DNA from: Bradyrhizobium sp. JYMT SZCCT0428
GTDB taxonomy: Bacteria > Pseudomonadota > Alphaproteobacteria > Rhizobiales > Xanthobacteraceae
Length of the DNA: 64,000 nt
Direction: 5' to 3'
Assembly: GCF_018131075.1 (NCBI RefSeq)
Contig: NZ_JAFCLS010000047.1
Location: forward strand, 1 to 64,000
A program made the translations under genes and the position numbers. Every line of letters begins with the position of its first letter. Position 1 is the first letter of the stretch. Positions 1 to 64,000 of this stretch are shown here, piece after piece. The notes under the pieces were generated by a model, which was not told where the DNA came from, made no database searches, and saw nothing but the letters and a program-made list of their open reading frames with translations.

Positions 1-298
1 TGCACACGAGCATACAGGGCAGCGGAGAACACCCGGCCTTCCCTGCGCAATGGCTTTACGGCTTATGCCGTGATCTCCCCGGAGACGAGTTCTGGGTTGA
101 CTCCGTCGCTGTCGTTTCCGCTCGCGCTTCTTCGACAGCTTGACGCCGGCAACGGGCGCCAGGACCACACGGTTTTGCCGTACGCCTGTATACGCCGTCG
201 TCAGGCGCAACAAACGTCCACCGCATCCCGCCGCGCGTTCGTGACGTGCGCACGCCCCTCTTGTCGGGCGGGACGCGACGATTCAAACCGCTGATTTG
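1..298. repeat. Dispersed ~290-bp non-coding repeat, copy 1
   Basis: This stretch shares long blocks with 35267-35557, including CATACAGGGCAGCGGAGAA near the start, GCGCAATGGCTTTACGGC, and GGGCGCCAGGACCACACG in the middle. Both copies end close to a CTGATTTG block. The blocks are separated by diverged spacers, as expected of an old dispersed element. Short reading frames here have no ribosome-binding site and do not keep a common protein between the copies, so I read it as non-coding. It may begin left of the window. Confidence 0.6.
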
Positions 299-354
299 CC
301 CGACGAGGAAAGTGGAATTTTGCCCGTCGGGTTAATTTGTCGCAGTCAGCCGTT

Positions 355-437
355 GTCATTGCGAGGAGCGCTTGCGACGAAGCAATCCATGTCTCGGCAT
401 GTGGCGCGATGGATTGCTTCGCTGCGCTCGCAATGAC
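355..437. repeat. REP-like inverted repeat
   Basis: The outer arms GTCATTGCGAG and CTCGCAATGAC are perfect inverted complements, and inner arms around AGCAATCCAT and ATGGATTGCT extend the pairing into one long hairpin. It lies just downstream of the stop of the leftward histidine kinase gene. The rest of positions 299-471 holds nothing else I recognise. Confidence 0.7.
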
Positions 438-471
438 GTGGATAGGCCGGCGTCCAATCGAGAGCCCCACC

Positions 472-1977
472 CTACTCCGCCGCCGACTCCCGCGGCGCTT
501 CGCGCGGCATGATGATCTGGATTTTCGTGCCAGCACCGGGTTTGGTTTCCAGATGAATCCGGCCGCCCAGACGATTGGTCACGATGTTGTGGACGATGTG
601 CAACCCGAGGCCGGTGTTGCCCTGGTCGCGCCGGGTGGTGAAAAACGGGTCGAACACCTGGCGCTTGACCTCCGGGCTCATGCCGCAGCCGTCGTCTGAA
701 AACTGCACCTCAACATTGCCCTTGCCCGATGCCTGCGCCGCAATATGGACCGATCCACCGCCGCCGTCCGGAAAGGCGTGCGCCGCGGAATTGAGAACCA
801 GATTGGTGAGCACCTGGCCGTAAGGTCCGGGATAGCTGTTCATGGCAAGATCGGGTTCGCATTCGACGGCGACCGTCAGATTTTGACCTCGCAGCCCGTA
901 CCGCAATCCCCTGACGACCTGCTCGGTCACCTCGCCGAGATCGAAGCGCCTGCGATCCGAAACGTTGCGATCGGCGGCAACCTGCTTGAACGACTGGATC
1001 AGCTCGACCGCGTTGCCGAGATTGAACATGATCTGCGACGCCGCCTCGCGGCTGGCCGCAATGAATTCCGAGAGCGTCGAGCGGCGCACGTCGCCCTTGG
1101 CGACATCGGCTTCAACTCGTTTGGTCTTGTTGATCAATGCCGAGGCCACGGTGAGGCTGGTGCCGACGGGGGTGTTGATCTCGTGCGCGACGCCCGCCAC
1201 CAGCCGTCCCAGCGCGGCCAGTTTCTCGGTCTGTACCAGACTGCCCTGCGCGGCGCGGAGATCGTCAAGCGATTGCGACAGCTGCCGGCTGCGTTCCTGC
1301 AACTCGGTGAACAGCCGCGTGTTCTCGATGGCGATGACCGCCTGCCCGGCAAAGGTCTTCAGGAGCTCGACCTGCGCCTTCGGAAACAATTGCGGCTCCA
1401 GCCGCATCACCGCGATGGCGCCGATCGCGACCTCGTCGCGCAGCATCGGAACGATCAGGATGCTGCGATAGCCCGACGTCTTCTGCAGTTCGCTGTAGCC
1501 GCCCGAGACCAGCACATCCGGCTCATGCACGACGCGCCGCTCGCGGATCGCCACCGAGATCAGATTCTTGCTGGTGAGCGGCGCCGGATAGGCTTTGCGC
1601 ACCGCCGCCACCGATGCCGCGGAAAACTGATCGTGCGCGACGAGATGGACGTGGTCCCCGTCCCGGCGATAGACGGCGCTCAGCACGCTCTGGCAGAGCC
1701 GCGCTGCGTTCCTGACGATCCGGTCGAACACCGGCGCAAGATCGGTGGGCGCGTCGGCAATAAGGCTCAGGACCTCGGATGTCGCGGCCTGGCGCTCTCT
1801 GGCTTGCTGAAGTTCGAGGGCAAGTTGTTCGACTTCGGTTTGCGCCGGATTTTCGGCGTCCGTTTTCGCTGACCTTAAGACGCGCGCTGCCCTTGGCGCA
1901 GTGCTGCGCTTTCGCGGCTTCGCCGTACGGTTTTGCGGCTTTTTCGATCCGCCGCCTGCTCCGGAACGTGGTGTCAT
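472..1977 (-). CDS. GAF-domain sensor histidine kinase
   Basis: A 501-residue predicted cytosolic histidine kinase with no membrane segment. A basic N-terminus is followed by a short helical stretch, a GAF sensory domain at about residues 70-225, a coiled linker, and a HisKA-type dimerisation region with the motif VAHEINTP (likely phosphorylated His265). The C-terminal ATPase domain has the N box NLVLNSAAHAF, the G1 motif DDGCGM and the G2 motif TGLGLHIV. The start is preceded by GGGGCAGG. No response regulator gene is adjacent, so it is an orphan kinase here and its ligand cannot be told from sequence. A divergent gene begins about 200 bp upstream, so the two promoters share that gap. Confidence 0.9.
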   Translation of the reverse strand: MTPRSGAGGGSKKPQNRTAKPRKRSTAPRAARVLRSAKTDAENPAQTEVEQLALELQQARERQAATSEVLSLIADAPTDLAPVFDRIVRNAARLCQSVLSAVYRRDGDHVHLVAHDQFSAASVAAVRKAYPAPLTSKNLISVAIRERRVVHEPDVLVSGGYSELQKTSGYRSILIVPMLRDEVAIGAIAVMRLEPQLFPKAQVELLKTFAGQAVIAIENTRLFTELQERSRQLSQSLDDLRAAQGSLVQTEKLAALGRLVAGVAHEINTPVGTSLTVASALINKTKRVEADVAKGDVRRSTLSEFIAASREAASQIMFNLGNAVELIQSFKQVAADRNVSDRRRFDLGEVTEQVVRGLRYGLRGQNLTVAVECEPDLAMNSYPGPYGQVLTNLVLNSAAHAFPDGGGGSVHIAAQASGKGNVEVQFSDDGCGMSPEVKRQVFDPFFTTRRDQGNTGLGLHIVHNIVTNRLGGRIHLETKPGAGTKIQIIMPREAPRESAAE

Positions 1978-2176
1978 TGCCTGCCCCGAGCCTTACGATA
2001 AGCCATCGGATCGGCTTAGGCTAGTAACGGGAAATGGGGGATGGCGGCTGCGCCGGATGAGAACCTCACCGCGACATGGCTGGACTTGCCGCTGCATTGC
2101 CTTGCCGCGAATGATCCGACGCAGAACGAAATCAAGCGAACTTGTACAGGTTTGCTTTGGCCGCTAGCTTCGGATC

Positions 2177-2863
2177 ATGACGTGCTCCGTTCTTCTGGAC
2201 CTCGACGGCACCTTGATCGATTCGTATCCCGGCATATTGGCAAGCTGCCTTGCGGCGCTGCGCGCCCTTGGACATGAACCCGATGAAACCCTCGAAATAA
2301 AACGCATCATCGGGGCCCCGCTCGAAGAGATCATGCAAATCCTGCTGCAGTCATATGGAGACGGCCGGGTCGGTGAAGCAGTCACGGCCTATCGTCAGCA
2401 CTACGGTGAAAGCGGGTTTCTAGGCAGCGTGCCTTATCCGGGAATTGGCAACTCCCTTGCAGAGATGAAGCGATGCGGATTGCAGATCTATCTCGCGACC
2501 TCGAAGCGGGAGATTTTCGCGCGCCGCATTCTGGAGCATCTGGGGTTTGCCAGATACTTCGATGGCATCCATGGCTCAGTGCCGAGCGGCGAGTTGGATC
2601 ACAAACCCGAGCTGCTTGCCCATATCCTGTCCAGGCACGGTCTTTCGCCGTCTCACAGCCTGATGGTCGGCGATCGTCGACATGATATTTCCGGCGCCCA
2701 CGCGGTCGGAATGCGCGGTCTCGGCGTGCTCTGGGGTTATGGCACAAGGGACGAACTTGAGACGGCCGGCGCAGATCAGCTGGTGGATGCCCCTGCCGAT
2801 CTCGCCCGTACGGTCCTCTCGATGGTCAAGGGGACGCAATCCCCAGGCCAGGGCCGCTGTTGA
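2177..2863 (+). CDS. HAD-superfamily phosphatase, phosphoglycolate phosphatase-like
   Basis: A 228-residue haloacid-dehalogenase hydrolase. Motif I is LDLDGTLIDS (Asp nucleophile and general acid at about residues 9 and 11), motif II is the ATSK stretch near residue 105, and motif IV is MVGDRRHDISGA near residue 165. A helical cap lies between motifs I and II, which is the subfamily I arrangement of Gph-type phosphatases. The substrate may be 2-phosphoglycolate or another small phosphate ester; sequence alone does not settle it. It stands alone and is divergent from the histidine kinase gene. Its stop is 6 bp from the end of the convergent amidohydrolase gene. Confidence 0.85.
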   Translation: MTCSVLLDLDGTLIDSYPGILASCLAALRALGHEPDETLEIKRIIGAPLEEIMQILLQSYGDGRVGEAVTAYRQHYGESGFLGSVPYPGIGNSLAEMKRCGLQIYLATSKREIFARRILEHLGFARYFDGIHGSVPSGELDHKPELLAHILSRHGLSPSHSLMVGDRRHDISGAHAVGMRGLGVLWGYGTRDELETAGADQLVDAPADLARTVLSMVKGTQSPGQGRC

Positions 2864-2869
2864 AATGCG

Positions 2870-3721
2870 CTAGCCTTTGTTCGGCGACCAGCCATAAGCC
2901 TTGGCGCAGGCACCGCCCATCAGCATCGCGCGCTCGGTGTCGCTGAGGCGATCCGTCTTGAGGAACGGCGTGACGGCCTGCTCGTAATTGACGACCGCGA
3001 AGGCGCGGGTCCAGTCGGTGCCCCACAGGCAACGATCGAAACCCCAGGCGTCGAACACGCGGGCCAGCGGGTCCCAGATGTCAGGGAATGGATACGGCTC
3101 CTTGGACAGCGTGCAGGCGCCGCTGACCTTGATCACCACGTTCTTGCGTTTGGCGAGCGCCAGCACCTTGGGCAGTTCGGCCCAAGGGGACCAGGGCTGC
3201 GCGGGCGCCGGCGGCGTGCGCGGCTGCAATATGCCGAGATGGTCGAGGATGAAGCGCGTGTCGGGATGACGATCGACCAGCGCCGTGCCGGCGTCGAGAT
3301 TGTCCCAGCACAGCAGATTGACCGGAAAATCATGTTGAATGGCCGCGCGTGCAATGCGGTCGAGGCCGGGGTGACCGGGCTCGCGCTTGTTCTCCCTGGT
3401 CAGCATGATCCGGATGCCGACCGCGCCCGGCGTCTTCTTCCACTCGGCGACGACGTCGGCGACATCAGGATCATCCGGATCGACGGGCTTGACGATGGCG
3501 AGCCGCTTGGGATGGGCGCGCGCCACTTCCACGGCATAGCTGGCGTCGTAGCGGTACATCGAAAAGGCGGAAATGAAGATCGCGCCGTCGACGCCGACCT
3601 TGTCCATCGCCGCCACCATCTCGTCGCCGGTGACGTGATCGGGCCAGTTCGGCACCGTGGCCCAGGGCCGCTTCGGTGTGTTCGCCTCATAGGCATGAAC
3701 CTGGGAATCGATAATCGCCAT
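2870..3721 (-). CDS. Amidohydrolase family 2 TIM-barrel hydrolase
   Basis: A 283-residue protein of the amidohydrolase-2 family, which includes 2-pyrone-4,6-dicarboxylate lactonase-like and decarboxylase-like enzymes. The N-terminus is AIIDSQVHAYE, in which the usual metal-binding HxH pair is reduced to a single His. Later barrel-strand motifs are FILDHLG and CLWGTDW. I chose the ATG at 3721 because GGAGGAACTG lies just upstream; an upstream in-frame start at 3784 lacks such a site and gives an N-terminus unlike the family. The substrate is unknown. The degenerate HxH raises the possibility of a metal-light or metal-free enzyme, as in lactonase-like members. Confidence 0.82.
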   Translation of the reverse strand: MAIIDSQVHAYEANTPKRPWATVPNWPDHVTGDEMVAAMDKVGVDGAIFISAFSMYRYDASYAVEVARAHPKRLAIVKPVDPDDPDVADVVAEWKKTPGAVGIRIMLTRENKREPGHPGLDRIARAAIQHDFPVNLLCWDNLDAGTALVDRHPDTRFILDHLGILQPRTPPAPAQPWSPWAELPKVLALAKRKNVVIKVSGACTLSKEPYPFPDIWDPLARVFDAWGFDRCLWGTDWTRAFAVVNYEQAVTPFLKTDRLSDTERAMLMGGACAKAYGWSPNKG

Positions 3722-3820
3722 CGGGGCAGTTCCTCCGTTTTGCGCGATTGTGGACATTGCATCAGGTGCGTGTCCAGAGCGCAAAGACGCGGGGAAGCCC
3801 TGCGCGTATCGCAGCCGGCG

Positions 3821-5095
3821 TCAGCGCTCCCGCGCTACCGCCTGCCAGCCGATGTCGCGGCGGCAAAAACCTTCCGGCCAGTTGATGCGATCGACGGCCG
3901 CATAGGCGCGCTGCTGCGCCTCGGTCACCGTCTTGCCCATGGCGCAGACGTTGAGCACGCGGCCGCCGCTGGCGAGAATTTTTCCGTCTTTCTCGATCGT
4001 CCCGGCGTGGAAGATTTCGACGCCCTCGACTTGTGCGGCGTCGTCGAGACCAGAGATCACCGAGCCCTTGCCGTAGCTGCCGGGATAACCCCTGGTCGCC
4101 ATGATCACGGTCAGGGCCACATCGTCGAACCAGCGCAGGCTGAAATTCTTCAACTGGCCGTCGGCGCTGGCGATCAGCGCCGGCAACAGATCCGACATCA
4201 TCCGCAGCATCAGCACCTGGGTTTCCGGATCGCCGAAGCGGGCGTTGTATTCGACGAGTTTCGGGCCATCCTTGGTCACCATCACGCCGGCAAACAGCAC
4301 GCCCTTGTAGGGCGATCCCATCGCTTTGAGCGCGCGCAGCGTCGGATAGATCATCTCGTCCATGACGCGCGCGCACATCGCTTCCGTCATGACCGGCGCC
4401 GGGGAATAGGCGCCCATGCCGCCGGTGTTCGGCCCCTGGTCGCCGTCGAAGGCGCGCTTGTGGTCCTGCGCGGTCGCCAGCGGCAACGCATGCTCGCCGT
4501 CGCACAGCGCGAAGAACGAGGCCTCCTCGCCCACCATGAATTCCTCGACCACGACCTCGGCGCCCGCCTCGCCAAGACCGCCGCCAAACATCATGTCGAC
4601 GGCATCAAGGGCTTCGGCCTCGCTCATCGCCACGACGACGCCCTTGCCGGCGGCAAGACCGTCGGCCTTGATCACGATCGGCGCGCCCTGCTTGCGGATA
4701 TAGGCTTTTGCCTTTTCGGCTTCCGTGAAATGTTCATACGCCGCGGTCGGAATGTTGTTGTCGCGGCAGAGATTCTTGGTGAAGGTCTTTGAGCTCTCCA
4801 GCCGGCCCGCGGCCTGGGTGGGGCCGAACGCCTTGAAGCCGGCGGCGTTGAGATCGTCGACGATCCCGGCGGCGATCGGCGCATCGGGGCCGACCACCAC
4901 GAAATCCACTTTATTGGCCTTGCAGAAATCGACCACCGCCGGATGGTCGGTGATGTCGATCGCGACGCATTCGGCATCCTTGGTGATGCCGGCATTGCCC
5001 GGCGCGCACCACAATTTGGTGAGCAGCGGGGACGCGGCGATCTTCCACGCCAGAGCGTGTTCGCGGCCGCCGGAACCGAGCAGGAGGATGTTCAT
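3821..5095 (-). CDS. purD: Phosphoribosylamine-glycine ligase
   Basis: This 424-residue enzyme makes glycinamide ribonucleotide from phosphoribosylamine, glycine and ATP, the second step of purine synthesis. The N-terminus [17 protein letters not shown] is the family signature. The ATP-grasp core shows [21 protein letters not shown] and the metal/phosphate motif [11 protein letters not shown]. Length is normal for PurD. The ATG at 5095 is preferred over the in-frame upstream start at 5137 because it places the conserved glycine loop at the extreme N-terminus. It is not clustered with other purine genes in this window. Confidence 0.97.
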
Positions 5096-5164
5096 GAGTT
5101 TGGCCAGATGTGGGAACCGATGGCCAGTCGGTCGCACGAATCTCCCGCCGTCTGCAAGGGGATA

Positions 5165-5683
5165 TCAACCGATTTGCTGGGGCGTGGCCGGCACCGCCAG
5201 GCGCGCCCGATAACTGCGCAACAGTGCAATCGTCCAGCCCAGGAAATAGCCGGCACAGGCGCCTGACACCGCCTGCCCGGCCGCGGCCACCTCCCAGATG
5301 GCGCCCAGTTTCATCGCGGTCACGACAGCGACAGCGTATTGCAACATGAAGACCGTGAGGTTGCGAACCAGAGGAACCACGCTGCCGGGGCGCAGGATGC
5401 GGCCGGTTGCGCCGTCGATCGTCACCGACCGCGGCCCGGTGTAGAGCGCCAGAGCGGCGAGCACGGCAGCGCTTGCCATCCAGACCAGCAGCAGGCTGAC
5501 CGATTTTCCGCTCAGCACCAGCCGGGAAACACCCATCAGAAAAAACACCGCAGGCACGATCAGCATCCGCGCCAGCGGCTGCGAGCGCGGCCGCAATGCC
5601 ATGCATCCCTGCCATATCAGCAGTGCCAGCAGGGCGAAGACCCATGGCGGCGTGTGGGTGAGGATGGCAATGGCGGTCTGCAT
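5165..5683 (-). CDS. Four-helix integral membrane protein, DUF6622-like
   Basis: A 172-residue hydrophobic protein with four or five predicted membrane helices and a basic loop RPRSQPLARM after the first helix. It resembles the small membrane family I know as DUF6622, which has no assigned function; this assignment is from memory. The ATG at 5683 follows GGGAGCCTG at proper spacing, whereas an upstream start at 5752 would run into the neighbouring gene's tail and add an unrelated polar leader. It lies 22 bp downstream of the winged-helix gene on the same strand and may be co-transcribed with it. Confidence 0.7.
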   Translation of the reverse strand: MQTAIAILTHTPPWVFALLALLIWQGCMALRPRSQPLARMLIVPAVFFLMGVSRLVLSGKSVSLLLVWMASAAVLAALALYTGPRSVTIDGATGRILRPGSVVPLVRNLTVFMLQYAVAVVTAMKLGAIWEVAAAGQAVSGACAGYFLGWTIALLRSYRARLAVPATPQQIG

Positions 5684-5705
5684 GTCAGGCTCCCTGGCCG
5701 CGAAT

Positions 5706-6008
5706 TCATTCAGGTGGTTGTGCCGCGATGATTTCCTGCAGCATCGCGACATGGCGGGCGAAGGCGCCGCGGCCGGCCGCGGTCGCGGTCACCGTGGTCT
5801 GCGGCTTCTTGCCGACAAAGGCCTTGTCGACCGCGACATAGCCGGCCTTCGACAGCGTCTCGATATGGGCGCCGAGATTGCCGTCGGTGGCGCCGGTGAG
5901 CTTTTTCAGCCTGGCGAATTCGAGCCCGGTACCCGGCGGCAGCGCGTTCAGCGCGGCCATGATTCGCAGGCGCAGCGGCTGGTGGATGATGTCGTCGAGT
6001 CCGGCCAT
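5706..6008 (-). CDS. Small winged-helix transcriptional regulator
   Basis: A 100-residue single-domain DNA-binding protein. The pattern HQPLRLRIMAAL, then TGATDGNLGAHIETL as recognition helix, then YVAVDKAFVGKKPQTTVTATAAGRGAF as wing and C-terminal helix, is that of the ArsR/MarR-like 'transcriptional regulator, winged helix' family that often sits beside small membrane proteins. No Cys metal site is visible. Its start lies 2 bp after the stop of the membrane protein encoded just upstream, so the two genes are almost certainly translated from one mRNA. It may act with or on that membrane protein. Confidence 0.83.
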   Translation of the reverse strand: MAGLDDIIHQPLRLRIMAALNALPPGTGLEFARLKKLTGATDGNLGAHIETLSKAGYVAVDKAFVGKKPQTTVTATAAGRGAFARHVAMLQEIIAAQPPE

Positions 6009-6010
6009 CG

Positions 6011-6559
6011 CTATTCCCGGCGCATCCAGAGACCGCCCAGCACGAGCCCGCCGCCGTTCACGATCGCCATCCATGGTTCGAACCAGTTGCCGGCCAGGAA
6101 ATAGCCGATCAACGTCAGCGCGGAGATGCCGACGCCGATGACGACAAAGGCGAAGCCGACCCACAATCCGGCGATGGTGTAGAACAGCATGAAATAGATC
6201 GCCCAGAACACGCCGAGCTCACGCGGCCCGAAATGGGCGAGCATGCAGGTCGCGAGCCCGAAGGCGAAGAACAGCAGGAACGCCATCAGCGTCCGCAGGT
6301 CGAAGGTGCGCACGCCGGTCCGCGAATGGGTGAAGGCGCTGACCACGAACGAGCCCGCGAGACCGACCACATTGATTGCGATCCAGATGTAGCCGGCATG
6401 GCGCGGCCAGCCGAACGAGGCGGCATTGGCGATGAAGACCAGCGCGCCCCACATGATCATGAGCAGGCTCGCCAGATTGTAGATCCGCGACTGGCGGACG
6501 CGGTGCGCGATCTCCCTGATATCCGCGAGCGCCTCGGAAGCTTGCCGGCTGTCGATCAT
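6011..6559 (-). CDS. Multi-helix membrane protein of unknown function
   Basis: A 182-residue protein starting with a polar helix (about residues 1-25), followed by five or six hydrophobic segments. Segments such as ASLLMIMWGALVFIANA, WIAINVVGLAGSFVV and FWAIYFMLFYTIAGLWVGF alternate with short loops. It is the first gene of a two- or three-gene unit with the winged-helix regulator and the DUF6622-like protein. A membrane protein paired with a small winged-helix regulator suggests signal reception or self-regulation, but I do not recognise the family. Confidence 0.75.
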   Translation of the reverse strand: MIDSRQASEALADIREIAHRVRQSRIYNLASLLMIMWGALVFIANAASFGWPRHAGYIWIAINVVGLAGSFVVSAFTHSRTGVRTFDLRTLMAFLLFFAFGLATCMLAHFGPRELGVFWAIYFMLFYTIAGLWVGFAFVVIGVGISALTLIGYFLAGNWFEPWMAIVNGGGLVLGGLWMRRE

Positions 6560-6581
6560 GTCGCCTTCCCCTCGATCGCGG

Positions 6582-7595
6582 TTACGACCCGGTTATGCCG
6601 CGCGTGGCCACGTCCTCGGCGATCGCAGATACCGCGCGGGGTACGCTGACGATGCCCATGTGATTGACGCCATCGATCAGCTTGACGTCAACCGCGGGGG
6701 CTATCGCATGCACAGAAGGTGCGTACTTGTCCGCGAACATCAGTTCGTCATCGGCGCCGGAGATGATCGTCATCGGCTTCCTGGCTGCCGCGAGATCGCG
6801 GCGGAAATCGCGGTCGCTGACCGCGAAATTGCGCATCAGGCGGTCGCTGTAGGTTCCGACCAGGTTCTTCTCGGAATTCGGCGGCACCGCGAACGCCAGC
6901 ACCGGCAGCGCGTCGCAGCAGGTGATACCGATGCTGCGCAGCGCGAACAGACCAACGATGCGCGGAACATCGGCCTTGGCCCAGCCGCCGGAATTGGGCC
7001 GGCCGGTCGGGGCGTCGTGACCGAGATAGGGCGCGAGCAGCACCGTACGCTCGAACAGGTCCTGGATCGACGAGCCCGCGACGCGCAGCGCAAAACCGCC
7101 GCCGGAGGAATGGCCAACCAGCGTCAGCGGCTTGGCGGGCGCGGTCTTGCGGATAATGCCGACCAAATCGGCGAGGTCATCCTCGAGCTGGCCGACATAG
7201 CCGATGTCGCCGCGGGTGCCAGACGTGCCGTGGCCGCGAATATCAACGGCCCAGGTTTCGACGCCGCGGGCCGCCAGCGCCGAGGACAGCGCGTGGATAG
7301 TTCCGCCGCTCGACCCGGAGGAGCCGTGCACCACGATGGCGGCGCGACCGGTCGCCGGGCCATGAGCGGCATAGTAGCGGAAACCGAGCGCGGTGCCGTC
7401 TCGTGCCTGAAACCGCTCGACCGCGGGCAAGGTGCTGAGATCTACCGTGCCGCGGGCAGCCGAGATCGATGGCAGCTCCGGGGGGTGCGTCAATGGCGTG
7501 GCGACCAGCCCCGTGATCAGCAAAGCGATCGCGCCAACGGCGCTGAGCGCCCATTTCAAGGTGCTGAAGCTGCCGCGTACCAACTGCCTGAACAT
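6582..7595 (-). CDS. Membrane-anchored alpha/beta hydrolase (lysophospholipase-like)
   Basis: A 337-residue alpha/beta-hydrolase with an uncleaved N-terminal membrane helix (about residues 14-35). The oxyanion-hole region is IVVHGSSGSSG and the nucleophile elbow is VGHSSGG (Ser near residue 176). The acid and His are probably in the ISGADDELM and GVNHMGIV motifs. This pattern matches monoacylglycerol-lipase/lysophospholipase-like enzymes. The ATG at 7595 is preceded by GAGGAAC. A perfect short palindrome at 7630-7646, 35 bp upstream of the start, may be an operator for this gene. The true substrate is unknown. Confidence 0.85.
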   Translation of the reverse strand: MFRQLVRGSFSTLKWALSAVGAIALLITGLVATPLTHPPELPSISAARGTVDLSTLPAVERFQARDGTALGFRYYAAHGPATGRAAIVVHGSSGSSGGTIHALSSALAARGVETWAVDIRGHGTSGTRGDIGYVGQLEDDLADLVGIIRKTAPAKPLTLVGHSSGGGFALRVAGSSIQDLFERTVLLAPYLGHDAPTGRPNSGGWAKADVPRIVGLFALRSIGITCCDALPVLAFAVPPNSEKNLVGTYSDRLMRNFAVSDRDFRRDLAAARKPMTIISGADDELMFADKYAPSVHAIAPAVDVKLIDGVNHMGIVSVPRAVSAIAEDVATRGITGS

Positions 7596-7629
7596 GGTCG
7601 TTCCTCATCAATCCGTTTCACCTTAGATA

Positions 7630-7646
7630 ACTCTATACTATAGAGT
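7630..7646. promoter_or_regulatory. Perfect 8-1-8 palindrome, candidate operator
   Basis: ACTCTATA and TATAGAGT flank a single base, giving a perfect dyad in the gap between the leftward alpha/beta hydrolase gene and rightward xseA. Its half-sites look like those bound by TetR-family repressors. No such regulator is encoded in the immediate neighbourhood. The dyad is 35 bp from the hydrolase start and about 87 bp from the preferred xseA start. Confidence 0.45.
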
Positions 7647-7732
7647 GATCTGCAACGCAAGCTAGATTGGCGGGGATGGCCGAAATCCCTACCTTGCGTG
7701 GAAGCTCCAAAAGCCTGATTCGATTGGATGAG

Positions 7733-9355
7733 ATGCCCGCGACCGAACCCCTGCTCAACGCGCCCGAATACACCGTCTCGGAACTGTCCTCGTCGCTGAA
7801 GCGGACGGTGGAGGACGCCTATGGCCATGTCCGGGTCCGCGGCGAAATCTCGGGCTTTCGCGGGCCGCATTCCTCCGGGCACTGCTATTTCGCGCTCAAG
7901 GACGAGAGCGCCAAGATCGAGGCCGTGATCTGGAAGGGCGTGCATTCCCGAATGCGGTTCAAGCCGCAGGAGGGGCTCGAGATCATCGCGACCGGCAAGC
8001 TCACCACCTATCCGGGCTCGTCGAAATACCAGATCGTCATCGAAGCCATCGAGCCTGCCGGCATCGGCGCGCTGATGGCGCTGGTGGAAGAGCGCAAGAA
8101 GAAGCTCGGCGCCGAGGGCCTGTTCGACGAGGCGCGCAAGCAATTGCTGCCGTGGCTGCCGGAAGTGATCGGCATCGTGACGTCACCGACCGGCGCGGTG
8201 ATTCGCGACATCCTGCACCGCCTCGAAGACCGCTTTCCGCGCCGCGTGCTGGTGTGGCCGGTGAAGGTCCAGGGCGAAGGTTCGGCCGAGCAGGTTGCCG
8301 CCGCGATCCGCGGTTTCAATGCGCTGCCCGAGGGTGGCAAAATTCCGCGGCCGGATCTGCTGATCGTCGCGCGCGGCGGTGGCTCATTGGAGGACCTGTG
8401 GTCGTTCAACGAGGAGATCGTGGTTCGCGCCGCGGCCGAAAGCATGATCCCGCTGATCTCGGCGGTCGGCCACGAGACCGACATCACGCTGATCGATTTC
8501 GCCGCCGACAAGCGTGCGCCGACGCCGACAGCGGCCGCCGAAATGGCCGTCCCGGTGCGTAGCGAATTGCTGGTCGAGGTCGCCGGCCTCGCGCGCCGCA
8601 CGATGGTATGCTGGCTGCGCGGCCAGGAAAGCCGCCGCAATGAATTGCGCGCCGCGGCCCGCGCCCTGCCCGCGGCCAGCGAATTATTGGCGATCCCGCG
8701 GCAGCGGCTGGACAGCGCGGGTGCATCTCTGCCCCGCGGCTTGAAAGCCAACACCAACGCGCATCACCGCCGCTTCTCGCAGCTCAGCGCTGGCCTGACA
8801 TTGAAGGTGCTGCGCGGACAGGTCACTCACGCCAGGCAGCGCCTCATCGTCTCCGGCGAGCGCATCACGCTTTCCGCACGGGCATTGTTGCGCAGCCGGC
8901 GCGATCGCTTTGCCGGGCTTGAAGTCAGGCTGAAAGCCTCGAAACTTTCCAACGCGCAAGCGCAGCGCAACGCGATCGCGCGCGACCGCGAACGCACGCA
9001 ACGCCTTGCCGAGCGCGCGCGCCGCGCGCTCAAGACCGCATTGCAGCGGCTCGACGCCCGCATCAATCATGGCGGCCAATTGCTGTCGGCGCTGTCCTAT
9101 CGCGGCGTGCTCGCGCGCGGCTTTGCCCTGGTGCGCGACGAACACGGCCACGCCATGCATGCCGCCGCCTCGATCGGGCCGGGCGCGCCCCTGTCGATCG
9201 AGTTCGCCGACGGCCGCGTCGCGGCAACGGCGGATGCGGACCGGCCGGCGGCGACGTCGGCGCCGACGAGCCAGCCGACACTTGCCCGGCGGGAAACCAA
9301 GACACTTGCGCCCAGGCGCGTGGTCAAGCCGGTCGATCAGGGCAGTTTGTTTTAG
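7733..9355 (+). CDS. xseA: Exodeoxyribonuclease VII large subunit
   Basis: The large subunit of exonuclease VII, which degrades single-stranded DNA to oligonucleotides with the small subunit XseB (not in this window). The N-terminal OB-fold contains [11 protein letters not shown] and VRGEISGF. The catalytic core carries [29 protein letters not shown] and [18 protein letters not shown] long helical region follows, then a conserved ending [15 protein letters not shown] before a variable tail. I favour the ATG at 7733 (540 residues), which puts the OB-fold close to the N-terminus. Frames opening at 7667 (TTG) or 7676 (ATG) are alternatives. Confidence 0.96.
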
Positions 9356-9369
9356 GCGAGAATCTCTTC

Positions 9370-9457
9370 GTCATGCCCGGGCTTGACCCGGGCATCCATC
9401 AATCTTCGCAAAAAGCTTTTCCAAGGAGATGGATTGCCGGGTCAAGCCCGGCAATGA
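9370..9457. repeat. REP-like inverted repeat
   Basis: GTCATGCCCGGGCTTGACCC at the left pairs with GGGTCAAGCCCGGCAATGAC at the right, with GATGGAT/ATCCATC inner arms. It lies in the convergent gap between xseA and the leftward hydrolase pseudogene, and could act as a transcription end or mRNA 3' stabiliser for both. Confidence 0.75.
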
Positions 9458-9468
9458 CATTCTTGGGT

Positions 9469-10309
9469 TCACCGCGCCAGCCATTCGGCCACGCGCTTTT
9501 GCGAATCGATGCGCGCCTCAACGTCGGTGCCGATGTGGCCGCGTTCGGGCTGGCCGGCGTCGCCGCCGCCGAGCGCACGGAGCGGCAGGTTGGCGCGATC
9601 AAAATCGTGCGGCGCGCCGGGATAGATTTCGATCCGCGCCAGCGCGCTGCGGCCGCGGGCGCCCTCCACCATCTGGCGGCAGGCCGATGGCGAACTGACG
9701 TCGTCCTTGGCGCCGATCAAGAGCAGCGTCGGCATCCGCGCGCTCCAGCCGAGGCCGGCGGAAATGCGGCAATCCGGATAGAACGCGACCGCCGAGCGAA
9801 AATCCGGCCCGTCATGGCGCCAGGCTTGCGGACGCACCGCCCACAACAGGGCGCTGGCTCCGTTCGCCCATCCCATCAGGCTGACGCGATCCTGCGCCAC
9901 CCAGTCCTGCTGCGCCAGCCATCGCCGCGTCGCCACGATATCGGCCACCCGCTCGCGGCGCGCCAGCACGCGGCGCTCCTTGTCGCGGCATTGCGGGCCG
10001 AGTTCGCGCGAGCCGTAGCTGTCCGGCAGCACGACCGCGTGTCCCGCCTTCAATAGCTGTTCGACCCAGTCGGTAACGCGGCAGCACCGGCTCGGAATGC
10101 CCGCTCAAGCCGCCGCAGCCATGCAGCGCGATCACGGTCGGAAACGGCCCGTCGCCATCAGGCTTATAGAGCTGGGCGTGCAAGTTGAGTTTTGGCGCGG
10201 GGATATCGACCTGTTTGGGGGCCGGCAATGGCGCGGCCGAAGCGGCGTTCGGCACGGCAGCGCAGGCCGCGGCAAACAGCGTCAGGAATAATAGCGTCGC
10301 TGGGCGCAT
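9469..10309 (-). pseudogene. Dienelactone hydrolase-like gene with a frameshift and missing nucleophile
   Basis: Two frames encode halves of one secreted dienelactone-hydrolase-type protein. The 5' half (from ATG 10309) has a lipoprotein- or Sec-type leader with the core LLFLTLFAAACAAV, then VIALHGCGGLSGHSEPVLPRY. The 3' half resumes at about 10075 with WVEQLLKAGHAVVLPDSYG and runs to 9469. The junction reads TACCGACTGG, where one inserted base or two lost bases break the frame. In addition the nucleophile elbow reads GWANG, so the usual Ser or Cys is Ala (codon GCG, one change from TCG). The later acid/His motifs IGAKDDVSSP and PGAPHDFD remain. The sequence reads as a decaying gene; a sequencing error could explain the frameshift but not the Ala. 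Confidence 0.8.
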
Positions 10310-10401
10310 CCGTGTTCGCCGGGTGGTTATGGCGCTTGCGGCAAAGCGTACCATAATCAGGAGGTTATCATGCGCGATCGGCGGAAATTCATCACAATCA
10401 A

Positions 10402-10443
10402 GTGGTTTCTTGCAGGTGGTTTCTTGCAGGTGGTTTTTTGCAG
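10402..10443. repeat. Three tandem 14-bp repeats
   Basis: Three head-to-tail copies of GTGGTTTCTTGCAG occur at 10402, 10416 and 10430 (the last with one C-to-T change), followed by a partial fourth. They lie between the start of the broken hydrolase gene and the DUF2093 gene. Such an array is prone to slippage and may vary in copy number between strains. Confidence 0.7.
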
Positions 10444-10507
10444 GTGGGTTTCGGGAGCGGACAGCCCAACCTATCTGTGATAGATCGGATTTGGAAAATA
10501 CACTTTA

Positions 10508-10530
10508 GTCGGCCCAGTGAATTGGCCGAC
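10508..10530. promoter_or_regulatory. Short hairpin upstream of the DUF2093 gene
   Basis: GTCGGCC and GGCCGAC are perfect inverted repeats around a 9-base spacer, 5 bp before the GGAGAG ribosome-binding site of the gene starting at 10548. It could be a leader hairpin or a protein-binding dyad; no U-tract follows, so it is not a normal terminator. Confidence 0.35.
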
Positions 10531-10547
10531 CTGTCGGAGAGTCTACG

Positions 10548-10775
10548 GTGCTGAATAAATTCGGTCCCTCGGGGCATGGCGAAGCGCAGGTGCAATATCT
10601 GGATGGCGATTTCCGCGTGGTCTCGCCGGGAACCTATGTGCGCTGCGCCATATCGGATGTGCGGATCCCGCTCGACGAGTTGAAATACTGGAGCGTCGAT
10701 CTGCAGGAAGCCTATTCGGTGCCATCAGCCGTGCTGCAGCGGCATTTTCCCGGCGCGCTGAAGACGGAAGGTTGA
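10548..10775 (+). CDS. DUF2093 family protein
   Basis: A 75-residue soluble protein recognisable as DUF2093, a short alphaproteobacterial family of unknown function. The body reads AQVQYLDGDFRVVSPGTYVRCA followed by IPLDELKYWSVDLQEAY, a conserved strand-rich core ending in a helix. Translation starts at a GTG with GGAGAG 6 bp upstream. It is convergent with lpxK. I see no metal-binding or catalytic motif. Confidence 0.85.
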   Translation: MLNKFGPSGHGEAQVQYLDGDFRVVSPGTYVRCAISDVRIPLDELKYWSVDLQEAYSVPSAVLQRHFPGALKTEG

Positions 10776-10781
10776 GTTTTT

Positions 10782-10903
10782 GTCGTCCCGGCGAACGCCG
10801 GGACCCATAACCACCGTCGTCAATTGTTGAAGCGGGCTGGAGCTCCAGCCGGCATAGCCACGCAGAACTGTGGTTATGGGTCCCGGGTCAAGCCCGGGAC
10901 GAC
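10782..10903. repeat. Long REP-like inverted repeat overlapping the lpxK 3' end
   Basis: GTCGTCCCG at 10782 pairs with CGGGACGAC ending at 10903, and GGGACCCATAACCAC at 10800 pairs with GTGGTTATGGGTCCC ending at 10884. The right arm contains the lpxK stop codon, so the last codons of lpxK are made of repeat sequence. It lies between convergent genes. Confidence 0.78.
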
Positions 10904-11925
10904 GAAGTGCGGAATTTCTTCTCGCGGGCTTTGAAGAGTTGATCGGTCACCAACCTCTTCAGCTTCGCCCCATCCTCAAACTCCAGCGTCACCGCGAACG
11001 GTACAATCGCTTTCGCCCAATCCGGCAATCCGCCGCCGACTCTCAGCCGCGCCAGATCCTTTTCCGTCGTCACCAGCGTCAGCGCGTCGCGGCCGGGCTC
11101 GGCGATCAGGCCGTCGATCTCGGCCCTCGAGAACGCGTGGTGATCGGCGAAGGCGTGCTGCCGGACCACCTCAACGCCGCTTGCCGTCAGCGTGCCAAAA
11201 AATCTTGCGGGATCGCCGATGCCGGCGAAGGCCAGCACGCGCTTGCCGCGCAGCGAAGCCACCGAATCCTGGTTCGGCACAAGGCGCGCGCGCAGCACCG
11301 GTCTATCCTGCGCGGCGATATCGGCCGCTACGCCGTCCGCGGCCTTGCCACTGCCGACGATGATGAGCGCATCGGTGCGCGCCAGTTGCGGCTTTAGCGG
11401 CGCGCGCAAGGGGCCTGCGGGAAACACCTGTCCGTTGCCGAGGCCGCGGCCGGCGTCGATCACGATCAGCGAGGCGTCCTTGGCTACCGAGGGATTTTGG
11501 AAACCGTCGTCCATCAGGATCACGGACGCCGCCAGCGAACGCGCCAGCGGAACGCCGTCGGCGCGTTGCCGCGCGACCACCACCGGCAGCGTCGCCGCCA
11601 GCATCAGCGGTTCGTCGCCGACATCGGCGGCGGCATGCCGCTCCGGATCGACCCGCACCGGCCCGCGCAATTTTCCGCCATAGCCGCGGCTGAGCACGAC
11701 GGGCGTTTCGCCGAGCTCGCGCAGCAGCTTCGCCAGCGCCAGCACCGTCGGCGTCTTGCCGGCGCCGCCGACGTGATAATTGCCGATACAAATGACGGGA
11801 ACGCCGGCATCCAGCCCGCCGCGCTGCATCCGTCTCGCGGCAATGGCGCCGTAGAGCGCGGCGAGCGGTGTCAATAGACTGGATTTGAGGGAAGGCGGGC
11901 CGTGCCAGAAGCGCGGCTCACGCAT
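10888..11925 (-). CDS. lpxK: Tetraacyldisaccharide 4'-kinase
   Basis: This 345-residue inner-membrane enzyme phosphorylates the 4' position of the lipid A disaccharide precursor. It has the N-terminal LTPLAALYGAIAARRM membrane-associated helix, the P-loop GNYHVGGAGKTPTV, and VILMDDGFQNPS, which contains the DDGFQ signature of LpxK. Later motifs VLAFAGIGDPARFF and VTTEKDLARL are also typical. Its start overlaps the end of waaA by 8 bp, indicating translational coupling. The C-terminal residues RTSSSRA are encoded by a REP-like repeat and are probably an extension acquired by repeat insertion. Confidence 0.96.
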   Translation of the reverse strand: MREPRFWHGPPSLKSSLLTPLAALYGAIAARRMQRGGLDAGVPVICIGNYHVGGAGKTPTVLALAKLLRELGETPVVLSRGYGGKLRGPVRVDPERHAAADVGDEPLMLAATLPVVVARQRADGVPLARSLAASVILMDDGFQNPSVAKDASLIVIDAGRGLGNGQVFPAGPLRAPLKPQLARTDALIIVGSGKAADGVAADIAAQDRPVLRARLVPNQDSVASLRGKRVLAFAGIGDPARFFGTLTASGVEVVRQHAFADHHAFSRAEIDGLIAEPGRDALTLVTTEKDLARLRVGGGLPDWAKAIVPFAVTLEFEDGAKLKRLVTDQLFKAREKKFRTSSSRA

Positions 11926-13204
11926 TCGCGGCTCCCATTTCGAGCCGCAGCTGCAACAGGTACGGCTCCAGCGCGATCATCGTGCGATCCAGCGCGCCGC
12001 CAAGCTGTTCGACCACGCGCTCGGAGGCGGCAAGCGATACTTCGCGCGCCCTGGGATCGGCGAGCAGCTGACCGAGTTGCTTGACCAGGGCTTCCTGGGT
12101 GTCGGCTTTTCGCGCGCCGCCGGCCTGATCGAGCGCCTCGTAGACGTCGCCGAAATTGAAGACATGCGGCCCATGCACGATCGAGGCGCCGAGCTTGATC
12201 GCTTCGATCGGATTTTGCCCGCCATGCTCGACCAGCGATCCGCCCATGAACACGATCGGCGACAACCGGTAGAACAACCCGAGCTCGCCCATGGTATCGG
12301 CGACATAGATGTCGGTCGCAGCGACAGGCAATTCCTCGCGCGAACGCAACGACGCATGCAGGCCGGACGCCTCGACCATGCGCGCGATCGCCTCGCCGCG
12401 ATCGGGATGCCGCGGCACGATCACGGTGAGCAGGTTCGGAAAGAATCCGGCGAGCGTCTTGTGCGCCTCCGCCAGCATCTCGTCCTCGCCGGGATGGGTG
12501 GAGGCGGCGATGACGACCGGACGGCCGCGCGTCATCGACATCAGCCGCTCCAGCTTGGCTTGATCCGCCGGTGGCGCGGGAACGTCGAGCTTGAGATTGC
12601 CTGTCGTCACGACGTTGGGACAGCCAAGCGTCGAAAACCTGTCGGCATCGGTTTCCGACTGCGCGAGGCACAGTTCGAACCGGCCGAGCAGCGCCGAGAT
12701 GGTGCCGGAGACACGCCGCCAGCGCGGAAACGAGCGAGGCGACATGCGGCCGTTGATCAGCACCATCGGCACCCGCCGCGCCGCGCTCGACAGGATCAAA
12801 TTCGGCCACAGATCGGACTCGATGAACAGCGCCAGCGAGGGACGCCAATGGTCGAGAAACCGCGCGACATAGCGCGGCGAGTCGTAGGGGACATATTGAT
12901 GGATGACGTCGGGCGGAAACCGCTTGGCGACAACCGCCGCCGAGGTCACCGTGCCGGAGGTGAGGAGGATGCGCAGGTTCAGCGCCCGCAGCTGCTCGAC
13001 CAGCGCTGCCGAGGCCAGCACCTCGCCGACGCTGGCGCCGTGAATCCACACCAGCGGCCCGACCGGGCGAACATCGGCGCTCACGCCGCGGCGCTCACTG
13101 ACACGCGCCGGATCTTCCTTGCCGAGTTTCAGCCGCCGGTTGATGAACGCAGGCGCCAGCGGCACCATCGCGGACGACAGGCTCCGGTAGACGCGCAACG
13201 TCAT
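11918..13204 (-). CDS. waaA: 3-deoxy-D-manno-octulosonic acid transferase
   Basis: A 428-residue GT30 glycosyltransferase (WaaA/KdtA) that adds Kdo residues to lipid IVA on the cytoplasmic face of the inner membrane. The motif VWIHGASVGEVLAS contains the catalytic acidic region, and the C-terminal domain shows NLKLDVP, ASTHPGEDEM, MGGSLVEHGGQNPIEA and GPHVFNF. The start at 13204 gives the usual short membrane-associated N-terminus (LRVYRSLSSAM). An upstream frame from 13258 would overlap the acyltransferase gene. It lies 16 bp after that gene and overlaps lpxK, so it is mid-operon. Confidence 0.96.
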   Translation of the reverse strand: MTLRVYRSLSSAMVPLAPAFINRRLKLGKEDPARVSERRGVSADVRPVGPLVWIHGASVGEVLASAALVEQLRALNLRILLTSGTVTSAAVVAKRFPPDVIHQYVPYDSPRYVARFLDHWRPSLALFIESDLWPNLILSSAARRVPMVLINGRMSPRSFPRWRRVSGTISALLGRFELCLAQSETDADRFSTLGCPNVVTTGNLKLDVPAPPADQAKLERLMSMTRGRPVVIAASTHPGEDEMLAEAHKTLAGFFPNLLTVIVPRHPDRGEAIARMVEASGLHASLRSREELPVAATDIYVADTMGELGLFYRLSPIVFMGGSLVEHGGQNPIEAIKLGASIVHGPHVFNFGDVYEALDQAGGARKADTQEALVKQLGQLLADPRAREVSLAASERVVEQLGGALDRTMIALEPYLLQLRLEMGAANA

Positions 13205-13220
13205 CGGCAGCGGCAGCGAA

Positions 13221-13934
13221 TTAACCAAGGGCGGCCTCCGGACGTCCGACAGCCGCATAGGCGCGGCGAGTCGCTTCGTTCAGATAAGTCTCTACCTGTT
13301 GGCGCAGCTTTTCCATGGTCTCTGCGTCGGCGTCCGGCGGCACGAAAACCGCATCGATGCCTACCACGGCACCCCTGCCGAATGGCAAATTGATGGTGGA
13401 GGAGTCCCAATTTTTCAAACGGATGAACCGGCTGGTCACCATCGCAAAGGGGAGAATCGGCCGTCCGGACTCCCGCGCCAGCATGATGAGGCCGAGTCCC
13501 ACCACCCGCGCCCGCTTCGGCACGTCGGCGGTGGTCGCGACATTCCACCCCTGCTCCAGCGCCTGCACCATCTCGCGGAACGCGCCGACGCCTCCCTTGC
13601 GGTGAAACGCGCCGCCATGGTCGCCGGAACCTCTGATGGTTCCGATGCCGAGCCGTTCGGCCGCAATGGCGTTGAACTCGCCGTCGCGATGCCGCGAGAT
13701 CAGGACCTTGGCGCGATAGCTCTCCTTGGTCTTGATGAACGGCGTGATGAAATGCTGGCCGTGCCAGAAGGCGAGGATCGCCGGCATCGCCGGCTCGACC
13801 TGGTCGTAGACGTCAGCCGGTTCGTAGCTGAACTTGTTGGTCAGCCAGACCAGCCGCAGATATTCGGCCGCAAGCACACCGAGCGCACGCTGAACCCAGC
13901 TGCTGCGCAGCAAATCGCGAAGGAATCGTTTCAA
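13221..13934 (-). CDS. DUF374-type lysophospholipid/lipid A acyltransferase
   Basis: A 237-residue member of the DUF374 acyltransferase-like family, found next to waaA in Rhizobiales. It has an N-terminal membrane-associated segment, the motif AFWHGQHF (in place of the HX4D box), SRHRDGEFNAIAAERLGIGTIRGS, and KRARVVGLGLIMLARESGRPILPFA. Family members are thought to acylate lipid substrates at the inner membrane. The position between DUF4170 and waaA implies a role in lipid A or Kdo-lipid modification. Its start overlaps the DUF4170 stop by 4 bp (ATGA). Confidence 0.88.
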   Translation of the reverse strand: MKRFLRDLLRSSWVQRALGVLAAEYLRLVWLTNKFSYEPADVYDQVEPAMPAILAFWHGQHFITPFIKTKESYRAKVLISRHRDGEFNAIAAERLGIGTIRGSGDHGGAFHRKGGVGAFREMVQALEQGWNVATTADVPKRARVVGLGLIMLARESGRPILPFAMVTSRFIRLKNWDSSTINLPFGRGAVVGIDAVFVPPDADAETMEKLRQQVETYLNEATRRAYAAVGRPEAALG

Positions 13935-14191
13935 CGGGCAGGCTTCGCGTCTTGCTTCGTATCCTGCCCCGGATCGAGCAGCCGGTGGAGGTGGACAACA
14001 AAATAGCGCATATGGGCGTTGTCCACGGTCTGCTGCGCCTTCGCCTTCCAGGCCGCATGGGCGGTGGCGTAATTGGGAAACACGCCGACGATCTCAACCT
14101 GATCGAGATCCTTGAACGTCGTGTGTTCGAGATCGGTCAACTCGCCGCCGATGACGAGATGAAGCAGTTGCGGCGGGGCACTATCTGGCAT
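13931..14191 (-). CDS. DUF4170 family protein
   Basis: An 86-residue protein of the DUF4170 family, a small soluble alphaproteobacterial protein encoded in lipid A operons. The core is LHLVIGGELTD, then VEIVGVFPNYATAHAAWKAKAQQTVD, then RYFVVHLHRLL. The ATG at 14191 is preceded by TAGGAAC; an upstream in-frame start at 14221 adds ten residues without a better site. It overlaps the acyltransferase gene by ATGA, so they are translationally coupled. Function is unknown. Confidence 0.87.
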   Translation of the reverse strand: MPDSAPPQLLHLVIGGELTDLEHTTFKDLDQVEIVGVFPNYATAHAAWKAKAQQTVDNAHMRYFVVHLHRLLDPGQDTKQDAKPAR

Positions 14192-14286
14192 GATGGTTGT
14201 TCCTAACGAGGTGCCCGGCAAGCAAGGTTGTTGAGGCGTATCGCGTGATGAGTGGCGTGACGAATCGTGGGGCAGATCCGGTGTGT

Positions 14287-15096
14287 TCAGGGCAGCGGAC
14301 GGATTCGAAAATGCTCGACAATGCGTGCATGCCGATCAAGTCCCGCAGCCACCAGCACCCCGTGCGTCACCTCCCGGCGATTATACTCAATCGTGTCCCC
14401 CGAGAGCGCCGTCATCCTACCATCGGCTTCGTGCACGATCAAATTCGCCGCCGCAAGGTCCCAATCGCGGCTCTGGCCGCCCGCAAAAGCGGCGTCCAGG
14501 CTGCCGTCGGCGACCCGGCACAGCCGAAGCGCCAGTGAGCCGATTCGCGGAAACAGCGTGATCTCATCGGATGACGGGCTCAGCCGCTGCACCAGCGGCT
14601 TGGGGCCGGCCATGCGGGAAAAATCCAGATCCGTGCCTGCGGTCGCCAGCACGCGCTTGCCGTTGCGCGTGGCGCCCTGCCCGCGTACCGCGAAGAAGAA
14701 TTCGTCGGTCGCCGGTGCGAACACCGCCGCCAGCACCGGCGTGGCATCGGCCACCAGCGCGATGCTCACGCACCAGTCCTCGCGGCCGGCCAGATAGGCG
14801 CGGGTGCCGTCGATGGGATCGACGATCCAGACCAGTTTCTTGCCGAGGCGCGTGTCGTCGTCGACGCTTTCTTCCGACAGCCAGCCATAATCCGGCGTTG
14901 CCGCGCGCAACCGGCTTTCGACGAGATCGTTGACGGCGATGTCGGCTTCCGACACCGGCGACGAGGCGCCCTTGGTCCAGTTCTTCAATTCAGTGCGAAA
15001 CAACGACAGCGCCAGCGCCCCCGCCTCCCGCACCGTCTCCGTCAGCAGCGCGGCGTCGCGCGCCTTTGTCGTGCCCAGAGTATCAGCGTCCGCCAA
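14287..15096 (-). CDS. cysQ: 3'(2'),5'-bisphosphate nucleotidase / inositol-monophosphatase family
   Basis: A 269-residue Mg-dependent phosphatase, probably converting 3'-phosphoadenosine 5'-phosphate to AMP in sulfate assimilation. Metal-binding motifs are WIVDPIDGTRAYLAG and RDWDLAAANLIVHEADG, with GWLSEESVDDDT supplying the early acidic ligand. Other inositol-phosphatase substrates are possible. It overlaps the 3' end of pmbA by 14 bp and precedes DUF4170 by 95 bp, so it belongs to the leftward envelope operon. Confidence 0.9.
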   Translation of the reverse strand: MADADTLGTTKARDAALLTETVREAGALALSLFRTELKNWTKGASSPVSEADIAVNDLVESRLRAATPDYGWLSEESVDDDTRLGKKLVWIVDPIDGTRAYLAGREDWCVSIALVADATPVLAAVFAPATDEFFFAVRGQGATRNGKRVLATAGTDLDFSRMAGPKPLVQRLSPSSDEITLFPRIGSLALRLCRVADGSLDAAFAGGQSRDWDLAAANLIVHEADGRMTALSGDTIEYNRREVTHGVLVAAGLDRHARIVEHFRIRPLP

Positions 15097-16489
15097 GCGT
15101 CAAACCCTCGATGCGCACCGTCGGCGCATTGACGCCATAGCGGAATTCCAGATTGTTGGCTGCAGTCAGCGACTGGAAGATCGCCAGCAGGTGGCCCGCA
15201 ATAGTCACTTCGCTGACGGGATAGGTGATCTCGCCGTTCTCTATCCAGAAGCCGGACGCGCCGCGGCTGTAATCGCCGGTGACGCCGTTGACGCCGGAGC
15301 CGATCAAATCGGTGACGTAAAAGCCCTGCTTGATATCGGAGATCAGTTCGGCCGGTGTCGGCTCGCCCGCCTCCATGTGCAGATTGTACGATCCCGGCGA
15401 CGGCGACGACGATACGCCGCGATGCGCATGGCCGGTCGTGACCAGTCCGAGTTCGCGCGCGGTCGCGGTGTCCAGCAGCCACGAGGTCAGCACGCCCTCG
15501 TCGATGATCGCGAGCTTCTTCACCGTGACGCCCTCGGCATCGAAGGTCTGCGAACGCAATCCGCGCACCCGCAGCGGATCGTCGATGATGCGGATGTTTT
15601 TGGCGAACAGTTGCTCACCCATGCGGTCTTTCAGGAAACTGGTCTTGCGCGCGATCGAGGCGCCGTTGACGGCGCCGACGAGATGGCCGACGAGCGATCC
15701 CGAGACCCGCGGATCGAACACGACCGGCACCTTGCAGGTCTCGACCTTGCGCGGATTGGCGCGCGCCACCGTGCGTTCGCCCGCCTTGCGGCCGACGCTT
15801 TCGGGCGCGGCGAGATCGGAGGCATGCGGCGCCGACGTGTAGTCGTAGTCGCGCTCCATCCCGGTGCCTTCGCCCGATATCGCGGTCATCGAGATGCCCT
15901 GGCTCGATCGCAGATACGAGCCGTGGAACCCGGTCGAGGTCACCAGCACCATGCCGCCGATGCCGCTCGATGCCGACGCGCCGCCGGATCGCGTCACGCC
16001 CTTGACCGCAAGCGCCGCGGCTTCCGCTTCTACGGCGCGGCGTTCGAGTTCGGAAGTCGAGGGAACCGTGCGATCGAGCAGGTCGAGATCGGCGAACTCG
16101 CGTGCCAGGAGTGAAGGATCGGCGAGACCAACATATTTGTCGTCGGGTGCGACCTTCGCCATCGCGACCGCGCGCTCGGCCAGTTTCGAAATGCCATCGC
16201 CGCTGATGTCGTTGGTCGAGACCACGGCCTGGCGCTGTCCGACCAGCACGCGCAATCCGACATCGTCGCCTTCCGAGCGCTCGGATTCCTCGACGCGGCC
16301 ATCGCGCACTTCGACGCCTTGGCTGACGCCGCGCACCGCGACCGCATCAGCCGCATCGGCGCCGGCGCGTTTGGCGGCCTCGACCAGCTGCTGCGCCAGT
16401 GTCGAGAGCGCCGACTGGTCGAACAGGTCGGAGGTCGCGGAAGATGAAGGCTTGGATGGTGAAGAGTTCACAAACAAAATCCCTGACAT
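15083..16489 (-). CDS. pmbA: TldD/PmbA family metalloprotease
   Basis: A 468-residue TldD/PmbA-family protein. In Enterobacteria TldD and PmbA (TldE) form a heteromeric protease that matures microcin B17 and degrades CcdA. Recognisable blocks are VRDGRVEESERSEGDDVGLRV near the N-terminus, KVPVVFDPRVSGSLVGHLVGAVNG in the middle, and YSRGASGFWIENGEITYPV near the C-terminus. I see no HExxxH zinc motif of the TldD type, so this is the PmbA partner; the tldD gene is not in the window. A GTG at 16471 is an alternative start. It is the first gene of the envelope operon. Confidence 0.93.
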   Translation of the reverse strand: MSGILFVNSSPSKPSSSATSDLFDQSALSTLAQQLVEAAKRAGADAADAVAVRGVSQGVEVRDGRVEESERSEGDDVGLRVLVGQRQAVVSTNDISGDGISKLAERAVAMAKVAPDDKYVGLADPSLLAREFADLDLLDRTVPSTSELERRAVEAEAAALAVKGVTRSGGASASSGIGGMVLVTSTGFHGSYLRSSQGISMTAISGEGTGMERDYDYTSAPHASDLAAPESVGRKAGERTVARANPRKVETCKVPVVFDPRVSGSLVGHLVGAVNGASIARKTSFLKDRMGEQLFAKNIRIIDDPLRVRGLRSQTFDAEGVTVKKLAIIDEGVLTSWLLDTATARELGLVTTGHAHRGVSSSPSPGSYNLHMEAGEPTPAELISDIKQGFYVTDLIGSGVNGVTGDYSRGASGFWIENGEITYPVSEVTIAGHLLAIFQSLTAANNLEFRYGVNAPTVRIEGLTLGGR

Positions 16490-16759
16490 TGAAGCGAGTT
16501 GGGACGCAAATCAGCCGACCCATCAGATGTGCCTGATTCACGGGGATTTCAAGCATTTTGACGCCTCAAAAGCCAATCATTTTCGGCTTCAAAGCAAGGA
16601 CTCGTCAATCATGCGTGCCAAGGTCTTGTCAATCATGCGAGCAGAAGCGGCGCCGGTGACCTCGGGTTAACCAGCCTTTTTAAGCCGAAACGGAAACCGC
16701 TCGGCTAAGGTCTCACACATCGACCGGGAACATAATTCCGGCGGGGAGACTAAAAAGCC

Positions 16760-17284
16760 GTGAGGCGTCAAACAGCAACAAGCGGGATCAATCCCGCCGG
16801 GTCGGGCCGCGCATTGCGGCTCGACCCTCTTTCCCTTCCGCTCCGCTTCGATGCGCAGGACACCCGCGCCGACGGCGGCGTGCGGCAGATCGAACTTCAC
16901 CGCGAACGCGTCGTGCTGCGCCGTGCCGTCAAGGGCATGCAGATGGCCGTCAATGTTCGCGTCAGCGATTTCCTCGGCGTGGCTTTGCGCGGTCTCGACG
17001 ACGCGCAGATGCTGGTGCTGGTGCATCGCGATCCCTCACTGAACATTCCGCTTGGCGTCAGTTCCGATGCCGAGGAAATCACTTCCGCCTGGCAGATGTG
17101 GAGCGATATCTTCGCGCTTCCGCAATTGCCGGAAGACAAGCGCCGCGATCCGGCCCAGCGCCGCCGCCGCCACAACGCGATCCGCGCCCGCCGCCCGAAA
17201 TTTCTGGTGCGCCGCCGCGCCGGCGATTTGCTCAACCCGGCGAATATTCATCAGGGCGAGCGCGAGATCATCGCAAGGGATTGA
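16760..17284 (+). CDS. DUF6101 family protein
   Basis: A 174-residue protein matching the alphaproteobacterial family I know as DUF6101. It begins with a GTG and has GGGGAG 11 bp upstream. The central part VVLRRAVKGMQMAVNVRVSDF and VLVHRDPSLNIPL is conserved-looking, and the C-terminal 50 residues are very basic, with RRRRHNAIRARRPKFLVRRR. The basic tail suggests nucleic acid or anionic membrane contact, but the function is unknown. The 270-bp gap upstream (16490-16759) holds a short direct repeat TCAATCATGCG at 16606 and 16630 and no gene. Confidence 0.78.
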   Translation: MRRQTATSGINPAGSGRALRLDPLSLPLRFDAQDTRADGGVRQIELHRERVVLRRAVKGMQMAVNVRVSDFLGVALRGLDDAQMLVLVHRDPSLNIPLGVSSDAEEITSAWQMWSDIFALPQLPEDKRRDPAQRRRRHNAIRARRPKFLVRRRAGDLLNPANIHQGEREIIARD

Positions 17285-17293
17285 GATTGTTTT

Positions 17294-17378
17294 CGTAGGG
17301 TGGGTTAGCCGAAGGCGTAACCCACCGCTGAACGGAAGATCAAGATGATGGGTTTCGCTTCGCTCTACCCATCCTACG
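17294..17378. repeat. GTAGGGTGGGTT-type palindromic repeat
   Basis: CGTAGGGTGGGTTAGCC at the left and CTACCCATCCTACG at the right are inverted partners, with internal GCCGAAGGCG and CGCTTCGC blocks. The same family of GGATT/GGGTT-ACGC palindromes recurs at 35664-35752, 37320-37510 and 38297-38392. It lies between the convergent DUF6101 and ubiA genes. Confidence 0.7.
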
Positions 17379-17380
17379 CT

Positions 17381-18307
17381 TCAGCGTATCACCGCATCCA
17401 CCAGCAGTCCCGCAAACAGCAGCAGCCCCGCATCGCGGTTGGATTTGAAGACGCGCAGGCACAGCGCGGGATCACTGATGTCGAGCCGCCGGATTTGCCA
17501 GACCAGATGGGCCGCAAACGCGACCAGCCCGATCCATGCCGGCCATCGCGCCCCGCCCAGCACCATCGCGACGCCGATCAGCACCACCGCCAGTGAATAG
17601 AACACGACCAGCGCCCGATGCGTCGCCGCGCCGAACAGACGCGCGGTCGATTTGACGCCGATCAGCGCGTCGTCCTCGGCGTCCTGATGCGCGTAGATGG
17701 TGTCGTAGCCGATCACCCAGGCGATCGAGCCGGCATAGAGCACGAGCGCGGTCAGATCGATGCGTCCGAGCGTGACCGCAAATCCCATCAAGGCGCCCCA
17801 TGAGAAGGCGAGGCCGAGCACGACCTGCGGCCACCAGGTGATGCGCTTCATGAAGGGATAGACCGCGACGATGATCAGCGACGCGATGCCGGTCATAATC
17901 GCGAAGCGGTTGAACTGCAGCAACACGGCGAGCCCGATCAGCGCCTGCAGCACCAGCCACGCAAGTGCCTGCGGCACGCTCACCTGTCCGGCCGGAATCG
18001 GCCGCGACCGCGTCCGTTCGACCCTGGCATCGAGGTCGCGATCGGTGATGTCGTTCCAGGTGCACCCCGCCCCGCGCATCACGAAGGCGCCGATGAAGAA
18101 CAGCACGATGACGAACAGCAACTGAGTGGTATCGCGCGCGATGCCGGCGGCCAGCGCCGCCGACCACCAGCACGGCATCAACAACAGCCAGGAGCCGATC
18201 GGCCGGTCGAAACGGGAGAGACGCAAATAAGGTCGCGACCAGGACGGCGCGCGCGTATCGACCCAGTTGCCGGTGGCGTCGGCAACGCGGGCCGTGACGT
18301 CGCTCAT
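17381..18307 (-). CDS. ubiA: 4-hydroxybenzoate polyprenyltransferase
   Basis: A 308-residue integral membrane prenyltransferase attaching the polyprenyl tail to 4-hydroxybenzoate in ubiquinone synthesis. It has about nine membrane helices. The first aspartate-rich motif is GCTWNDITDRDLDARVERTRSRP, here cited in part, with the NDxxD core near residue 85, and the second is GYDTIYAHQDAEDD. Length is normal. It appears monocistronic, with the secreted-protein gene starting 688 bp upstream on the same strand and ending 10 bp before it, so the two may be cotranscribed. Confidence 0.95.
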   Translation of the reverse strand: MSDVTARVADATGNWVDTRAPSWSRPYLRLSRFDRPIGSWLLLMPCWWSAALAAGIARDTTQLLFVIVLFFIGAFVMRGAGCTWNDITDRDLDARVERTRSRPIPAGQVSVPQALAWLVLQALIGLAVLLQFNRFAIMTGIASLIIVAVYPFMKRITWWPQVVLGLAFSWGALMGFAVTLGRIDLTALVLYAGSIAWVIGYDTIYAHQDAEDDALIGVKSTARLFGAATHRALVVFYSLAVVLIGVAMVLGGARWPAWIGLVAFAAHLVWQIRRLDISDPALCLRVFKSNRDAGLLLFAGLLVDAVIR

Positions 18308-18317
18308 CGGAAGGCGG

Positions 18318-18995
18318 TCATCGCGTGAGAACGTTGCCGTTCAGCGTATCGAACGTGCTGCCGCCCTTGCGAACGGTCTGCGCCTCGGGCAGCGCCGCCG
18401 AAGAGCCGAGCGCTTCGCTCAGGCTCGGCGCGGCCGCGCGCTGCGCCTGGGCTCCCTGCTGCGCGACCGTGCAGACCTGCTTTTGCATTTTCTCGGTGTT
18501 CTTGTGGCCGTTCTTGAGCTGCTCGGCGATCTGCGGCGGAATTCCGCATTTCGCCGAATTGGTCTCGACATATTTGATCATCTTGACTTCGGCCGCACTG
18601 TAACTGCCGATCAGCTTGCAGGCCTCGTCCGGCGACGCCTTGCGATCGCTCGCGGCCTTGATCATCTTGCCGCGCTTCTCGGCCTCCTCGCGCAAGGGGA
18701 CGAAGGCCTTCATGCAGGCATCCGCCGCGCCGCCGGCTTGTGGCGGCGGTCCACGGTCGAATGCCGAGCCCCCGCCCGCGCCCGCCACAGGGGCGGCTCC
18801 GGTTGCCGGGAATGGCGAACCACCCACCGACGCCGCGGGGGCTGCGCCGTTCACCGGCGGGAACGGCGATGCGTTGCTTGCGGGTGCAGCCTGTCCGGGC
18901 AGTGGCGCCGGAAATGCGCTCTGCGCAAAGGCCTGCCCCGCGTGAATGGTCACGACGGCAATCGTCAGGGGCACAATGAGACGGCGGATTATCAA
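18318..18995 (-). CDS. Secreted Pro/Ala-rich protein of unknown function
   Basis: A predicted 225-residue exported protein. The TTG at 18995 follows GGAGA at good spacing and opens directly into the signal peptide RRLIVPLTIAVVTIHAGQAFAQS; a longer frame from 19094 would bury this signal inside. A low-complexity Pro/Ala/Gly stretch covers about residues 25-85. A structured part follows with Cys residues at ADACMKAF, DEACKLIG, SAKCGIPP and VCTVAQQ, probably forming two disulfides. I do not recognise the family. It ends 10 bp before ubiA. Confidence 0.75.
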   Translation of the reverse strand: MIIRRLIVPLTIAVVTIHAGQAFAQSAFPAPLPGQAAPASNASPFPPVNGAAPAASVGGSPFPATGAAPVAGAGGGSAFDRGPPPQAGGAADACMKAFVPLREEAEKRGKMIKAASDRKASPDEACKLIGSYSAAEVKMIKYVETNSAKCGIPPQIAEQLKNGHKNTEKMQKQVCTVAQQGAQAQRAAAPSLSEALGSSAALPEAQTVRKGGSTFDTLNGNVLTR

Positions 18996-19201
18996 AGGTG
19001 TTTCTCCGGCAAAGGTCCAGCAGGGCCCGGGCGACTTCCGATCGAAGCACAATTCCGACGCGGGCTTTTTACGATTCCTGCCGGCCCTTAACAACCCGTG
19101 GATTTAGGCGGCAGCGCGGCGCTGGGCCGCACCGAATCATTAAATTGTCCCCGGATTCTAACCCTTTAGGCTAAAACGGGCGAGAAACGGAACAATCACA
19201 G

Positions 19202-19969
19202 ATGCCTGAACTCGATTTTCGTGCCCCCCGCCTGTTCGTCGATGCCGCCTTGAGCGCGGGCGAAAGGGTCGCGCTGGAGCGCAATCAGAGCAATTATCTC
19301 GGCAACGTGCTGCGGCTTTCCGCCGGCGAATCGATCCTGGTGTTCAACGGCCGCGACGGCGAATGGCAGGCGCAGATTTTCGGGCGAAAGCGGCCCGACA
19401 GCCTTGAGATCCTGATCCGGAACCGGCCACAGGATCGGCTCCCCGACATCGCCTACGTCTTTGCGCCGTTAAAGCATGCCCGGCTCGACTACATGGTGCA
19501 GAAGGCGGTCGAGATGGGCGCCTCAAAGCTGCAACCGGTGTTGACGCGTTTCACCCAGGTCTCGCGGGTCAATGGCGAGCGGATGCGCGCCAATGTCATC
19601 GAGGCCGCCGAGCAATGCGGCATCCTGAGTCTCGCCGATGTTGCCGAACCGATGCCACTCGATCGCTTTCTGAGCCAGCGCCAGCCGGAGCGCCTTTTGG
19701 TCTTCTGCGACGAGGCGGCGGAAACCACCTCGCCGCTGCAGGCGCTGCAAAACGGGTTAACGGCGGCCGGCGGCATCGACATCCTGATCGGTCCCGAAGG
19801 CGGATTTGCCGAGGAAGAGCGCGCGCTGCTGCTGCGCCAGCCGCGAACGCTGCGGCTTTCGCTCGGCCCCCGGATCCTGCGCGCGGACACCGCGGGCGTC
19901 GCGGCGCTGGCGCTGGTGCAGGCCGCGCTCGGCGACTGGGCCGGACCGGGACAGGAGCCAGGCCGTTAA
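19202..19969 (+). CDS. rsmE: 16S rRNA m3U1498 methyltransferase
   Basis: A 255-residue SPOUT-class methyltransferase that modifies U1498 of 16S rRNA using S-adenosylmethionine. It has an N-terminal PUA-like domain (ALERNQSNYLGNVLRLSAG) and a C-terminal trefoil-knot domain with LIGPEGGFAEEE and LGPRILRADTAGVAAL. The internal block LKHARLDYMVQKAVEMGASKL is also typical. The genes downstream are hisZ and hisG on the same strand after a 130-bp gap. Confidence 0.95.
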   Translation: MPELDFRAPRLFVDAALSAGERVALERNQSNYLGNVLRLSAGESILVFNGRDGEWQAQIFGRKRPDSLEILIRNRPQDRLPDIAYVFAPLKHARLDYMVQKAVEMGASKLQPVLTRFTQVSRVNGERMRANVIEAAEQCGILSLADVAEPMPLDRFLSQRQPERLLVFCDEAAETTSPLQALQNGLTAAGGIDILIGPEGGFAEEERALLLRQPRTLRLSLGPRILRADTAGVAALALVQAALGDWAGPGQEPGR

Positions 19970-20099
19970 GCCTCATTGAACCCCGCGTTAAGCGACGACA
20001 CCAATCTCTGTCGAAACCCTGCCCGGGCCATGCTAAGGCCTCCGCCAACAAACGCTCGATACCTCTTGGAACCCGTTTTTCGGGATATTTGGACGCGAA

Positions 20100-21260
20100 A
20101 TGACCGTAACCGCCGCCATCGATGGTGCCGCCGGGTCCGCCACATGGGCAGACGCGCTGCTTTTGTCGTTTGCGCAGGCCGGCTACGTCCAGGCGGAACC
20201 CGCGATCCTGCAGCCGGCCGAGCCATTCCTCGACCTCTCCGGCGAGGACATCCGCAAGAGCCTCTATCTGACATCAGACGCCAGCGGCGAGGAGCTTTGC
20301 CTGCGTCCCGATCTCACCATTCCGGTGGCGCGAGACTATCTGGCCTCGGGGCGTGCGGGCCAGCCCGCGGGCTTCAGCTATCTCGGGCCGGTGTTCCGCT
20401 ATCGCGACGGCCAGCCGAGCCAGTTCCTGCAGGCCGGCATCGAATCCTTCGGCCGACAGGATCGCGCCGCGGCGGATGCGGAAATGCTGGCGCTGGCGCT
20501 GGAGGCGACTTCGGCATTCGGCCTGAGCGATGTCGAAATCCGTACCGGCGACGTCGCGCTGTTCACCGCGCTGATCGATGCGCTCGAGCTTTATCCGGTC
20601 TGGAAGCGGCGGCTGATCAAGGATTTCAACCGCAAGGTCAGCCTCACCCAGGACATCGAGCAGCTGACACTGGCGACCGCCCCCGGCCGCAACGAATATG
20701 AAGGCGTGCTGGCGGCCCTTGCCGGCTCCGACCGCAAGGCCGCGCTGGCGCTGGTCACCGACCTGATGTCGATCGCCGGCACCACCAATGTCGGCGGCCG
20801 CACCGTTGCCGAAATCGCCGACCGCTTTCTCGAACAATCGACGCTGAAGAGCGGCGCGCTGCCGCGCGACGCGCTCACGACCATCAAGCGCTTTCTGGCC
20901 ATCGCGGGCGATCCCGATGACGCGGTGGCGCAACTGCGCGCCTTGGCTGAGGACACCAAACTCAATTTGACGGCGGCGATCGATCAGCTCGAAAGCCGCG
21001 TCGGCTTCATGGCCGCGCGCGGCATCGACACCAGCCTGACGCGCTTTTCGACCGCCTTCGGACGCGGCCTCGACTACTACACCGGCTTCGAATTCGAACT
21101 GCACGGCAAGGGTAACGGCATCGAGCCGCTGGTGGCGGGCGGGCGCTACGACGGGCTGATGACCCAGCTCGGCTCGGCGGCGCCGATCCCGGCGGTCGGC
21201 TTCTCGGTCTGGATCGAAGCCCTGACGCAACTCCGCAAACCGGTCGGGAACGCATCATGA
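20100..21260 (+). CDS. hisZ: ATP phosphoribosyltransferase regulatory subunit
   Basis: A 386-residue paralogue of histidyl-tRNA synthetase catalytic domains, which binds HisG and tunes the first step of histidine synthesis. It has class II synthetase-like motifs [38 protein letters not shown] (cited in part) and [15 protein letters not shown], and lacks an anticodon-binding domain. It overlaps hisG by 4 bp (ATGA), so the two are made in coupled amounts. Confidence 0.93.
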
Positions 21261-22234
21261 CCGCGCCATTCGTTCTCGCCGTTCCCTCCAAGGGCCGCCT
21301 GCAGGAAGAAGCCGAAGCGTTCTTCTCGCGCGCCGGCCTCAGCCTCGCCAAGCCGCGCGGGGCGCGCGATTATCGCGGCACCATCACCGGGCTCGACAAT
21401 GTCGAGATCGCCTATCTCTCGGCGAGCGAGATTGCCTCGCAGCTCGCCCGCGGCATGGTGCATCTTGGCGTGACCGGCGAAGATCTCCTGCGCGAAAGCA
21501 TCGTGGACGCCGACAAGCGCGTGCTGCTGATCGACAATCTCGGCTTCGGCAGCGCCAATGTCGTGGTCGCGGTACCGCAGGCCTGGATCGACGTCCGCAC
21601 CATGGCCGATCTCGACGACGTCACGACGGGTTTCCGCGCGCAGCATAACCGGCGCATGCGGGTCGCGACCAAATACATCAACCTGACCCGAAACTTCTTT
21701 GCCACGCATGGCGTGGTCGACTACCGCATCGTCGAGAGCGCCGGCGCCACCGAAGGCGCGCCCGCGGTCGGCACCGCCGAGATGATCGTCGATATCACGA
21801 CGACGGGGGCCACCCTGGTCGCCAACGGCCTCAAGGTGCTCGACGACGGCGTGATCCTGCGCAGCCAGGCCAACCTCGTCGCCTCAAAGGACGCCGACTG
21901 GTCGAGCGGGGCGCGCGAGACCGCGCGCGTCATCCTCGATCACATCGCAGCTCGCGCCCGCGCCAGCAAATATCGCGAAGTCCGCACCCGCTTTGCCGGC
22001 TGCAACGACAGGCTGCTGACCGAGGCGCATAACCGCTTCGGTGTCGTCGCGCCGTTCGGCGGCCCGACCTCGTCGGGCATGCTGACGCTGCACTGCCCGC
22101 CGTCGAAGCTTTACGCGCTCGGCAGCTTCCTGCGCGAACACGGCGCCGACACGGTTTCGGTGGCTGCCCTCGACTACGTGCTCGACCGGGAAAACCCGCT
22201 GTTCGCCAGGCTCGAGGCGTTCCTGCGACAATAA
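21257..22234 (+). CDS. hisG: ATP phosphoribosyltransferase
   Basis: A 325-residue enzyme that joins ATP and PRPP to give phosphoribosyl-ATP, the committed step of histidine synthesis. The N-terminus [12 protein letters not shown] and the PRPP-binding stretch [22 protein letters not shown] are clear. HisZ-dependent HisG is usually the short form of a little over 200 residues; this one carries about 90 extra C-terminal residues resembling a regulatory domain ([20 protein letters not shown]). Coexistence of an extended HisG with HisZ is the odd point. Translation is coupled to hisZ. Confidence 0.94.
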
Positions 22235-22311
22235 GGCGGCTGGGTTTTCAAAGCGGCTCCTGTTTTCGTTCATCGTAGCGACAGCTAGTGGCAAGTAACA
22301 TATGCTGTTGG

Positions 22312-22360
22312 GAGCATGATCCGGAAAAGTGGACACCGGTTTTCCGAAGAGATCATGCTC
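22312..22360. repeat. GAGCATGATC palindromic repeat
   Basis: The outer arms GAGCATGATC and GATCATGCTC are perfect inverted repeats, and the inner CGGAAAA and TTTTCCG also pair. The centre GTGGACACCGG is of the same type as the GTGGATACCGG centre at 40730-40773, so both belong to one dispersed family. It sits 30 bp upstream of the glycosyltransferase start and may affect its expression. Confidence 0.75.
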
Positions 22361-22390
22361 AAAACATATGGATGATTTGGAACCTGATCG

Positions 22391-23452
22391 ATGACGCTTG
22401 GCTCTGACGTTTCCGGCCTGTCCACCACCGCGGCGAGCGCCGCGGCGCGAGGGCTGTCGATTGTCGTGCCTGTCTATAACGAGGCCGCCGGGCTCGCATT
22501 GCTGCACGAGCGGCTGATCGGCCTCGCCAGGACATTGCGGCAGCGTTACGGCCTCGCCAGCGAAGTGGTCTATGTCGATGACGGCAGCGCCGATACCACG
22601 CTGAGCATCGCGCGCACCCTGAAGGCCGACGCGCTCGACGTTCAGGTGGTGTCGCTGTCGCGCAATTTCGGCAAGGAAGCCGCCTTGATGGCGGGGCTCG
22701 ACCATGCGCGGCGCGGCGCGGTGCTGTTCATGGACGGCGACGGCCAGCATCCGCCGACCCTGGTCGAGAAGCTGGTCAGCCACTGGATCGATGACGGCTA
22801 CGACGTCGTCTATACGGCGAAGGCGCATCGCGACAATGAATCGTTTCTGCGGCGTCTAGCCGTGCACGGCTTTTACGCGCTGATCAATTACGGCGCACGG
22901 CAAAAAATCCCCGAGGATGCCGGCGACTTCCGCCTGCTATCGCCGCGCGCCGCGGCAGCGCTCAAGCAGCTGCCCGAGCGCAATCGCTTCTTCAAGGGTC
23001 TGGCGAGCTGGATCGGCTTCCGCCAGATCCGCGTCGATTATGAGCCGGCGCCGCGCGCGCATGGCGTAACCACCTTCAGCGCCGGCCGGCTGGTGGGCCT
23101 GTCGATCGAGGGGCTGACCTCGTTCTCGGTAGCGCCGTTGCGCTTTGCCAGCCTGTTTGGCGTGCTGCTCGCCGTGGGCGCCTTTCTGTTCGGCCTGACC
23201 ATTCTCTGGGAAGTCCTGACCACCGGCAAGCAGGTCCCCGGCTATCCCTCGCTCGTGATCGGCCTGATGACGATCGGCGGCGTGCAGCTGATCATGATCG
23301 GCATCGTCGGCGAATATATCGGCAAGATCCTGTCGGAGCTGAAAGCCCGTCCAATCTATTTCGTCGCCGAACATTCCGAGAAGCACGCGGACGAAACGGC
23401 CACCGCAAGCGCCTCTGAACGGACCAGCCCCGAACGGACCGCCGCGGAATGA
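22391..23452 (+). CDS. GT2 family glycosyltransferase, polyprenyl-phosphate type
   Basis: A 353-residue inner-membrane glycosyltransferase of the DPM1/GtrB/ArnC type, which loads a sugar from a nucleotide donor onto polyprenyl phosphate. The GT-A domain (about residues 20-240) shows SIVVPVYNEAAGL, YVDDGSADTT, SRNFGKEAALMAGLDHA and MDGDGQHPP. Two C-terminal membrane helices lie at about 250-330 (LFGVLLAVGAFLFGLTIL and IGGVQLIMIGIVGEYIGK). It overlaps the following deacetylase gene by 4 bp, which suggests the two act on the same lipid-linked sugar. Confidence 0.9.
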   Translation: MTLGSDVSGLSTTAASAAARGLSIVVPVYNEAAGLALLHERLIGLARTLRQRYGLASEVVYVDDGSADTTLSIARTLKADALDVQVVSLSRNFGKEAALMAGLDHARRGAVLFMDGDGQHPPTLVEKLVSHWIDDGYDVVYTAKAHRDNESFLRRLAVHGFYALINYGARQKIPEDAGDFRLLSPRAAAALKQLPERNRFFKGLASWIGFRQIRVDYEPAPRAHGVTTFSAGRLVGLSIEGLTSFSVAPLRFASLFGVLLAVGAFLFGLTILWEVLTTGKQVPGYPSLVIGLMTIGGVQLIMIGIVGEYIGKILSELKARPIYFVAEHSEKHADETATASASERTSPERTAAE

Positions 23453-24294
23453 ACGATGCCGCGCCGCCGCGCCGTATCTGGCTGTGCGCCGATGATTACG
23501 GGATCAGCGAGGGCGTCAATCGCGCCATTCGCGAGCTGATCGGCCAGGGCCGCCTCAATGCGACATCGGTGATGGTGGTCGGCCAGGCGATCGGCCGCGG
23601 TGAGGTCACGGCGCTGCAGGACGCCGCCGCCGGCAGCCCGCGCTGTGCCATCGGCCTGCATGCGACGCTGACCGCGCCGTTCCGGCCGCTGACGATGCAC
23701 TTCAGGCCCACCGATGGCGGCATGTTTCTGCCGCTGCCGGCGATGCTGCGATCGGGCCTGTTGCGGCGGCTCGATCCCGAAATGATCCATGCCGAATTGA
23801 TCGATCAGCTGGCGGCGTTCCAGGATCTGTTCGGCCGCCCGCCGGATTTCGTCGACTGCCATCAGCATGCGCAGCTCTTCCCGCAGGTTCGCGATGCGTT
23901 TCTGCGCGCGGTGAAGCAGGCCGCGCCCGGAGCCTGGGTTCGCCAGGGCGGCCGGTTTCAGCCGCTGGCCAAACGGCTCGCCGCGCCCAAGGCGCTGCTG
24001 CTCGATGTCCTTAGCTCGCGGTTTCGCAGGCTCGCCGCCAAGGCCGGGATCCCCTTCAATCCGGCCTTTGCCGGCGCCTATGATTTTACGAAGGAGCCCG
24101 ATTTCGGCGTCCTGATGGGACAATTCCTGCAGGGCATGCCGGAGGGCGGGCTCGTGATGTGTCATCCGGGCTTCGTCGACGAAACCCTCCTCAGCCTCGA
24201 TCCCCTGACCACCCAGCGCGAAAGCGAGCATGCGTTTCTCGCCGGCGCGCAATTGCCGCCGCTGCTGGCAAGGAACAATGTTACACTGGCTTGA
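23449..24294 (+). CDS. YdjC/ChbG/HpnK-family carbohydrate deacetylase
   Basis: A 281-residue YdjC-fold metal-dependent deacetylase. The N-terminal WLCADDYGISEGVNRAI supplies the Asp-Asp metal motif, GLHATLT the His ligand, and VDCHQHAQLFPQVRDAF the second His pair. Related proteins deacetylate chitobiose or act in hopanoid side-chain synthesis (HpnK). Here the 4-bp overlap with a polyprenyl-phosphate glycosyltransferase suggests deacetylation of a lipid-linked N-acetyl sugar, as in envelope polysaccharide or lipid A decoration. No hopanoid gene is nearby, so I do not use the symbol. Confidence 0.85.
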   Translation: MNDAAPPRRIWLCADDYGISEGVNRAIRELIGQGRLNATSVMVVGQAIGRGEVTALQDAAAGSPRCAIGLHATLTAPFRPLTMHFRPTDGGMFLPLPAMLRSGLLRRLDPEMIHAELIDQLAAFQDLFGRPPDFVDCHQHAQLFPQVRDAFLRAVKQAAPGAWVRQGGRFQPLAKRLAAPKALLLDVLSSRFRRLAAKAGIPFNPAFAGAYDFTKEPDFGVLMGQFLQGMPEGGLVMCHPGFVDETLLSLDPLTTQRESEHAFLAGAQLPPLLARNNVTLA

Positions 24295-24424
24295 GTTTGC
24301 TCAATAAACCGGCCGGTCGTTTTGTCGCATACAGAAATTTAATCTGCTCTCCCACTACTTGCGACACAAACCCCGCCCTACATCTGCCCCGCGCTTCGAG
24401 GCACCGGGCGCGATGGAGAACGCC

Positions 24425-25231
24425 ATGACACCGCAAGAACGCCAACTGATCGACGATCTTTTCGACCGCCTTGCCAAGCTGGAGAACACCCCGCGCGATC
24501 CCGAAGCCATGTCCGCGATCGTGCAGGGCCTGCGTGGTGCGCCCAATGCCGTCTATGCGCTGGTGCAGACGGCGCTGGTGCAGGACGAGGCGCTGAAGCG
24601 CGCCAACGACCGCATCCAGCAACTGGAAGGCGGACACGCGGGCGAACAGAATCAACCCGGCGGTTTCCTCGATTCGATGCGCGACACCATCTTCGGGCAG
24701 AGCCAGCCGCGCGGCTCGGTGCCCAACGTCCGCTCGCCCGGCATGGGCGGCCGCCCGGTCTGGAACAGCGGCGAGGTGGTGCAGCAGACGCAGGGTCAAC
24801 AGGGTCCCGGACAATACGGCCAGCCCGGCTACGGGCAGCAACCGGCCTACGGTCAACCCTACGGTGGCGCGCAACAGCCGCCGCCGCTCGGCGGCGGGGG
24901 CGGCGGCTCGTTCCTTGGAACAGCAGCGGCAGCAGCGGCCGGCGTGGTCGGCGGATCGATGCTGCTCGGCGGCATCCGCTCGATGATGGGCGGCGGCAAC
25001 CAGCAGGCGGCCTTCGGCGGCGATTCCGGTGGTCATCGCGGCAGCGTCGAAGACCGGCGGCCGGGCGGCAGCGATCAAGCCGGCGGCGATCTGGCGCGGG
25101 AGGCCGGCGCCAACGACATCGGCTCGTCCGGAAGTTCGCGCACGGGGCTGTTCGACGACACATCGAACGACGACAATTATGACGACATGGATGACGGCTT
25201 CGATGGTGACGGCGGCGGCGACGACGATTAA
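24425..25231 (+). CDS. DUF2076 domain protein
   Basis: A 268-residue protein whose N-terminal third (MTPQERQLIDDLFDRLAKLE, DPEAMSAIVQGL, NAVYALVQTALVQDEALK) is the DUF2076 helical domain, often annotated as a periplasmic ligand-binding sensor although it has no signal peptide here. The middle is Gln/Gly/Pro-rich low-complexity sequence, followed by a glycine-rich hydrophobic patch (AAAAAAGVVGGSMLLGGI) and an acidic Asp/Gly tail. ATG 24425 is chosen because GGAG lies 8 bp upstream. A strong terminator follows. Confidence 0.87.
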   Translation: MTPQERQLIDDLFDRLAKLENTPRDPEAMSAIVQGLRGAPNAVYALVQTALVQDEALKRANDRIQQLEGGHAGEQNQPGGFLDSMRDTIFGQSQPRGSVPNVRSPGMGGRPVWNSGEVVQQTQGQQGPGQYGQPGYGQQPAYGQPYGGAQQPPPLGGGGGGSFLGTAAAAAAGVVGGSMLLGGIRSMMGGGNQQAAFGGDSGGHRGSVEDRRPGGSDQAGGDLAREAGANDIGSSGSSRTGLFDDTSNDDNYDDMDDGFDGDGGGDDD

Positions 25232-25260
25232 GCCTGAACGACGTCACGTCTGAAAAAGAG

Positions 25261-25294
25261 AACGGCCGCTCAAATCGAGCGGCCGTTTGTTTTT
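25261..25294 (+). terminator. Rho-independent terminator after the DUF2076 gene
   Basis: A GC-rich stem AACGGCCGCTC / GAGCGGCCGTT with a short AAATC loop is followed by TTGTTTTTGT. It ends transcription of the DUF2076 gene and lies 17 bp from the convergent L,D-transpeptidase stop. Confidence 0.85.
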
Positions 25295-25310
25295 GTAGGT
25301 TCGCAGAATC

Positions 25311-26117
25311 TCAGATGACAACGACCTTGGCGCCGACGCCGACGCGGCCGTAGAGATCGATCACGTCTTCATTGCGCATCCGGATGCAGCCGGACGAAAC
25401 GTTGGTGCCGATGGTCCAGGGCTCGTTGGAGCCGTGGATGCGATAGAGCGTCGATCCCAGATACATTGCGCGGGCGCCGAGCGGATTTTGCGGACCGCCT
25501 TCCATGTGCCGCGGCAGATCGGGACGCCGCGCCAGCATTTCCGGCGGCGGGGTCCAGGCCGGCCATTCCTTCTTCGCCGAAATCGTCTTGACGCCGGACC
25601 AGGTGAAGCCGGGGCGGCCGACGCCGATGCCGTAGCGCAGCGCCTTGCCGTCGCCCTGCACCAGGAACAGGAATTTGTTGGGCGTATCGACGACGATGGT
25701 GCCGACACCTTCCTTGCCGTGATAGTCGACAACCTGCTTGTTGTACTTTGGATCCACCGGGCGCTGTGCCGGCTCGAGCGCCTCTTCCTGCTGCTGACGC
25801 ATCGATTGTTGCGGATCCATCGGCGGCAGACTGCCGCGCCGGCCGCCATATCCGTAGCCCGGCTGCTGCTGGTAATCCGGCTGTTGCTGATAGCGGCCGC
25901 CCTGCGCCGGCCCGTCGCCGAACAGGAATTCAATGAAGCCGCCGCCCATTTGCGAACGCTCGGCAGAGGCGGTGCGTACCGGCGCAGGCTGCGCGGGCCG
26001 ATTGGCGTAGATCACGGTGGGTTCGGCGAGCGGAGAGGCGTCGATCGCCAACGCAGAATCGGAGAAGCCAAGGCACGACACGCCCGCAAGGAGCGCGAGA
26101 GACATTTTTCTGAACAT
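25311..26117 (-). CDS. L,D-transpeptidase (YkuD/ErfK family)
   Basis: A 268-residue exported peptidoglycan cross-linking or lipoprotein-attachment enzyme. The ATG at 26117 opens into a signal peptide (RKMSLALLAGVSCLGFSDSALA). A Gln/Tyr/Gly-rich linker spans about residues 55-105. The YkuD domain follows, with VDTPNKFLFLVQ and the catalytic block YRIHGSNEPWTIG then SSGCIRM, in which His and Cys form the active site. An upstream TTG at 26189 gives a longer frame that would block the signal peptide. It is convergent with the DUF2076 gene. Confidence 0.92.
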   Translation of the reverse strand: MFRKMSLALLAGVSCLGFSDSALAIDASPLAEPTVIYANRPAQPAPVRTASAERSQMGGGFIEFLFGDGPAQGGRYQQQPDYQQQPGYGYGGRRGSLPPMDPQQSMRQQQEEALEPAQRPVDPKYNKQVVDYHGKEGVGTIVVDTPNKFLFLVQGDGKALRYGIGVGRPGFTWSGVKTISAKKEWPAWTPPPEMLARRPDLPRHMEGGPQNPLGARAMYLGSTLYRIHGSNEPWTIGTNVSSGCIRMRNEDVIDLYGRVGVGAKVVVI

Positions 26118-26426
26118 CGACGTACTCTGTACTGTTTCGTCACTGTTAGATCTTGGCGACGCCTGAGCGGCGCCGTTGCACGTGGTCAATAAAGGGTCAA
26201 AACCACATCGGTTTGGTAAACAGAAACGGCGTTTCGATTCACCACGTCGCCGATTGCGCGCTGATTTGCCCGGTAGCGTTTATTTTGAGTGAACGCCGCG
26301 CACGCATGGTTAATCCCTGGTGTGCGCCTCGCTGAAGACTACGCCGCGATGTGTTCCCCGCGTGAACCTCACGTTAAATCGCATCTGTCTAAAACAGGTC
26401 ACGGAGTTAAGGGGTGGGAATACATC

Positions 26427-27212
26427 ATGTCGGTTAGTCGCAAACGTTTTCGTATCGAACAGGCCATTCTGGGCGATGTGCCAATACCGGTGTCCGCGGC
26501 TGCCGAAGGCGGCGACATCGGCCCGATGCATCGCGAGATCATGAGCGAGCTGCGCTCGATCCGCGCCCAGATGGCCGCGGGCGGTCAAGGCCGCGCCGTT
26601 GTGACTGAATCGGCGGAAGCGTCGGTGGCGCGTGAGGTCGCCGAAGCCCAGGCGCTGCTGGAAACCTATCGTGCCCAGATCGAGCAGTGCGAAAAGCTCA
26701 AGGTCGAACTCGACCTCATTCACGACGCCATCAACCGCACCAAGCGCGAAATCGCAACGCTGCACGGCAAGAGCTTTGACGGCGGCGAAATGGCCAAGGT
26801 CAATGGCGAACTCGGCGCCGTCGTCGGCGGTACCGAGCAGGCCACGCAGCAGATTCTCGAAGCCACCGAGGCGATCGACCAGGCGGCGACCGCGCTGTCC
26901 AAGAACACTTCGCCGGACCAGCAGAAGCTGCTCAGCGAGGAAATCCAGGAACGCGTCATCGCGATCTTCGAAGCCTGTAACTTCCAGGATCTCACCGGTC
27001 AGCGCATCAGCAAGGTGATGACCACGATGAAGTTCATCGAGAACCACATCAACGTCATGATGGACATCTGGGGTGGCGTCGACGCGCTGAAGGCGCACGC
27101 GACCCCGATCGTCGACACCCGCGAAGGCGACGCCAAACTGCTTAACGGTCCGAAGCTCGACGGCGACGTCGGCCATGCCTCGCAGGACGACATCGACGCG
27201 CTGTTCGATTAA
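26427..27212 (+). CDS. CheZ-like protein phosphatase
   Basis: A 261-residue, mostly helical protein of the alphaproteobacterial CheZ-like family. A long helical hairpin runs through about residues 55-215. The catalytic-type block ACNFQDLTGQRISKVMTTMK contains the D and Q residues that dephosphorylate CheY in classical CheZ. The extreme C-terminus DDIDALFD resembles the CheY-binding tail peptide. ATG 26427 follows GGGGTGGGAA; an upstream frame from 26289 has no such site. No other chemotaxis gene is near, so its response-regulator partner is not evident. A strong terminator follows. Confidence 0.82.
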   Translation: MSVSRKRFRIEQAILGDVPIPVSAAAEGGDIGPMHREIMSELRSIRAQMAAGGQGRAVVTESAEASVAREVAEAQALLETYRAQIEQCEKLKVELDLIHDAINRTKREIATLHGKSFDGGEMAKVNGELGAVVGGTEQATQQILEATEAIDQAATALSKNTSPDQQKLLSEEIQERVIAIFEACNFQDLTGQRISKVMTTMKFIENHINVMMDIWGGVDALKAHATPIVDTREGDAKLLNGPKLDGDVGHASQDDIDALFD

Positions 27213-27264
27213 GAGTTCCGGCGCGCCGGGCGGCAACGTCCGGCAACGTCATGTCGAGAAAAAG

Positions 27265-27294
27265 AAAACGCCGGCGCGAAGCCGGCGTTTTTTA
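27265..27294. terminator. Bidirectional rho-independent terminator
   Basis: AACGCCGGC and GCCGGCGTT pair around GCGAA, followed on the plus strand by TTTT and preceded by an A-rich run that gives a U-tract on the minus strand. It serves the convergent cheZ-like and lipoprotein genes. Confidence 0.85.
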
Positions 27295-27322
27295 TTGCGG
27301 ATGAGGTTAAGGCTTTGTCGGC

Positions 27323-27838
27323 TTACGCGCGCGGCGCGCAGCGGACATAGACCATGTTGCCGTAACGAACCCCGGCATCCTTGTCGACGAAGCGGGTCAC
27401 CAGCACGCGGCCGTCGAACGAGACGATCTCGCGGTCCTGTTCCCCGGGGGTCGGTCCGGCCGGGCCGATATAATTCTTGCCGCTCGGAGAGCCCTTGAGG
27501 CGCAGTTCCTGCGGGGTCGCCTGGTCGGCCAGATGCATGACCACGCCCCCGGAGGTGCCGGCGGTGATCACATAAGGCTGCCGGCACTGATCGCGGGCCA
27601 TCTTTTCAGTGCGGGCCCGGTCGTTCGGATTCTGGTACGAGGCGAGACCCCAGCGGCCGACGATCTCGTCGGAACGGATGGTGGCCGGCATGTCGGGAGC
27701 CACGCCCGGCTCGGGCGGAGGCGCGGAACTTGATGACAGCGACGGCAGGCTCATGCTGCTGCACGCCCCCAGGAGTATCGTGAGCGCTGAGGCGATCGCC
27801 AGATTGGCAACCACGCGCGCATTACCGGACCCGATCAT
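27323..27838 (-). CDS. Predicted outer-membrane or periplasmic lipoprotein
   Basis: A 171-residue protein with a lipoprotein signal peptide (ANLAIASALTILLGACSS), in which LGAC is the lipobox and the Cys would be acylated. A Ser/Pro-rich linker (SMSLPSLSSSSAPPPEP) leads to a compact domain with EIVGRWGLASYQ near its start and a paired Cys pattern (DQCRQPYVI and VRCAPRA). I start at ATG 27838 because GGGGGAATGCG precedes it. The domain looks like a small beta-barrel of the type seen in protease-inhibitor-like AprI or lipocalin-like proteins, but that is a guess. Confidence 0.75.
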   Translation of the reverse strand: MIGSGNARVVANLAIASALTILLGACSSMSLPSLSSSSAPPPEPGVAPDMPATIRSDEIVGRWGLASYQNPNDRARTEKMARDQCRQPYVITAGTSGGVVMHLADQATPQELRLKGSPSGKNYIGPAGPTPGEQDREIVSFDGRVLVTRFVDKDAGVRYGNMVYVRCAPRA

Positions 27839-28011
27839 CGCATTCCCCCAAAGCAAGTTTTTGGCCGCACCCGTCCTGCAGCCAACCGTAAAACACGTGC
27901 CAGAGCAATGACGTCCATCAAATTACGCCGTCGCTCCGATTTGGTTTCTCAGGGAGCATCCTATATTGGCCTCACCAAGGCCTTAACCTTTTTTGAGCCT
28001 TAACCCCCTTG

Positions 28012-28039
28012 CTTGACAGGATCGGCGCCAAGCCATATT
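28012..28039 (+). promoter_or_regulatory. Heat-shock (RpoH-type) promoter of groESL
   Basis: CTTGACA at 28012 and CCATATT at 28033 are separated so that 17 bases lie between CTTG and CCATATT, which fits the alphaproteobacterial RpoH pattern (CTTG, 17-18 bases, CYTAT-T). TTGACA would also serve as a sigma-70 -35 element, so the promoter may be dual. The CIRCE operator begins 14 bp downstream. Confidence 0.65.
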
Positions 28040-28053
28040 CCCCCGGCCACACA

Positions 28054-28080
28054 TTAGCACTCAAATGCGACGATTGCTAA
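28054..28080. promoter_or_regulatory. CIRCE operator (HrcA binding site)
   Basis: TTAGCACTC, nine bases, then GATTGCTAA matches the CIRCE consensus (TTAGCACTC-N9-GAGTGCTAA) with one mismatch in the right arm. It lies 110 bp upstream of groES and just downstream of the promoter, the usual position for HrcA repression. hrcA is not in the window. Confidence 0.9.
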
Positions 28081-28191
28081 GGCAAGTAAGGAGTTTGGCC
28101 GTCCTGCCCGGGACGGTGTCGAATACCCGGCATTAGCAGCCATTTTGATGGCAATCAGACCTGAAACCAAGCCTTCCAAAGAGGAAACCTC

Positions 28192-28488
28192 ATGGCCAAA
28201 TCCAAATTCCGCCCACTGCATGACCGCGTCGTGGTCAAGCGTATCGACGCCGAAGAGAAGACCAAGGGCGGCATCATCATTCCCGACAGCGCCAAGGAAA
28301 AGCCCTCGCAGGGCGAAATCACGGCCGTCGGCCCGGGCGGCCGGGACGAAGCCGGCAAGCTGATCCCGATCGACCTCAAGGTCGGCGACCGCGTGCTGTT
28401 CGGCAAATGGTCGGGCACCGAGGTCAAGCTCGACGGTGAGGAACTCCTTATCATGAAGGAATCCGACATCATGGGCGTGCTGGTTTAA
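28192..28488 (+). CDS. groES: Co-chaperonin GroES
   Basis: This 98-residue 10-kDa chaperonin forms the heptameric lid of GroEL. The N-terminus [19 protein letters not shown] and the mobile loop [18 protein letters not shown] are typical, ending in [21 protein letters not shown] precedes the start. It is the first gene of the CIRCE-controlled groESL operon. The gap to groEL is 134 bp and is largely filled by a palindromic repeat. Confidence 0.98.
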
Positions 28489-28497
28489 GCACCGCCT

Positions 28498-28599
28498 CCC
28501 TCACCCTGAGGAGGCAGCGAAGCTGCCGTCTCGAAGGGCCCGACATTCACAAACTCATCCTTCGAGACGCGGCCAAGTGGCCGCTCCTCAGGATGAGGG
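28498..28599. repeat. REP-like inverted repeat inside the groES-groEL gap
   Basis: CCCTCACCCTGAGGAG at the left pairs with CTCCTCAGGATGAGGG at the right. Nested arms GTCTCGAAGG and CCTTCGAGAC, and GGCCAAGTGGCC, extend the structure. Its outer family motif (CCTGAGG / CCTCAGG with TTCGAGAC) is shared with 60818-60912. Within a polycistronic mRNA the hairpin could affect processing or the GroES:GroEL ratio. Confidence 0.75.
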
Positions 28600-28616
28600 T
28601 TCATTTTCAGGAGTAA

Positions 28617-30269
<1,653 letters not shown>

Positions 30270-30300
30270 GCCCCGCCGACCAATGCCAACAAACATAGTA

Positions 30301-30327
30301 GGCCGCCTCCGGGCGGCCTTCTTTTTT
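30301..30327 (+). terminator. Rho-independent terminator of groESL
   Basis: GGCCGCC and GGCGGCC pair around TCCG and are followed by TTCTTTTTT. It closes the groESL operon. Confidence 0.92.
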
Positions 30328-30390
30328 GGGGAAATGACTGGGAGGTTTGCTACTTACGACGACGCTGATTCTCTCCCTTGAGGAATTCCC

Positions 30391-31593
30391 ATGCGCGCAC
30401 TCCTGCTATGCCTGTTCAGTCTGGTGACGGCCTCGGACCTGGCTGTTGCCCAGATGAAACTCCCCTCCAAGGCAGCACCGGCACCCGGCGGCAGCGAAGT
30501 CAGGTACTTCACCTCGATCGACGGATTGATGAGCGGTAACGCCGACGTGGTCCTCAAGGAGATCCGCCAGGGCAAAACCGTCACCGCGGCCGTGCTCGAC
30601 GTCTGCTACCCCGTCGAAAAGGGCTCCGAGCGCAAGGACCGCTTCGTTGCCAACCTCACCGTCAGCGGGGCCAACCTGACCGGCTCGACGCAAAGCCTCG
30701 GTGACAAGCTGCCGGTCACCGTGAACCTCGCGCGCAAGGCCAGCGCCGACGGCTTCGAATTCCGCGGCCGGATCACCATCGGTCAGGCGGTGACGGAAGT
30801 GGCCTCGACCGACAATTCCGATCTCAGCGAGAAGGAATTTTTGGACAACCAGACCACCGATGACGGCATCACGCCGGCACCAAAGGATTTCACCGAGGTG
30901 TCGCCGGAATCGATCGGCGTGCGGATAAAGCTGGATGCGGCGCTGGATTTCCTCAAGAGCCTGAAGGGCCAGGAGGTCGAGCTCGGCCTGAGCAGCCTGT
31001 CGATTTCCTGCGACGCGCTCCGCGCCGGCGAGCAGACCATCAATCTCACCGCCGATCCGGAGCGGTCAGCGGCGCTGATCGCCAAAGCCAAGTCGACACC
31101 AGGCGTGGTCACCGCGGGATGGACCACCGGCATCGTCGAGATGGACCGCACCATTCGTTTTGCCGCCGCCGACTGGCGCGATGGCGACAAGATCAACAAG
31201 GACAAGGTCGCCGCCGCAGTATCCGCGGTGCTGTCGAAGACGCTCGCGGCCAAGGCGGCGGGTGCGGCGTGGAACGCCAACACCGGCAAGCTGACGCTGA
31301 CCTTCAAGCGGCCGAGCGAGATCTACCCGGCGCTCGGCCTCACCGACAGCGTCGAGGTCACCGGGCTCGTCTCGCCCGACAAGCCCGGCGCATCGGACCG
31401 GCTGATGCTGTGGATCTCGAGCCCGGTGACGTCGACCATCGACGAAGGCGCAGGTCCCAAGCTGAACCTGTCCGAAGGCGCCGGCGGCGAGGAGGAAGGC
31501 GGCGAGCCGGAGGACGACAATGGTTCGGTCGAGGCGCTCGCCAGGGAATTCAAGGGCCAGCGCTGGGACATCGACAAATCGGCCTGGAAATAG
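30391..31593 (+). CDS. Secreted protein of unknown function
   Basis: A 400-residue protein with a signal peptide (RALLLCLFSLVTASDLAVAQ). The body has two Cys residues (LDVCYPV and ISCDALR) and alternates polar strands, suggesting a beta-rich periplasmic fold. The C-terminal part contains a very acidic Gly/Glu stretch (GEEEGGEPEDD) before a conserved-looking end GQRWDIDKSAWK. CTTGAGGAAT precedes the ATG. I do not recognise the family. It follows the groESL terminator, so it has its own promoter. Confidence 0.75.
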   Translation: MRALLLCLFSLVTASDLAVAQMKLPSKAAPAPGGSEVRYFTSIDGLMSGNADVVLKEIRQGKTVTAAVLDVCYPVEKGSERKDRFVANLTVSGANLTGSTQSLGDKLPVTVNLARKASADGFEFRGRITIGQAVTEVASTDNSDLSEKEFLDNQTTDDGITPAPKDFTEVSPESIGVRIKLDAALDFLKSLKGQEVELGLSSLSISCDALRAGEQTINLTADPERSAALIAKAKSTPGVVTAGWTTGIVEMDRTIRFAAADWRDGDKINKDKVAAAVSAVLSKTLAAKAAGAAWNANTGKLTLTFKRPSEIYPALGLTDSVEVTGLVSPDKPGASDRLMLWISSPVTSTIDEGAGPKLNLSEGAGGEEEGGEPEDDNGSVEALAREFKGQRWDIDKSAWK

Positions 31594-31733
31594 CGGTTTT
31601 CAGCCGTTCCTTCCTCGATCCTTTCTAAATCCCTGAAGGCGGCTTTAAGCGCACCGCTCCATGCGGTCAGCGCATTTGACATGCTGCAGCCGAGCGGCAA
31701 TCGTCCGTCATGGGTTGCAGGATTCCAGGCTGA

Positions 31734-33272
31734 ATGGCGCGTTATGATATCGTAATTGTCGGCGCCGGCCTTGGCGGCCTCACGGCCGGAGCGATCCTGG
31801 CGCGCGCCGGGCGCAAGGTGCTGGTGGTCGAGCGCAGCAATTCCGTCGGCGGCGCGGCGTCGAGCTACAAATCCGGCGAGCTCTTTGTCGAGGGATCGCT
31901 GCACGAGACCAGCAACCCGCACGACCCGCGCGACCCCAAACATGACGTGCTGACGCGTGCCGGCGTGATCGACGCCGTCAAATGGATTCCGTCCGGCGCG
32001 TTTTACCAGGCGCGCGGCGGCCCGCTCGATCAGCCGTTCCTGATGCCCGACGATTTCGACGCCGCGCGCCGCGCGTTGACCGAGCGCTTCCCGGAGGCCC
32101 GCGCCGGCATCGATCAACTGCTCGGCGAGATGCAACACATCGTCGGCATCATGGACCGGTTCTCGCAAGGCGACGACGCGACGGAAACCCCGCGCGACCG
32201 TCTCGGCGCCCTGATCAGGCTTTTGCCTGACGCCGCGGATTGGCAATTGTCGCTGTCGCAAAAGCTCGACCGCGTATTCGGCGACAATGAAGCCGTCAAA
32301 TGCGCGCTCGCCGCCAACCTGTCCTATTTCCACGACGACCCCACCACGCTGTGGTGGATCTATTTCGCGATGGCGCAGGGCAGCTATCTGCAGAGCGGCG
32401 GCCGCTACGTGCAGGGCGGCTCGCAGCGGCTCTCCAGCGCGCTGGCGCGGGCCATCAAGGTGGCCGGCGGCGAAGTGCTGGTGCGCCGTGTCGTCAGCGC
32501 CATAGCGCTGGGCAATGACGCAAAATCCATCACCCACACCGCTAAGGACGGCAGCGATCCCAGGACCGTGCAATGCGCACGGATCATCGGTAATGCCGCG
32601 CCCGCGGCGCTCGAACCCCTGATGCAAGCGGACGCCGCCGAACGACTTAAGCAAACTTATGCCCGGCAGGCGCCCTCGGCGTCGCTGTTCGCGCTGACGC
32701 TGGGCCTGAAAAAACCGCCGCGCGAATTCGGGATCGCCGCCTACTCCACGCAATTGCTGCCGCCCTGGATGAAGCGATTGAGCGACTACGCGCAAGGCGC
32801 CGCGCTGATGGCGGAAGAGCCCGGCGAGCGCATGCCGCCGATGTCGGTGGTGGACTATGCCGCGATCGATTCCGGCGTGCCGGCGCCGCCCTATGTGCTC
32901 TCGATCCTCGGCCCCGATTTGCTGTCGAACTGGGACGCCTCCGACATGGACGCCTATCGCGAGAAGCGCGGGCGCTGGCAGGAGGCGATCGTGCGCTACC
33001 TCGCCTCGATCTATCCGGGGCTTTCGGAAGCCGTCGTCGCGTCCTCGTTCAACAGCGCGCTGTCGGTGCGGCAGTATCTCAATGCGCCTGACGGCGCGGT
33101 TTACGGCTTTGCGCCGACCCCGCCACAGGCGGCCTGGAGCAATCCGTTCCGCTCGCCGCGCACGGCGGTATCAGGATTTTATCTGGCATCCGCCTATGCC
33201 GGTTTCGGCGGCTACACCGGCGTCGTGCAATCAGCCGGTGTCTGCGCCGACATCATCTTGCGAGAGGGCTAA
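31734..33272 (+). CDS. Phytoene desaturase-like FAD-dependent oxidoreductase
   Basis: A 512-residue flavoprotein of the CrtI/retinol-saturase-like family. The dinucleotide-binding motif DIVIVGAGLGGLTAGAIL is at residues 4-21, followed by VVERSNSVGGAASSY. The C-terminal FAD-contact segment is VSGFYLASAYAGFGGYTGVVQSAG (cited in part). The tenfold hydrophobic residues in the middle suit a lipophilic substrate. No carotenoid synthesis gene is adjacent, so the substrate could be a lipid or terpenoid. The GMC oxidoreductase gene follows 91 bp downstream on the same strand. Confidence 0.85.
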   Translation: MARYDIVIVGAGLGGLTAGAILARAGRKVLVVERSNSVGGAASSYKSGELFVEGSLHETSNPHDPRDPKHDVLTRAGVIDAVKWIPSGAFYQARGGPLDQPFLMPDDFDAARRALTERFPEARAGIDQLLGEMQHIVGIMDRFSQGDDATETPRDRLGALIRLLPDAADWQLSLSQKLDRVFGDNEAVKCALAANLSYFHDDPTTLWWIYFAMAQGSYLQSGGRYVQGGSQRLSSALARAIKVAGGEVLVRRVVSAIALGNDAKSITHTAKDGSDPRTVQCARIIGNAAPAALEPLMQADAAERLKQTYARQAPSASLFALTLGLKKPPREFGIAAYSTQLLPPWMKRLSDYAQGAALMAEEPGERMPPMSVVDYAAIDSGVPAPPYVLSILGPDLLSNWDASDMDAYREKRGRWQEAIVRYLASIYPGLSEAVVASSFNSALSVRQYLNAPDGAVYGFAPTPPQAAWSNPFRSPRTAVSGFYLASAYAGFGGYTGVVQSAGVCADIILREG

Positions 33273-33363
33273 TTCTGCCGGCGTGACCCGGGCGCGGAGC
33301 TGCGCTAGCCTCCCGGCAACGACGAGATCAACAAGAGAACAAAAAAATAGAGGGAATGCCAAA

Positions 33364-35058
33364 GTGTATGACACGATCATCGTAGGCGGCGGCTCGGCAG
33401 GTTCGGTCATGGCGCACCGGTTGTCGGCGAAAAGTAGTAATAAGGTCCTGCTGTGCGAAGCCGGACAGGACACCCCGCCCGGCAACGAGCCCGCCGAGAT
33501 CAGGGACAGCTATCCGGGCACCGCCTATTTCGATCCGCGCTTCCACTGGACCGAACTCAAGGTCACGACGCAGATCGTCAGCCATAACAATCCCAACGAG
33601 GGGCGTCCGCCTTTGCGCAAATACGAACAGGCGCGGGTGCTGGGCGGCGGCTCGTCGATCAACGGCCAGATGGCCAACCGCGGCGCACCGACCGACTATG
33701 ATGAATGGGACGCGCGGGGCGCCACCGGCTGGAGCTGGAAGGACGTGCTGCCCTACTTCAAGAAGGTCGAGCGCGACCTTGATTTCGACGGACCGTACCA
33801 TGGCAAGGACGGCCGCATCCCGGTGCGACGAATCCCCAGGGAGCACTGGACGAAGCATTCGCAGGCTTTCGCTGACGCCTTTCAGCAGGCCGGCCATCAA
33901 TTCCTGCCGGACCAGAACGGCGAGTTCGTCGACGGCTATTTCCCCGTCACGCACTCCAATCAGGCCGAGCAACGCGTCTCGGCCGCGATGGGCTACCTCG
34001 ATCGCGAAACGCGCAAGCGCGCCAATCTCACGATCTCCACCAACACGCAGGTCAGGGAATTGCTGTTCGAAGGCACGCAGTGCGTCGGCGTGAAGGCCCT
34101 CGTCGACGGCAAGGAGCAGGAATTCCGCGGCCGCGAGATCATTCTGTGCAGCGGCGCCATCCATTCGCCGGCGCATCTGTTGCGCGCCGGCATCGGCCCG
34201 GTCGGTCACCTCAAGGACATGGGCATTCCCGTGCTGATGGGGCTTGAAGGTGTCGGCCAGCGCCTGATGGATCATCCCTCGATTTCGCTGTCCTCCTTTG
34301 TCCGCCGCGGCGCGCGCATGAACGGGCACACCAGGCGTCACATGCAGGTCGGCTTGCGTTATTCGTCCGGACTGCCCGGCGTGCCCAAAGGCGACATGTT
34401 CGTCGTGGTGCTGAGCAAATCGGCCTGGCATGCGGTCGGCGAGCAAATCGGCTCGGCGCTGACGTTCGTCAACAAGACCTATTCCGAGACCGGACAGGTC
34501 AAGCTCGCATCGCGCGACCCGGCGGCTGAACCGATCGTCGAGTTCAACCTGTTGTCTGACCGGCGCGACCTCGATCGCCTGATGAGCGGTTTCCGCAAGA
34601 TGGCGGCGGTGCAAATGAGTGACGCCGTCAGGGCGGTCACCGACAAGCCCTTCCCTGCCTCCTATACCGACCGCGTGCGCAAGATCGGCGTCGTCAACAA
34701 CAAGAACAGGATCCTCACCAAGATCGCCGCCACCCTGATGGACGGCCCGGCGGCGCTGCGCCATTACATGATCGACAATTTCGTGGTCGAAGGATTTTCG
34801 TTCGACGACGTGATCAACGACGACGAGGCGCTGGAGAGCTTTGTGCGCAAGGGGACCATCGGCGTGTGGCACGCCTCGTGCTCGTGCCGCATGGGCCGGC
34901 CGGACGACCCGATGTCGGTCGTCGACACCGAGGGCCGCGTCAAGGGCGTGCAGGGCCTGCGCGTCGTCGACGCCTCGATTTTCCCGGTCGTGCCCTGCGC
35001 CAACACCAATTTTCCGGTTTTGATGTCGGCGGAGAAGATTGCGGCCTCGATGCAGTGA
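33364..35058 (+). CDS. GMC family oxidoreductase (choline dehydrogenase-like)
   Basis: A 564-residue glucose-methanol-choline oxidoreductase. The GTG at 33364 is preceded by GAGGGAA and opens into the FAD-binding motif YDTIIVGGGSAGSVMAHRL. The PS00623-type block is VLGGGSSINGQMANRG, and the second signature lies around LCSGAIHSPAHLLRAGIGPV. The catalytic His is in GVWHASCSCRMG, and the C-terminus NTNFPVLMSAEKIA is typical. The frame stays open far upstream (to 32857), inside the preceding gene in another frame, but that part has no GMC character. The alcohol substrate is unknown. Confidence 0.9.
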   Translation: MYDTIIVGGGSAGSVMAHRLSAKSSNKVLLCEAGQDTPPGNEPAEIRDSYPGTAYFDPRFHWTELKVTTQIVSHNNPNEGRPPLRKYEQARVLGGGSSINGQMANRGAPTDYDEWDARGATGWSWKDVLPYFKKVERDLDFDGPYHGKDGRIPVRRIPREHWTKHSQAFADAFQQAGHQFLPDQNGEFVDGYFPVTHSNQAEQRVSAAMGYLDRETRKRANLTISTNTQVRELLFEGTQCVGVKALVDGKEQEFRGREIILCSGAIHSPAHLLRAGIGPVGHLKDMGIPVLMGLEGVGQRLMDHPSISLSSFVRRGARMNGHTRRHMQVGLRYSSGLPGVPKGDMFVVVLSKSAWHAVGEQIGSALTFVNKTYSETGQVKLASRDPAAEPIVEFNLLSDRRDLDRLMSGFRKMAAVQMSDAVRAVTDKPFPASYTDRVRKIGVVNNKNRILTKIAATLMDGPAALRHYMIDNFVVEGFSFDDVINDDEALESFVRKGTIGVWHASCSCRMGRPDDPMSVVDTEGRVKGVQGLRVVDASIFPVVPCANTNFPVLMSAEKIAASMQ

Positions 35059-35092
35059 CCCTCTTCAGATTTAGTTTTCAAACAGCCAGGGT

Positions 35093-35121
35093 GTCATTGC
35101 GAGCCTACGGGTCGCAATGAC
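35093..35121. repeat. Short REP-like inverted repeat
   Basis: GTCATTGCGA and TCGCAATGAC pair around nine bases. The arms match those of the repeat at 355-437, giving a second copy of the same family. The rest of 35122-35266 is unassigned. Confidence 0.65.
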
Positions 35122-35266
35122 GGCGCCCAAATTCCAGATACGATTTCGCGATCTCGCGACGCAAAGCGCCCGAGTGGTTGATGCTGTTCCTCCCAAAACA
35201 AGGGAGCAGGGAATGCCGGATGCGCGCTGCACCCGCGGTCTCATGTGCGAATAGTGCAAAGAACAC

Positions 35267-35557
35267 TGCACATGAGCATACAGGGCAGCGGAGAACATCC
35301 GACATCCCCTGCGCAATGGCTTTACGGCTTATGACGCGCTCTCCCCGGTGAGACGGCCTCTATTGCCACCGTCGCCTCGCAGATCGCTCCGCAAGACTTG
35401 ACGCCGTTACGGGCGCCAGGACCACACGCTTTCGCCGTACGCCTCTGCTGCGCCCGTCAAGCGCAACATCGCGTCCACCGCAGCCCACCCCACGTCCGTG
35501 ACGATCGCGATACGCCCCTCGTGAAGGGATGAGACGAAACCGATATATTCTGATTTG
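35267..35557. repeat. Dispersed ~290-bp non-coding repeat, copy 2
   Basis: Matches the left end of the window (1-298) in several long blocks in the same order and orientation, with diverged spacers. It precedes the orphan kinase patch. Positions 35558-35663 hold nothing recognisable, and positions 35664-35752 a palindromic repeat; the 793-bp gap 35059-35851 therefore contains only repeats. Confidence 0.6.
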
Positions 35558-35663
35558 ACGAAGTTGTCAAGCACAATTTCCGTAAATCGGAACTTATTTG
35601 GAAGGGCGGCCGAAGCAGCCCGGTGGTGGCTGGTCAGCGGACTTGTCCGCCCGAGCTCAAGGA

Positions 35664-35752
35664 GCGAAGGCGGAAGGCGTAATGCGCCCCTTTGTCTTCG
35701 GTTCGGACAGCGGATTACGCTGTCGCTAGTACGCTCTACGCGCTGTGGTTGG
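35664..35752. repeat. GGATTACGC palindromic repeat, left side of the kinase patch
   Basis: GCGAAGGCGGAAGGCGTAAT and CGGATTACGCTGTCGCTAGT are degenerate inverted partners. The block TCGGACAGCGGATTACGCTG recurs nearly unchanged at 38350, on the other side of the two accessory genes. Confidence 0.6.
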
Positions 35753-35851
35753 AAACCTGAGAATAGCCTTCCGCAACAGCTTATGGGCATAGCTTTCGAG
35801 AGATCGCCAAGGTAGCATTGGTGAGATTCTAGAACCGAGGCGGGTACGTCC

Positions 35852-37318
35852 GTGACTATCGTAACACTCAATCAACAATGGACCATGGGCGCTCCGATTG
35901 GGGAAGGAGGTTTTGGTCAAGTTTTTGAGGCAACGAATGCGGCAGGCAAGCAGGCCGTAATCAAGCTGGTTCGTAAGGCGCCAGGCGCCGAGCGAGAAAT
36001 GCTGTTCGTGGACTTAGGCGGTGCACGTCGGGTTGTGCCAATCATTGATAGCGGTGAACACGGAGGCTTTTGGGCGCTTGTCATGCCTCGCGCCAAGGAA
36101 TCTTTGCGCGCTTATCTCGATCGCGCAGGCGGAGCGCTAAGCCCAACCGATGCGACGACAATCTTATGTGAAATCGCGATAGCACTTTCCGACCTAGATG
36201 GCCGAGTTGTTCATCGAGATTTAAAGCCGGAGAACGTTCTTTTGTTGGACGGTCAATGGTGCTTGGCTGACTTCGGCATCTCGCGATATGCCGCCGCCAC
36301 GACGTCACCTGATACCCAGAAGCACGCAATGACCGCTCCTTACGCTGCGCCGGAACGCTGGCGATCAGAAAGGGCCACAGGCGCCACTGACGTTTACTCG
36401 CTCGGAGTAATGGCCTTTGAGATGCTTACCGGCGCTCGCCCATTTCTCGGGCCCAACTTTGAGGACTATCGAGAACAGCATCTTCATTCTGACGTGCCAG
36501 CACTGAAGAGCGGGACTTCTGCGCTTCGTGCACTTGTCAGCGAGATGTTGTTCAAAGCTCCCGGCGCCCGACCCTTAGCGGCTAACCTGCTTGCTCGTCT
36601 TGAACGTTCGCAACAGCAGCGAACATCATGGGGACTAGCAAAATTAGGCGACTTTCATCTGCAAGAAGTTGTGCGACGAAGCGAGAGTGAACGAATGGCA
36701 TCCGAGAAGCGCAGCATGGCTGAACTGCGAAAGGACCTTTTCCGCGACGGTTCATCAATACTGAAAAGCGTGCAGGAGGAGTTGATTGACGCCGTTCTTG
36801 AGGCTGTACCCAGCGCAACGCAAGACAGGTCTGGCAAGCTTGACGGCGCAACAATTAGCCTCGGCGAAGCACAGTTAGAATTGGGGCCACTGTTCGAAAC
36901 GCCGGCGTCGCCATGGGAATGGGAGGCTCCAAAGTTTGATGTTATCGCACATTCGGGGATCATCGTACGCATTCCGCGAGACCGATACGACTATGGAGGC
37001 CGAAGCCACTCGTTGTGGTATTGCGACGCCCTTGAGGTCGGTCGGTTCGAGTGGGTCGAAATCGCATTTATGATGTCGCCTCTCTTGGGTAAGTCCACAG
37101 TTATGCGTCCGTTCATGGCAGACCCCGGTATGGTCTCGGCAAAAGCCTTGTGGAATGGCGTGTCCGAATATCAGCTGGCTTGGCCAATGGAGAGCCTGGA
37201 TTCGGAGAGCTTCATCGATAGGTGGACGAGTTGGCTTGGCGACGCTGCGCAGGGTAGGCTTCAGGCCCCCTCCACGATGCCTGAGCGGGAAACGCCGCGG
37301 AACTGGCGGCAAAAATAG
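35852..37318 (+). CDS. Orphan eukaryotic-type Ser/Thr protein kinase
   Basis: A 488-residue cytosolic protein. The kinase domain covers about residues 10-275: glycine loop GEGGFGQV (17-24), catalytic Lys38 in AVIKLV, catalytic loop HRDLKPEN (121-128), DFG (140-142), APE (166-168) and the helix F Asp in TDVYSLGV. All key residues are intact, so it should be active. A charged helical linker (about 280-325) leads to a C-terminal domain I do not recognise (SPWEWEAPKFDVIAHSG, YGGRSHSLWYCDALE). No transmembrane segment or PASTA repeat is present. The GTG start has GAGGCGGG upstream. Base composition is lower in GC than neighbours. Confidence 0.9.
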   Translation: MTIVTLNQQWTMGAPIGEGGFGQVFEATNAAGKQAVIKLVRKAPGAEREMLFVDLGGARRVVPIIDSGEHGGFWALVMPRAKESLRAYLDRAGGALSPTDATTILCEIAIALSDLDGRVVHRDLKPENVLLLDGQWCLADFGISRYAAATTSPDTQKHAMTAPYAAPERWRSERATGATDVYSLGVMAFEMLTGARPFLGPNFEDYREQHLHSDVPALKSGTSALRALVSEMLFKAPGARPLAANLLARLERSQQQRTSWGLAKLGDFHLQEVVRRSESERMASEKRSMAELRKDLFRDGSSILKSVQEELIDAVLEAVPSATQDRSGKLDGATISLGEAQLELGPLFETPASPWEWEAPKFDVIAHSGIIVRIPRDRYDYGGRSHSLWYCDALEVGRFEWVEIAFMMSPLLGKSTVMRPFMADPGMVSAKALWNGVSEYQLAWPMESLDSESFIDRWTSWLGDAAQGRLQAPSTMPERETPRNWRQK

Positions 37319-37319
37319 G

Positions 37320-37510
37320 GCCGTAGGACGGATTGAGCCGAAGGCGTAATTCGTCGCACAGGGGCGGTAACGCCCGAATATCGCCGCTCGCCGAATCAAT
37401 GCGCATTCCGTGGCGCGCTCCAATTTTTTGGGACGCTGTTTCACGCGCACGCCGCACCTGCTATCGATGCGGCACGGCGGATTACGCCTTCGGCTCAATC
37501 CGCCCCACGA
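37320..37510. repeat. GGATTGAGCCGAAGGCG inverted repeat pair
   Basis: GGATTGAGCCGAAGGCGTAA at 37330 and TTACGCCTTCGGCTCAATCC at 37482 are perfect inverted partners enclosing about 130 bp. It occupies the 263-bp gap between the kinase gene and the membrane-protein gene. Two elements in opposite orientation, or one large composite element, would explain it. Confidence 0.7.
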
Positions 37511-37581
37511 GCCTTAAATCGAGTGCATGGGGGTTTCCGCCACTAGCGCTAGAGGCGGTTTAGCGCGGCGGGAGGCTGTTG

Positions 37582-38259
37582 ATGCGCAGGCATAGAGGTC
37601 ACTCTGACGAGTTTCCATTCGTCATTGTCGTGGCGGTCTGGATTCTCGCTGAGATCGGAAAGGCGAGCTTCGGCGATCTTCTCAAGGCTTGGGCGACGAA
37701 GGAACTCGCTCGACTCGGCTACGGCAGCGCTGCGATGAGCCTAATCGCGCAACTTGCCGAGTATGTGCCTGCTATGGCCTTGGCAGGCTTGGTTCTGATT
37801 ATCCTATATCGTTACATTAGGCGCGACTTCCAGAAAAACTTTGGCCCTATCGATGAGCCGGAAGCTCCGCCCGCGCCGTCGGTGAGGATGGCCGAAGATA
37901 ACCCAACCATCAGCTATACAATCAAAGGCGACAACAATATTTTTATCAATGCCCCTCCGTCGCAACCGTTGAAGTTTCCGCGTGGCGTTGTTGCTAAGGA
38001 CGATCTGCCGACGCTTGTTCGCTTTCGGCCGGCCGGTATGGTGTTACTTGACAGCCACAACGTTTCGTCCGTTACCGACAATGGCACGGGCGACTATACT
38101 ATCAGTTTTGCTCGACCGCTTGATTGGCGATCAATGGCTTGCCACGCGTTGCCGCCAACGGCATCAAACTTCGAGGCGATCACCAGCAATGGTGAATCAA
38201 TACGAATTGTATTTGAGGGTGTAGAGCCGGAAATTGTAGCGTTTCGCTTCGACGATTAG
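37582..38259 (+). CDS. Membrane protein of unknown function with a soluble C-terminal domain
   Basis: A 225-residue protein with two predicted membrane helices (FPFVIVVAVWILAEIG near residues 11-26 and YVPAMALAGLVLIILY near 60-76). A Pro-rich linker (DEPEAPPAPSV) follows, then a soluble domain of about 125 residues beginning near TISYTIKGDNNIFIN. GGGAGG lies before ATG 37582. I do not recognise the domain. It is the second gene of the low-GC patch after the orphan kinase, and could be its substrate or partner, which is inference from position only. Confidence 0.7.
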   Translation: MRRHRGHSDEFPFVIVVAVWILAEIGKASFGDLLKAWATKELARLGYGSAAMSLIAQLAEYVPAMALAGLVLIILYRYIRRDFQKNFGPIDEPEAPPAPSVRMAEDNPTISYTIKGDNNIFINAPPSQPLKFPRGVVAKDDLPTLVRFRPAGMVLLDSHNVSSVTDNGTGDYTISFARPLDWRSMACHALPPTASNFEAITSNGESIRIVFEGVEPEIVAFRFDD

Positions 38260-38296
38260 AGGAGACCCCATGGCAAACTCAAACAAAAAAAAAGGG

Positions 38297-38392
38297 CCGT
38301 AGGACGGATTAGATTTGCCGAAGACGTAATCCGCCATTTGTAGTTGGTTCGGACGGCGGATTACGCTGTCGCTAATCCGCTACGCGCATTCG
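38297..38392. repeat. GGATTACGC palindromic repeat, right side of the kinase patch
   Basis: Contains GACGTAATCCGCC and GGCGGATTACGCTGTCGCTAA as inverted partners. The second block matches that at 35709-35729, so the accessory pair is bracketed by related sequences. Confidence 0.65.
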
Positions 38393-38421
38393 CTAATCCA
38401 AAGCCATTGGGAGACATAACC

Positions 38422-39405
38422 ATGATCTCACGGCGTTTGTTCATCGCCACCAGCGCCGCCGCACTCACCGGCGCCCGCTCGGCACTGGCACAATCGACCT
38501 ATCCCGATCACACCATGCGCATTCTCGTTGGCTATCCGGCCGGCGGCGGCGTCGATCTTGTGGCGCGGCTCGTGGTCGATCCGATGCGGGAGGTATTGGG
38601 GCAGCCCGTGATCGTCGAGAACCGCGCCGGCGCGGCCGCCATGATCGCGGCCCAGGCTGTCGCCAAGGCGGGCAATGACGGCCACACGCTGCTGATGGCG
38701 GCTTCCGGCGAGATCGCGGTCAACAAGCATCTCTACAAGGAAAAGATGACCTATCAGCCCGAGACCGAGCTCGTGCCGGTCGCGCTCGCCGGAATTGTGC
38801 CCTGTGTGGTGGTCGTGGCCGACGCATCGCCGGTGCGGACGCCGGCGGACCTGATCGCCTACGCCAAGGCCAACAAGGGCAAGCTGAGCTTTTCGTCCTC
38901 GGGCGTCGGAAATCCGCAGCATCTCGCCGGCGAGCTGATGAACAAGATGGCCGGCACCGATGTCCAGCATGTGCCCTATCGCGGCTCAGCGCCGGCGGTG
39001 ACCGACGTCGCGGTCGGCGCCGTCACCATGAGCTTCTCTAGTCTCGCCGCCGCGCTGCCGCTGATCCAGGCCGGCAAGATCCGCGCGGTCGCCGTCACCT
39101 CGCGCGAGCGCATGCCGCAACTGCCCGATGTCGCGCCGCTCAGCGACGCTCCGGGACTGGCCGGCTACGAGCTCCTCAACTGGTTTGCGATGTTCGCGCC
39201 CGCCAGTTCGTCACCGCCGATCCTCGCCCGTCTCGCCGAGGTGATGCCGCAGATCATGCAGCGGGCCGACATCAAGGAGAAACTGGCGATCCAGGGCATC
39301 GTGTCCCGCAGCATGACCGATGCCGAGCTGCGCGCCTTCGTCCGTTCGGAATCGGACAAATTCGCAGCGATCATTCAGGAAGCCAACATCACGCTCGGCA
39401 ATTGA
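38422..39405 (+). CDS. Bug-family solute-binding receptor
   Basis: A 327-residue periplasmic receptor of the Bug/TctC type, which binds organic acids or amides for tripartite tricarboxylate transporters. The signal peptide SRRLFIATSAAALTGARSALAQ is Tat-like (SRRLF). The family block MRILVGYPAGGGVDLVARLV and the second sugar-binding-like block VPYRGSAPAVTDVAVG are present. The ATG at 38422 lies after GGGAGAC; the frame opens earlier at 38344 but the extra residues come from the palindromic repeat. No TctA or TctB gene is adjacent. Confidence 0.92.
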   Translation: MISRRLFIATSAAALTGARSALAQSTYPDHTMRILVGYPAGGGVDLVARLVVDPMREVLGQPVIVENRAGAAAMIAAQAVAKAGNDGHTLLMAASGEIAVNKHLYKEKMTYQPETELVPVALAGIVPCVVVVADASPVRTPADLIAYAKANKGKLSFSSSGVGNPQHLAGELMNKMAGTDVQHVPYRGSAPAVTDVAVGAVTMSFSSLAAALPLIQAGKIRAVAVTSRERMPQLPDVAPLSDAPGLAGYELLNWFAMFAPASSSPPILARLAEVMPQIMQRADIKEKLAIQGIVSRSMTDAELRAFVRSESDKFAAIIQEANITLGN

Positions 39406-39527
39406 GGCTTGATCCGGCTTTTCCGGTGGTTTGAGCCTCAACGCCCCTAGCTGCGGCTGTGCCGTCATGCTTTGGTCCGCGCGAATTTCTTTGTTTTGGG
39501 TTGCGCGGCTGGGGTATCGTCCGGGGC

Positions 39528-40721
39528 ATGTCAATTACGGCGAAAACGCATTTTCCCTGGCTGATTGCCCTGTTCGGCGTGTCGTTGATGACGTTGCCGG
39601 CGATGACATCGTTCGCTTTGGCCGAAGGCACCATGAAGGGGGCGGACTTTGTCCGGGTCGTCCCTGATCAAATGCATCAGCTGGAGGTCGCGAAGGTTGA
39701 GACAGTTGCGTTTCGCCCGCAAAGATCGGCGATCGGCCAGATCGGATACAATGAAGATGCCTCCACGATTGTCCTGACACCGTTCTCCGGCCGGGTGACC
39801 CGTCTGGTTGCCAAGCTCGGCGATCAGGTCAAAAAGGGCGATCCGCTGCTGGAAATCGACAGCCCCGAGCAACTGGTCCCGCAGAACGACTTCATCGCCG
39901 CCCAGGCCGCCAGACGCAAGGCAGGCTCCCAGCACAATCTGGCTGTCATCCTCGAGAAGCGCGTTCGCGATCTGCATGAAGGCAAGGCTGCGCCGTCCAA
40001 GGACCTGCAGCAGGCCGAGGCGCAGCTTGCCGCCGCCGAACATGACCTGCGATCGGCGGAGACGGCGTTCGAAGCCGCCCGCGTCCGCCTGCGGATTTTG
40101 GGCCGTAGCGATGCGGAAATTTCCAAACTCGAACAGGATGGCATGCTGAACCGCGTGACCACGATCACGGCGCCGATCGACGGCACCGTCGTCTCGCGCA
40201 AGGTCGGGCCGGGGCAATATGTGAAGGCCGATTCCGGCGAGGCCCTGTACACGATCGCCGACCTTTCGACGGTGTGGCTGAAGGCCCAGATCTTCGAGCA
40301 GGATATCGCGCAGGTGCGGATCGGCCAGGAGATCGAGGCCAGGGTTTCCGCCGTGCCGAACCGGGTGTTCAAGGCCCGCATCAACGCCATCAACTCGAGT
40401 TCGGACTTGACGACGCGCCGTGTCGTGGTTCGGTCCGAGATCGAGAACAGGGATCATGCGCTCAAATCCGAGATGTTCGCGATGTTCAGGATCAGCATCG
40501 GTGAAACATCGCGGAATCCCGCGGTGCCGACCGACGCTGTGATCCGCGAGGGCGACACCGCCACCGTTTGGGTCGAGGCCGAACCGCTGCTGTTCAAGCG
40601 TCGTCCGGTCGAGATTGGAATCCAGCAGGACGGCTTGACGCAAATTCGCAGCGGCCTCGAGGCCGGAGAAAAAGTCCTCGCGCGCGGCGCGATCTTCGTC
40701 GACAACGAGTGGCGTCAATGA
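39528..40721 (+). CDS. RND efflux periplasmic adaptor subunit (CusB/CzcB-like)
   Basis: A 397-residue membrane-fusion protein linking an RND pump to an outer-membrane channel. It has a signal or anchor helix near the N-terminus (WLIALFGVSLMTLPAMTSFALA), a biotinyl-lipoyl-like half (SGRVTRLVAKLGDQVKKGDPL), a helical hairpin (about residues 130-190), the second lipoyl half (ITAPIDGTVVSRKVGPGQYV) and a beta-barrel region. The pattern fits heavy-metal-efflux adaptors. It is followed 78 bp later by the permease; no TolC-type gene is adjacent. Confidence 0.9.
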   Translation: MSITAKTHFPWLIALFGVSLMTLPAMTSFALAEGTMKGADFVRVVPDQMHQLEVAKVETVAFRPQRSAIGQIGYNEDASTIVLTPFSGRVTRLVAKLGDQVKKGDPLLEIDSPEQLVPQNDFIAAQAARRKAGSQHNLAVILEKRVRDLHEGKAAPSKDLQQAEAQLAAAEHDLRSAETAFEAARVRLRILGRSDAEISKLEQDGMLNRVTTITAPIDGTVVSRKVGPGQYVKADSGEALYTIADLSTVWLKAQIFEQDIAQVRIGQEIEARVSAVPNRVFKARINAINSSSDLTTRRVVVRSEIENRDHALKSEMFAMFRISIGETSRNPAVPTDAVIREGDTATVWVEAEPLLFKRRPVEIGIQQDGLTQIRSGLEAGEKVLARGAIFVDNEWRQ

Positions 40722-40729
40722 TTCTGAAA

Positions 40730-40773
40730 GCGTTTTCAAGCGAAGTGGATACCGGTTCGCGTCAAGAAAACGC
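40730..40773. repeat. GCGTTTTC palindromic repeat inside the RND operon
   Basis: GCGTTTTC and GAAAACGC pair around a spacer containing AAGTGGATACCGGTTCGCG, the same centre as the repeat at 22312-22360. It fills most of the 78-bp gap between the adaptor and permease genes. Confidence 0.7.
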
Positions 40774-40799
40774 GTCAAATAAAGAGTCCGGGGCCACGG

Positions 40800-43700
40800 A
40801 TGCTGCGTAGTCTGATTGCGTTTTGCCTGTCGCGGCGGCTCTTGGTGATGGTCGCGTTCGCGGCCTTTCTCGGTCTCGGCTACGTCACCTTCCTGATGCT
40901 GAACATCGAGGCCTATCCCGACCCGGCGCCGCCAATCGTCGAGATCATCGCCCAGCAGGCGGGCCAGTCGCCGGAAGAAGTCGAGCGCTACATCACGATC
41001 CCGATCGAGATCGCGGTCGCCTCCACGCCGGGGCTGAAGTTCATTCGCTCCAATACCGTCTACGGGCTCGGTTTCGTCCGCCTGCAGTTCGAATACGGCC
41101 GCGACTATCATTTCGTGCGCCAGCAGACCCTCAACCGGCTGAAGGATGCGGTGCTGCCGGCCGGCGTGCTGCCGGTGATCTCGCCCGCCGGCGGCATCAG
41201 CGAGATCTTCCGCTACGAGCTGGTCGGCCCGCCCGGCATGGACGTGATGAAGCTCAAGGCGCTGCAGGACTGGGTGGTCGAACGCAAGCTGCGCATCGTG
41301 CCAGGGGTCGCCGACGTCGCGGTGCTCGGCGGCAAGACCAAGGAATTCCAGGCCGAGATCAACCTCGACCGCATGATGGCCTACGGGCTGACGCTGCCGC
41401 AGATCATGACCGCGATCTCGGGCAGCAATTCCAATGTCGGCGGCCGCACCATCTCGATCGGCGAACAGTCGGTCAATGTCCGCAGCATCGGCGTCATCAG
41501 TTCGATGGACGACATCGGCAATATCGTGCTGACCCAGCAGGGCGGCGTTCCGGTGCTGGTATCCGACGTCGCCAAGGTCCAGATCGGTTTCGCGCCCCGG
41601 CTCGGTCTCGCCGGCCGCGACGACAAGACCGACGTCGTGACCGGCATCGTGCTGATGCAGAAGCTCGAACGCACCATGGACGTGGTCAAGCGCGTGCGCG
41701 CGGCGGTGGAGAAGATCAACACCGACGGATCGCTGCCGTCGGGCGTCAAGATCGTGCCGTTCTATGACCGCGGCGATCTCGTTGCGATCACGGTGCAGAC
41801 CGTGCTGCATAATCTGTTGTTCGGGATCGCGCTGATCTTTCTGATCCAGTGGGTCTTTCTGGGCGATCTGCGCTGCGCTGTCATCGTCGCTGCGAACATC
41901 CCGGTGGCGCTGTTCCTGGCGGTCATGATCACGGTGATGCGGGGCGAGTCCGCCAATTTGTTGTCGGTCGGCGCCATCGACCTCGGCATCATCGTCGACG
42001 GCACCGTGATCATGGTGGAGAACATCTTCCGCCATATCGCCCACCACACGCCGGGGGTGGCCCCGGATCGGCGGGCGCGGCTCAGCGACAAGCTGCACCG
42101 GATCCTGACCGGCGCCATCGAGGTCGACAAGGCGATCTTCTTCTCAGTGATCATCACGATCGCAGCCTTCCTGCCGCTGTTCACGATGCAGGGCGTCGAA
42201 GGGCAGATCTTCGGGCCGATGGCGCGCACCTATGCCTATGCGCTGCTCGGCGCCGTCATCGCCACCTTCACCGTGACGCCGGTGCTGGCCTCGATCCTGC
42301 TGCCGGCCCATGTCAGGGAAGTCGAAACCTTCGTGGTCCGCCATATCCGCACCGTCTACCAGGCCATTCTGGTGCCCGCGGTCCGCAACTATCGAAGGTC
42401 CGCGGTCATCGCCGCGGTGTTTCTCGCGCTGTGCCTCAGCTTGAGTTTCCGGCTCGGCACCGAATTCCTGCCCAAGCTGGAAGAAGGCAATCTCTGGATC
42501 CGCGCCGTGATGCCGCCGACCATCACGCTCGAGGCCGGCATGGAAACCGTGACCAAGATCCGCGCCATCATATCGAGCTATCCGCCGGTCCAAACCGTGT
42601 TTTCCGAACAGGGCCGCGGCGAGGAAGGCACCGACCCCGACGGATCGTTCCTCGCGGAGTTCTTTGTGCCGCTGAAGCCGGCCGACACCTGGCCGGCGGG
42701 GCTGACCAAGGAACAGATGGTCAAGCAGATGAGCGAGAAGCTCAACCGCGAATTCGTCGGCATCGATTTCAACTTCTCGCAATACATCCAAGACAATATC
42801 GAGGAAGCCGTCTCCGGCGTGAAGGGCGAGAACTCGATCAAGATCTTCGGCAAGGACCTCAATGAGCTGGAGCGGCTGTCCAAATCGGTGAAGACCGAAC
42901 TCTCCGGCGTGCGCGGCGTCGCCGACCCCGCCAGTTTCAATCTGCTCGGGCAGCCGAATCTGGTCGTCCAGATCGATCGCGCCAAGGCCGCGCGCTACGG
43001 CTTTTCGATCAGCGACATCAATTCCGTGGTCCAGGCCGCGATCGGCGGCCAGGAAGTTTCCAAGGTTTATGAAGGCGAGATGATCTTCGCACTGACGGTG
43101 CGTCTGGCGCCTGAATTCCGCAGGGACGTCGATGCCATCCGCGCGATTCCGGTGGCGCTGCCGAACTCGGATCCGAAGACGCCAACCGCCTATATCCGGT
43201 TAGGGGATCTCGGCGAGGTCAAGCTCGTCAGCGGTGCGGCCTATATCTACCGCGAGAACAGCCAGCGCTTCATCCCGCTGAAATACAGCGTTCGCGACCG
43301 CGATCTCGGCTCGACCGTGGTCGAGGCGCAGGACAGGGTCGGGAAGAAAGTACCGCTTCCTCAGGGCTACTCGATGGAATGGTCCGGCGAATACGGCGCG
43401 CTGGTCGACGCCAAGAAGCGGCTCGCGCTGATCGTGCCATTGAGCCTGCTGTTGATCCTGATGCTGCTGTACAGCCTGTTCAATTCGATCCGCGACAGTC
43501 TGCTGGCGCTGTCGGGCATTCCCTTTGCGGTGGCCGGCGGGATTCTCGGGCTCTATATCGGCGGCCTGAATTTCAGCGTCTCGGCCGCGGTCGGATTCAT
43601 CTCGCTGTTCGGCGTCTCGGCGATGGATGGCATTCTCCTGATGTCCTACATCCGCCGCGAAATCGATGAAGGCATGGGAACGGAGGACGCGATCATCAGC

Positions 43701-43940
43701 GCCTCCGAAACCAGGATGCGGCAAATCTTCATGACCGGGCTATCGGCCTGTATCGGCCTGGTCCCGGCGGCGTTCTCGACCGGGATCGGTTCGCAGGTTC
43801 AGCAGCCGCTGGCTTGCGTCATCGTCGGCGGAATGCTGCTGTCCCCGATCTGCAGCCTGCTGGTGATCCCGGTGCTGGCACGGTTGTGGATGCCGACGAT
43901 ACAGGAAACCGGATTGGCGCATGAATCGGCGCCCCACTGA
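40800..43940 (+). CDS. RND efflux permease, heavy-metal-efflux type
   Basis: A 1046-residue inner-membrane proton-driven pump. It has the twelve-helix RND layout with two large periplasmic loops. The TM4 motif SVGAIDLGIIVDGTVIMVEN is of the HME (CzcA/CusA) type, with Asp residues used in proton relay. The N-terminal block AYPDPAPPIVEIIAQQAGQS and the C-terminal block AVGFISLFGVSAMDGILLM are typical. Substrates of HME pumps are divalent or monovalent metal ions, though some members export organics. Paired with the adaptor directly upstream. Confidence 0.93.
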   Translation: MLRSLIAFCLSRRLLVMVAFAAFLGLGYVTFLMLNIEAYPDPAPPIVEIIAQQAGQSPEEVERYITIPIEIAVASTPGLKFIRSNTVYGLGFVRLQFEYGRDYHFVRQQTLNRLKDAVLPAGVLPVISPAGGISEIFRYELVGPPGMDVMKLKALQDWVVERKLRIVPGVADVAVLGGKTKEFQAEINLDRMMAYGLTLPQIMTAISGSNSNVGGRTISIGEQSVNVRSIGVISSMDDIGNIVLTQQGGVPVLVSDVAKVQIGFAPRLGLAGRDDKTDVVTGIVLMQKLERTMDVVKRVRAAVEKINTDGSLPSGVKIVPFYDRGDLVAITVQTVLHNLLFGIALIFLIQWVFLGDLRCAVIVAANIPVALFLAVMITVMRGESANLLSVGAIDLGIIVDGTVIMVENIFRHIAHHTPGVAPDRRARLSDKLHRILTGAIEVDKAIFFSVIITIAAFLPLFTMQGVEGQIFGPMARTYAYALLGAVIATFTVTPVLASILLPAHVREVETFVVRHIRTVYQAILVPAVRNYRRSAVIAAVFLALCLSLSFRLGTEFLPKLEEGNLWIRAVMPPTITLEAGMETVTKIRAIISSYPPVQTVFSEQGRGEEGTDPDGSFLAEFFVPLKPADTWPAGLTKEQMVKQMSEKLNREFVGIDFNFSQYIQDNIEEAVSGVKGENSIKIFGKDLNELERLSKSVKTELSGVRGVADPASFNLLGQPNLVVQIDRAKAARYGFSISDINSVVQAAIGGQEVSKVYEGEMIFALTVRLAPEFRRDVDAIRAIPVALPNSDPKTPTAYIRLGDLGEVKLVSGAAYIYRENSQRFIPLKYSVRDRDLGSTVVEAQDRVGKKVPLPQGYSMEWSGEYGALVDAKKRLALIVPLSLLLILMLLYSLFNSIRDSLLALSGIPFAVAGGILGLYIGGLNFSVSAAVGFISLFGVSAMDGILLMSYIRREIDEGMGTEDAIISASETRMRQIFMTGLSACIGLVPAAFSTGIGSQVQQPLACVIVGGMLLSPICSLLVIPVLARLWMPTIQETGLAHESAPH

Positions 43941-44000
43941 CAGGCGAACGCATCTCGTTGCTAAACCAGAGACGACGCCGCGCGTAAGGAAATAGACCGC

Positions 44001-45476
44001 ATGACTTTGCCGATGAACTGGAACGAATGGGCGCAGCACGATGGCGTGGCGCTGGCCGAGCGCGTGCGGAAGGGCGAACTGACGGCACAGGAATTGGCAA
44101 GCCAGGCAGCCGCGGCCATCGCAAAAGTCGATCCGGCGCTGTCTGCGGTGGTCGAATTGTTTGAAGACGCGATCGACGATCCCGCCAAGGCCGGCGCCGA
44201 TCTTGCGGGGCCGTTTGCCGGCCTGCCGTTCCTGATGAAGGATCTCGGCCCGACCATGCAGGGGCGATTGCAGGAAATGGGTTCGCTGCTGATGCGCGGC
44301 AATCGCGCCACGTCAGATACGTTCCTGACATCGAAGATGCGCCAGGCCGGGCTCAATTTGATCGGACGGACCACGACGCCGGAGTTCGGCGTTTGCAGTT
44401 CGGCTGATAATCCCGCCGTCTACGTCACGCGCAACCCCTGGAATACCGACTACACCACCTGCGGATCGTCGGCCGGCAGCGCCGCGATGGTTGGGGCGGG
44501 CGCGGTGCCGATCGCGCATGCCACCGACGGCGGCGGTTCAATCCGCATTCCGGCCGGCGTCAACGGCAACATCGGTCTGAAGGTTTCACGCGGCGTGTTC
44601 TCGCTGGCGCCGCACCTTTCGGATCTGTCGGGGCTGGTGTCGATCCAGGGCTGCCAGTCGCGCACGGTGCGCGATACCGCCGCCTTCGTCGACGCCTGCC
44701 GCGGTCCCGCGCCCGGCGAATTGATGCCGTTCTGGACCGCGCCGGAGCCCTATCAGGACATGATCAAGCGCGATCCGGGAAAGCTGAAAATCGCGCTCTC
44801 GCACCAATGGGGCGACTACCAGGCGACACCGCAGATCGCATCCGAGCTGAAAAAAGCCGGACAGTTCCTCGAAGGCCTCGGCCATCACGTCGATTACGCG
44901 TTGCCTGCGGTTGACTACCGCGCCGCCTTTGAAGCCCAGACCACCTGCTACATCAGCAATTTTGCGGTTGTCATCAGCAACATGCTCGCCGCGCGCGGGC
45001 TCGAAAAGCCGCCGGCGGATCTCATCGAACCGGTCAACATCCGGATCTGGGAAGCCGGCCGGCACACGACCTTCGCCGAGCGGGCGCGCATGCAGGCGGT
45101 CTTCAACACGACCTCGCGCGGCTTCGGCGCGTTCTTCGAGGATTGGGACATCATCCTGACGCCGATCACCGCGCTGCCGACGCCAAAGGTCGGCACCACG
45201 GAATATCTGACCATCTCCGACAATCCGTCGGTGCTGGACTGGTTCGGCAATCTGTGGCGCAATTTTGCGTTCACGCCGCTGGCCAATCTGTGCGGGATTC
45301 CCGCAATCTCGCTGCCGATGGCGCAGCATGAGCATGGCCTGCCGCTCGGCATTCAGGCCCAGGCCAGGCAGGCCAATGACGGGCTGCTGCTGCAGCTGGC
45401 GGCGCAGATCGAGCGCGCCCTCGGCGGCCAGTGGAACTCGGGACGGAAGCCCGGCGTGCACGCGACGAACGGCTGA
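44001..45476 (+). CDS. Amidase-signature family amidase
   Basis: A 491-residue amidase of the Ser-cisSer-Lys class. The triad appears as Lys80 in PFLMKD, cis-Ser156 in TCGSSAGSAAM and nucleophile Ser180 in TDGGGSIRIPAG. Spacing between the serines (24) is that of the family. The ATG is preceded by AAGGAAA. It hydrolyses an amide of unknown structure. It is followed 42 bp later by a thioesterase gene, so the two may be cotranscribed. Confidence 0.92.
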   Translation: MTLPMNWNEWAQHDGVALAERVRKGELTAQELASQAAAAIAKVDPALSAVVELFEDAIDDPAKAGADLAGPFAGLPFLMKDLGPTMQGRLQEMGSLLMRGNRATSDTFLTSKMRQAGLNLIGRTTTPEFGVCSSADNPAVYVTRNPWNTDYTTCGSSAGSAAMVGAGAVPIAHATDGGGSIRIPAGVNGNIGLKVSRGVFSLAPHLSDLSGLVSIQGCQSRTVRDTAAFVDACRGPAPGELMPFWTAPEPYQDMIKRDPGKLKIALSHQWGDYQATPQIASELKKAGQFLEGLGHHVDYALPAVDYRAAFEAQTTCYISNFAVVISNMLAARGLEKPPADLIEPVNIRIWEAGRHTTFAERARMQAVFNTTSRGFGAFFEDWDIILTPITALPTPKVGTTEYLTISDNPSVLDWFGNLWRNFAFTPLANLCGIPAISLPMAQHEHGLPLGIQAQARQANDGLLLQLAAQIERALGGQWNSGRKPGVHATNG

Positions 45477-45518
45477 GCCGTCTTTGGCTCATCCATCAAT
45501 ATGGGCTAGAACGACCGT

Positions 45519-46433
45519 ATGTCCGAAGCATCAAAAGTCGACACGCCGCTGCCGTTTGAAGAACTGGCCGACGCCATCAAGAGCCATCGCTCCGTCTATG
45601 GGCACATCAGCGGGCTTCAGCTCGACCGCGCCGCCCCTGGCGAAGCCTGGTCGAGCCTGCCCTACCGCCCGGTCTTCGTCGGCGACACCGGGACTGGCGT
45701 ACTTCACGGCGGCGTTGTCACCGCGATGCTCGACGAGAGCTGCGGCATGGCGGTCCAGCTCGCGCTCGACGGCACGCGCGCGATCGCAACCCTCGACCTG
45801 CGCATCGACTATTTGAAGCCGGCAACGCCCGGCCTCGACATAAGGGCGCATGCGATCTGCTACCGCGTCACCCGCTCGATCGCCTTCGTGCGCGCAACGG
45901 CCTATCAGGAGACCGAGGACGATCCGGTCGCCACCGCAACGGCCTGCTTCATGGTCGGCGCCAACCGCACCAACATGCTCAAGGGCCGCTCGAGGGAGGA
46001 TCTCGCGCTGCCGACGCTTGAAGCGCCGGACGATCCGGCCGGCCCGTTCGCCCAAAGCCCGTTCGCGCGCGCCCTCGGCATCCGCGTCAGTGAGGACGGC
46101 ACGCTGGTGATGCCGTTCTCACAGAAGATCATCGGCAACCCGATCCTGCCCGCGATCCATGGCGGCATGACCGGCGCCTTTCTCGAAACCACCGCCATCG
46201 TCGGCGTGACGCGCGAACTCGGCGTGTCGCTGCCGAAGCCGATCGGGCTGACGATCAACTATCTGCGCTCCGGCCGCGCGCTGGACAGCTACGCCAACGT
46301 CTCGATCGTCAAGCAGGGCCGGCGCGTCGTCGCCTTCGAGGCGCAGGCCTGGCAGGACGACCGGAGCAAACCGATCGCCTCGGCGTTCGGGCATTTCATG
46401 CTGAGGCAGGCGCCCGGCGCGGACGAGGAATAG
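45519..46433 (+). CDS. Tandem hot-dog thioesterase (PaaI-like)
   Basis: A 304-residue protein made of two hot-dog domains. The first has VLHGGVVTAMLDESCGMAVQ near residue 65, the second AIHGGMTGAFLETTAIVGV near residue 210; both carry the HGG motif of the PaaI family. It is predicted to cleave acyl-CoA or aryl-acyl-CoA thioesters in the cytosol. Position after an amidase may mean both serve one degradation route, but no other pathway gene is present. Confidence 0.87.
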   Translation: MSEASKVDTPLPFEELADAIKSHRSVYGHISGLQLDRAAPGEAWSSLPYRPVFVGDTGTGVLHGGVVTAMLDESCGMAVQLALDGTRAIATLDLRIDYLKPATPGLDIRAHAICYRVTRSIAFVRATAYQETEDDPVATATACFMVGANRTNMLKGRSREDLALPTLEAPDDPAGPFAQSPFARALGIRVSEDGTLVMPFSQKIIGNPILPAIHGGMTGAFLETTAIVGVTRELGVSLPKPIGLTINYLRSGRALDSYANVSIVKQGRRVVAFEAQAWQDDRSKPIASAFGHFMLRQAPGADEE

Positions 46434-46621
46434 GCGTATCCGGGCGTTAAGCTTACGATCCAAGCAGTCATCGACAAGCGGCTACCGCCGGGCTTAAATC
46501 TGTCAGGTGCTGACCGCGGCCACACGGCATTAACGGGATGTTGATGCTCTCGCTGTTGTCTCGCCATGGTTGATGGTGGAACATTGGCGCATAGAGCGCA
46601 CTGATTTTTGAGGGAACGGTA

Positions 46622-47104
46622 TTGCTGGATCCAAAATGGGATGAGCGATTTATGCTCCTGGCGCATCATCTGGCGACCTGGAGTATCGAGAAAGGGCGGC
46701 GCGTTGGCGCCGTGATCGTCGGGCCGGATCACGAAATCCGCTCGACCGGCTTCAACGGGCTGCCGCGCGGCGTTCGCGATGACCTCGAGGAGCGCCATTC
46801 CCGCATCACCGGCGCCAAATATATCTGGAGCTGCCACGCCGAACAGAATGCGATCTTCAATGCGGCCCGCATTGGCGTCGCGCTCAAGGGCTGCACCATC
46901 TACGTTCCCTGGTTTCCCTGCGTGGAGTGCACCAAGGCCATCATCCAATGCGGCATCACGGCGCTCGTCGCCTACGCACCCGACCGGCCGAACTCGAACT
47001 GGGCCGAGGATTTCTCCATCTCCGGCCAGATGCTGAACGAAGCCAACATCGAGGTTCGGCTGATTCCCCGGCTCGCCGAACTACCTGATGCGACCGAAGA
47101 GTGA
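46622..47104 (+). CDS. Deoxycytidylate deaminase family protein
   Basis: A 160-residue zinc deaminase of the dCMP deaminase/ComEB family. Zinc ligands are in CHAEQNAIFNAARIG (His and catalytic Glu) and WFPCVECTKAIIQCGI (Cys pair). The TTG start at 46622 is preceded by GAGGGAA at 6 bp, giving MLDPKWDERFMLLA as N-terminus. It probably converts dCMP to dUMP for thymidylate synthesis. It is a single gene, convergent with the FAD oxidoreductase gene. Confidence 0.88.
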   Translation: MLDPKWDERFMLLAHHLATWSIEKGRRVGAVIVGPDHEIRSTGFNGLPRGVRDDLEERHSRITGAKYIWSCHAEQNAIFNAARIGVALKGCTIYVPWFPCVECTKAIIQCGITALVAYAPDRPNSNWAEDFSISGQMLNEANIEVRLIPRLAELPDATEE

Positions 47105-47124
47105 ATCGCAACAGGCAAAGCACG

Positions 47125-48345
47125 CTAAGCCGTAGCCCTTGAAACCGCTGCGGCGAAGATCGCGTCGACATTGTCAGGTGCAAAAAATTCGGTCGGCGAT
47201 ATCGTGCCGGCGTTCAGGCGGGCAAATCCGTCCATGGCCGCCTGGTTGCCGTGAACTGCCCCGAGCAGCTGTTGCAGCTCGGGTGGCGGAGGCTCCAGCG
47301 TTGCGAGTTCGCAGGTGAAGTCGTACATCGCCCCGACTTGCGCGTCCCGGGTGCGCTGATATTCACCCATGGCATCCTCGAATGGCCGCGCGCCCGAGAA
47401 GGACTGGTCGAGTGCGCTCGCGCAGAGTTCGGCGTCGCGGAACGCATCGAGAATGCCCTGCGCGGTAATGAAGTCCCTGTTGTAACCGGCGTCCCCCACG
47501 AGCGCCCAGCCAAGGCCATAGGGTTTGCGGAAATAGTTCGGCACCGCCGCGCCGGCAAACGGCGCTTCGCGCTTCGCGCCGCGCAGGCGCCGGGCAAAGG
47601 CCGGCGCCAGTTCGATGGTCTTCAGGTAGCTTCCCTCGATGTCCTGCTTGTTTTTTGCAAACTCCGCGTAAGGCCATCCGGCGATCACCAGCGTCAGATC
47701 GTCGTGGGTCGGCACTGCCGCGAACGCGCGCAAATCGCGGCTATAGATCTCAAGCCGGCCGTCCATAGGCAGCCCGCTCCAATAAGTGTAGTAACCCGCC
47801 AGCAAAGGCGGCTTCTCGCGGTATTGCGTGGGGTGAACCGCCTCACTCACCATCGAATGCCGGCCGTCGGCCCCGACGATGATCGCGGCGTGCTCCGTGA
47901 TGGACCCGCCCTGCCTGGATCGCCCCTTGATGCCGACTGCACGCCCGCCTTCGATAATGATCTCCTCGACCGTGAAACCCTGACGGATCTCCGCGCCGGA
48001 TTCGGCCGCGGCATCGACCAGCAGCTCGTCGAGGATCGTCCGCCGCGGACAATAGGCGAGCGGATGCTGGTCGGTGCCCGGCGTGCCGGCAATCGTGAAG
48101 GGGCCGAAGTCGAAGGCATAGGTGTGGATCGGCGGGCATCCGGTCTCCACGAGACGGTCGAGCAGCCCCCATCGCGAGACGGCAGCCACCCCGAGGGGAT
48201 GCAGAATATGCGTTGAGACGGTGTCGCTTGGGAACGATGCTCGGTCGACCGCCAGCACCCGATAGCCTTTGCGGGCCAGCAGCATCGCGGTTGGGGAACC
48301 GGCGCAGCGCGCACCCACGACAATCACATCGAATGCCTTGGCCAT
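47125..48345 (-). CDS. FAD-dependent oxidoreductase, geranylgeranyl-reductase/monooxygenase-like
   Basis: A 406-residue class A flavoprotein. The dinucleotide motif is FDVIVVGARCAGSPTAMLLARK, of which VGARCAG replaces the usual GxGxxG; the second FAD motif AIIVGADGRHS and the third LVGDAGYNRDFITAQGILDA are intact. Related proteins reduce prenyl chains or hydroxylate small aromatics. GGGAGATTTCG precedes the ATG. It is divergent from an AraC-family regulator across 164 bp, so that regulator probably controls it. Confidence 0.85.
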   Translation of the reverse strand: MAKAFDVIVVGARCAGSPTAMLLARKGYRVLAVDRASFPSDTVSTHILHPLGVAAVSRWGLLDRLVETGCPPIHTYAFDFGPFTIAGTPGTDQHPLAYCPRRTILDELLVDAAAESGAEIRQGFTVEEIIIEGGRAVGIKGRSRQGGSITEHAAIIVGADGRHSMVSEAVHPTQYREKPPLLAGYYTYWSGLPMDGRLEIYSRDLRAFAAVPTHDDLTLVIAGWPYAEFAKNKQDIEGSYLKTIELAPAFARRLRGAKREAPFAGAAVPNYFRKPYGLGWALVGDAGYNRDFITAQGILDAFRDAELCASALDQSFSGARPFEDAMGEYQRTRDAQVGAMYDFTCELATLEPPPPELQQLLGAVHGNQAAMDGFARLNAGTISPTEFFAPDNVDAIFAAAVSRATA

Positions 48346-48509
48346 CGAAATCTCCCTCAGTGTGCGCGCGGGCCGTTTGCCGCATGGCTAACGGGCAGCG
48401 ACGCTTACGTGCAGGAGTTCATGATTACAGAGCTTCAAATTCCAAACTTTGCCGGAAATCCGTGCTTCTTTGCTGCGGTGAAAGTTCCGCCGTCGGCCGG
48501 AGCAAGCAA

Positions 48510-49481
48510 ATGGATGCCTTATCGGAAGCCCTTGCGTCGGTGCGTATGACCGGCGCGATCTTCTATCATGCGGAGTGCACCGCGCCGTGGGGGTTCAGCG
48601 TGCCGCATTTGCAGGACGTCGCCCACGTGCTTGCCCCCGGGACGGAGCGACTGGTCAGCTATCATCTGGTCACCGACGGGAATGCCGTCGTGCGCTTCCC
48701 GGGCGCTGAAGACATCGGCATCACCGCAGGCGACATCCTGATTATCCCCCACGGCGATGCCCACACGGTTTCGAACGGCTCGCCATCAACCCTGATCGAC
48801 AGCGGCGTCTCGCTCGCCGAATTCCTGGCGGGCGATCAGACCACGATGCAATTGGGCGGCGGCGGCGAGATGACCCGATTTGTCTGCGGATATTTCGGCT
48901 GCGAGCGGCATGCAGACCGGCTTTTCCTTGCCGGCCTGCCGCTGATGATCAAGATCAATCTTCGCGGCGACCCGGCCGGCGAATGGCTGGAGAGTTCGGT
49001 TCGTCACCTGGTGTCCCAGGCCGGGTCGGCACGGCCGGGACAATCGGTGCTCCTCTCCAAGATGGCAGAGGCGCTCTTCATCGAGACCATTCGCCGCTAC
49101 ATGGAGGCATTGCCGCCGGAGCAGACCGGCTGGCTTGCGGGCGCGCGCGATGCGGTCGTCGGCGGCGCGCTGGCGCTTCTGCACCGCAAGCCCCGGCATC
49201 ACTGGACGCTGGACGAACTTGCCGCCGAGGTCGCGACCTCGCGCTCGGTTCTCACCGAGAGGTTTTCCCGCTTCCTCGGCGAACCGCCACTGACGTACCT
49301 CGCGCGCTGGCGATTGCAGCTGGCTGCAAGGATGCTGCAGACGTCGCGGGACGCGGTGCTTCAGGTGGCGTCGGAGGTCGGGTATGATTCAGAATCGGCC
49401 TTCAATCGCGCATTCAAGCGCGAATTCGGCGTTCCACCGGGGCAATTCCGGCGGTCGGTCTCCCGATCGCATCAACCGTGA
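48510..49481 (+). CDS. AraC-family transcriptional regulator with cupin sensor
   Basis: A 323-residue regulator. An N-terminal cupin-like domain (about 20-210; AECTAPWGFSVPHL, YHLVTDGNAVVRF, ITAGDILIIPHGDAHTV) precedes the double helix-turn-helix DNA-binding domain (WTLDELAAEVATSRSVLTERF and VLQVASEVGYDSESAFNRAF, ending FGVPPGQFR). ATG 48510 has GGAG 8 bp upstream; the frame extends to 48213 inside the divergent gene but without RBS. The effector is unknown. It is divergent from the FAD oxidoreductase, its likely target. Confidence 0.9.
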   Translation: MDALSEALASVRMTGAIFYHAECTAPWGFSVPHLQDVAHVLAPGTERLVSYHLVTDGNAVVRFPGAEDIGITAGDILIIPHGDAHTVSNGSPSTLIDSGVSLAEFLAGDQTTMQLGGGGEMTRFVCGYFGCERHADRLFLAGLPLMIKINLRGDPAGEWLESSVRHLVSQAGSARPGQSVLLSKMAEALFIETIRRYMEALPPEQTGWLAGARDAVVGGALALLHRKPRHHWTLDELAAEVATSRSVLTERFSRFLGEPPLTYLARWRLQLAARMLQTSRDAVLQVASEVGYDSESAFNRAFKREFGVPPGQFRRSVSRSHQP

Positions 49482-49524
49482 TGGTACAATAAACGAATCC
49501 ATAATAACTCCCGCACGGCGCGGG

Positions 49525-50301
49525 CTACGTCGCCCCTTCGTCGGGAATGTTCAGCACCACACCGCACGCCTTGCAGTGCACGGCATCGCTGTCATGGCGC
49601 TGCAGGCCGCAGGACGGGCAGGGAAAACGTACCTTGCTCGGAGACAGCAGCGCGCGAGCGAGATTGAAGAACAGCGTCACGCCGAAGATCATGATCACGA
49701 CCGTAATCATGCGGCCGAGCGTTCCGCGCAGGGTGATATCGCCAAAGCCGGTCGTCGTCAGCGCCGTGACGGTGAAATACAGCGCGTCGGCGTAGTTCGT
49801 GATCTGGTCGTTGCGAAACTTCTGGGTCTCGTAGACGATCGCGGTCATCACGAAAATGAATACCGCAAGATTGGTGACGGCAAAGATCACTTCCTCGTTG
49901 CGCCGGAAGAACGTGCTGTCGCCGCGCAACCGGGTCAGCATCTGAACCTCGCGCAGCAGCCGCAATGTACGCAGGATGCGCAGAAAGCCGCCCGCTTCTC
50001 CCGCCAGCGGAGCCAGGAACGAGGCGATCGCGATCAGGTCGGTCCAGGTCGAAATGCGGGTAAAGGCGCGCAGCGGACGCCGGTTGATGAACAGGCGCGC
50101 GGCGAAATCGGCCAGGATCACCACGCCGAACAGGACGTCGATCGTTTCGACGATCTCGTTTGGCGGCAGGAACGACGTCACGACGATGAACAGCACCGTG
50201 ACGATGTCGAACGCCAGCAGCGCGTAGCGAAAACGGACGCCGGTTGGCGTGTCGCCTTCGTAAAGCTCGCGAATGCTTTTTTTGAGTGAGCCGAGGGTCA
50301 T
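49525..50301 (-). CDS. Voltage-sensor K+ channel with a C-terminal zinc ribbon
   Basis: A 258-residue ion-channel subunit. The S4-like helix GFLRILRTLRLLREVQ carries Arg at every third position. The pore loop VTALTTTGFGDITLRG gives a TTTGFGD selectivity filter, a GFG variant of the GYG potassium filter. After the last helix (MITVVIMIFGVTLFFNL) a tail of about 45 residues contains CPSC near residue 228 and CKAC near 243, a likely zinc ribbon. The channel is convergent with the AraC gene and separate from the MFS gene 63 bp upstream on the same strand. Confidence 0.88.
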   Translation of the reverse strand: MTLGSLKKSIRELYEGDTPTGVRFRYALLAFDIVTVLFIVVTSFLPPNEIVETIDVLFGVVILADFAARLFINRRPLRAFTRISTWTDLIAIASFLAPLAGEAGGFLRILRTLRLLREVQMLTRLRGDSTFFRRNEEVIFAVTNLAVFIFVMTAIVYETQKFRNDQITNYADALYFTVTALTTTGFGDITLRGTLGRMITVVIMIFGVTLFFNLARALLSPSKVRFPCPSCGLQRHDSDAVHCKACGVVLNIPDEGAT

Positions 50302-50364
50302 GGCCGCATGTTCACAGGTTTGCCCGCATCATTGCAAGCTATGAACGGCGCCACGCCGCTAACA

Positions 50365-51645
50365 TCACGCCGCCGCCCGGGCGCGCATTTCGTCGCTGGG
50401 CCTGACGTCCTGCGAGCGGCTGTAGATCGCAACGGCCGTGATCAGCACCACGGTGAGCACGCCGAACAGCGCGCGGTAGGCGGTCTCGGAGCGGGCGCCA
50501 TCGGCGAGCGGCTCGAACCCGCCGACGATGATGCCCGACAATGTCTGCATGCAGGCGACGCCCAGCATCACGGCGGTGTTGATGGTCGCAATGCCGCGCC
50601 CGATCAGCCGGTCCGGGAAGATGCCGCGGCCGTGCGTCATCACCATGGTGCTGGAGGCACTGAAGAAACCGATGGCGACGATGGCGCCGACGGGCACCCA
50701 GACTGGCGGGCGGGAAGCGAGCGCCAGCGTCGCAAGCATGGATATGGTCACCATGGTGCCGCCGATGGCGATCCATTTGCGCGTGTCGAGCACGCGGTCC
50801 AGGGGGCCGAAGGCGACGATGCCGAGCTGGTAGGTGATCACGGCTGCCAGCAGCACGTTGCCGGCCTCGATCGGGCTCATGCCATGCACTTCGCGCAGGA
50901 ACGAGCCGCCCCACAGGCCCTGCACGGTGAAGGTGCAGGCATAGTTGCAGAAATTCATCGCCAGGATCGGCCTCAGGCGCGGGTTGCCCAGCACCTCGAT
51001 CAGGCCTTGCAGCATCTGGCGTGGCGGCTCCGGGGTGCGGTCGAGAAAGGGGTGGCCGGGCGGCGCGTCGCGCACCACCAGCCACACGGCGATGGTAGCG
51101 AGTGCGATGAAGACGACGACCGCGCCGAACACGGTGCGCCAGCCGACGGCCTCCGAGGCCCATGCCAGCGGCGTGGTGGCGAAGAGATTACCGAGCAGTC
51201 CGATCGACAGCACCATGGCGGTGAGCGTGGAGAAGCGATCCGGTGGAAACCAGCGCGAGATCACCACCATGCTGCCGATCAGCATGACGCCGAAGCCGGC
51301 GCCCATCAGGATGCGGCCGGTAAGCAGAACCGGCCAGCTCGGCGCCAGCGTGAAGATCGCAGCGCCCGTGGTGGCGAGGATCAGCATGCTAGCCACGGTG
51401 CGCCGCGGGCCGAAATGGTCGAACAGAAGGCCGCAGGGGATCTGCATCGCGGCGAAGCCGAAAAAGAACGCGCCGGTCAGCGCGCCCAAGGCTTCCGGTC
51501 CGATGGCGAGGTCGCGCATCAGGTCGAGGCCGATGGTGACGTTGGCGGCGCGGAAAAAATGACTGGCGACATAGGCCGTGGCCAAGGTCGCGACGATGAT
51601 CAGGCCCCGGCGGTGGGCAAAAGGGCGCCGCAACGCGGAGCTCAT
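50365..51645 (-). CDS. Major facilitator superfamily transporter
   Basis: A 426-residue carrier with twelve predicted membrane helices. The typical loop 2-3 signature appears as LLFDHFGPRRTVASM, and related glycine-rich helices (LMGAGFGVMLIGSMV) follow. The family resembles nitrate/nitrite- or sugar-phosphate-type MFS carriers, but the substrate cannot be assigned. The gap to the next gene on the right (336 bp) holds a palindromic repeat at 51789-51891 and nothing else I recognise. Confidence 0.87.
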   Translation of the reverse strand: MSSALRRPFAHRRGLIIVATLATAYVASHFFRAANVTIGLDLMRDLAIGPEALGALTGAFFFGFAAMQIPCGLLFDHFGPRRTVASMLILATTGAAIFTLAPSWPVLLTGRILMGAGFGVMLIGSMVVISRWFPPDRFSTLTAMVLSIGLLGNLFATTPLAWASEAVGWRTVFGAVVVFIALATIAVWLVVRDAPPGHPFLDRTPEPPRQMLQGLIEVLGNPRLRPILAMNFCNYACTFTVQGLWGGSFLREVHGMSPIEAGNVLLAAVITYQLGIVAFGPLDRVLDTRKWIAIGGTMVTISMLATLALASRPPVWVPVGAIVAIGFFSASSTMVMTHGRGIFPDRLIGRGIATINTAVMLGVACMQTLSGIIVGGFEPLADGARSETAYRALFGVLTVVLITAVAIYSRSQDVRPSDEMRARAAA

Positions 51646-51788
51646 CGACTGGGGGGTATCCCTCTTGTTGTTTGTTGCCTGGCAGGCGTTTCCAATGACC
51701 GAGCCTATGCGGCCTTGGCGGGCAGTTCAAGGTTGGGGCTGATGGCTGAGCGGGCGTCTCTGCTGCAGCGCATTATTCCAATAGGGTT

Positions 51789-51891
51789 GTCATTCCGGGG
51801 CGATGCGCAGCATCGAACCCGGAATCCATCGAGCAACGGTCGACGCCGTTGAATGGATTCCGGGCTCACGCTTCGCGCGCCCCGGAATGAC
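51789..51891. repeat. REP-like inverted repeat
   Basis: GTCATTCCGGGGCG and CGCCCCGGAATGAC are perfect inverted arms, with GGAATCCAT and ATGGATTCC pairing inside. It lies in the divergent gap between the MFS gene and the Bug gene. Confidence 0.78.
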
Positions 51892-51981
51892 GGAAGATCT
51901 GCCGATGGGCGCGCCGGGCTTGCGGTGAAACAAGGCCACCCATAAGAACGTGGATCGACATCGCTGGGGGGAGGCAATCGG

Positions 51982-52989
51982 GTGGTTAAGCTCTCACATC
52001 GTCGCAACATCATGAATGCCGTGATCACCTTTGCATCTGCCATCGCCTTCGCAGGCCCGCTGGCGGCAAGCGCGGCCGTGCATGCCGCCGAGTTTCCATC
52101 GCGCAGCATCACGCTCATTGTCCCCTACCCGGCCGGCGGCGGCGTCGACGCCATGGCGCGCGTGGTGGCGCAAAAACTGTCCGATGCGTTCCGCCAGACC
52201 GTGACCGTCGACAACCGCGGCGGCGGCGGCGGAACCATCGGCACCCGCGCCGTGGCGCGCGCCGCGCCTGATGGCTACACGCTGCTGCTGGGCCACACCG
52301 GGACGCTGTCGATCAACCCCAGCCTCTACACCAAGCTCGGCATGGATCCGCGCAAGGATTTTGCGCCGATCGGCCTCGTCGCATCGATGCCGGTCGCCCT
52401 GCTCGCGCATCCGTCGTTCTCAGCCAAGACGGTTGCTGAAACGATCGCGCTTGCGAAAAAGGAGCCGGGCAAACTCAATATCGGGACGTCGCCGGTCGGC
52501 ACCGGCGGCTACATGTGCGCGGAACTGTTCAAGGCCGAATCCGGTATCGAGGCCGCTATCATTCCCTACAAGGGCACGGCGCCGGTGATGAACGACCTGC
52601 TCGGCGGCCATGTGCCGGTCGCGTTCGGCGTGCTGCCGCCGGCGCTCGGCAATATCGCGGCCGGACAGCTCCGCGCCATCGCCGTCACCAGCAAGCAGCG
52701 CTTCTCGCTGCTGCCTGACGTGCCGACATTCGACGAGTCCGGGATGCCCGGCTTCGAAGCCGTGCTGCATTACGGGCTGCTGGCGCCATCAGGCACGCCG
52801 CCCGACATCGTCGAACTCCTCAGCGCCGAGCTGCGCAAACTTGTCAGCGATCCGGAGGTGCAGAAACGCATCCGCCTCGAAGGCGGCGATCCCCTGGCCT
52901 CGACGCCGGCCGAATATGCCGACGATATCGACAAGGAAGAGAAGAAGTGGAGCAAGCTCGTGCACCAGCTCGGGCTGAAGGTGGAATAG
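51982..52989 (+). CDS. Bug-family solute-binding receptor
   Basis: A 335-residue periplasmic receptor. The GTG at 51982 follows GGGGGGAGG; ATG 52012 is an alternative. The signal peptide ends near AAVHAAE. The family block ITLIVPYPAGGGVDAMARVV and the second block IPYKGTAPVMNDLLGGHVPVAF are present, and the C-terminus is ADDIDKEEKKWSKLVHQ then LGLKVE. A decayed copy of this C-terminal coding end lies at 54649-54708. No transporter subunit is adjacent, as is usual for Bug genes. Confidence 0.93.
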   Translation: MVKLSHRRNIMNAVITFASAIAFAGPLAASAAVHAAEFPSRSITLIVPYPAGGGVDAMARVVAQKLSDAFRQTVTVDNRGGGGGTIGTRAVARAAPDGYTLLLGHTGTLSINPSLYTKLGMDPRKDFAPIGLVASMPVALLAHPSFSAKTVAETIALAKKEPGKLNIGTSPVGTGGYMCAELFKAESGIEAAIIPYKGTAPVMNDLLGGHVPVAFGVLPPALGNIAAGQLRAIAVTSKQRFSLLPDVPTFDESGMPGFEAVLHYGLLAPSGTPPDIVELLSAELRKLVSDPEVQKRIRLEGGDPLASTPAEYADDIDKEEKKWSKLVHQLGLKVE

Positions 52990-53214
52990 CGTGGAGGACG
53001 TCTCCCTTGCCGACCGACGTGATCGGCCGGCCCTCCTCCTCCTCGACCCATCCCGTAGAAGGCGCTGCTTGTTGCTGGGGCCGTAGGTCGGAGCCTTTAT
53101 GCTCAAGTATTTATTCTTCAGCGTTTTGAAATGACAGTTTGCACCGGTCTGCGTTTGGACCGTGTGCATCGTGCAGGACAATTTGCAGTAGCTGGCTCAG
53201 CACGTATTATTACG

Positions 53215-53232
53215 AGCGCCCTGCGGGGCGCT
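53215..53232. other. GC-rich hairpin in non-coding accessory DNA
   Basis: AGCGCCC and GGGCGCT pair around TGCG and are followed by TGTTC, too weak a U-tract for a confident terminator. It lies in the 784-bp stretch 52990-53773, which otherwise shows no gene I would defend. Confidence 0.4.
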
Positions 53233-53573
53233 TGTTCACGTCCGGCCCAGGTTAGTAACTTATAGCAGTATGAGACCTAGACAACCTGTGCAATTAATTG
53301 CAGCGGAAGCGTTGGCCTAGTTCTGTACCGCGCGTCGATTCACGGATTGCACTTGAGGACCATCGGTGCAAACTCATTCCCAGAAATGGCAAAGATAGCC
53401 CGAATCGAGGGTCCGGGTCAGAGGAGTCGGAAGTTCTAATCCTTTGAGTCGGAGTGGTGCGGTACAACAATTAGCATGACTATTGCATTGCGTGCCCTGA
53501 ACAAGAGATGGCAGTGTGAAGTGGACGCAGATACTCAAGCCGGTGGAAAGTCAAAGAGAATCAACGCTCTTGA

Positions 53574-53597
53574 GGGGCGGAATGCAGGTTCCGCCCC
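53574..53597. other. Perfect 9-bp-stem hairpin
   Basis: GGGGCGGAA and TTCCGCCCC pair around TGCAGG, followed by TTG. It lies 177 bp upstream of the small gene at 53774 and may be a remnant terminator or a protein-binding site. Confidence 0.45.
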
Positions 53598-53773
53598 TTG
53601 TCGGAAGCCAGAGAAATGGCGACTTTAGGTGGTATAGTTCGGACTTGTTGAAACAGTACCAAGTGTTAACGCGTTTCAAGTTAAGCCTGTGGTTCAAGGC
53701 TTACTTTTAACGTCGATTTTAACCATCCGTGCTTAAGGTGGTTTGCAGCTAACCTTCTTATGAGGTCAGGAAA

Positions 53774-54049
53774 ATGGCGAAGGCAAAACTACCCGTGAGG
53801 GTAGACGATGTTGCTCGGCCTGAATCTGAGCCAACTCGTGAAAGAGAGCGTGATTCAGACTTGGTCGAGGTTATTAAGCGGGCCAAAGCGCTTAGAGAAA
53901 GCTATGGGCCGCTGTTGGGGGCTTGGTTGTTAGATCGTGCCGTGAGGGCCGCGACGGGTCGTCGATCCTTTCTGTGGAAGGGGTTGGCTTTGGTTGGGAC
54001 TGTGGTCGGGGGACTGGCGCTGAAGTACGGACTCCCACCGATTGGGTGA
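53774..54049 (+). CDS. Small protein with a C-terminal hydrophobic segment
   Basis: A 91-residue protein. The N-terminal half is highly charged (ESEPTRERERDSDLVEVIKR), and the C-terminal 25 residues are hydrophobic with GLALVGTVVGGLALKYGL, a probable tail anchor. AGGTCAGGAAA precedes the ATG. It ends 12 bp before the HEPN-like gene, and both appear to form one unit. I do not recognise the family. It could be an antitoxin-like or membrane-targeting partner, which is inference. Confidence 0.65.
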   Translation: MAKAKLPVRVDDVARPESEPTRERERDSDLVEVIKRAKALRESYGPLLGAWLLDRAVRAATGRRSFLWKGLALVGTVVGGLALKYGLPPIG

Positions 54050-54061
54050 GGTGATGAAGTC

Positions 54062-54499
54062 ATGGATAGTGAATTGGAAGCTGAAGTCTATAAGGCGATC
54101 GGGCGTTTTATTTTCTGGTTCTCGAAACTCGAAGGCTATTTGAAGGCTCACATAGTCGGGCTTCTCGATTTGGAGCGCGACATCTTCGACGCGGTCGTGA
54201 GCCCGTACGACTTTTCAACGATGTGTAAGGTTCTCGAAAAACTCATGCTCGCAAAGAAACTAGCCGAGCCAAACGCGCTCTCGAAGTATTTCAGCAAGTG
54301 CAGGAGCATAAATGACCAGCGCGTGAGAGTTGCACACGGTGATTGGACTCTTACGGGAGCACGCCATGTTGCACGGGGAAAACTTGAAGCGGAGATTTAC
54401 TTCGCAACCCCGGAAGATCTGAACAAGCACGCAGCGACTTGTCAGGAATTGATCCGAGAGTTCATTCGACTCGTTAACCGGAGCGACAAAGGCCCCTAA
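54062..54499 (+). CDS. HEPN-like small protein, possible RNase
   Basis: A 145-residue, mainly helical protein. Helix 1 reads AIGRFIFWFSKLEGYLKAHI and a later helix carries DQRVRVAHGDW, in which RVRVAH fits the R-x4-H core of HEPN ribonucleases. Many HEPN proteins are toxins or nucleic-acid-targeting effectors paired with a small partner gene. Here a 91-residue gene precedes it by 12 bp. The base composition is AT-richer than nearby core genes. The HEPN assignment is by motif and helix pattern only. Confidence 0.6.
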   Translation: MDSELEAEVYKAIGRFIFWFSKLEGYLKAHIVGLLDLERDIFDAVVSPYDFSTMCKVLEKLMLAKKLAEPNALSKYFSKCRSINDQRVRVAHGDWTLTGARHVARGKLEAEIYFATPEDLNKHAATCQELIREFIRLVNRSDKGP

Positions 54500-54648
54500 A
54501 TGAGGCTCTCATTTCATTCACACTTAATGGATCGAGCTGTCTTGGACGATGTGGGAGTCAGAGCTGAAAAGGCTCTTCGCGGGGTTGGCTTGTCCTCTGG
54601 AAGCCCATCTTCGCAACGCCCACAATGAGCGCGGGGGGACGGCGGAAA

Positions 54649-54708
54649 GCCGACGATATCGATCGGGAGGAAAAGAAGTGGAGCAAGCTCGGTCTGAAGG
54701 TGGAATAG
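54649..54708 (+). pseudogene. Decayed 3' end of a Bug receptor gene
   Basis: Twenty codons encode ADDIDREEKKWSKLGLKVE and a stop. This matches the last 24 codons of the intact Bug gene ending at 52989 except for a 12-bp loss between two AGCTCG repeats and several substitutions. No upstream part of a Bug gene remains. It marks the right side of the accessory segment 52990-54648. Confidence 0.8.
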
Positions 54709-54715
54709 CCCTATT

Positions 54716-54738
54716 CCGTTCCGATTGAATCGGAACGG
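54716..54738. repeat. CCGTTCCGAT palindrome
   Basis: CCGTTCCGAT and ATCGGAACGG are perfect inverted repeats around TGA, 8 bp after the Bug-tail remnant. It could have served as a transcription end for the lost gene. The rest of 54500-54905 holds nothing recognisable. Confidence 0.65.
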
Positions 54739-54905
54739 GACGCAAGATTCTCCACCTTCTAGCAGCGCCGCGGAGATCATCTTGTTGGTCGGCGAGCGCG
54801 GCGGTAACGGATGGTCCGCATTGCGGTGATGAAGGCGTTGACGCATGCCGACCCGGAGCCCGCGCTAGCTCCTAGGCGCAAACGAGAGAAACGCTACCCA
54901 ATTAT

Positions 54906-55745
54906 TCAAGGGTAAGGTGATTTCGCTGGCAACAGATCCAGCGCTTCCTTGATAAAAACAGCTGGGATGACGACTCCCAAGGAAAGATCCTTATCCTTAA
55001 AAATATTCGAACTCACTTGAGCTGTGATGAGGCCGGCCAAGAACTGGAGCGTCTCACCCAGCTGAACTTTGCCGCCATAAATTCGATTGCGATCTGCAAA
55101 ATACACAGGCCCGCCGCTGTTGCCCGGAAAGATTCGGAAATCGAACAGCCAGTTCTTACTGTCTTTCGAGGGCACTAACGGGTGGGACGCAATCTTACCG
55201 CTCCGAAGGATGGGGTAACCGTAGGGGCCTGTTGCGAAGAGTGGGTAGCCAAGACAAATCAGCTCGTCCCCAGGATGGATCTCATATTTTTTGAGGGTTT
55301 CATCGGTCACGAGCAATCCGATGGGTAACAACTTTGCGGTGAACTCGCTCGGCATTTGGGTGTACATCACTGCTACATCGACTGATGGATGCTTGATATA
55401 CAGCGGAGTGCCTTTCTCTCGAATTTTCTTTTCATAGTTCTGCTCGTTGATCGTGCCGTCCGCACTCTTCCAGCGGAACGAGATCGTCGCCACGTCACCG
55501 GAAATATCATCGAGAACATGCGCAGCCGTTACTAGGACGAACGAGGCCTTCTCGTTATCTATTGGCTTGCCGAGAATGAATACCGTCCCGCCCGATAATT
55601 CTCCGGCCTTTTTCGCGCTCGGCCCAAGTATCCGAAACGTGGCCTCCATCAATTCGGTGTTTATCTCAAAGCGTTCCGGTTCGGCATTCGCATCCGTCGA
55701 AGCTAAAGACATGATGAATAATACTACCTTGAAAAAATGGCGCAT
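54906..55745 (-). CDS. Secreted trypsin-like serine protease
   Basis: A 279-residue exported S1-fold protease. The start at 55745 opens into the signal peptide RHFFKVVLFIMSLASTDANA. The triad is His in VTAAHVLDD, Asp in PSVDVAVM and Ser in FPGNSGGPVYF. There is no PDZ domain, unlike DegP/HtrA. The frame opens earlier (55820), overlapping the MBL gene's end, but that part has no signal character. It is an orphan protease at the edge of the accessory patch, AT-richer than its right-hand neighbours. Substrate unknown. Confidence 0.85.
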   Translation of the reverse strand: MRHFFKVVLFIMSLASTDANAEPERFEINTELMEATFRILGPSAKKAGELSGGTVFILGKPIDNEKASFVLVTAAHVLDDISGDVATISFRWKSADGTINEQNYEKKIREKGTPLYIKHPSVDVAVMYTQMPSEFTAKLLPIGLLVTDETLKKYEIHPGDELICLGYPLFATGPYGYPILRSGKIASHPLVPSKDSKNWLFDFRIFPGNSGGPVYFADRNRIYGGKVQLGETLQFLAGLITAQVSSNIFKDKDLSLGVVIPAVFIKEALDLLPAKSPYP

Positions 55746-55801
55746 TGGTCGGTTCCGGTTTGCACGACGGCCGCCAGTCGAGTGCGTCGTTGAGATAGGT
55801 A

Positions 55802-56797
55802 TCAAATATTCGGATTCCACATCACCGGAATCTCCCGGTAGCCGCTGCCGACTTTCTCGACATGCGCCAGCGACGGGAACGGATAGTGGAACCCCTGCAC
55901 CCGCATCCTGTCGGCCGCCAGCATGTCGTAAACCTTGCGGCGGCTCGCTTCCGCCATCGCCGGGTCCTGATCGTAAAAGACGTGCCAGTCGGGATGCCGG
56001 ACGAACAGGAACGGGACGTGGGTGACATCGGATTGCACGTAGACGGACTCCGGGCCTGACGCGATCACGAACGAGCTATGGCCGGGCGAGTGCCCGGGCG
56101 TACCCTGCGCGGTGACGCCGGGAATCACTTCCTTGCCTCCCTCATAGGTTCTCACACGCTTCAGAGCCTCCGGTGTGAAGACCCGCCGCGCATTCTTGAA
56201 GACGCCCTCGATACGGCCTTTGGGAGCACGACTCATCTCGCCGTCGTCCATCCAATACTGGTGCTCCCTGGCCGGCACGAGGATCTCGGCGTTCGGATAG
56301 GTCAGTGAATTGTCGTCCATCAGGAGGCCGTTCATGTGGTCGCCGTGATAGTGCGAGATGATCACGACATCGACGGCGTTGCGGTCGATGCCCGCGGCCG
56401 CGAGGTTGGTCACGAACTGGCCGGCGGTGCCGTTGCTCTTCTTGTAATTGCTCTCGCCGGTGCCGGTATCGATGATCGCCAGCTTCGATCCGGTGTTGAT
56501 GGCGATCGGGTTGTACGGCGTGGTCATCATGTCCTTTTCCATGAAGACCTCGGCGAGCGCGGCGTTCACCACATCCTTCTTGATGTTGGTGACGTGATCC
56601 TCCGCCATCTTGAAGCGGTTGACGCCGTCGGTGGCCACCGTAACCTCGATGCTGCCGATCTTGTAGCGGTACCAGCCGGCGGTCTGCTTGCCCGCTGGCG
56701 GCGTCGCGGCGCGGGCGGGCTGACTGAACGGCAGGCTCGTGGCGGCTGCCGCGCCTGCGGCAGCCGACAACAGATCGCGGCGTGTGAAAGCGGTCAT
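55802..56797 (-). CDS. Tat-exported MBL-fold metallo-hydrolase
   Basis: A 331-residue periplasmic enzyme. The N-terminus TRRDLLSAAAGAAAATSLPF is a twin-arginine signal. The zinc motif is SHYHGDHMNG (HxHxDH), with the later His in QGTPGHSPGHSSFVI and an Asp in VQSDVTHVPFLF. The fold is that of lactonase- or quorum-quenching-like MBL hydrolases, but the substrate is not assignable. GGGGAGACGCCT precedes the ATG. Confidence 0.9.
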   Translation of the reverse strand: MTAFTRRDLLSAAAGAAAATSLPFSQPARAATPPAGKQTAGWYRYKIGSIEVTVATDGVNRFKMAEDHVTNIKKDVVNAALAEVFMEKDMMTTPYNPIAINTGSKLAIIDTGTGESNYKKSNGTAGQFVTNLAAAGIDRNAVDVVIISHYHGDHMNGLLMDDNSLTYPNAEILVPAREHQYWMDDGEMSRAPKGRIEGVFKNARRVFTPEALKRVRTYEGGKEVIPGVTAQGTPGHSPGHSSFVIASGPESVYVQSDVTHVPFLFVRHPDWHVFYDQDPAMAEASRRKVYDMLAADRMRVQGFHYPFPSLAHVEKVGSGYREIPVMWNPNI

Positions 56798-57060
56798 AGG
56801 CGTCTCCCCTCAACCAATCGTCCCGGGATTTGGCTCCCGAATTGGCGTGAATACTCCTGATTATTGGGGCCTTCCGCAAGCTGAAGCCAGACCGAAATCT
56901 TCGAAGCCGGCCGGTGCGGGAGTTACCCGGCCCCGCATTTCCTCGCCCGCCCCCGCCTGTCACCTGGGGAACAGCGCGCCGGCGCGGCAGCAGGCATTGT
57001 CCTCCTCACCGGACAGCGGACGCGATGGTCGCGCCGCCCGGAGCAAAGGGAGATACTGCG

Positions 57061-57231
57061 ATGAACATCAGGATCAGGAATGCCGGTACCCTCGACACGC
57101 GCGCACTTGCCGACCACGAACTCGAAGCCGTCACCGGCGGCAAGGCCACCTACTACCAAATGGGCGGCCATTGGTACATTGTCGGCCACAACAAGTACGG
57201 CCAGTCCACCGGTGTGACTCGGGTTACCTGA
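57061..57231 (+). CDS. Small double-glycine-leader peptide, candidate RiPP/bacteriocin precursor
   Basis: A 56-residue peptide starting at ATG 57061 with AGGGAG 9 bp upstream. Residues 16-27 (LADHELEAVTGG) fit the leader consensus of peptides cleaved after Gly-Gly by PCAT/C39-type transporters. The 29-residue part after the leader is rich in Tyr, His and Gly (YYQMGGHWYIVGHNKYG) with no Cys. A terminator follows. No transporter, peptidase or modification enzyme lies in the window. A longer frame from 56914 is open but has no leader character. Confidence 0.6.
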   Translation: MNIRIRNAGTLDTRALADHELEAVTGGKATYYQMGGHWYIVGHNKYGQSTGVTRVT

Positions 57232-57268
57232 TGGACTCTGCCGGAACTGCAAAGCAAACCGGCAATGC

Positions 57269-57297
57269 AAAGGGCGGCCGCAAGGTCGCCCTTTCTT
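57269..57297 (+). terminator. Rho-independent terminator after the GG peptide gene
   Basis: AAAGGGCGGCC and GGTCGCCCTTT pair around GCAA with one mismatch and are followed by CTTCGT. It lies 38 bp after the peptide stop, supporting the idea that this short gene is a real transcription unit, and 33 bp from the convergent tartrate dehydrogenase stop. Confidence 0.7.
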
Positions 57298-57329
57298 CGT
57301 TTCGGATCGCTGCGACGGATCGCGCGATC

Positions 57330-58406
57330 TCAGTCGTTGGCGCCGTGGATGGAGGCGACGACCGCGGCCGTGACCTCGTCGGTCCTGGCCTTGCCGCCGA
57401 GGTCCGGCGTGTGAAAGCGGGGATCGGCGGTGACGCGCTCGATCGCCTGCATCAACCGCGTCGCGGCTGCCGGCTCGCCGAGGTGTTCCAGCATCATCAC
57501 CGATGACCAGAACGTCCCGACGGGATTGGCGATGCCTTTGCCGATGATGTCGAAGGCCGAGCCATGGATAGGCTCGAACATCGAGGGATAGGTCCGCTCC
57601 GGATTGAGGTTCGCGGTCGGCGCAATGCCGAGCGAGCCGGCGAGCGCGGCCGCAAGGTCCGACAGCACGTCGGCGTGCAAATTGGTGGCCACCACGGTAT
57701 CGATGGTCTCCGGCTTCATGACCATGCGCATGGTCATCGCATCGACCAGCATCTTGTCCCAGGTCACGTCCTTGAACTCGGCCGCGATCTCGGTGGCGAT
57801 CTCGTCCCACATCACCATGGCATGGCGCTGGGCGTTGGATTTGGTCACGACGGTGAGCAGCTTGCGCGGCCGCGACTGCGCGAGCTTGAAGGCGAAGCGC
57901 ATGATGCGCTCGACGCCGGGACGGGTCAGGATCGAGACGTCGGTTGCGACTTCGAGCGGCAAGCCCTTGTGGACGCGGCCACCGACGCCGGCATATTCGC
58001 CTTCCGAGTTTTCGCGGACGATCACCCAGTCGAGCTCCTTGCCGTGGACGTTGCGCAGCGGGCTGGTGATGCCGGGCAGAATCCGCGTCGGCCGGACGTT
58101 GGCGTATTGATCGAACGGCTGGCAGATCGCGAGCCGCAGGCCCCACAGCGTGATGTGGTCAGGCACGTCAGGCGCGCCGGCCGAGCCGAACAGGATCGCG
58201 TCGTGATTCCTGATCTGGTCGCGGCCATCCTCCGGCATCATGATGCCGTGCTTCTTGTAGTATTCAGACCCCCAGTCGAAATGATCTACCTTGAATTTGA
58301 AATTGCCGTCGCGCTGGGCCAGCGCGTGCAGCACCTCGACACCTGCGGCAACGACTTCGGTGCCGATCCCGTCGCCCGGGATGGCGGCTATGGCGTACGT
58401 CTTCAT
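57330..58406 (-). CDS. Tartrate dehydrogenase / isopropylmalate dehydrogenase-family enzyme
   Basis: A 358-residue NAD-dependent beta-decarboxylating dehydrogenase. Motifs are IAAIPGDGIGTEVV, GPIT-equivalent FGSAGAPDVPDH, VRENSEGEYAGVGG and the metal-binding NLHADVLSDLAAALAGSLG (Asp pair), and HGSAFDIIGKGIANPVG. The substrate-specificity residues and length match tartrate dehydrogenases rather than LeuB. ATG 58406 is chosen; a longer frame from 58685 continues into the upstream gene. It lies 59 bp after a Bug receptor gene on the same strand and is probably cotranscribed with it. Confidence 0.9.
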   Translation of the reverse strand: MKTYAIAAIPGDGIGTEVVAAGVEVLHALAQRDGNFKFKVDHFDWGSEYYKKHGIMMPEDGRDQIRNHDAILFGSAGAPDVPDHITLWGLRLAICQPFDQYANVRPTRILPGITSPLRNVHGKELDWVIVRENSEGEYAGVGGRVHKGLPLEVATDVSILTRPGVERIMRFAFKLAQSRPRKLLTVVTKSNAQRHAMVMWDEIATEIAAEFKDVTWDKMLVDAMTMRMVMKPETIDTVVATNLHADVLSDLAAALAGSLGIAPTANLNPERTYPSMFEPIHGSAFDIIGKGIANPVGTFWSSVMMLEHLGEPAAATRLMQAIERVTADPRFHTPDLGGKARTDEVTAAVVASIHGAND

Positions 58407-58465
58407 CGAATGGTCTCCGGATTGCGAATGTCGTTTTGAATGATGAGCTGCGTGGGACGGAAGTC

Positions 58466-59455
58466 TCAATTTCCCTTGGCGCCTGCGGCCTTGATCACGG
58501 CGCCCCAGCGCGGCACTTCGGCCGTCAGATGCGCCTTGAGTGCCGCCGGCGTCGCCAGCTCCGCCGCGACCGGCTCGGTGCCAAGATTGGCAAACCGCTC
58601 GATCACCTTGGGGTCTTTCAGCGCGGCCTGAAGGGCTGCCACGAGCTTGTCGGTGGCCTCTTTGGGCAATCCCTTCGGGGCCCACAAGGCGTGCCAGGCC
58701 GAGGCCTCGAAACCCTTGACGGCGCCGCTATCGAGCGTCGGCAGGTCGGGCAATGACGAGACCTTGGCTTTGGTCGTGACCGCAAAGCCCTTGATCTTGC
58801 CTTCCTTGATCTGGTTGGTGGTGTTGGTGGTCTGGTCGCACATCACGTCGAACTGGCCGCTGAGCAGGTCGTTCATGGCCGGCCCGGTGCCGCGATAGGG
58901 AATCCCGTTCATCTGCACGCCGAGCTCCTTCATCAGCATCAGCATGCAAAGATGCGAGGCGGAACCGATGCCGGCATGTCCGTAGACGGCCTTTTCGCCG
59001 CTCGCGCGAATCCACGCCACGTACTCGGTCACATTATTGGCAGCGAGTGTCGGCTTCGACACCAGGGTCATCGGCACGTCGGTGATGCGGCCGAGGTGGT
59101 CGAAATCGTCGACGACATCATATTTGAGGGAGTCGTAGAGCGCGGGCGCGGTGGCGTGCGCGATGTGCCAGATCGCGAGCGTGTAGCCGTCGGCGGCCGA
59201 CTTCGACACGCGCGCCATGCCGAGCGTGCCACCGGCGCCGCCGACATTTTCGACCAGGATGGTCTGGCCGAGGCCTCGGCCCATCGATTCCGCGATGAGG
59301 CGGGCCACGGTGTCGGTCGGCCCTCCGGCCGCCGCCGGAACGATGATGGTGATCGGTTTTGTCGGAAAGGCGGTCTGCGCGAATGCGGTGGGTGACGCCC
59401 ATAGCGACGCGGCCGCGATGGCGCCGGAAAGGATCGTGCGACGATTGAACCGCAT
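58466..59455 (-). CDS. Bug-family solute-binding receptor of the tartrate operon
   Basis: A 329-residue periplasmic receptor. The start ATG 59455 follows GGGAGCG. The Tat-like signal RFNRRTILSGAIAAASLWAS ends near TAFAQT. Family blocks are ITIIVPAAAGGPTDTVARLI and IPYRGTGPAMNDLLSGQFDVM. It lies upstream of the tartrate dehydrogenase gene and divergent from a LysR gene, which suggests uptake or sensing of a dicarboxylic acid such as tartrate. Confidence 0.92.
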   Translation of the reverse strand: MRFNRRTILSGAIAAASLWASPTAFAQTAFPTKPITIIVPAAAGGPTDTVARLIAESMGRGLGQTILVENVGGAGGTLGMARVSKSAADGYTLAIWHIAHATAPALYDSLKYDVVDDFDHLGRITDVPMTLVSKPTLAANNVTEYVAWIRASGEKAVYGHAGIGSASHLCMLMLMKELGVQMNGIPYRGTGPAMNDLLSGQFDVMCDQTTNTTNQIKEGKIKGFAVTTKAKVSSLPDLPTLDSGAVKGFEASAWHALWAPKGLPKEATDKLVAALQAALKDPKVIERFANLGTEPVAAELATPAALKAHLTAEVPRWGAVIKAAGAKGN

Positions 59456-59547
59456 TGGGTCGCTCCCTGAAGAATTCGTTGATTGGCTGGTTTCAGCGCT
59501 TGCCGACAAGGTACGGCCAAGTGTCACGCGCCTTCAATCGGCATACG

Positions 59548-59570
59548 ATTATACAAATATTTGATATAAT
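59548..59570. promoter_or_regulatory. AT-rich dyad in the LysR/Bug divergent gap
   Basis: ATTATA and TATAAT flank the perfect decamer palindrome CAAATATTTG (59554-59563). TATAAT at 59565 is also a plausible -10 element 23 bp before the LysR ATG. A dyad overlapping the promoter in a divergent gap is the usual site of LysR autoregulation and target activation. Confidence 0.5.
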
Positions 59571-59593
59571 CTGCCTCGGGGGGAGGACGAAAT

Positions 59594-60499
59594 ATGGAAT
59601 TGCACCAGCTTCGCTGCTTCGTGGCGGCGGCCGAGGAACTGCATTTTGGGCGTGCGGCGCAGCGGCTGGAAATGCTGCCCTCCGCGCTCGGGCGCTATAT
59701 CCGGCTGCTCGAAGACGATCTCGGCACCAGGCTGATGACGCGAACGACGCGCAGCGTGACGCTGACCGATGATGGCGTCGTCCTGCTCAAGGAGGCCCGC
59801 GCCTTGCTGGCGCAGGCGGACAATCTGGCGGTCAAATTCCAGGCGCGGGGCCGCAGGCAGGGCGCGATCATCCGCGTCGGCGCGATCGACAGCGCAGCGG
59901 CGGGGCTGCTGCCGATGCTGCTTTCCGATTTTCGCGAACAGAGGCCGGATGTCACGGTGAAACTGACGGAAGACAAGACGATCCGGCTGTTGCCGGCGCT
60001 GATCTCCGGCCGACTCGACATCGCCCTGGTGCGCCCGCCGGAAAAGCCCGACAATCGGCTGGAATTTCTGTTTCTCCTGCACGAGACGGCCGTCGTCGCG
60101 GTGCCGGATCATCATCGCCTCGCGTCGAGAAAACGGGTGAGTGTCGCCGATCTTGCCGAACAGCCGCTGATCGTCCCCGAGCGCCGGTCGCGCCCGCATA
60201 GCCACGATCTGACCATGAAACTGTTTGCGGAAGCCGGGCTGCAGGCGCGCATCATTCAGATTGCCAATGAAAAGCAGACCATCGTGAATCTCGTCGCGGC
60301 CGAAATTGGCGTTGCCATCGTGCCACGATGGACATCGCGAATGGCGGCGCGTGGCGTTCGGTTTGTTCCGCTGGCCGCGTCCGACATGAACCGCTTGCCG
60401 CTCGCAGCCGCCTGGACCCGCGGCACGCGCGATTCCATCAGGGACGAAATGCTCGGCATCCTCAAAGCGTCCCTCAAACGCTATGCACGGGAGGCCTGA
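59594..60499 (+). CDS. LysR-family transcriptional regulator
   Basis: A 301-residue regulator. The N-terminal winged helix ([39 protein letters not shown]) is followed by an effector-binding domain from about residue 90 ([34 protein letters not shown]). GGGAGGACG precedes the ATG. It is divergent from the Bug/tartrate dehydrogenase operon and very likely controls it. The ligand is probably the operon's substrate; this is inference from position. Confidence 0.93.
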
Positions 60500-60612
60500 A
60501 GCCAGGACGATCACGAGGCGAGCGTGATCTGGATCACAAACAGCGGAGTCGGAGAAAGACAAAATCCCCTTCGTCGCAGCATCGTGCGGCGCCTAACCAA
60601 GGGAAGACAGCC

Positions 60613-60789
60613 ATGACCGATTTCACTCCCGTCAAAACCGAAGCATTGACATCAGATGAACTCGACCGCGTTGCGGGTGGCATCATCATCGTGGGCGGAT
60701 TGCAGCGCCAGTTTACCTCCAGGCTGGACTGGGTCGCGCTCAATCCGCAGCCGCTGCCGCCGAAGGTTTTCTTTTCATTCCGCTGGTAA
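60613..60789 (+). CDS. Second small double-glycine-leader peptide with an NPQPLPP motif
   Basis: A 58-residue peptide starting at ATG 60613 with GGGAAGA upstream. Residues 12-23 (LTSDELDRVAGG) align position by position with the leader of the 57061 peptide. The part after the leader (35 residues) begins IIIVGG and contains WVALNPQPLPPK before an aromatic end VFFSFRW. From memory NPQPLPP recurs in short rhizobial GG-leader proteins. A REP-like repeat follows 29 bp downstream. No maturation gene is visible in the window. Confidence 0.65.
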   Translation: MTDFTPVKTEALTSDELDRVAGGIIIVGGLQRQFTSRLDWVALNPQPLPPKVFFSFRW

Positions 60790-60817
60790 CAGCCGCGGCA
60801 ACCGACACAAATTTCCC

Positions 60818-60912
60818 GTCATCCTGAGGTGCGCGCTCTTGCGCGCCTCGAAGGATGAATACGGCCCGTGGCCCATCCTTCGAGGCTCGCTCCGCTCGCA
60901 CCTCAGGATGAC
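60818..60912. repeat. REP-like inverted repeat
   Basis: GTCATCCTGAGGTGCG and CGCACCTCAGGATGAC are perfect inverted arms, with CCTCGAAGGATG and CATCCTTCGAGG pairing inside. Same family as the element between groES and groEL. Confidence 0.8.
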
Positions 60913-60943
60913 GTACGCCGAATCAAGCAAAGGTCATCTTGCT

Positions 60944-61363
60944 TTAGTTCGTGTTGAGCCGGAACCGCAGCGTTCTGGTGCCGATGAAGGAGATCGCATC
61001 GCCCTGCCGCTTCCAGGTCGCGGCATCGGTCAATGCGGCAATCAGTTCATCGTCGGCCTGGGCGCGATTGGCCGGACAGTTGCGGTTCTCCATCGCGCCG
61101 GCGACGAAGATCACGGTGTTGCCCGCCACTGAAAACTGGCCCTTGCCGCCCTTGCACCAGAGTTCGAGCACCACTTCGCCGCGGTCGCCGATTTCCAGAT
61201 TGGGTATCCGCTTGGAGCCGGGCTGCGGCGGGACATCCATGGTCATTTCCATTCCGAACGGAAAGCCATTGTCGGCCTGGGCCTGAGCCGCGTTGGGGAC
61301 GGCGGAAACCAGCAGCACCGAGGCAACGCCTGCGAGCTTCACCATGCGCGCGAATGAAATCAT
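60944..61363 (-). CDS. Secreted META-domain (HslJ-like) protein
   Basis: A 139-residue exported protein. The signal peptide FARMVKLAGVASVLLVSAVPNAAQAQ is clear. The second half follows the META-domain pattern: GQFSVAGNTVIFVAGAMENRNCP, then DDELIAALTDAATWKRQGDAISFIG, then LRFRL. The first half is shorter than usual. HslJ-like META proteins are linked to envelope stress. GAGAGAGG lies upstream of the ATG. Confidence 0.75.
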   Translation of the reverse strand: MISFARMVKLAGVASVLLVSAVPNAAQAQADNGFPFGMEMTMDVPPQPGSKRIPNLEIGDRGEVVLELWCKGGKGQFSVAGNTVIFVAGAMENRNCPANRAQADDELIAALTDAATWKRQGDAISFIGTRTLRFRLNTN

Positions 61364-61558
61364 GCAACCTCTCTCGAAAAATCCTCAACCCGATATCGCG
61401 CCGTTCTATTGAACAAGTATGTCATTGGCTAGAGCCGTCCGGTTCGGAGCGGTCTTCTGTCCTGCGTCAGTTGAGGCGCAAAATGCCGCACTGACAAGAA
61501 AATCCCCGCAGGCTGCGCCGCAGGGATTTGGTTGACCGGGTCTTGCTAGGCGATGCGA

Positions 61559-61930
61559 TCAGTCGAATTTTGCCTGCGCCGTCTTGCCATCAGGCCCGGT
61601 CAGCTGGACGACACCTTTTGGCTGAACCGGCAATGCGACGCTGGCGGTGCCGGAAAGCAGCGCGCTCCCGGCAGGCTGCAGCAGGATTCGCTGGGATTTG
61701 CCGTCGACAACGAGGATGGCAATCGCCTTGAAGCCGGTTGCCGGAATCGATTTCTGGTTCTCGTCGCTGACGAAGAGTTCGAGCTTGTCGGATTTCGCAA
61801 CCAGTTCGACGTGATACGAACCGGCATGCGCGACCCACCCGCCATTCGTTCCCTTCTCGTCGTGCGCCGAGGCGCCAGTCGACCAGGCCAGCACGGCCGC
61901 AACCATCAAAAATTTCGCATTCACCGTCAT
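61559..61930 (-). CDS. Small periplasmic protein next to the HME-RND pump
   Basis: A 123-residue protein with a signal peptide (NAKFLMVAAVLAWSTGASAHD), mature N-terminus HDEKGTNGGWVAHAGSYHVE. The body is strand-rich with no Cys; His residues occur at the mature N-terminus (HDEKG, VAHAG, YHVE), possible metal ligands. ATG 61930 or the GTG two codons later (with GGAGA upstream) may start it. It lies 16 bp after the RND permease stop on the same strand, so it probably serves the efflux system, for example as a periplasmic metal chaperone. That role is inference. Confidence 0.75.
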   Translation of the reverse strand: MTVNAKFLMVAAVLAWSTGASAHDEKGTNGGWVAHAGSYHVELVAKSDKLELFVSDENQKSIPATGFKAIAILVVDGKSQRILLQPAGSALLSGTASVALPVQPKGVVQLTGPDGKTAQAKFD

Positions 61931-61946
61931 TCTCCGGATGTTGATG

Positions 61947-64000
61947 TCAAAAAGCTTCGGCGGCTGAATTTGCCGGGGCCGTTCCCGCCTTGCCCTCGGT
62001 ACCTCGCCGCAGCCGCTCCAGCGGAGCTTCGCCATAGCGGAGGAAGAGAACCGGCGTCAGCAGCGTGTCGAGCAGGGTCGCGCTGAGGAGGCCGCCGAAA
62101 ATCGTCACCGCCACCGGATGCAGGATCTCCTTGCCGGGATTTGCCGCATCGATCAGCAGCGGCACCAGCGCCACGCCGGCCGCCATCGCCGTCATCAAGA
62201 CCGGCGTCAGCCGCTCGACGCTGCCGCGAACCACGAGGTCGTGGCCGAACGGCATTCCTTCCTTCAGCGCCAGGTTGATGTAGTGGCTGATTTTCAGGAT
62301 GCCGTTGCGAACCGCAATGCCGGTCAGCGTGACAAATCCGACCATCGACGCAACCGAGAGCGTCTGGCCCGCCAGCCAAAGCGCCGCGACCGATCCGATC
62401 AGCGCCAGCGGGACGTTGCCCATGATGATGAAGGCGAGCACGGTCGAGCGGTAGCGGCTGTAGAGAATGGCAAACACCAGCAACAGCGACAGCAGCGAGA
62501 GGACGCCGATGGTCCGGCTTGCTTCCTCCTGGGCCTGGAACGTTCCCTCCAAACGAACGTAAAAGCCCTCGGGAAGCCTGGTCGACGCGGTCACCTTGCG
62601 GATCGCCGCGATGATGTCGGTCATGTCGGCCGTCCCGTCGGCGTTCGCCAGCACCACCACACGGCGGCGGCCGTTCTCGCGCAGGATCTGGTTGGGGCCT
62701 TCGGTTTCCTTGACGTCGGCGATCTGCCGCGCGGGAATCCAGCCGGCCGGCGTTTCGATCAAGAGGTCGCCCAGGGTTTGCGTGGTGCGAAGCCGGTCCG
62801 GCAGCCGCATCGTGACGTCAAACCGGCGATAGCCGTCCACCACCCGCGAAATGACGCGGCCGTTCGAGAGCCGGCTGAGCTGCTGGATCACGGCGGCCGG
62901 CTGCACGCCATACAGCGCGGCACGGCCATAGTCGACGCGGATTTCCAGCTGCGGAATCAGCACCTGCTTTTCGACCTGCAGGTCGGTGAGACCCGGAATC
63001 TCAGAAAGCTTGCCGCGCAACATGTCGGCGGTCGCGCGCAGGCTGTTCAGATCGTCGCCGAACACTTTCAGCGCAATTTCGGCCCGAACGCCCGAAAGCA
63101 GATGGTCGAGCCGGTGCGAAATCGGCTGGCCGACGTTGATCGCAGCGGGAAGCACGGCGAGCCGGGCCCTTATGTCAGCGACGATTTCGGTCTTGGGCCG
63201 TTTCGATGGCTTGAGATTGACCTCGAGGTCCGACGAATGGACGCCTTCGGCATGCTCGTCGAGCTCCGCCCGCCCGGTTCGCCGGCCAACGGTCTTGACC
63301 TCGGGCACCTCAAGGATGAGGCGCTCGGCAATCAACCCGACGCGGTGGGATTCGGCGAGCGAAATTCCCGGATTGAAGAGCATGTTGATCGTGAAGGTGC
63401 CCTCGTTGAAGGGCGGCAGGAATGCGCGCGGAAGATAGAATGCGGAAGCCGCCGCGATCACGACCGCCGCGAGTGCGGCGGCCATCAGGGTGCGTTGATG
63501 GTGGAAAACCCGTTCGAGCAAGGCCGCATTGGCGCGCTTGAGCATCGCGACCAGCGCGCTGTCGCCATGATCGAGGCGCTTGAGATGCGGAAGCATGTGA
63601 TACGCCATGACAGGCGTCAGGGTGATGGAGACCGCAAGGCTGGCGAGAATCGAGATGATGTAGGCCTGACCAAGCGGCGCAAACAGCCGGCCTTCTATAC
63701 CCGACAGCGCAAACAGCGGCACGAACACCAGAACGATGATGGCGGTCGCATAGACGATGCCGGAGCGGACTTCCTGCGATGCCGATACGACGACATCGAA
63801 TGCCGGGCGGGGATGCTCCAAAGCGCGATTTTCGCGCAAGCGCCGGAAGATGTTTTCGACATCGACGACGGCGTCATCGACCAGCTCGCCGATGGCGATG
63901 GCAATGCCGCCAAGGGTCATGGTGTTGATCGACAGGCCGGCAAAATAGAACACGACCGCGGTCGTCAGGATCGACACCGGGATCGCAGCCAGCGAGATCA
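61947..64000 (-). CDS. HME-RND efflux permease, 3' part (5' end beyond the window)
   Basis: The reading frame is open to position 64000, so the start lies outside. The visible part of about 680 residues covers the C-terminal two thirds of a CzcA/CusA-type pump. TM4 carries GGIAIAIGELVDDAVVDVEN with the paired Asp residues of HME pumps, and near the end IMGNVPLALIGSVAALWLAG and SMVGFVTLTGIAVRNGILK mark TM10-TM11. It differs clearly from the pump at 40800, whose TM4 reads AIDLGIIVDGTVIMVEN, so it is not a recent duplicate. A small periplasmic protein gene follows 16 bp downstream. Confidence 0.92.
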   Translation of the reverse strand, partial: ISLAAIPVSILTTAVVFYFAGLSINTMTLGGIAIAIGELVDDAVVDVENIFRRLRENRALEHPRPAFDVVVSASQEVRSGIVYATAIIVLVFVPLFALSGIEGRLFAPLGQAYIISILASLAVSITLTPVMAYHMLPHLKRLDHGDSALVAMLKRANAALLERVFHHQRTLMAAALAAVVIAAASAFYLPRAFLPPFNEGTFTINMLFNPGISLAESHRVGLIAERLILEVPEVKTVGRRTGRAELDEHAEGVHSSDLEVNLKPSKRPKTEIVADIRARLAVLPAAINVGQPISHRLDHLLSGVRAEIALKVFGDDLNSLRATADMLRGKLSEIPGLTDLQVEKQVLIPQLEIRVDYGRAALYGVQPAAVIQQLSRLSNGRVISRVVDGYRRFDVTMRLPDRLRTTQTLGDLLIETPAGWIPARQIADVKETEGPNQILRENGRRRVVVLANADGTADMTDIIAAIRKVTASTRLPEGFYVRLEGTFQAQEEASRTIGVLSLLSLLLVFAILYSRYRSTVLAFIIMGNVPLALIGSVAALWLAGQTLSVASMVGFVTLTGIAVRNGILKISHYINLALKEGMPFGHDLVVRGSVERLTPVLMTAMAAGVALVPLLIDAANPGKEILHPVAVTIFGGLLSATLLDTLLTPVLFLRYGEAPLERLRRGTEGKAGTAPANSAAEAF

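Follow-up and report, generated by a model that had tools for sequence, protein, structure and literature searches.

The gene at 35852..37318 (+ strand) of the window, by which we mean the whole 64,000-nucleotide stretch of Bradyrhizobium DNA that was analysed, encodes a Hanks-type Ser/Thr kinase of 488 aa that combines an intact catalytic domain with a C-terminal domain conserved across phyla, moves as a single gene, keeps no conserved partner, and has relatives set among mobile-element and restriction genes. This kinase is probably an acquired switch, directed against phages or mobile elements or else serving in signalling. As the best explanation of these features we favour, tentatively, a soluble, self-contained, mobile kinase whose C-terminal domain acts as a sensor or dock and which would arrest growth when triggered by infection.

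The reading frame, taken from the list of open reading frames and Pfam, begins with a GTG at 35852, the same start position as in its relatives. Pfam PF00069 matches residues 13-248 (E 1.5e-33; 116.8 bits against a curated cut-off of 31.7), and the PknB-like kinase domain spans residues 9-255 (35876..36616, +). In an alignment of 46 rows, comprising the window protein and 45 loci whose ORFs are 471-559 aa long, the segment from the catalytic loop VHRDLKPEN (residues 120-128) to DFG (140-142) lies at 36209..36277 (+). The preliminary description had noted that every catalytic residue is present, and across these rows K38, H121, R122, D123, K125, P126 and N128, and likewise D140, F141, G142, P167 and E168, are invariant (46/46), with A166 of the APE motif being Ala in 40 of 46. 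The activation-loop residues Thr151 and Thr155 (36302..36316, +) are Thr in 45 and in all 46 rows, respectively, and are presumed to be autophosphorylation sites by analogy with known Hanks-type kinases. Because catalytic and activation-loop residues are conserved, the protein is predicted to be an active kinase. A full-length AlphaFold2 model has a pLDDT of 88.9, with the activation loop poorly predicted. The catalytic fold and motifs are shared with PknB/Stk1 (VIA-align of the kinase half to M. tuberculosis PknB: Z 27.5, rmsd 2.3, 241 aligned), whereas the window kinase has no transmembrane (TM) segment and no PASTA repeats, carries a different C-terminal domain, and is sparse and mobile. 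The two absences agree with the preliminary description, since Pfam gave no PASTA domain at E 1 and a hydropathy scan no TM-like segment; the score against NCBIfam PknB_PASTA_kin was 115.7 bits, below the cut-off of 450, and no FHA or CSD domain was matched by Pfam. When the kinase was used as a query, four further weak matches were found within its own genome, which are taken to be other kinases.

The conserved C-terminal part comprises ~230 residues of the window kinase. In AlphaFold2 models a single long helix (residues 260-318; 36629..36805, +) is predicted to join the kinase to an uncharacterised globular domain (residues 319-488; 36806..37315, +), which is conserved in an alignment of 50 rows, that is, the window protein and 49 loci; from this alignment were dropped one locus without an ORF (L083), three whose ORFs do not cover the match (L068, L078 and L084), L050, which is near-identical to L049, and L080. 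The 46-row alignment contains 41 invariant columns, of which the kinase part contributes 29 and the C-terminal part 12 (G383, R384, H386, S387, L388, W389, W401, E403, P420, A443, W458 and P473). The agreement of the later rows with GR[SAN]HSLW[YF][CAG] is by construction, this pattern having been used to find them, and because G383 to W389 belonged to it, their invariance counts only in the nine members found without the pattern. In those nine, G383, R384, H386, S387, L388 and W389 are also invariant, as is the signature GRxHSLWxxD as a whole (residues 383-392; 36998..37027, +). Beyond the kinase domain, Pfam gave the window protein no match above its cut-offs; at E 1 none of the PADLOC models matched the C-terminal part in any of the nine members scanned, and no PDB-sequence match was found for the domain. 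Structure prediction, which the preliminary description had proposed for this part of the protein, gave a confident model for residues 256-488 from the 50-row alignment (pLDDT 94.5, pTM 0.86), with a predicted ~60-residue helix, several strands and a closing helix, and a Foldseek search of PDB chains and viral models with it gave none at E 0.001 or better. VIA-align ranked frataxin CyaY highest (Z 7.3, with 100 residues aligned at an rmsd of 3.3), next to CapZ at Z 6.7. Values of this size are, according to the tool, common without kinship, and none reached Z 8 or more; CyaY was therefore not taken as a fold match, its Z lying under the telling level, and a kinship with families outside the searched library is possible. 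The C-terminal domain is thus a real conserved family, absent from the family libraries searched, in keeping with the earlier view of an intact soluble kinase ending in residues that could not be placed. Being conserved and fused to the kinase in intact members, it may serve as a sensor or a docking site.

Relatives were found far beyond the genus. A search of bacterial and archaeal genome contigs with the whole kinase yielded 14 stretches, none of which was confirmed as a relative, and a search with the nine-member C-terminal alignment together with the one peptide pattern confirmed 55 of 69 stretches, so that at least 55 loci exist, a lower bound obtained with that single pattern. They lie in Actinomycetota, Pseudomonadota, Chloroflexota, a Dormibacterota bin and a bin titled Deltaproteobacteria, and at 46 of the 55 an ORF of 471-559 aa has the kinase at its start and the domain reaching its end. 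Each of 38 carrier genomes has one full-length domain match, lying in an open frame of 483-745 aa in 37 genomes and of 248 aa in one; two of the 38 matches hold a stop codon, and one genome adds a broken fragment. The kinase gene is patchy at closer range: of 265 genomes in the genus, 4 carry the domain (three in full and one as a 40-residue fragment), as do 6 of 296 in the family (the window, two more of full length, three partial or weak). It was found neither in phage records nor in viral contigs in the two collections searched, an absence that we count against a defensive reading; many defence genes ride on prophages.

The preliminary description had regarded the gene as acquired and its composition as different from that of its neighbours, and both points are borne out. 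The GC content in 1-kb steps from 35 to 38 kb is 0.570, 0.555 and 0.575, about 0.56 overall, as against 0.601-0.666 in the steps at 28-35 and 38-44 kb. Among relatives, the DNA match between L046 and L060 (89%, 1,556 bp) is nearly confined to the kinase gene, and in the pairs L046/L061, L046/L047, L051/L054 and L076/L079 the match likewise covers the gene and little else, the comparison having kept matches of more than 600 bases and more than 72% identity, so that shorter or weaker flank matches fall outside it. Loci from Propionibacteriaceae (L058) and Intrasporangiaceae (L064) have 2.7 kb of 16.6 kb in common at 87%, with unlike flanks. Since DNA identity in such pairs stops near the gene ends, the kinase gene moves alone within phyla. 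Ten plasmid records, described further below, likewise speak for the favoured reading. In the tree, Pseudomonadota group together, as do Chloroflexota, and the alphaproteobacterial rows form one branch; the tree thus mostly follows phyla, and transfer between phyla looks rare, which we count against the favoured reading. The window kinase is closest to a Tardiphaga row and not to the Bradyrhizobium copy (support 100/96). In genome G350 the kinase lies 2.6 kb from a tRNA-Ser gene with an integrase-like ORF in between (called tyrosine integrase-like by reading its sequence), and ~4 kb from the kinase is a gene whose product has a type I restriction HSDR_N_2 domain; an attachment-site repeat for this element was sought and rejected, the only match to the tRNA end being 14 bases long, 67 kb off and too short to be relied upon. 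In the Bradyrhizobium sp. CSS354 copy, 76 bp separate the kinase from a similar HSDR_N_2 gene (E 5.1e-7) on its upstream side.

At the window site itself, the upstream neighbour is a GMC oxidoreductase (PF00732/PF05199), which is matched at some level, in many cases weakly, in 142 of 146 genomes of the genus. The genome with the closest GMC oxidoreductase (G409, 97%) has no kinase or membrane-gene match in the surrounding 14 kb, a TctC fragment lying elsewhere in the same stretch. In another genome (G413) the TctC gene (91%) is preceded by different cargo, an MFS transporter-like ORF (by reading) and a gene resembling Clp protease (PF00574, E 9.2e-11), and the palindromic repeats described below lie in between. 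From these two comparisons the kinase site is variable, and the kinase would be a recent resident there. The palindromes that the preliminary description saw on both sides and read as signs of a cassette are present, with GGATTACGC occurring at 35712..35720 upstream of the kinase, at 37479..37487 between it and the membrane gene, and at 38358..38366 downstream of the latter (all +), three copies in the window against 0.50 expected, a number reached by 1 of 100 shuffles. They are dispersed repeats outside the module and, because one also sits between the genes, do not bracket both genes as a unit. As cassette borders they were rejected, since the 9.24 Mb genome contains the 12-mer GGCGGATTACGC in 32 exact copies, whereas the same letters read backwards do not occur in it.

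The surroundings of the relatives were compared with random genes of the carrier genomes. When neighbour proteins at the 55 loci were clustered, the largest family, found at 7 loci, consisted of protein kinases, and the next ones, at 3-4 loci each and named by eye, were integrase-like, type I restriction-like, resolvase-like and others. Part of the kinase family represents pieces of one broken gene. The neighbour set proper consisted of up to three nearest genes of 120-899 aa per locus at 50 of the 55 loci (without L068, L070, L078, L080 and L083, and with both L049 and L050 kept), 142 genes in all. These were delivered by a home-made ORF caller, so that some are wrong; at L031, for example, an antisense ORF (8578-9393) replaced the sense one. 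For the control, 142 genes of that size range were picked at random from 20 randomly chosen stretches of 16.6 kb; these came from 20 of the carrier genomes and lay on the contig of the kinase, more than 60 kb from it. Among the first 25 Pfam families of each tally, the neighbours include Phage_integrase (4), Resolvase (2), N6_Mtase (2), HsdM_N (2), TIR_2 (2), Mrr_cat (2) and DUF4238 (2), whereas the families listed for the control are headed by MFS_1 (5), ABC_tran (3) and Epimerase (3), a contrast suggestive of an integrase, resolvase and restriction setting of the relatives as against transport and metabolism of the control genes. The control also holds, among the families listed, AAA_21 (AbiEii-type) in 2 and methyltransferases, which we count against defence. 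PADLOC at 1e-10 does not part the two sets cleanly: it reported 205 families for the neighbours, a list inflated by three kinase neighbours, as against 106 for the controls, and the control, among the families listed, also includes one gene each of Gabija, BREX and type I-E CRISPR, together with mad3 in 4 members and mad2 in 3. We therefore place the weight on the Pfam contrast.

Several known kinase systems resemble the window kinase in part. PADLOC matched it best to MAD6 of MADS (mad6, E 2e-43, residues 4-262), whereas its score of 107.7 bits against NCBIfam antiphage_MADS6 lies below the cut-off of 460. PD-T4-6 (E 1.6e-40) and Stk2 (E 1.8e-11; reportedly Depardieu 2016) are kinase-based phage defences with a single-gene eukaryotic-like kinase, as here; the window kinase was compared with them through their PADLOC models, which leave its C-terminal part unmatched. 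Among the best 25 of 33 PADLOC families, the top matches lie in the kinase domain and a few weaker ones extend to residue 323, and the PADLOC labels were accordingly rejected as evidence of family. They also discriminate little, because a gene called PD-T4-6 by PADLOC occurs in all analysed S. thermophilus genomes (PMC11514479). KKP (PMC11341870) involves a Ser/Thr kinase on mobile DNA with an additional C-terminal domain, as here, whereas it comprises a pair of kinases bearing CSD and FHA domains, together with a phosphatase; for the window family, in contrast, no PF13672 (PP2C_2) gene was found nearer than 84 kb on the kinase contig in any of the 38 genomes, some contigs being short, and the earlier remark that a partner phosphatase is missing holds for PF13672 on the window contig. 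CapK (PMC13373217) is a GHKL kinase and so differs from the window kinase. Among the matches listed from the open-licence literature, titles and abstract openings do not describe the kinase family.

With no membrane segment, no conserved partner and no nearby PP2C phosphatase, the protein would be a self-contained cytosolic switch, and from its anatomy and setting we infer its kinase activity, trigger, targets and defence outcome as follows. The C-terminal domain may recognise an infection cue or dock a substrate; the kinase would then autophosphorylate at Thr151/Thr155 and phosphorylate host proteins so that growth stops, and the invading phage or mobile element could not spread. Growth arrest upon infection is proposed by analogy with KKP, in which kinase toxicity stops infected cells (PMC11341870); kinases acting as anti-phage effectors are a precedent (PMC11341870; PMC9519451). 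A more specific version, possible though on the doubtful side, is that the proteins of Actinomycetota, Pseudomonadota, Chloroflexota and a few other phyla form a family of single-gene immune kinases in which the C-terminal fold senses phage or mobile DNA directly and the kinase is toxic, with no antitoxin phosphatase. The earlier suggestion that such a kinase is a defence or signalling effector therefore seems reasonable, the defensive half being one that we infer. In either case, the gene marks out a kinase family that spans phyla and whose unannotated C-terminal domain is modelled with confidence, and at ~1.5 kb the gene is compact enough for direct testing; if defensive, it would represent an immune module that consists of the kinase alone, bringing its own sensor and needing no antidote gene beside it, and would help to tell true defence kinases from the generic ones that current defence models also match.

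It is somewhat unlikely that the kinase is instead a signalling cargo, acquired on mobile DNA and regulating stress or metabolism through a C-terminal domain that binds a small molecule or a host regulator. Most Hanks-type kinases have regulatory roles, the alphaproteobacterial rows make one branch, and the window copy has metabolic and transport genes on either side (those named by Pfam are oxidoreductases and transport proteins) and no evident defence island, which we also count against defence. However, the gene is sparse, mostly single-copy and stand-alone, with neighbour families recurring at 7 of the 55 loci at most, and its surroundings at other loci are rich in restriction and integrase genes. 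Quite unlikely is a service to the mobile element itself, such as upkeep of a plasmid or linear replicon, control of transfer or exclusion of competitors. Such a role would fit the ten plasmid records found with residues ~263-488 in Streptomyces, Rhodococcus and Variovorax (27-42% identity, eight of which span 80% or more of the C-terminal query), the five Streptomyces copies located within ~13 kb of a linear plasmid end near a helicase gene, and the copy near a tRNA-integrase junction in G350; yet some copies, for example that of the window, have no element genes seen alongside, and the gene moves without surrounding element genes.

It is very improbable that the C-terminal domain is a degenerate E2 (ubiquitin-conjugating-like) domain recruiting a ubiquitin-like or E2-linked immune partner. 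An hhalign comparison with 12 Prok-E2_A sequences, in which the resemblance is to the closing helix, gave a probability of 51.6 and a score of 34.9, which none of 200 column shuffles, peaking at 23.8, and none of 200 block shuffles attained; four of the 50 members have a weak Pfam match to Prok-E2_A (E 0.006 at best), and a Cap2 chain aligns with the C-terminal model at a VIA-align Z of 3.4. However, shuffles of ten-column blocks come up to 34.5, so that one local helix motif carries the score; CyaY outscores the Cap2 chain; the window protein reaches 12.7 bits against a Prok-E2 Pfam cut-off of 25; and no Cys is invariant across the 46 rows, hence there is no conserved catalytic Cys. The resemblance to Prok-E2_A may serve as a lead rather than indicate membership. 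Scarcely tenable is the pairing of the kinase with the downstream membrane gene that the preliminary description had put forward as a two-gene arrangement, for although both genes lie on the same strand, ~260 bp apart, and are low in GC, tblastn against 73 fetched loci, almost all of which belong to relatives of the kinase, gave no membrane-protein match at E 0.1 or better (the window control being recovered and the best chance match having E 0.11 over 23 residues), none of the four genomes with a kinase-domain match (two partial) holds a relative of the membrane protein, the 296 family genomes have no full-length one besides the window's own, the plasmid search gave no match to it, and a GGATTACGC repeat separates the two genes.

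The membrane protein, of 225 aa (37582..38259, +), is accordingly judged to lie outside the kinase module on the basis of the ORF list, hydropathy and tblastn. Its ORF is listed as 37579-38259 from a TTG, with a possible ATG start one codon on, at 37582. The two helices described earlier correspond to TM-like segments at residues 13-31 and 58-76 in the hydropathy scan. Its soluble domain, previously called unfamiliar, is identified as a phage tail-fibre-type module (38017..38250, +), with a match of residues ~147-224 to phrog_11355 (tail fiber protein; E 2.2e-6), and relatives of this module are encoded in 438 of 600 examined viral-contig stretches, of which 80 were kept. Since none of the 107 motif-bearing ORFs in these 80 viral loci has a TM-like segment, the fusion of TM segments to a tail-fibre module in the window protein is an unusual combination.

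The kinase gene lies within a 2.7-kb segment common, at 87% identity, to two actinobacteria listed in different families, namely a Propionibacteriaceae member (locus L058, 6349–9047) and an Intrasporangiaceae member (L064, 6343–9035), and the flanks of this segment differ between the two loci. In the Bradyrhizobium genome itself, GGCGGATTACGC, the 12-mer of the dispersed repeat whose related copies flank the genes for the kinase and the membrane protein, occurs 32 times; 8 of these copies are gathered inside 9 kb of contig C159 (105647–114584), some of them forming closely spaced inverted pairs. The same repeats flank different genes, MFS-like and Clp-protease-like ones, upstream of the TctC gene in a sister species (comparison stretch L220, 1500–5138); places where such repeats cluster may therefore be points at which genes are swapped. 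The genome with the closest match to the GMC oxidoreductase gene has a rearranged gene order, in which a TctC gene fragment sits between the oxidoreductase genes (L219, 3048–5821).

The membrane protein encoded beside the kinase (window 37579–38259) has two transmembrane-like segments and a C-terminal module similar to phage tail-fibre sequences; a transmembrane-like segment was found in none of the 107 ORFs bearing the motif of this tail-fibre-type module at 80 viral loci. Directly downstream of the Tardiphaga kinase, on the same (minus) strand, the ORF at L025 5369–6724 reads by eye like a DUF4238 protein, a domain detected by Pfam scan in two of the 142 kinase neighbours; the antisense ORF chosen by the gene caller at this spot gave no match in the scan. 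Finally, a second low-GC block of the window (53001–56000; GC 0.525–0.537) contains a 145-aa ORF (54062–54499) and a trypsin-like peptidase gene (PF13365; 54906–55820).
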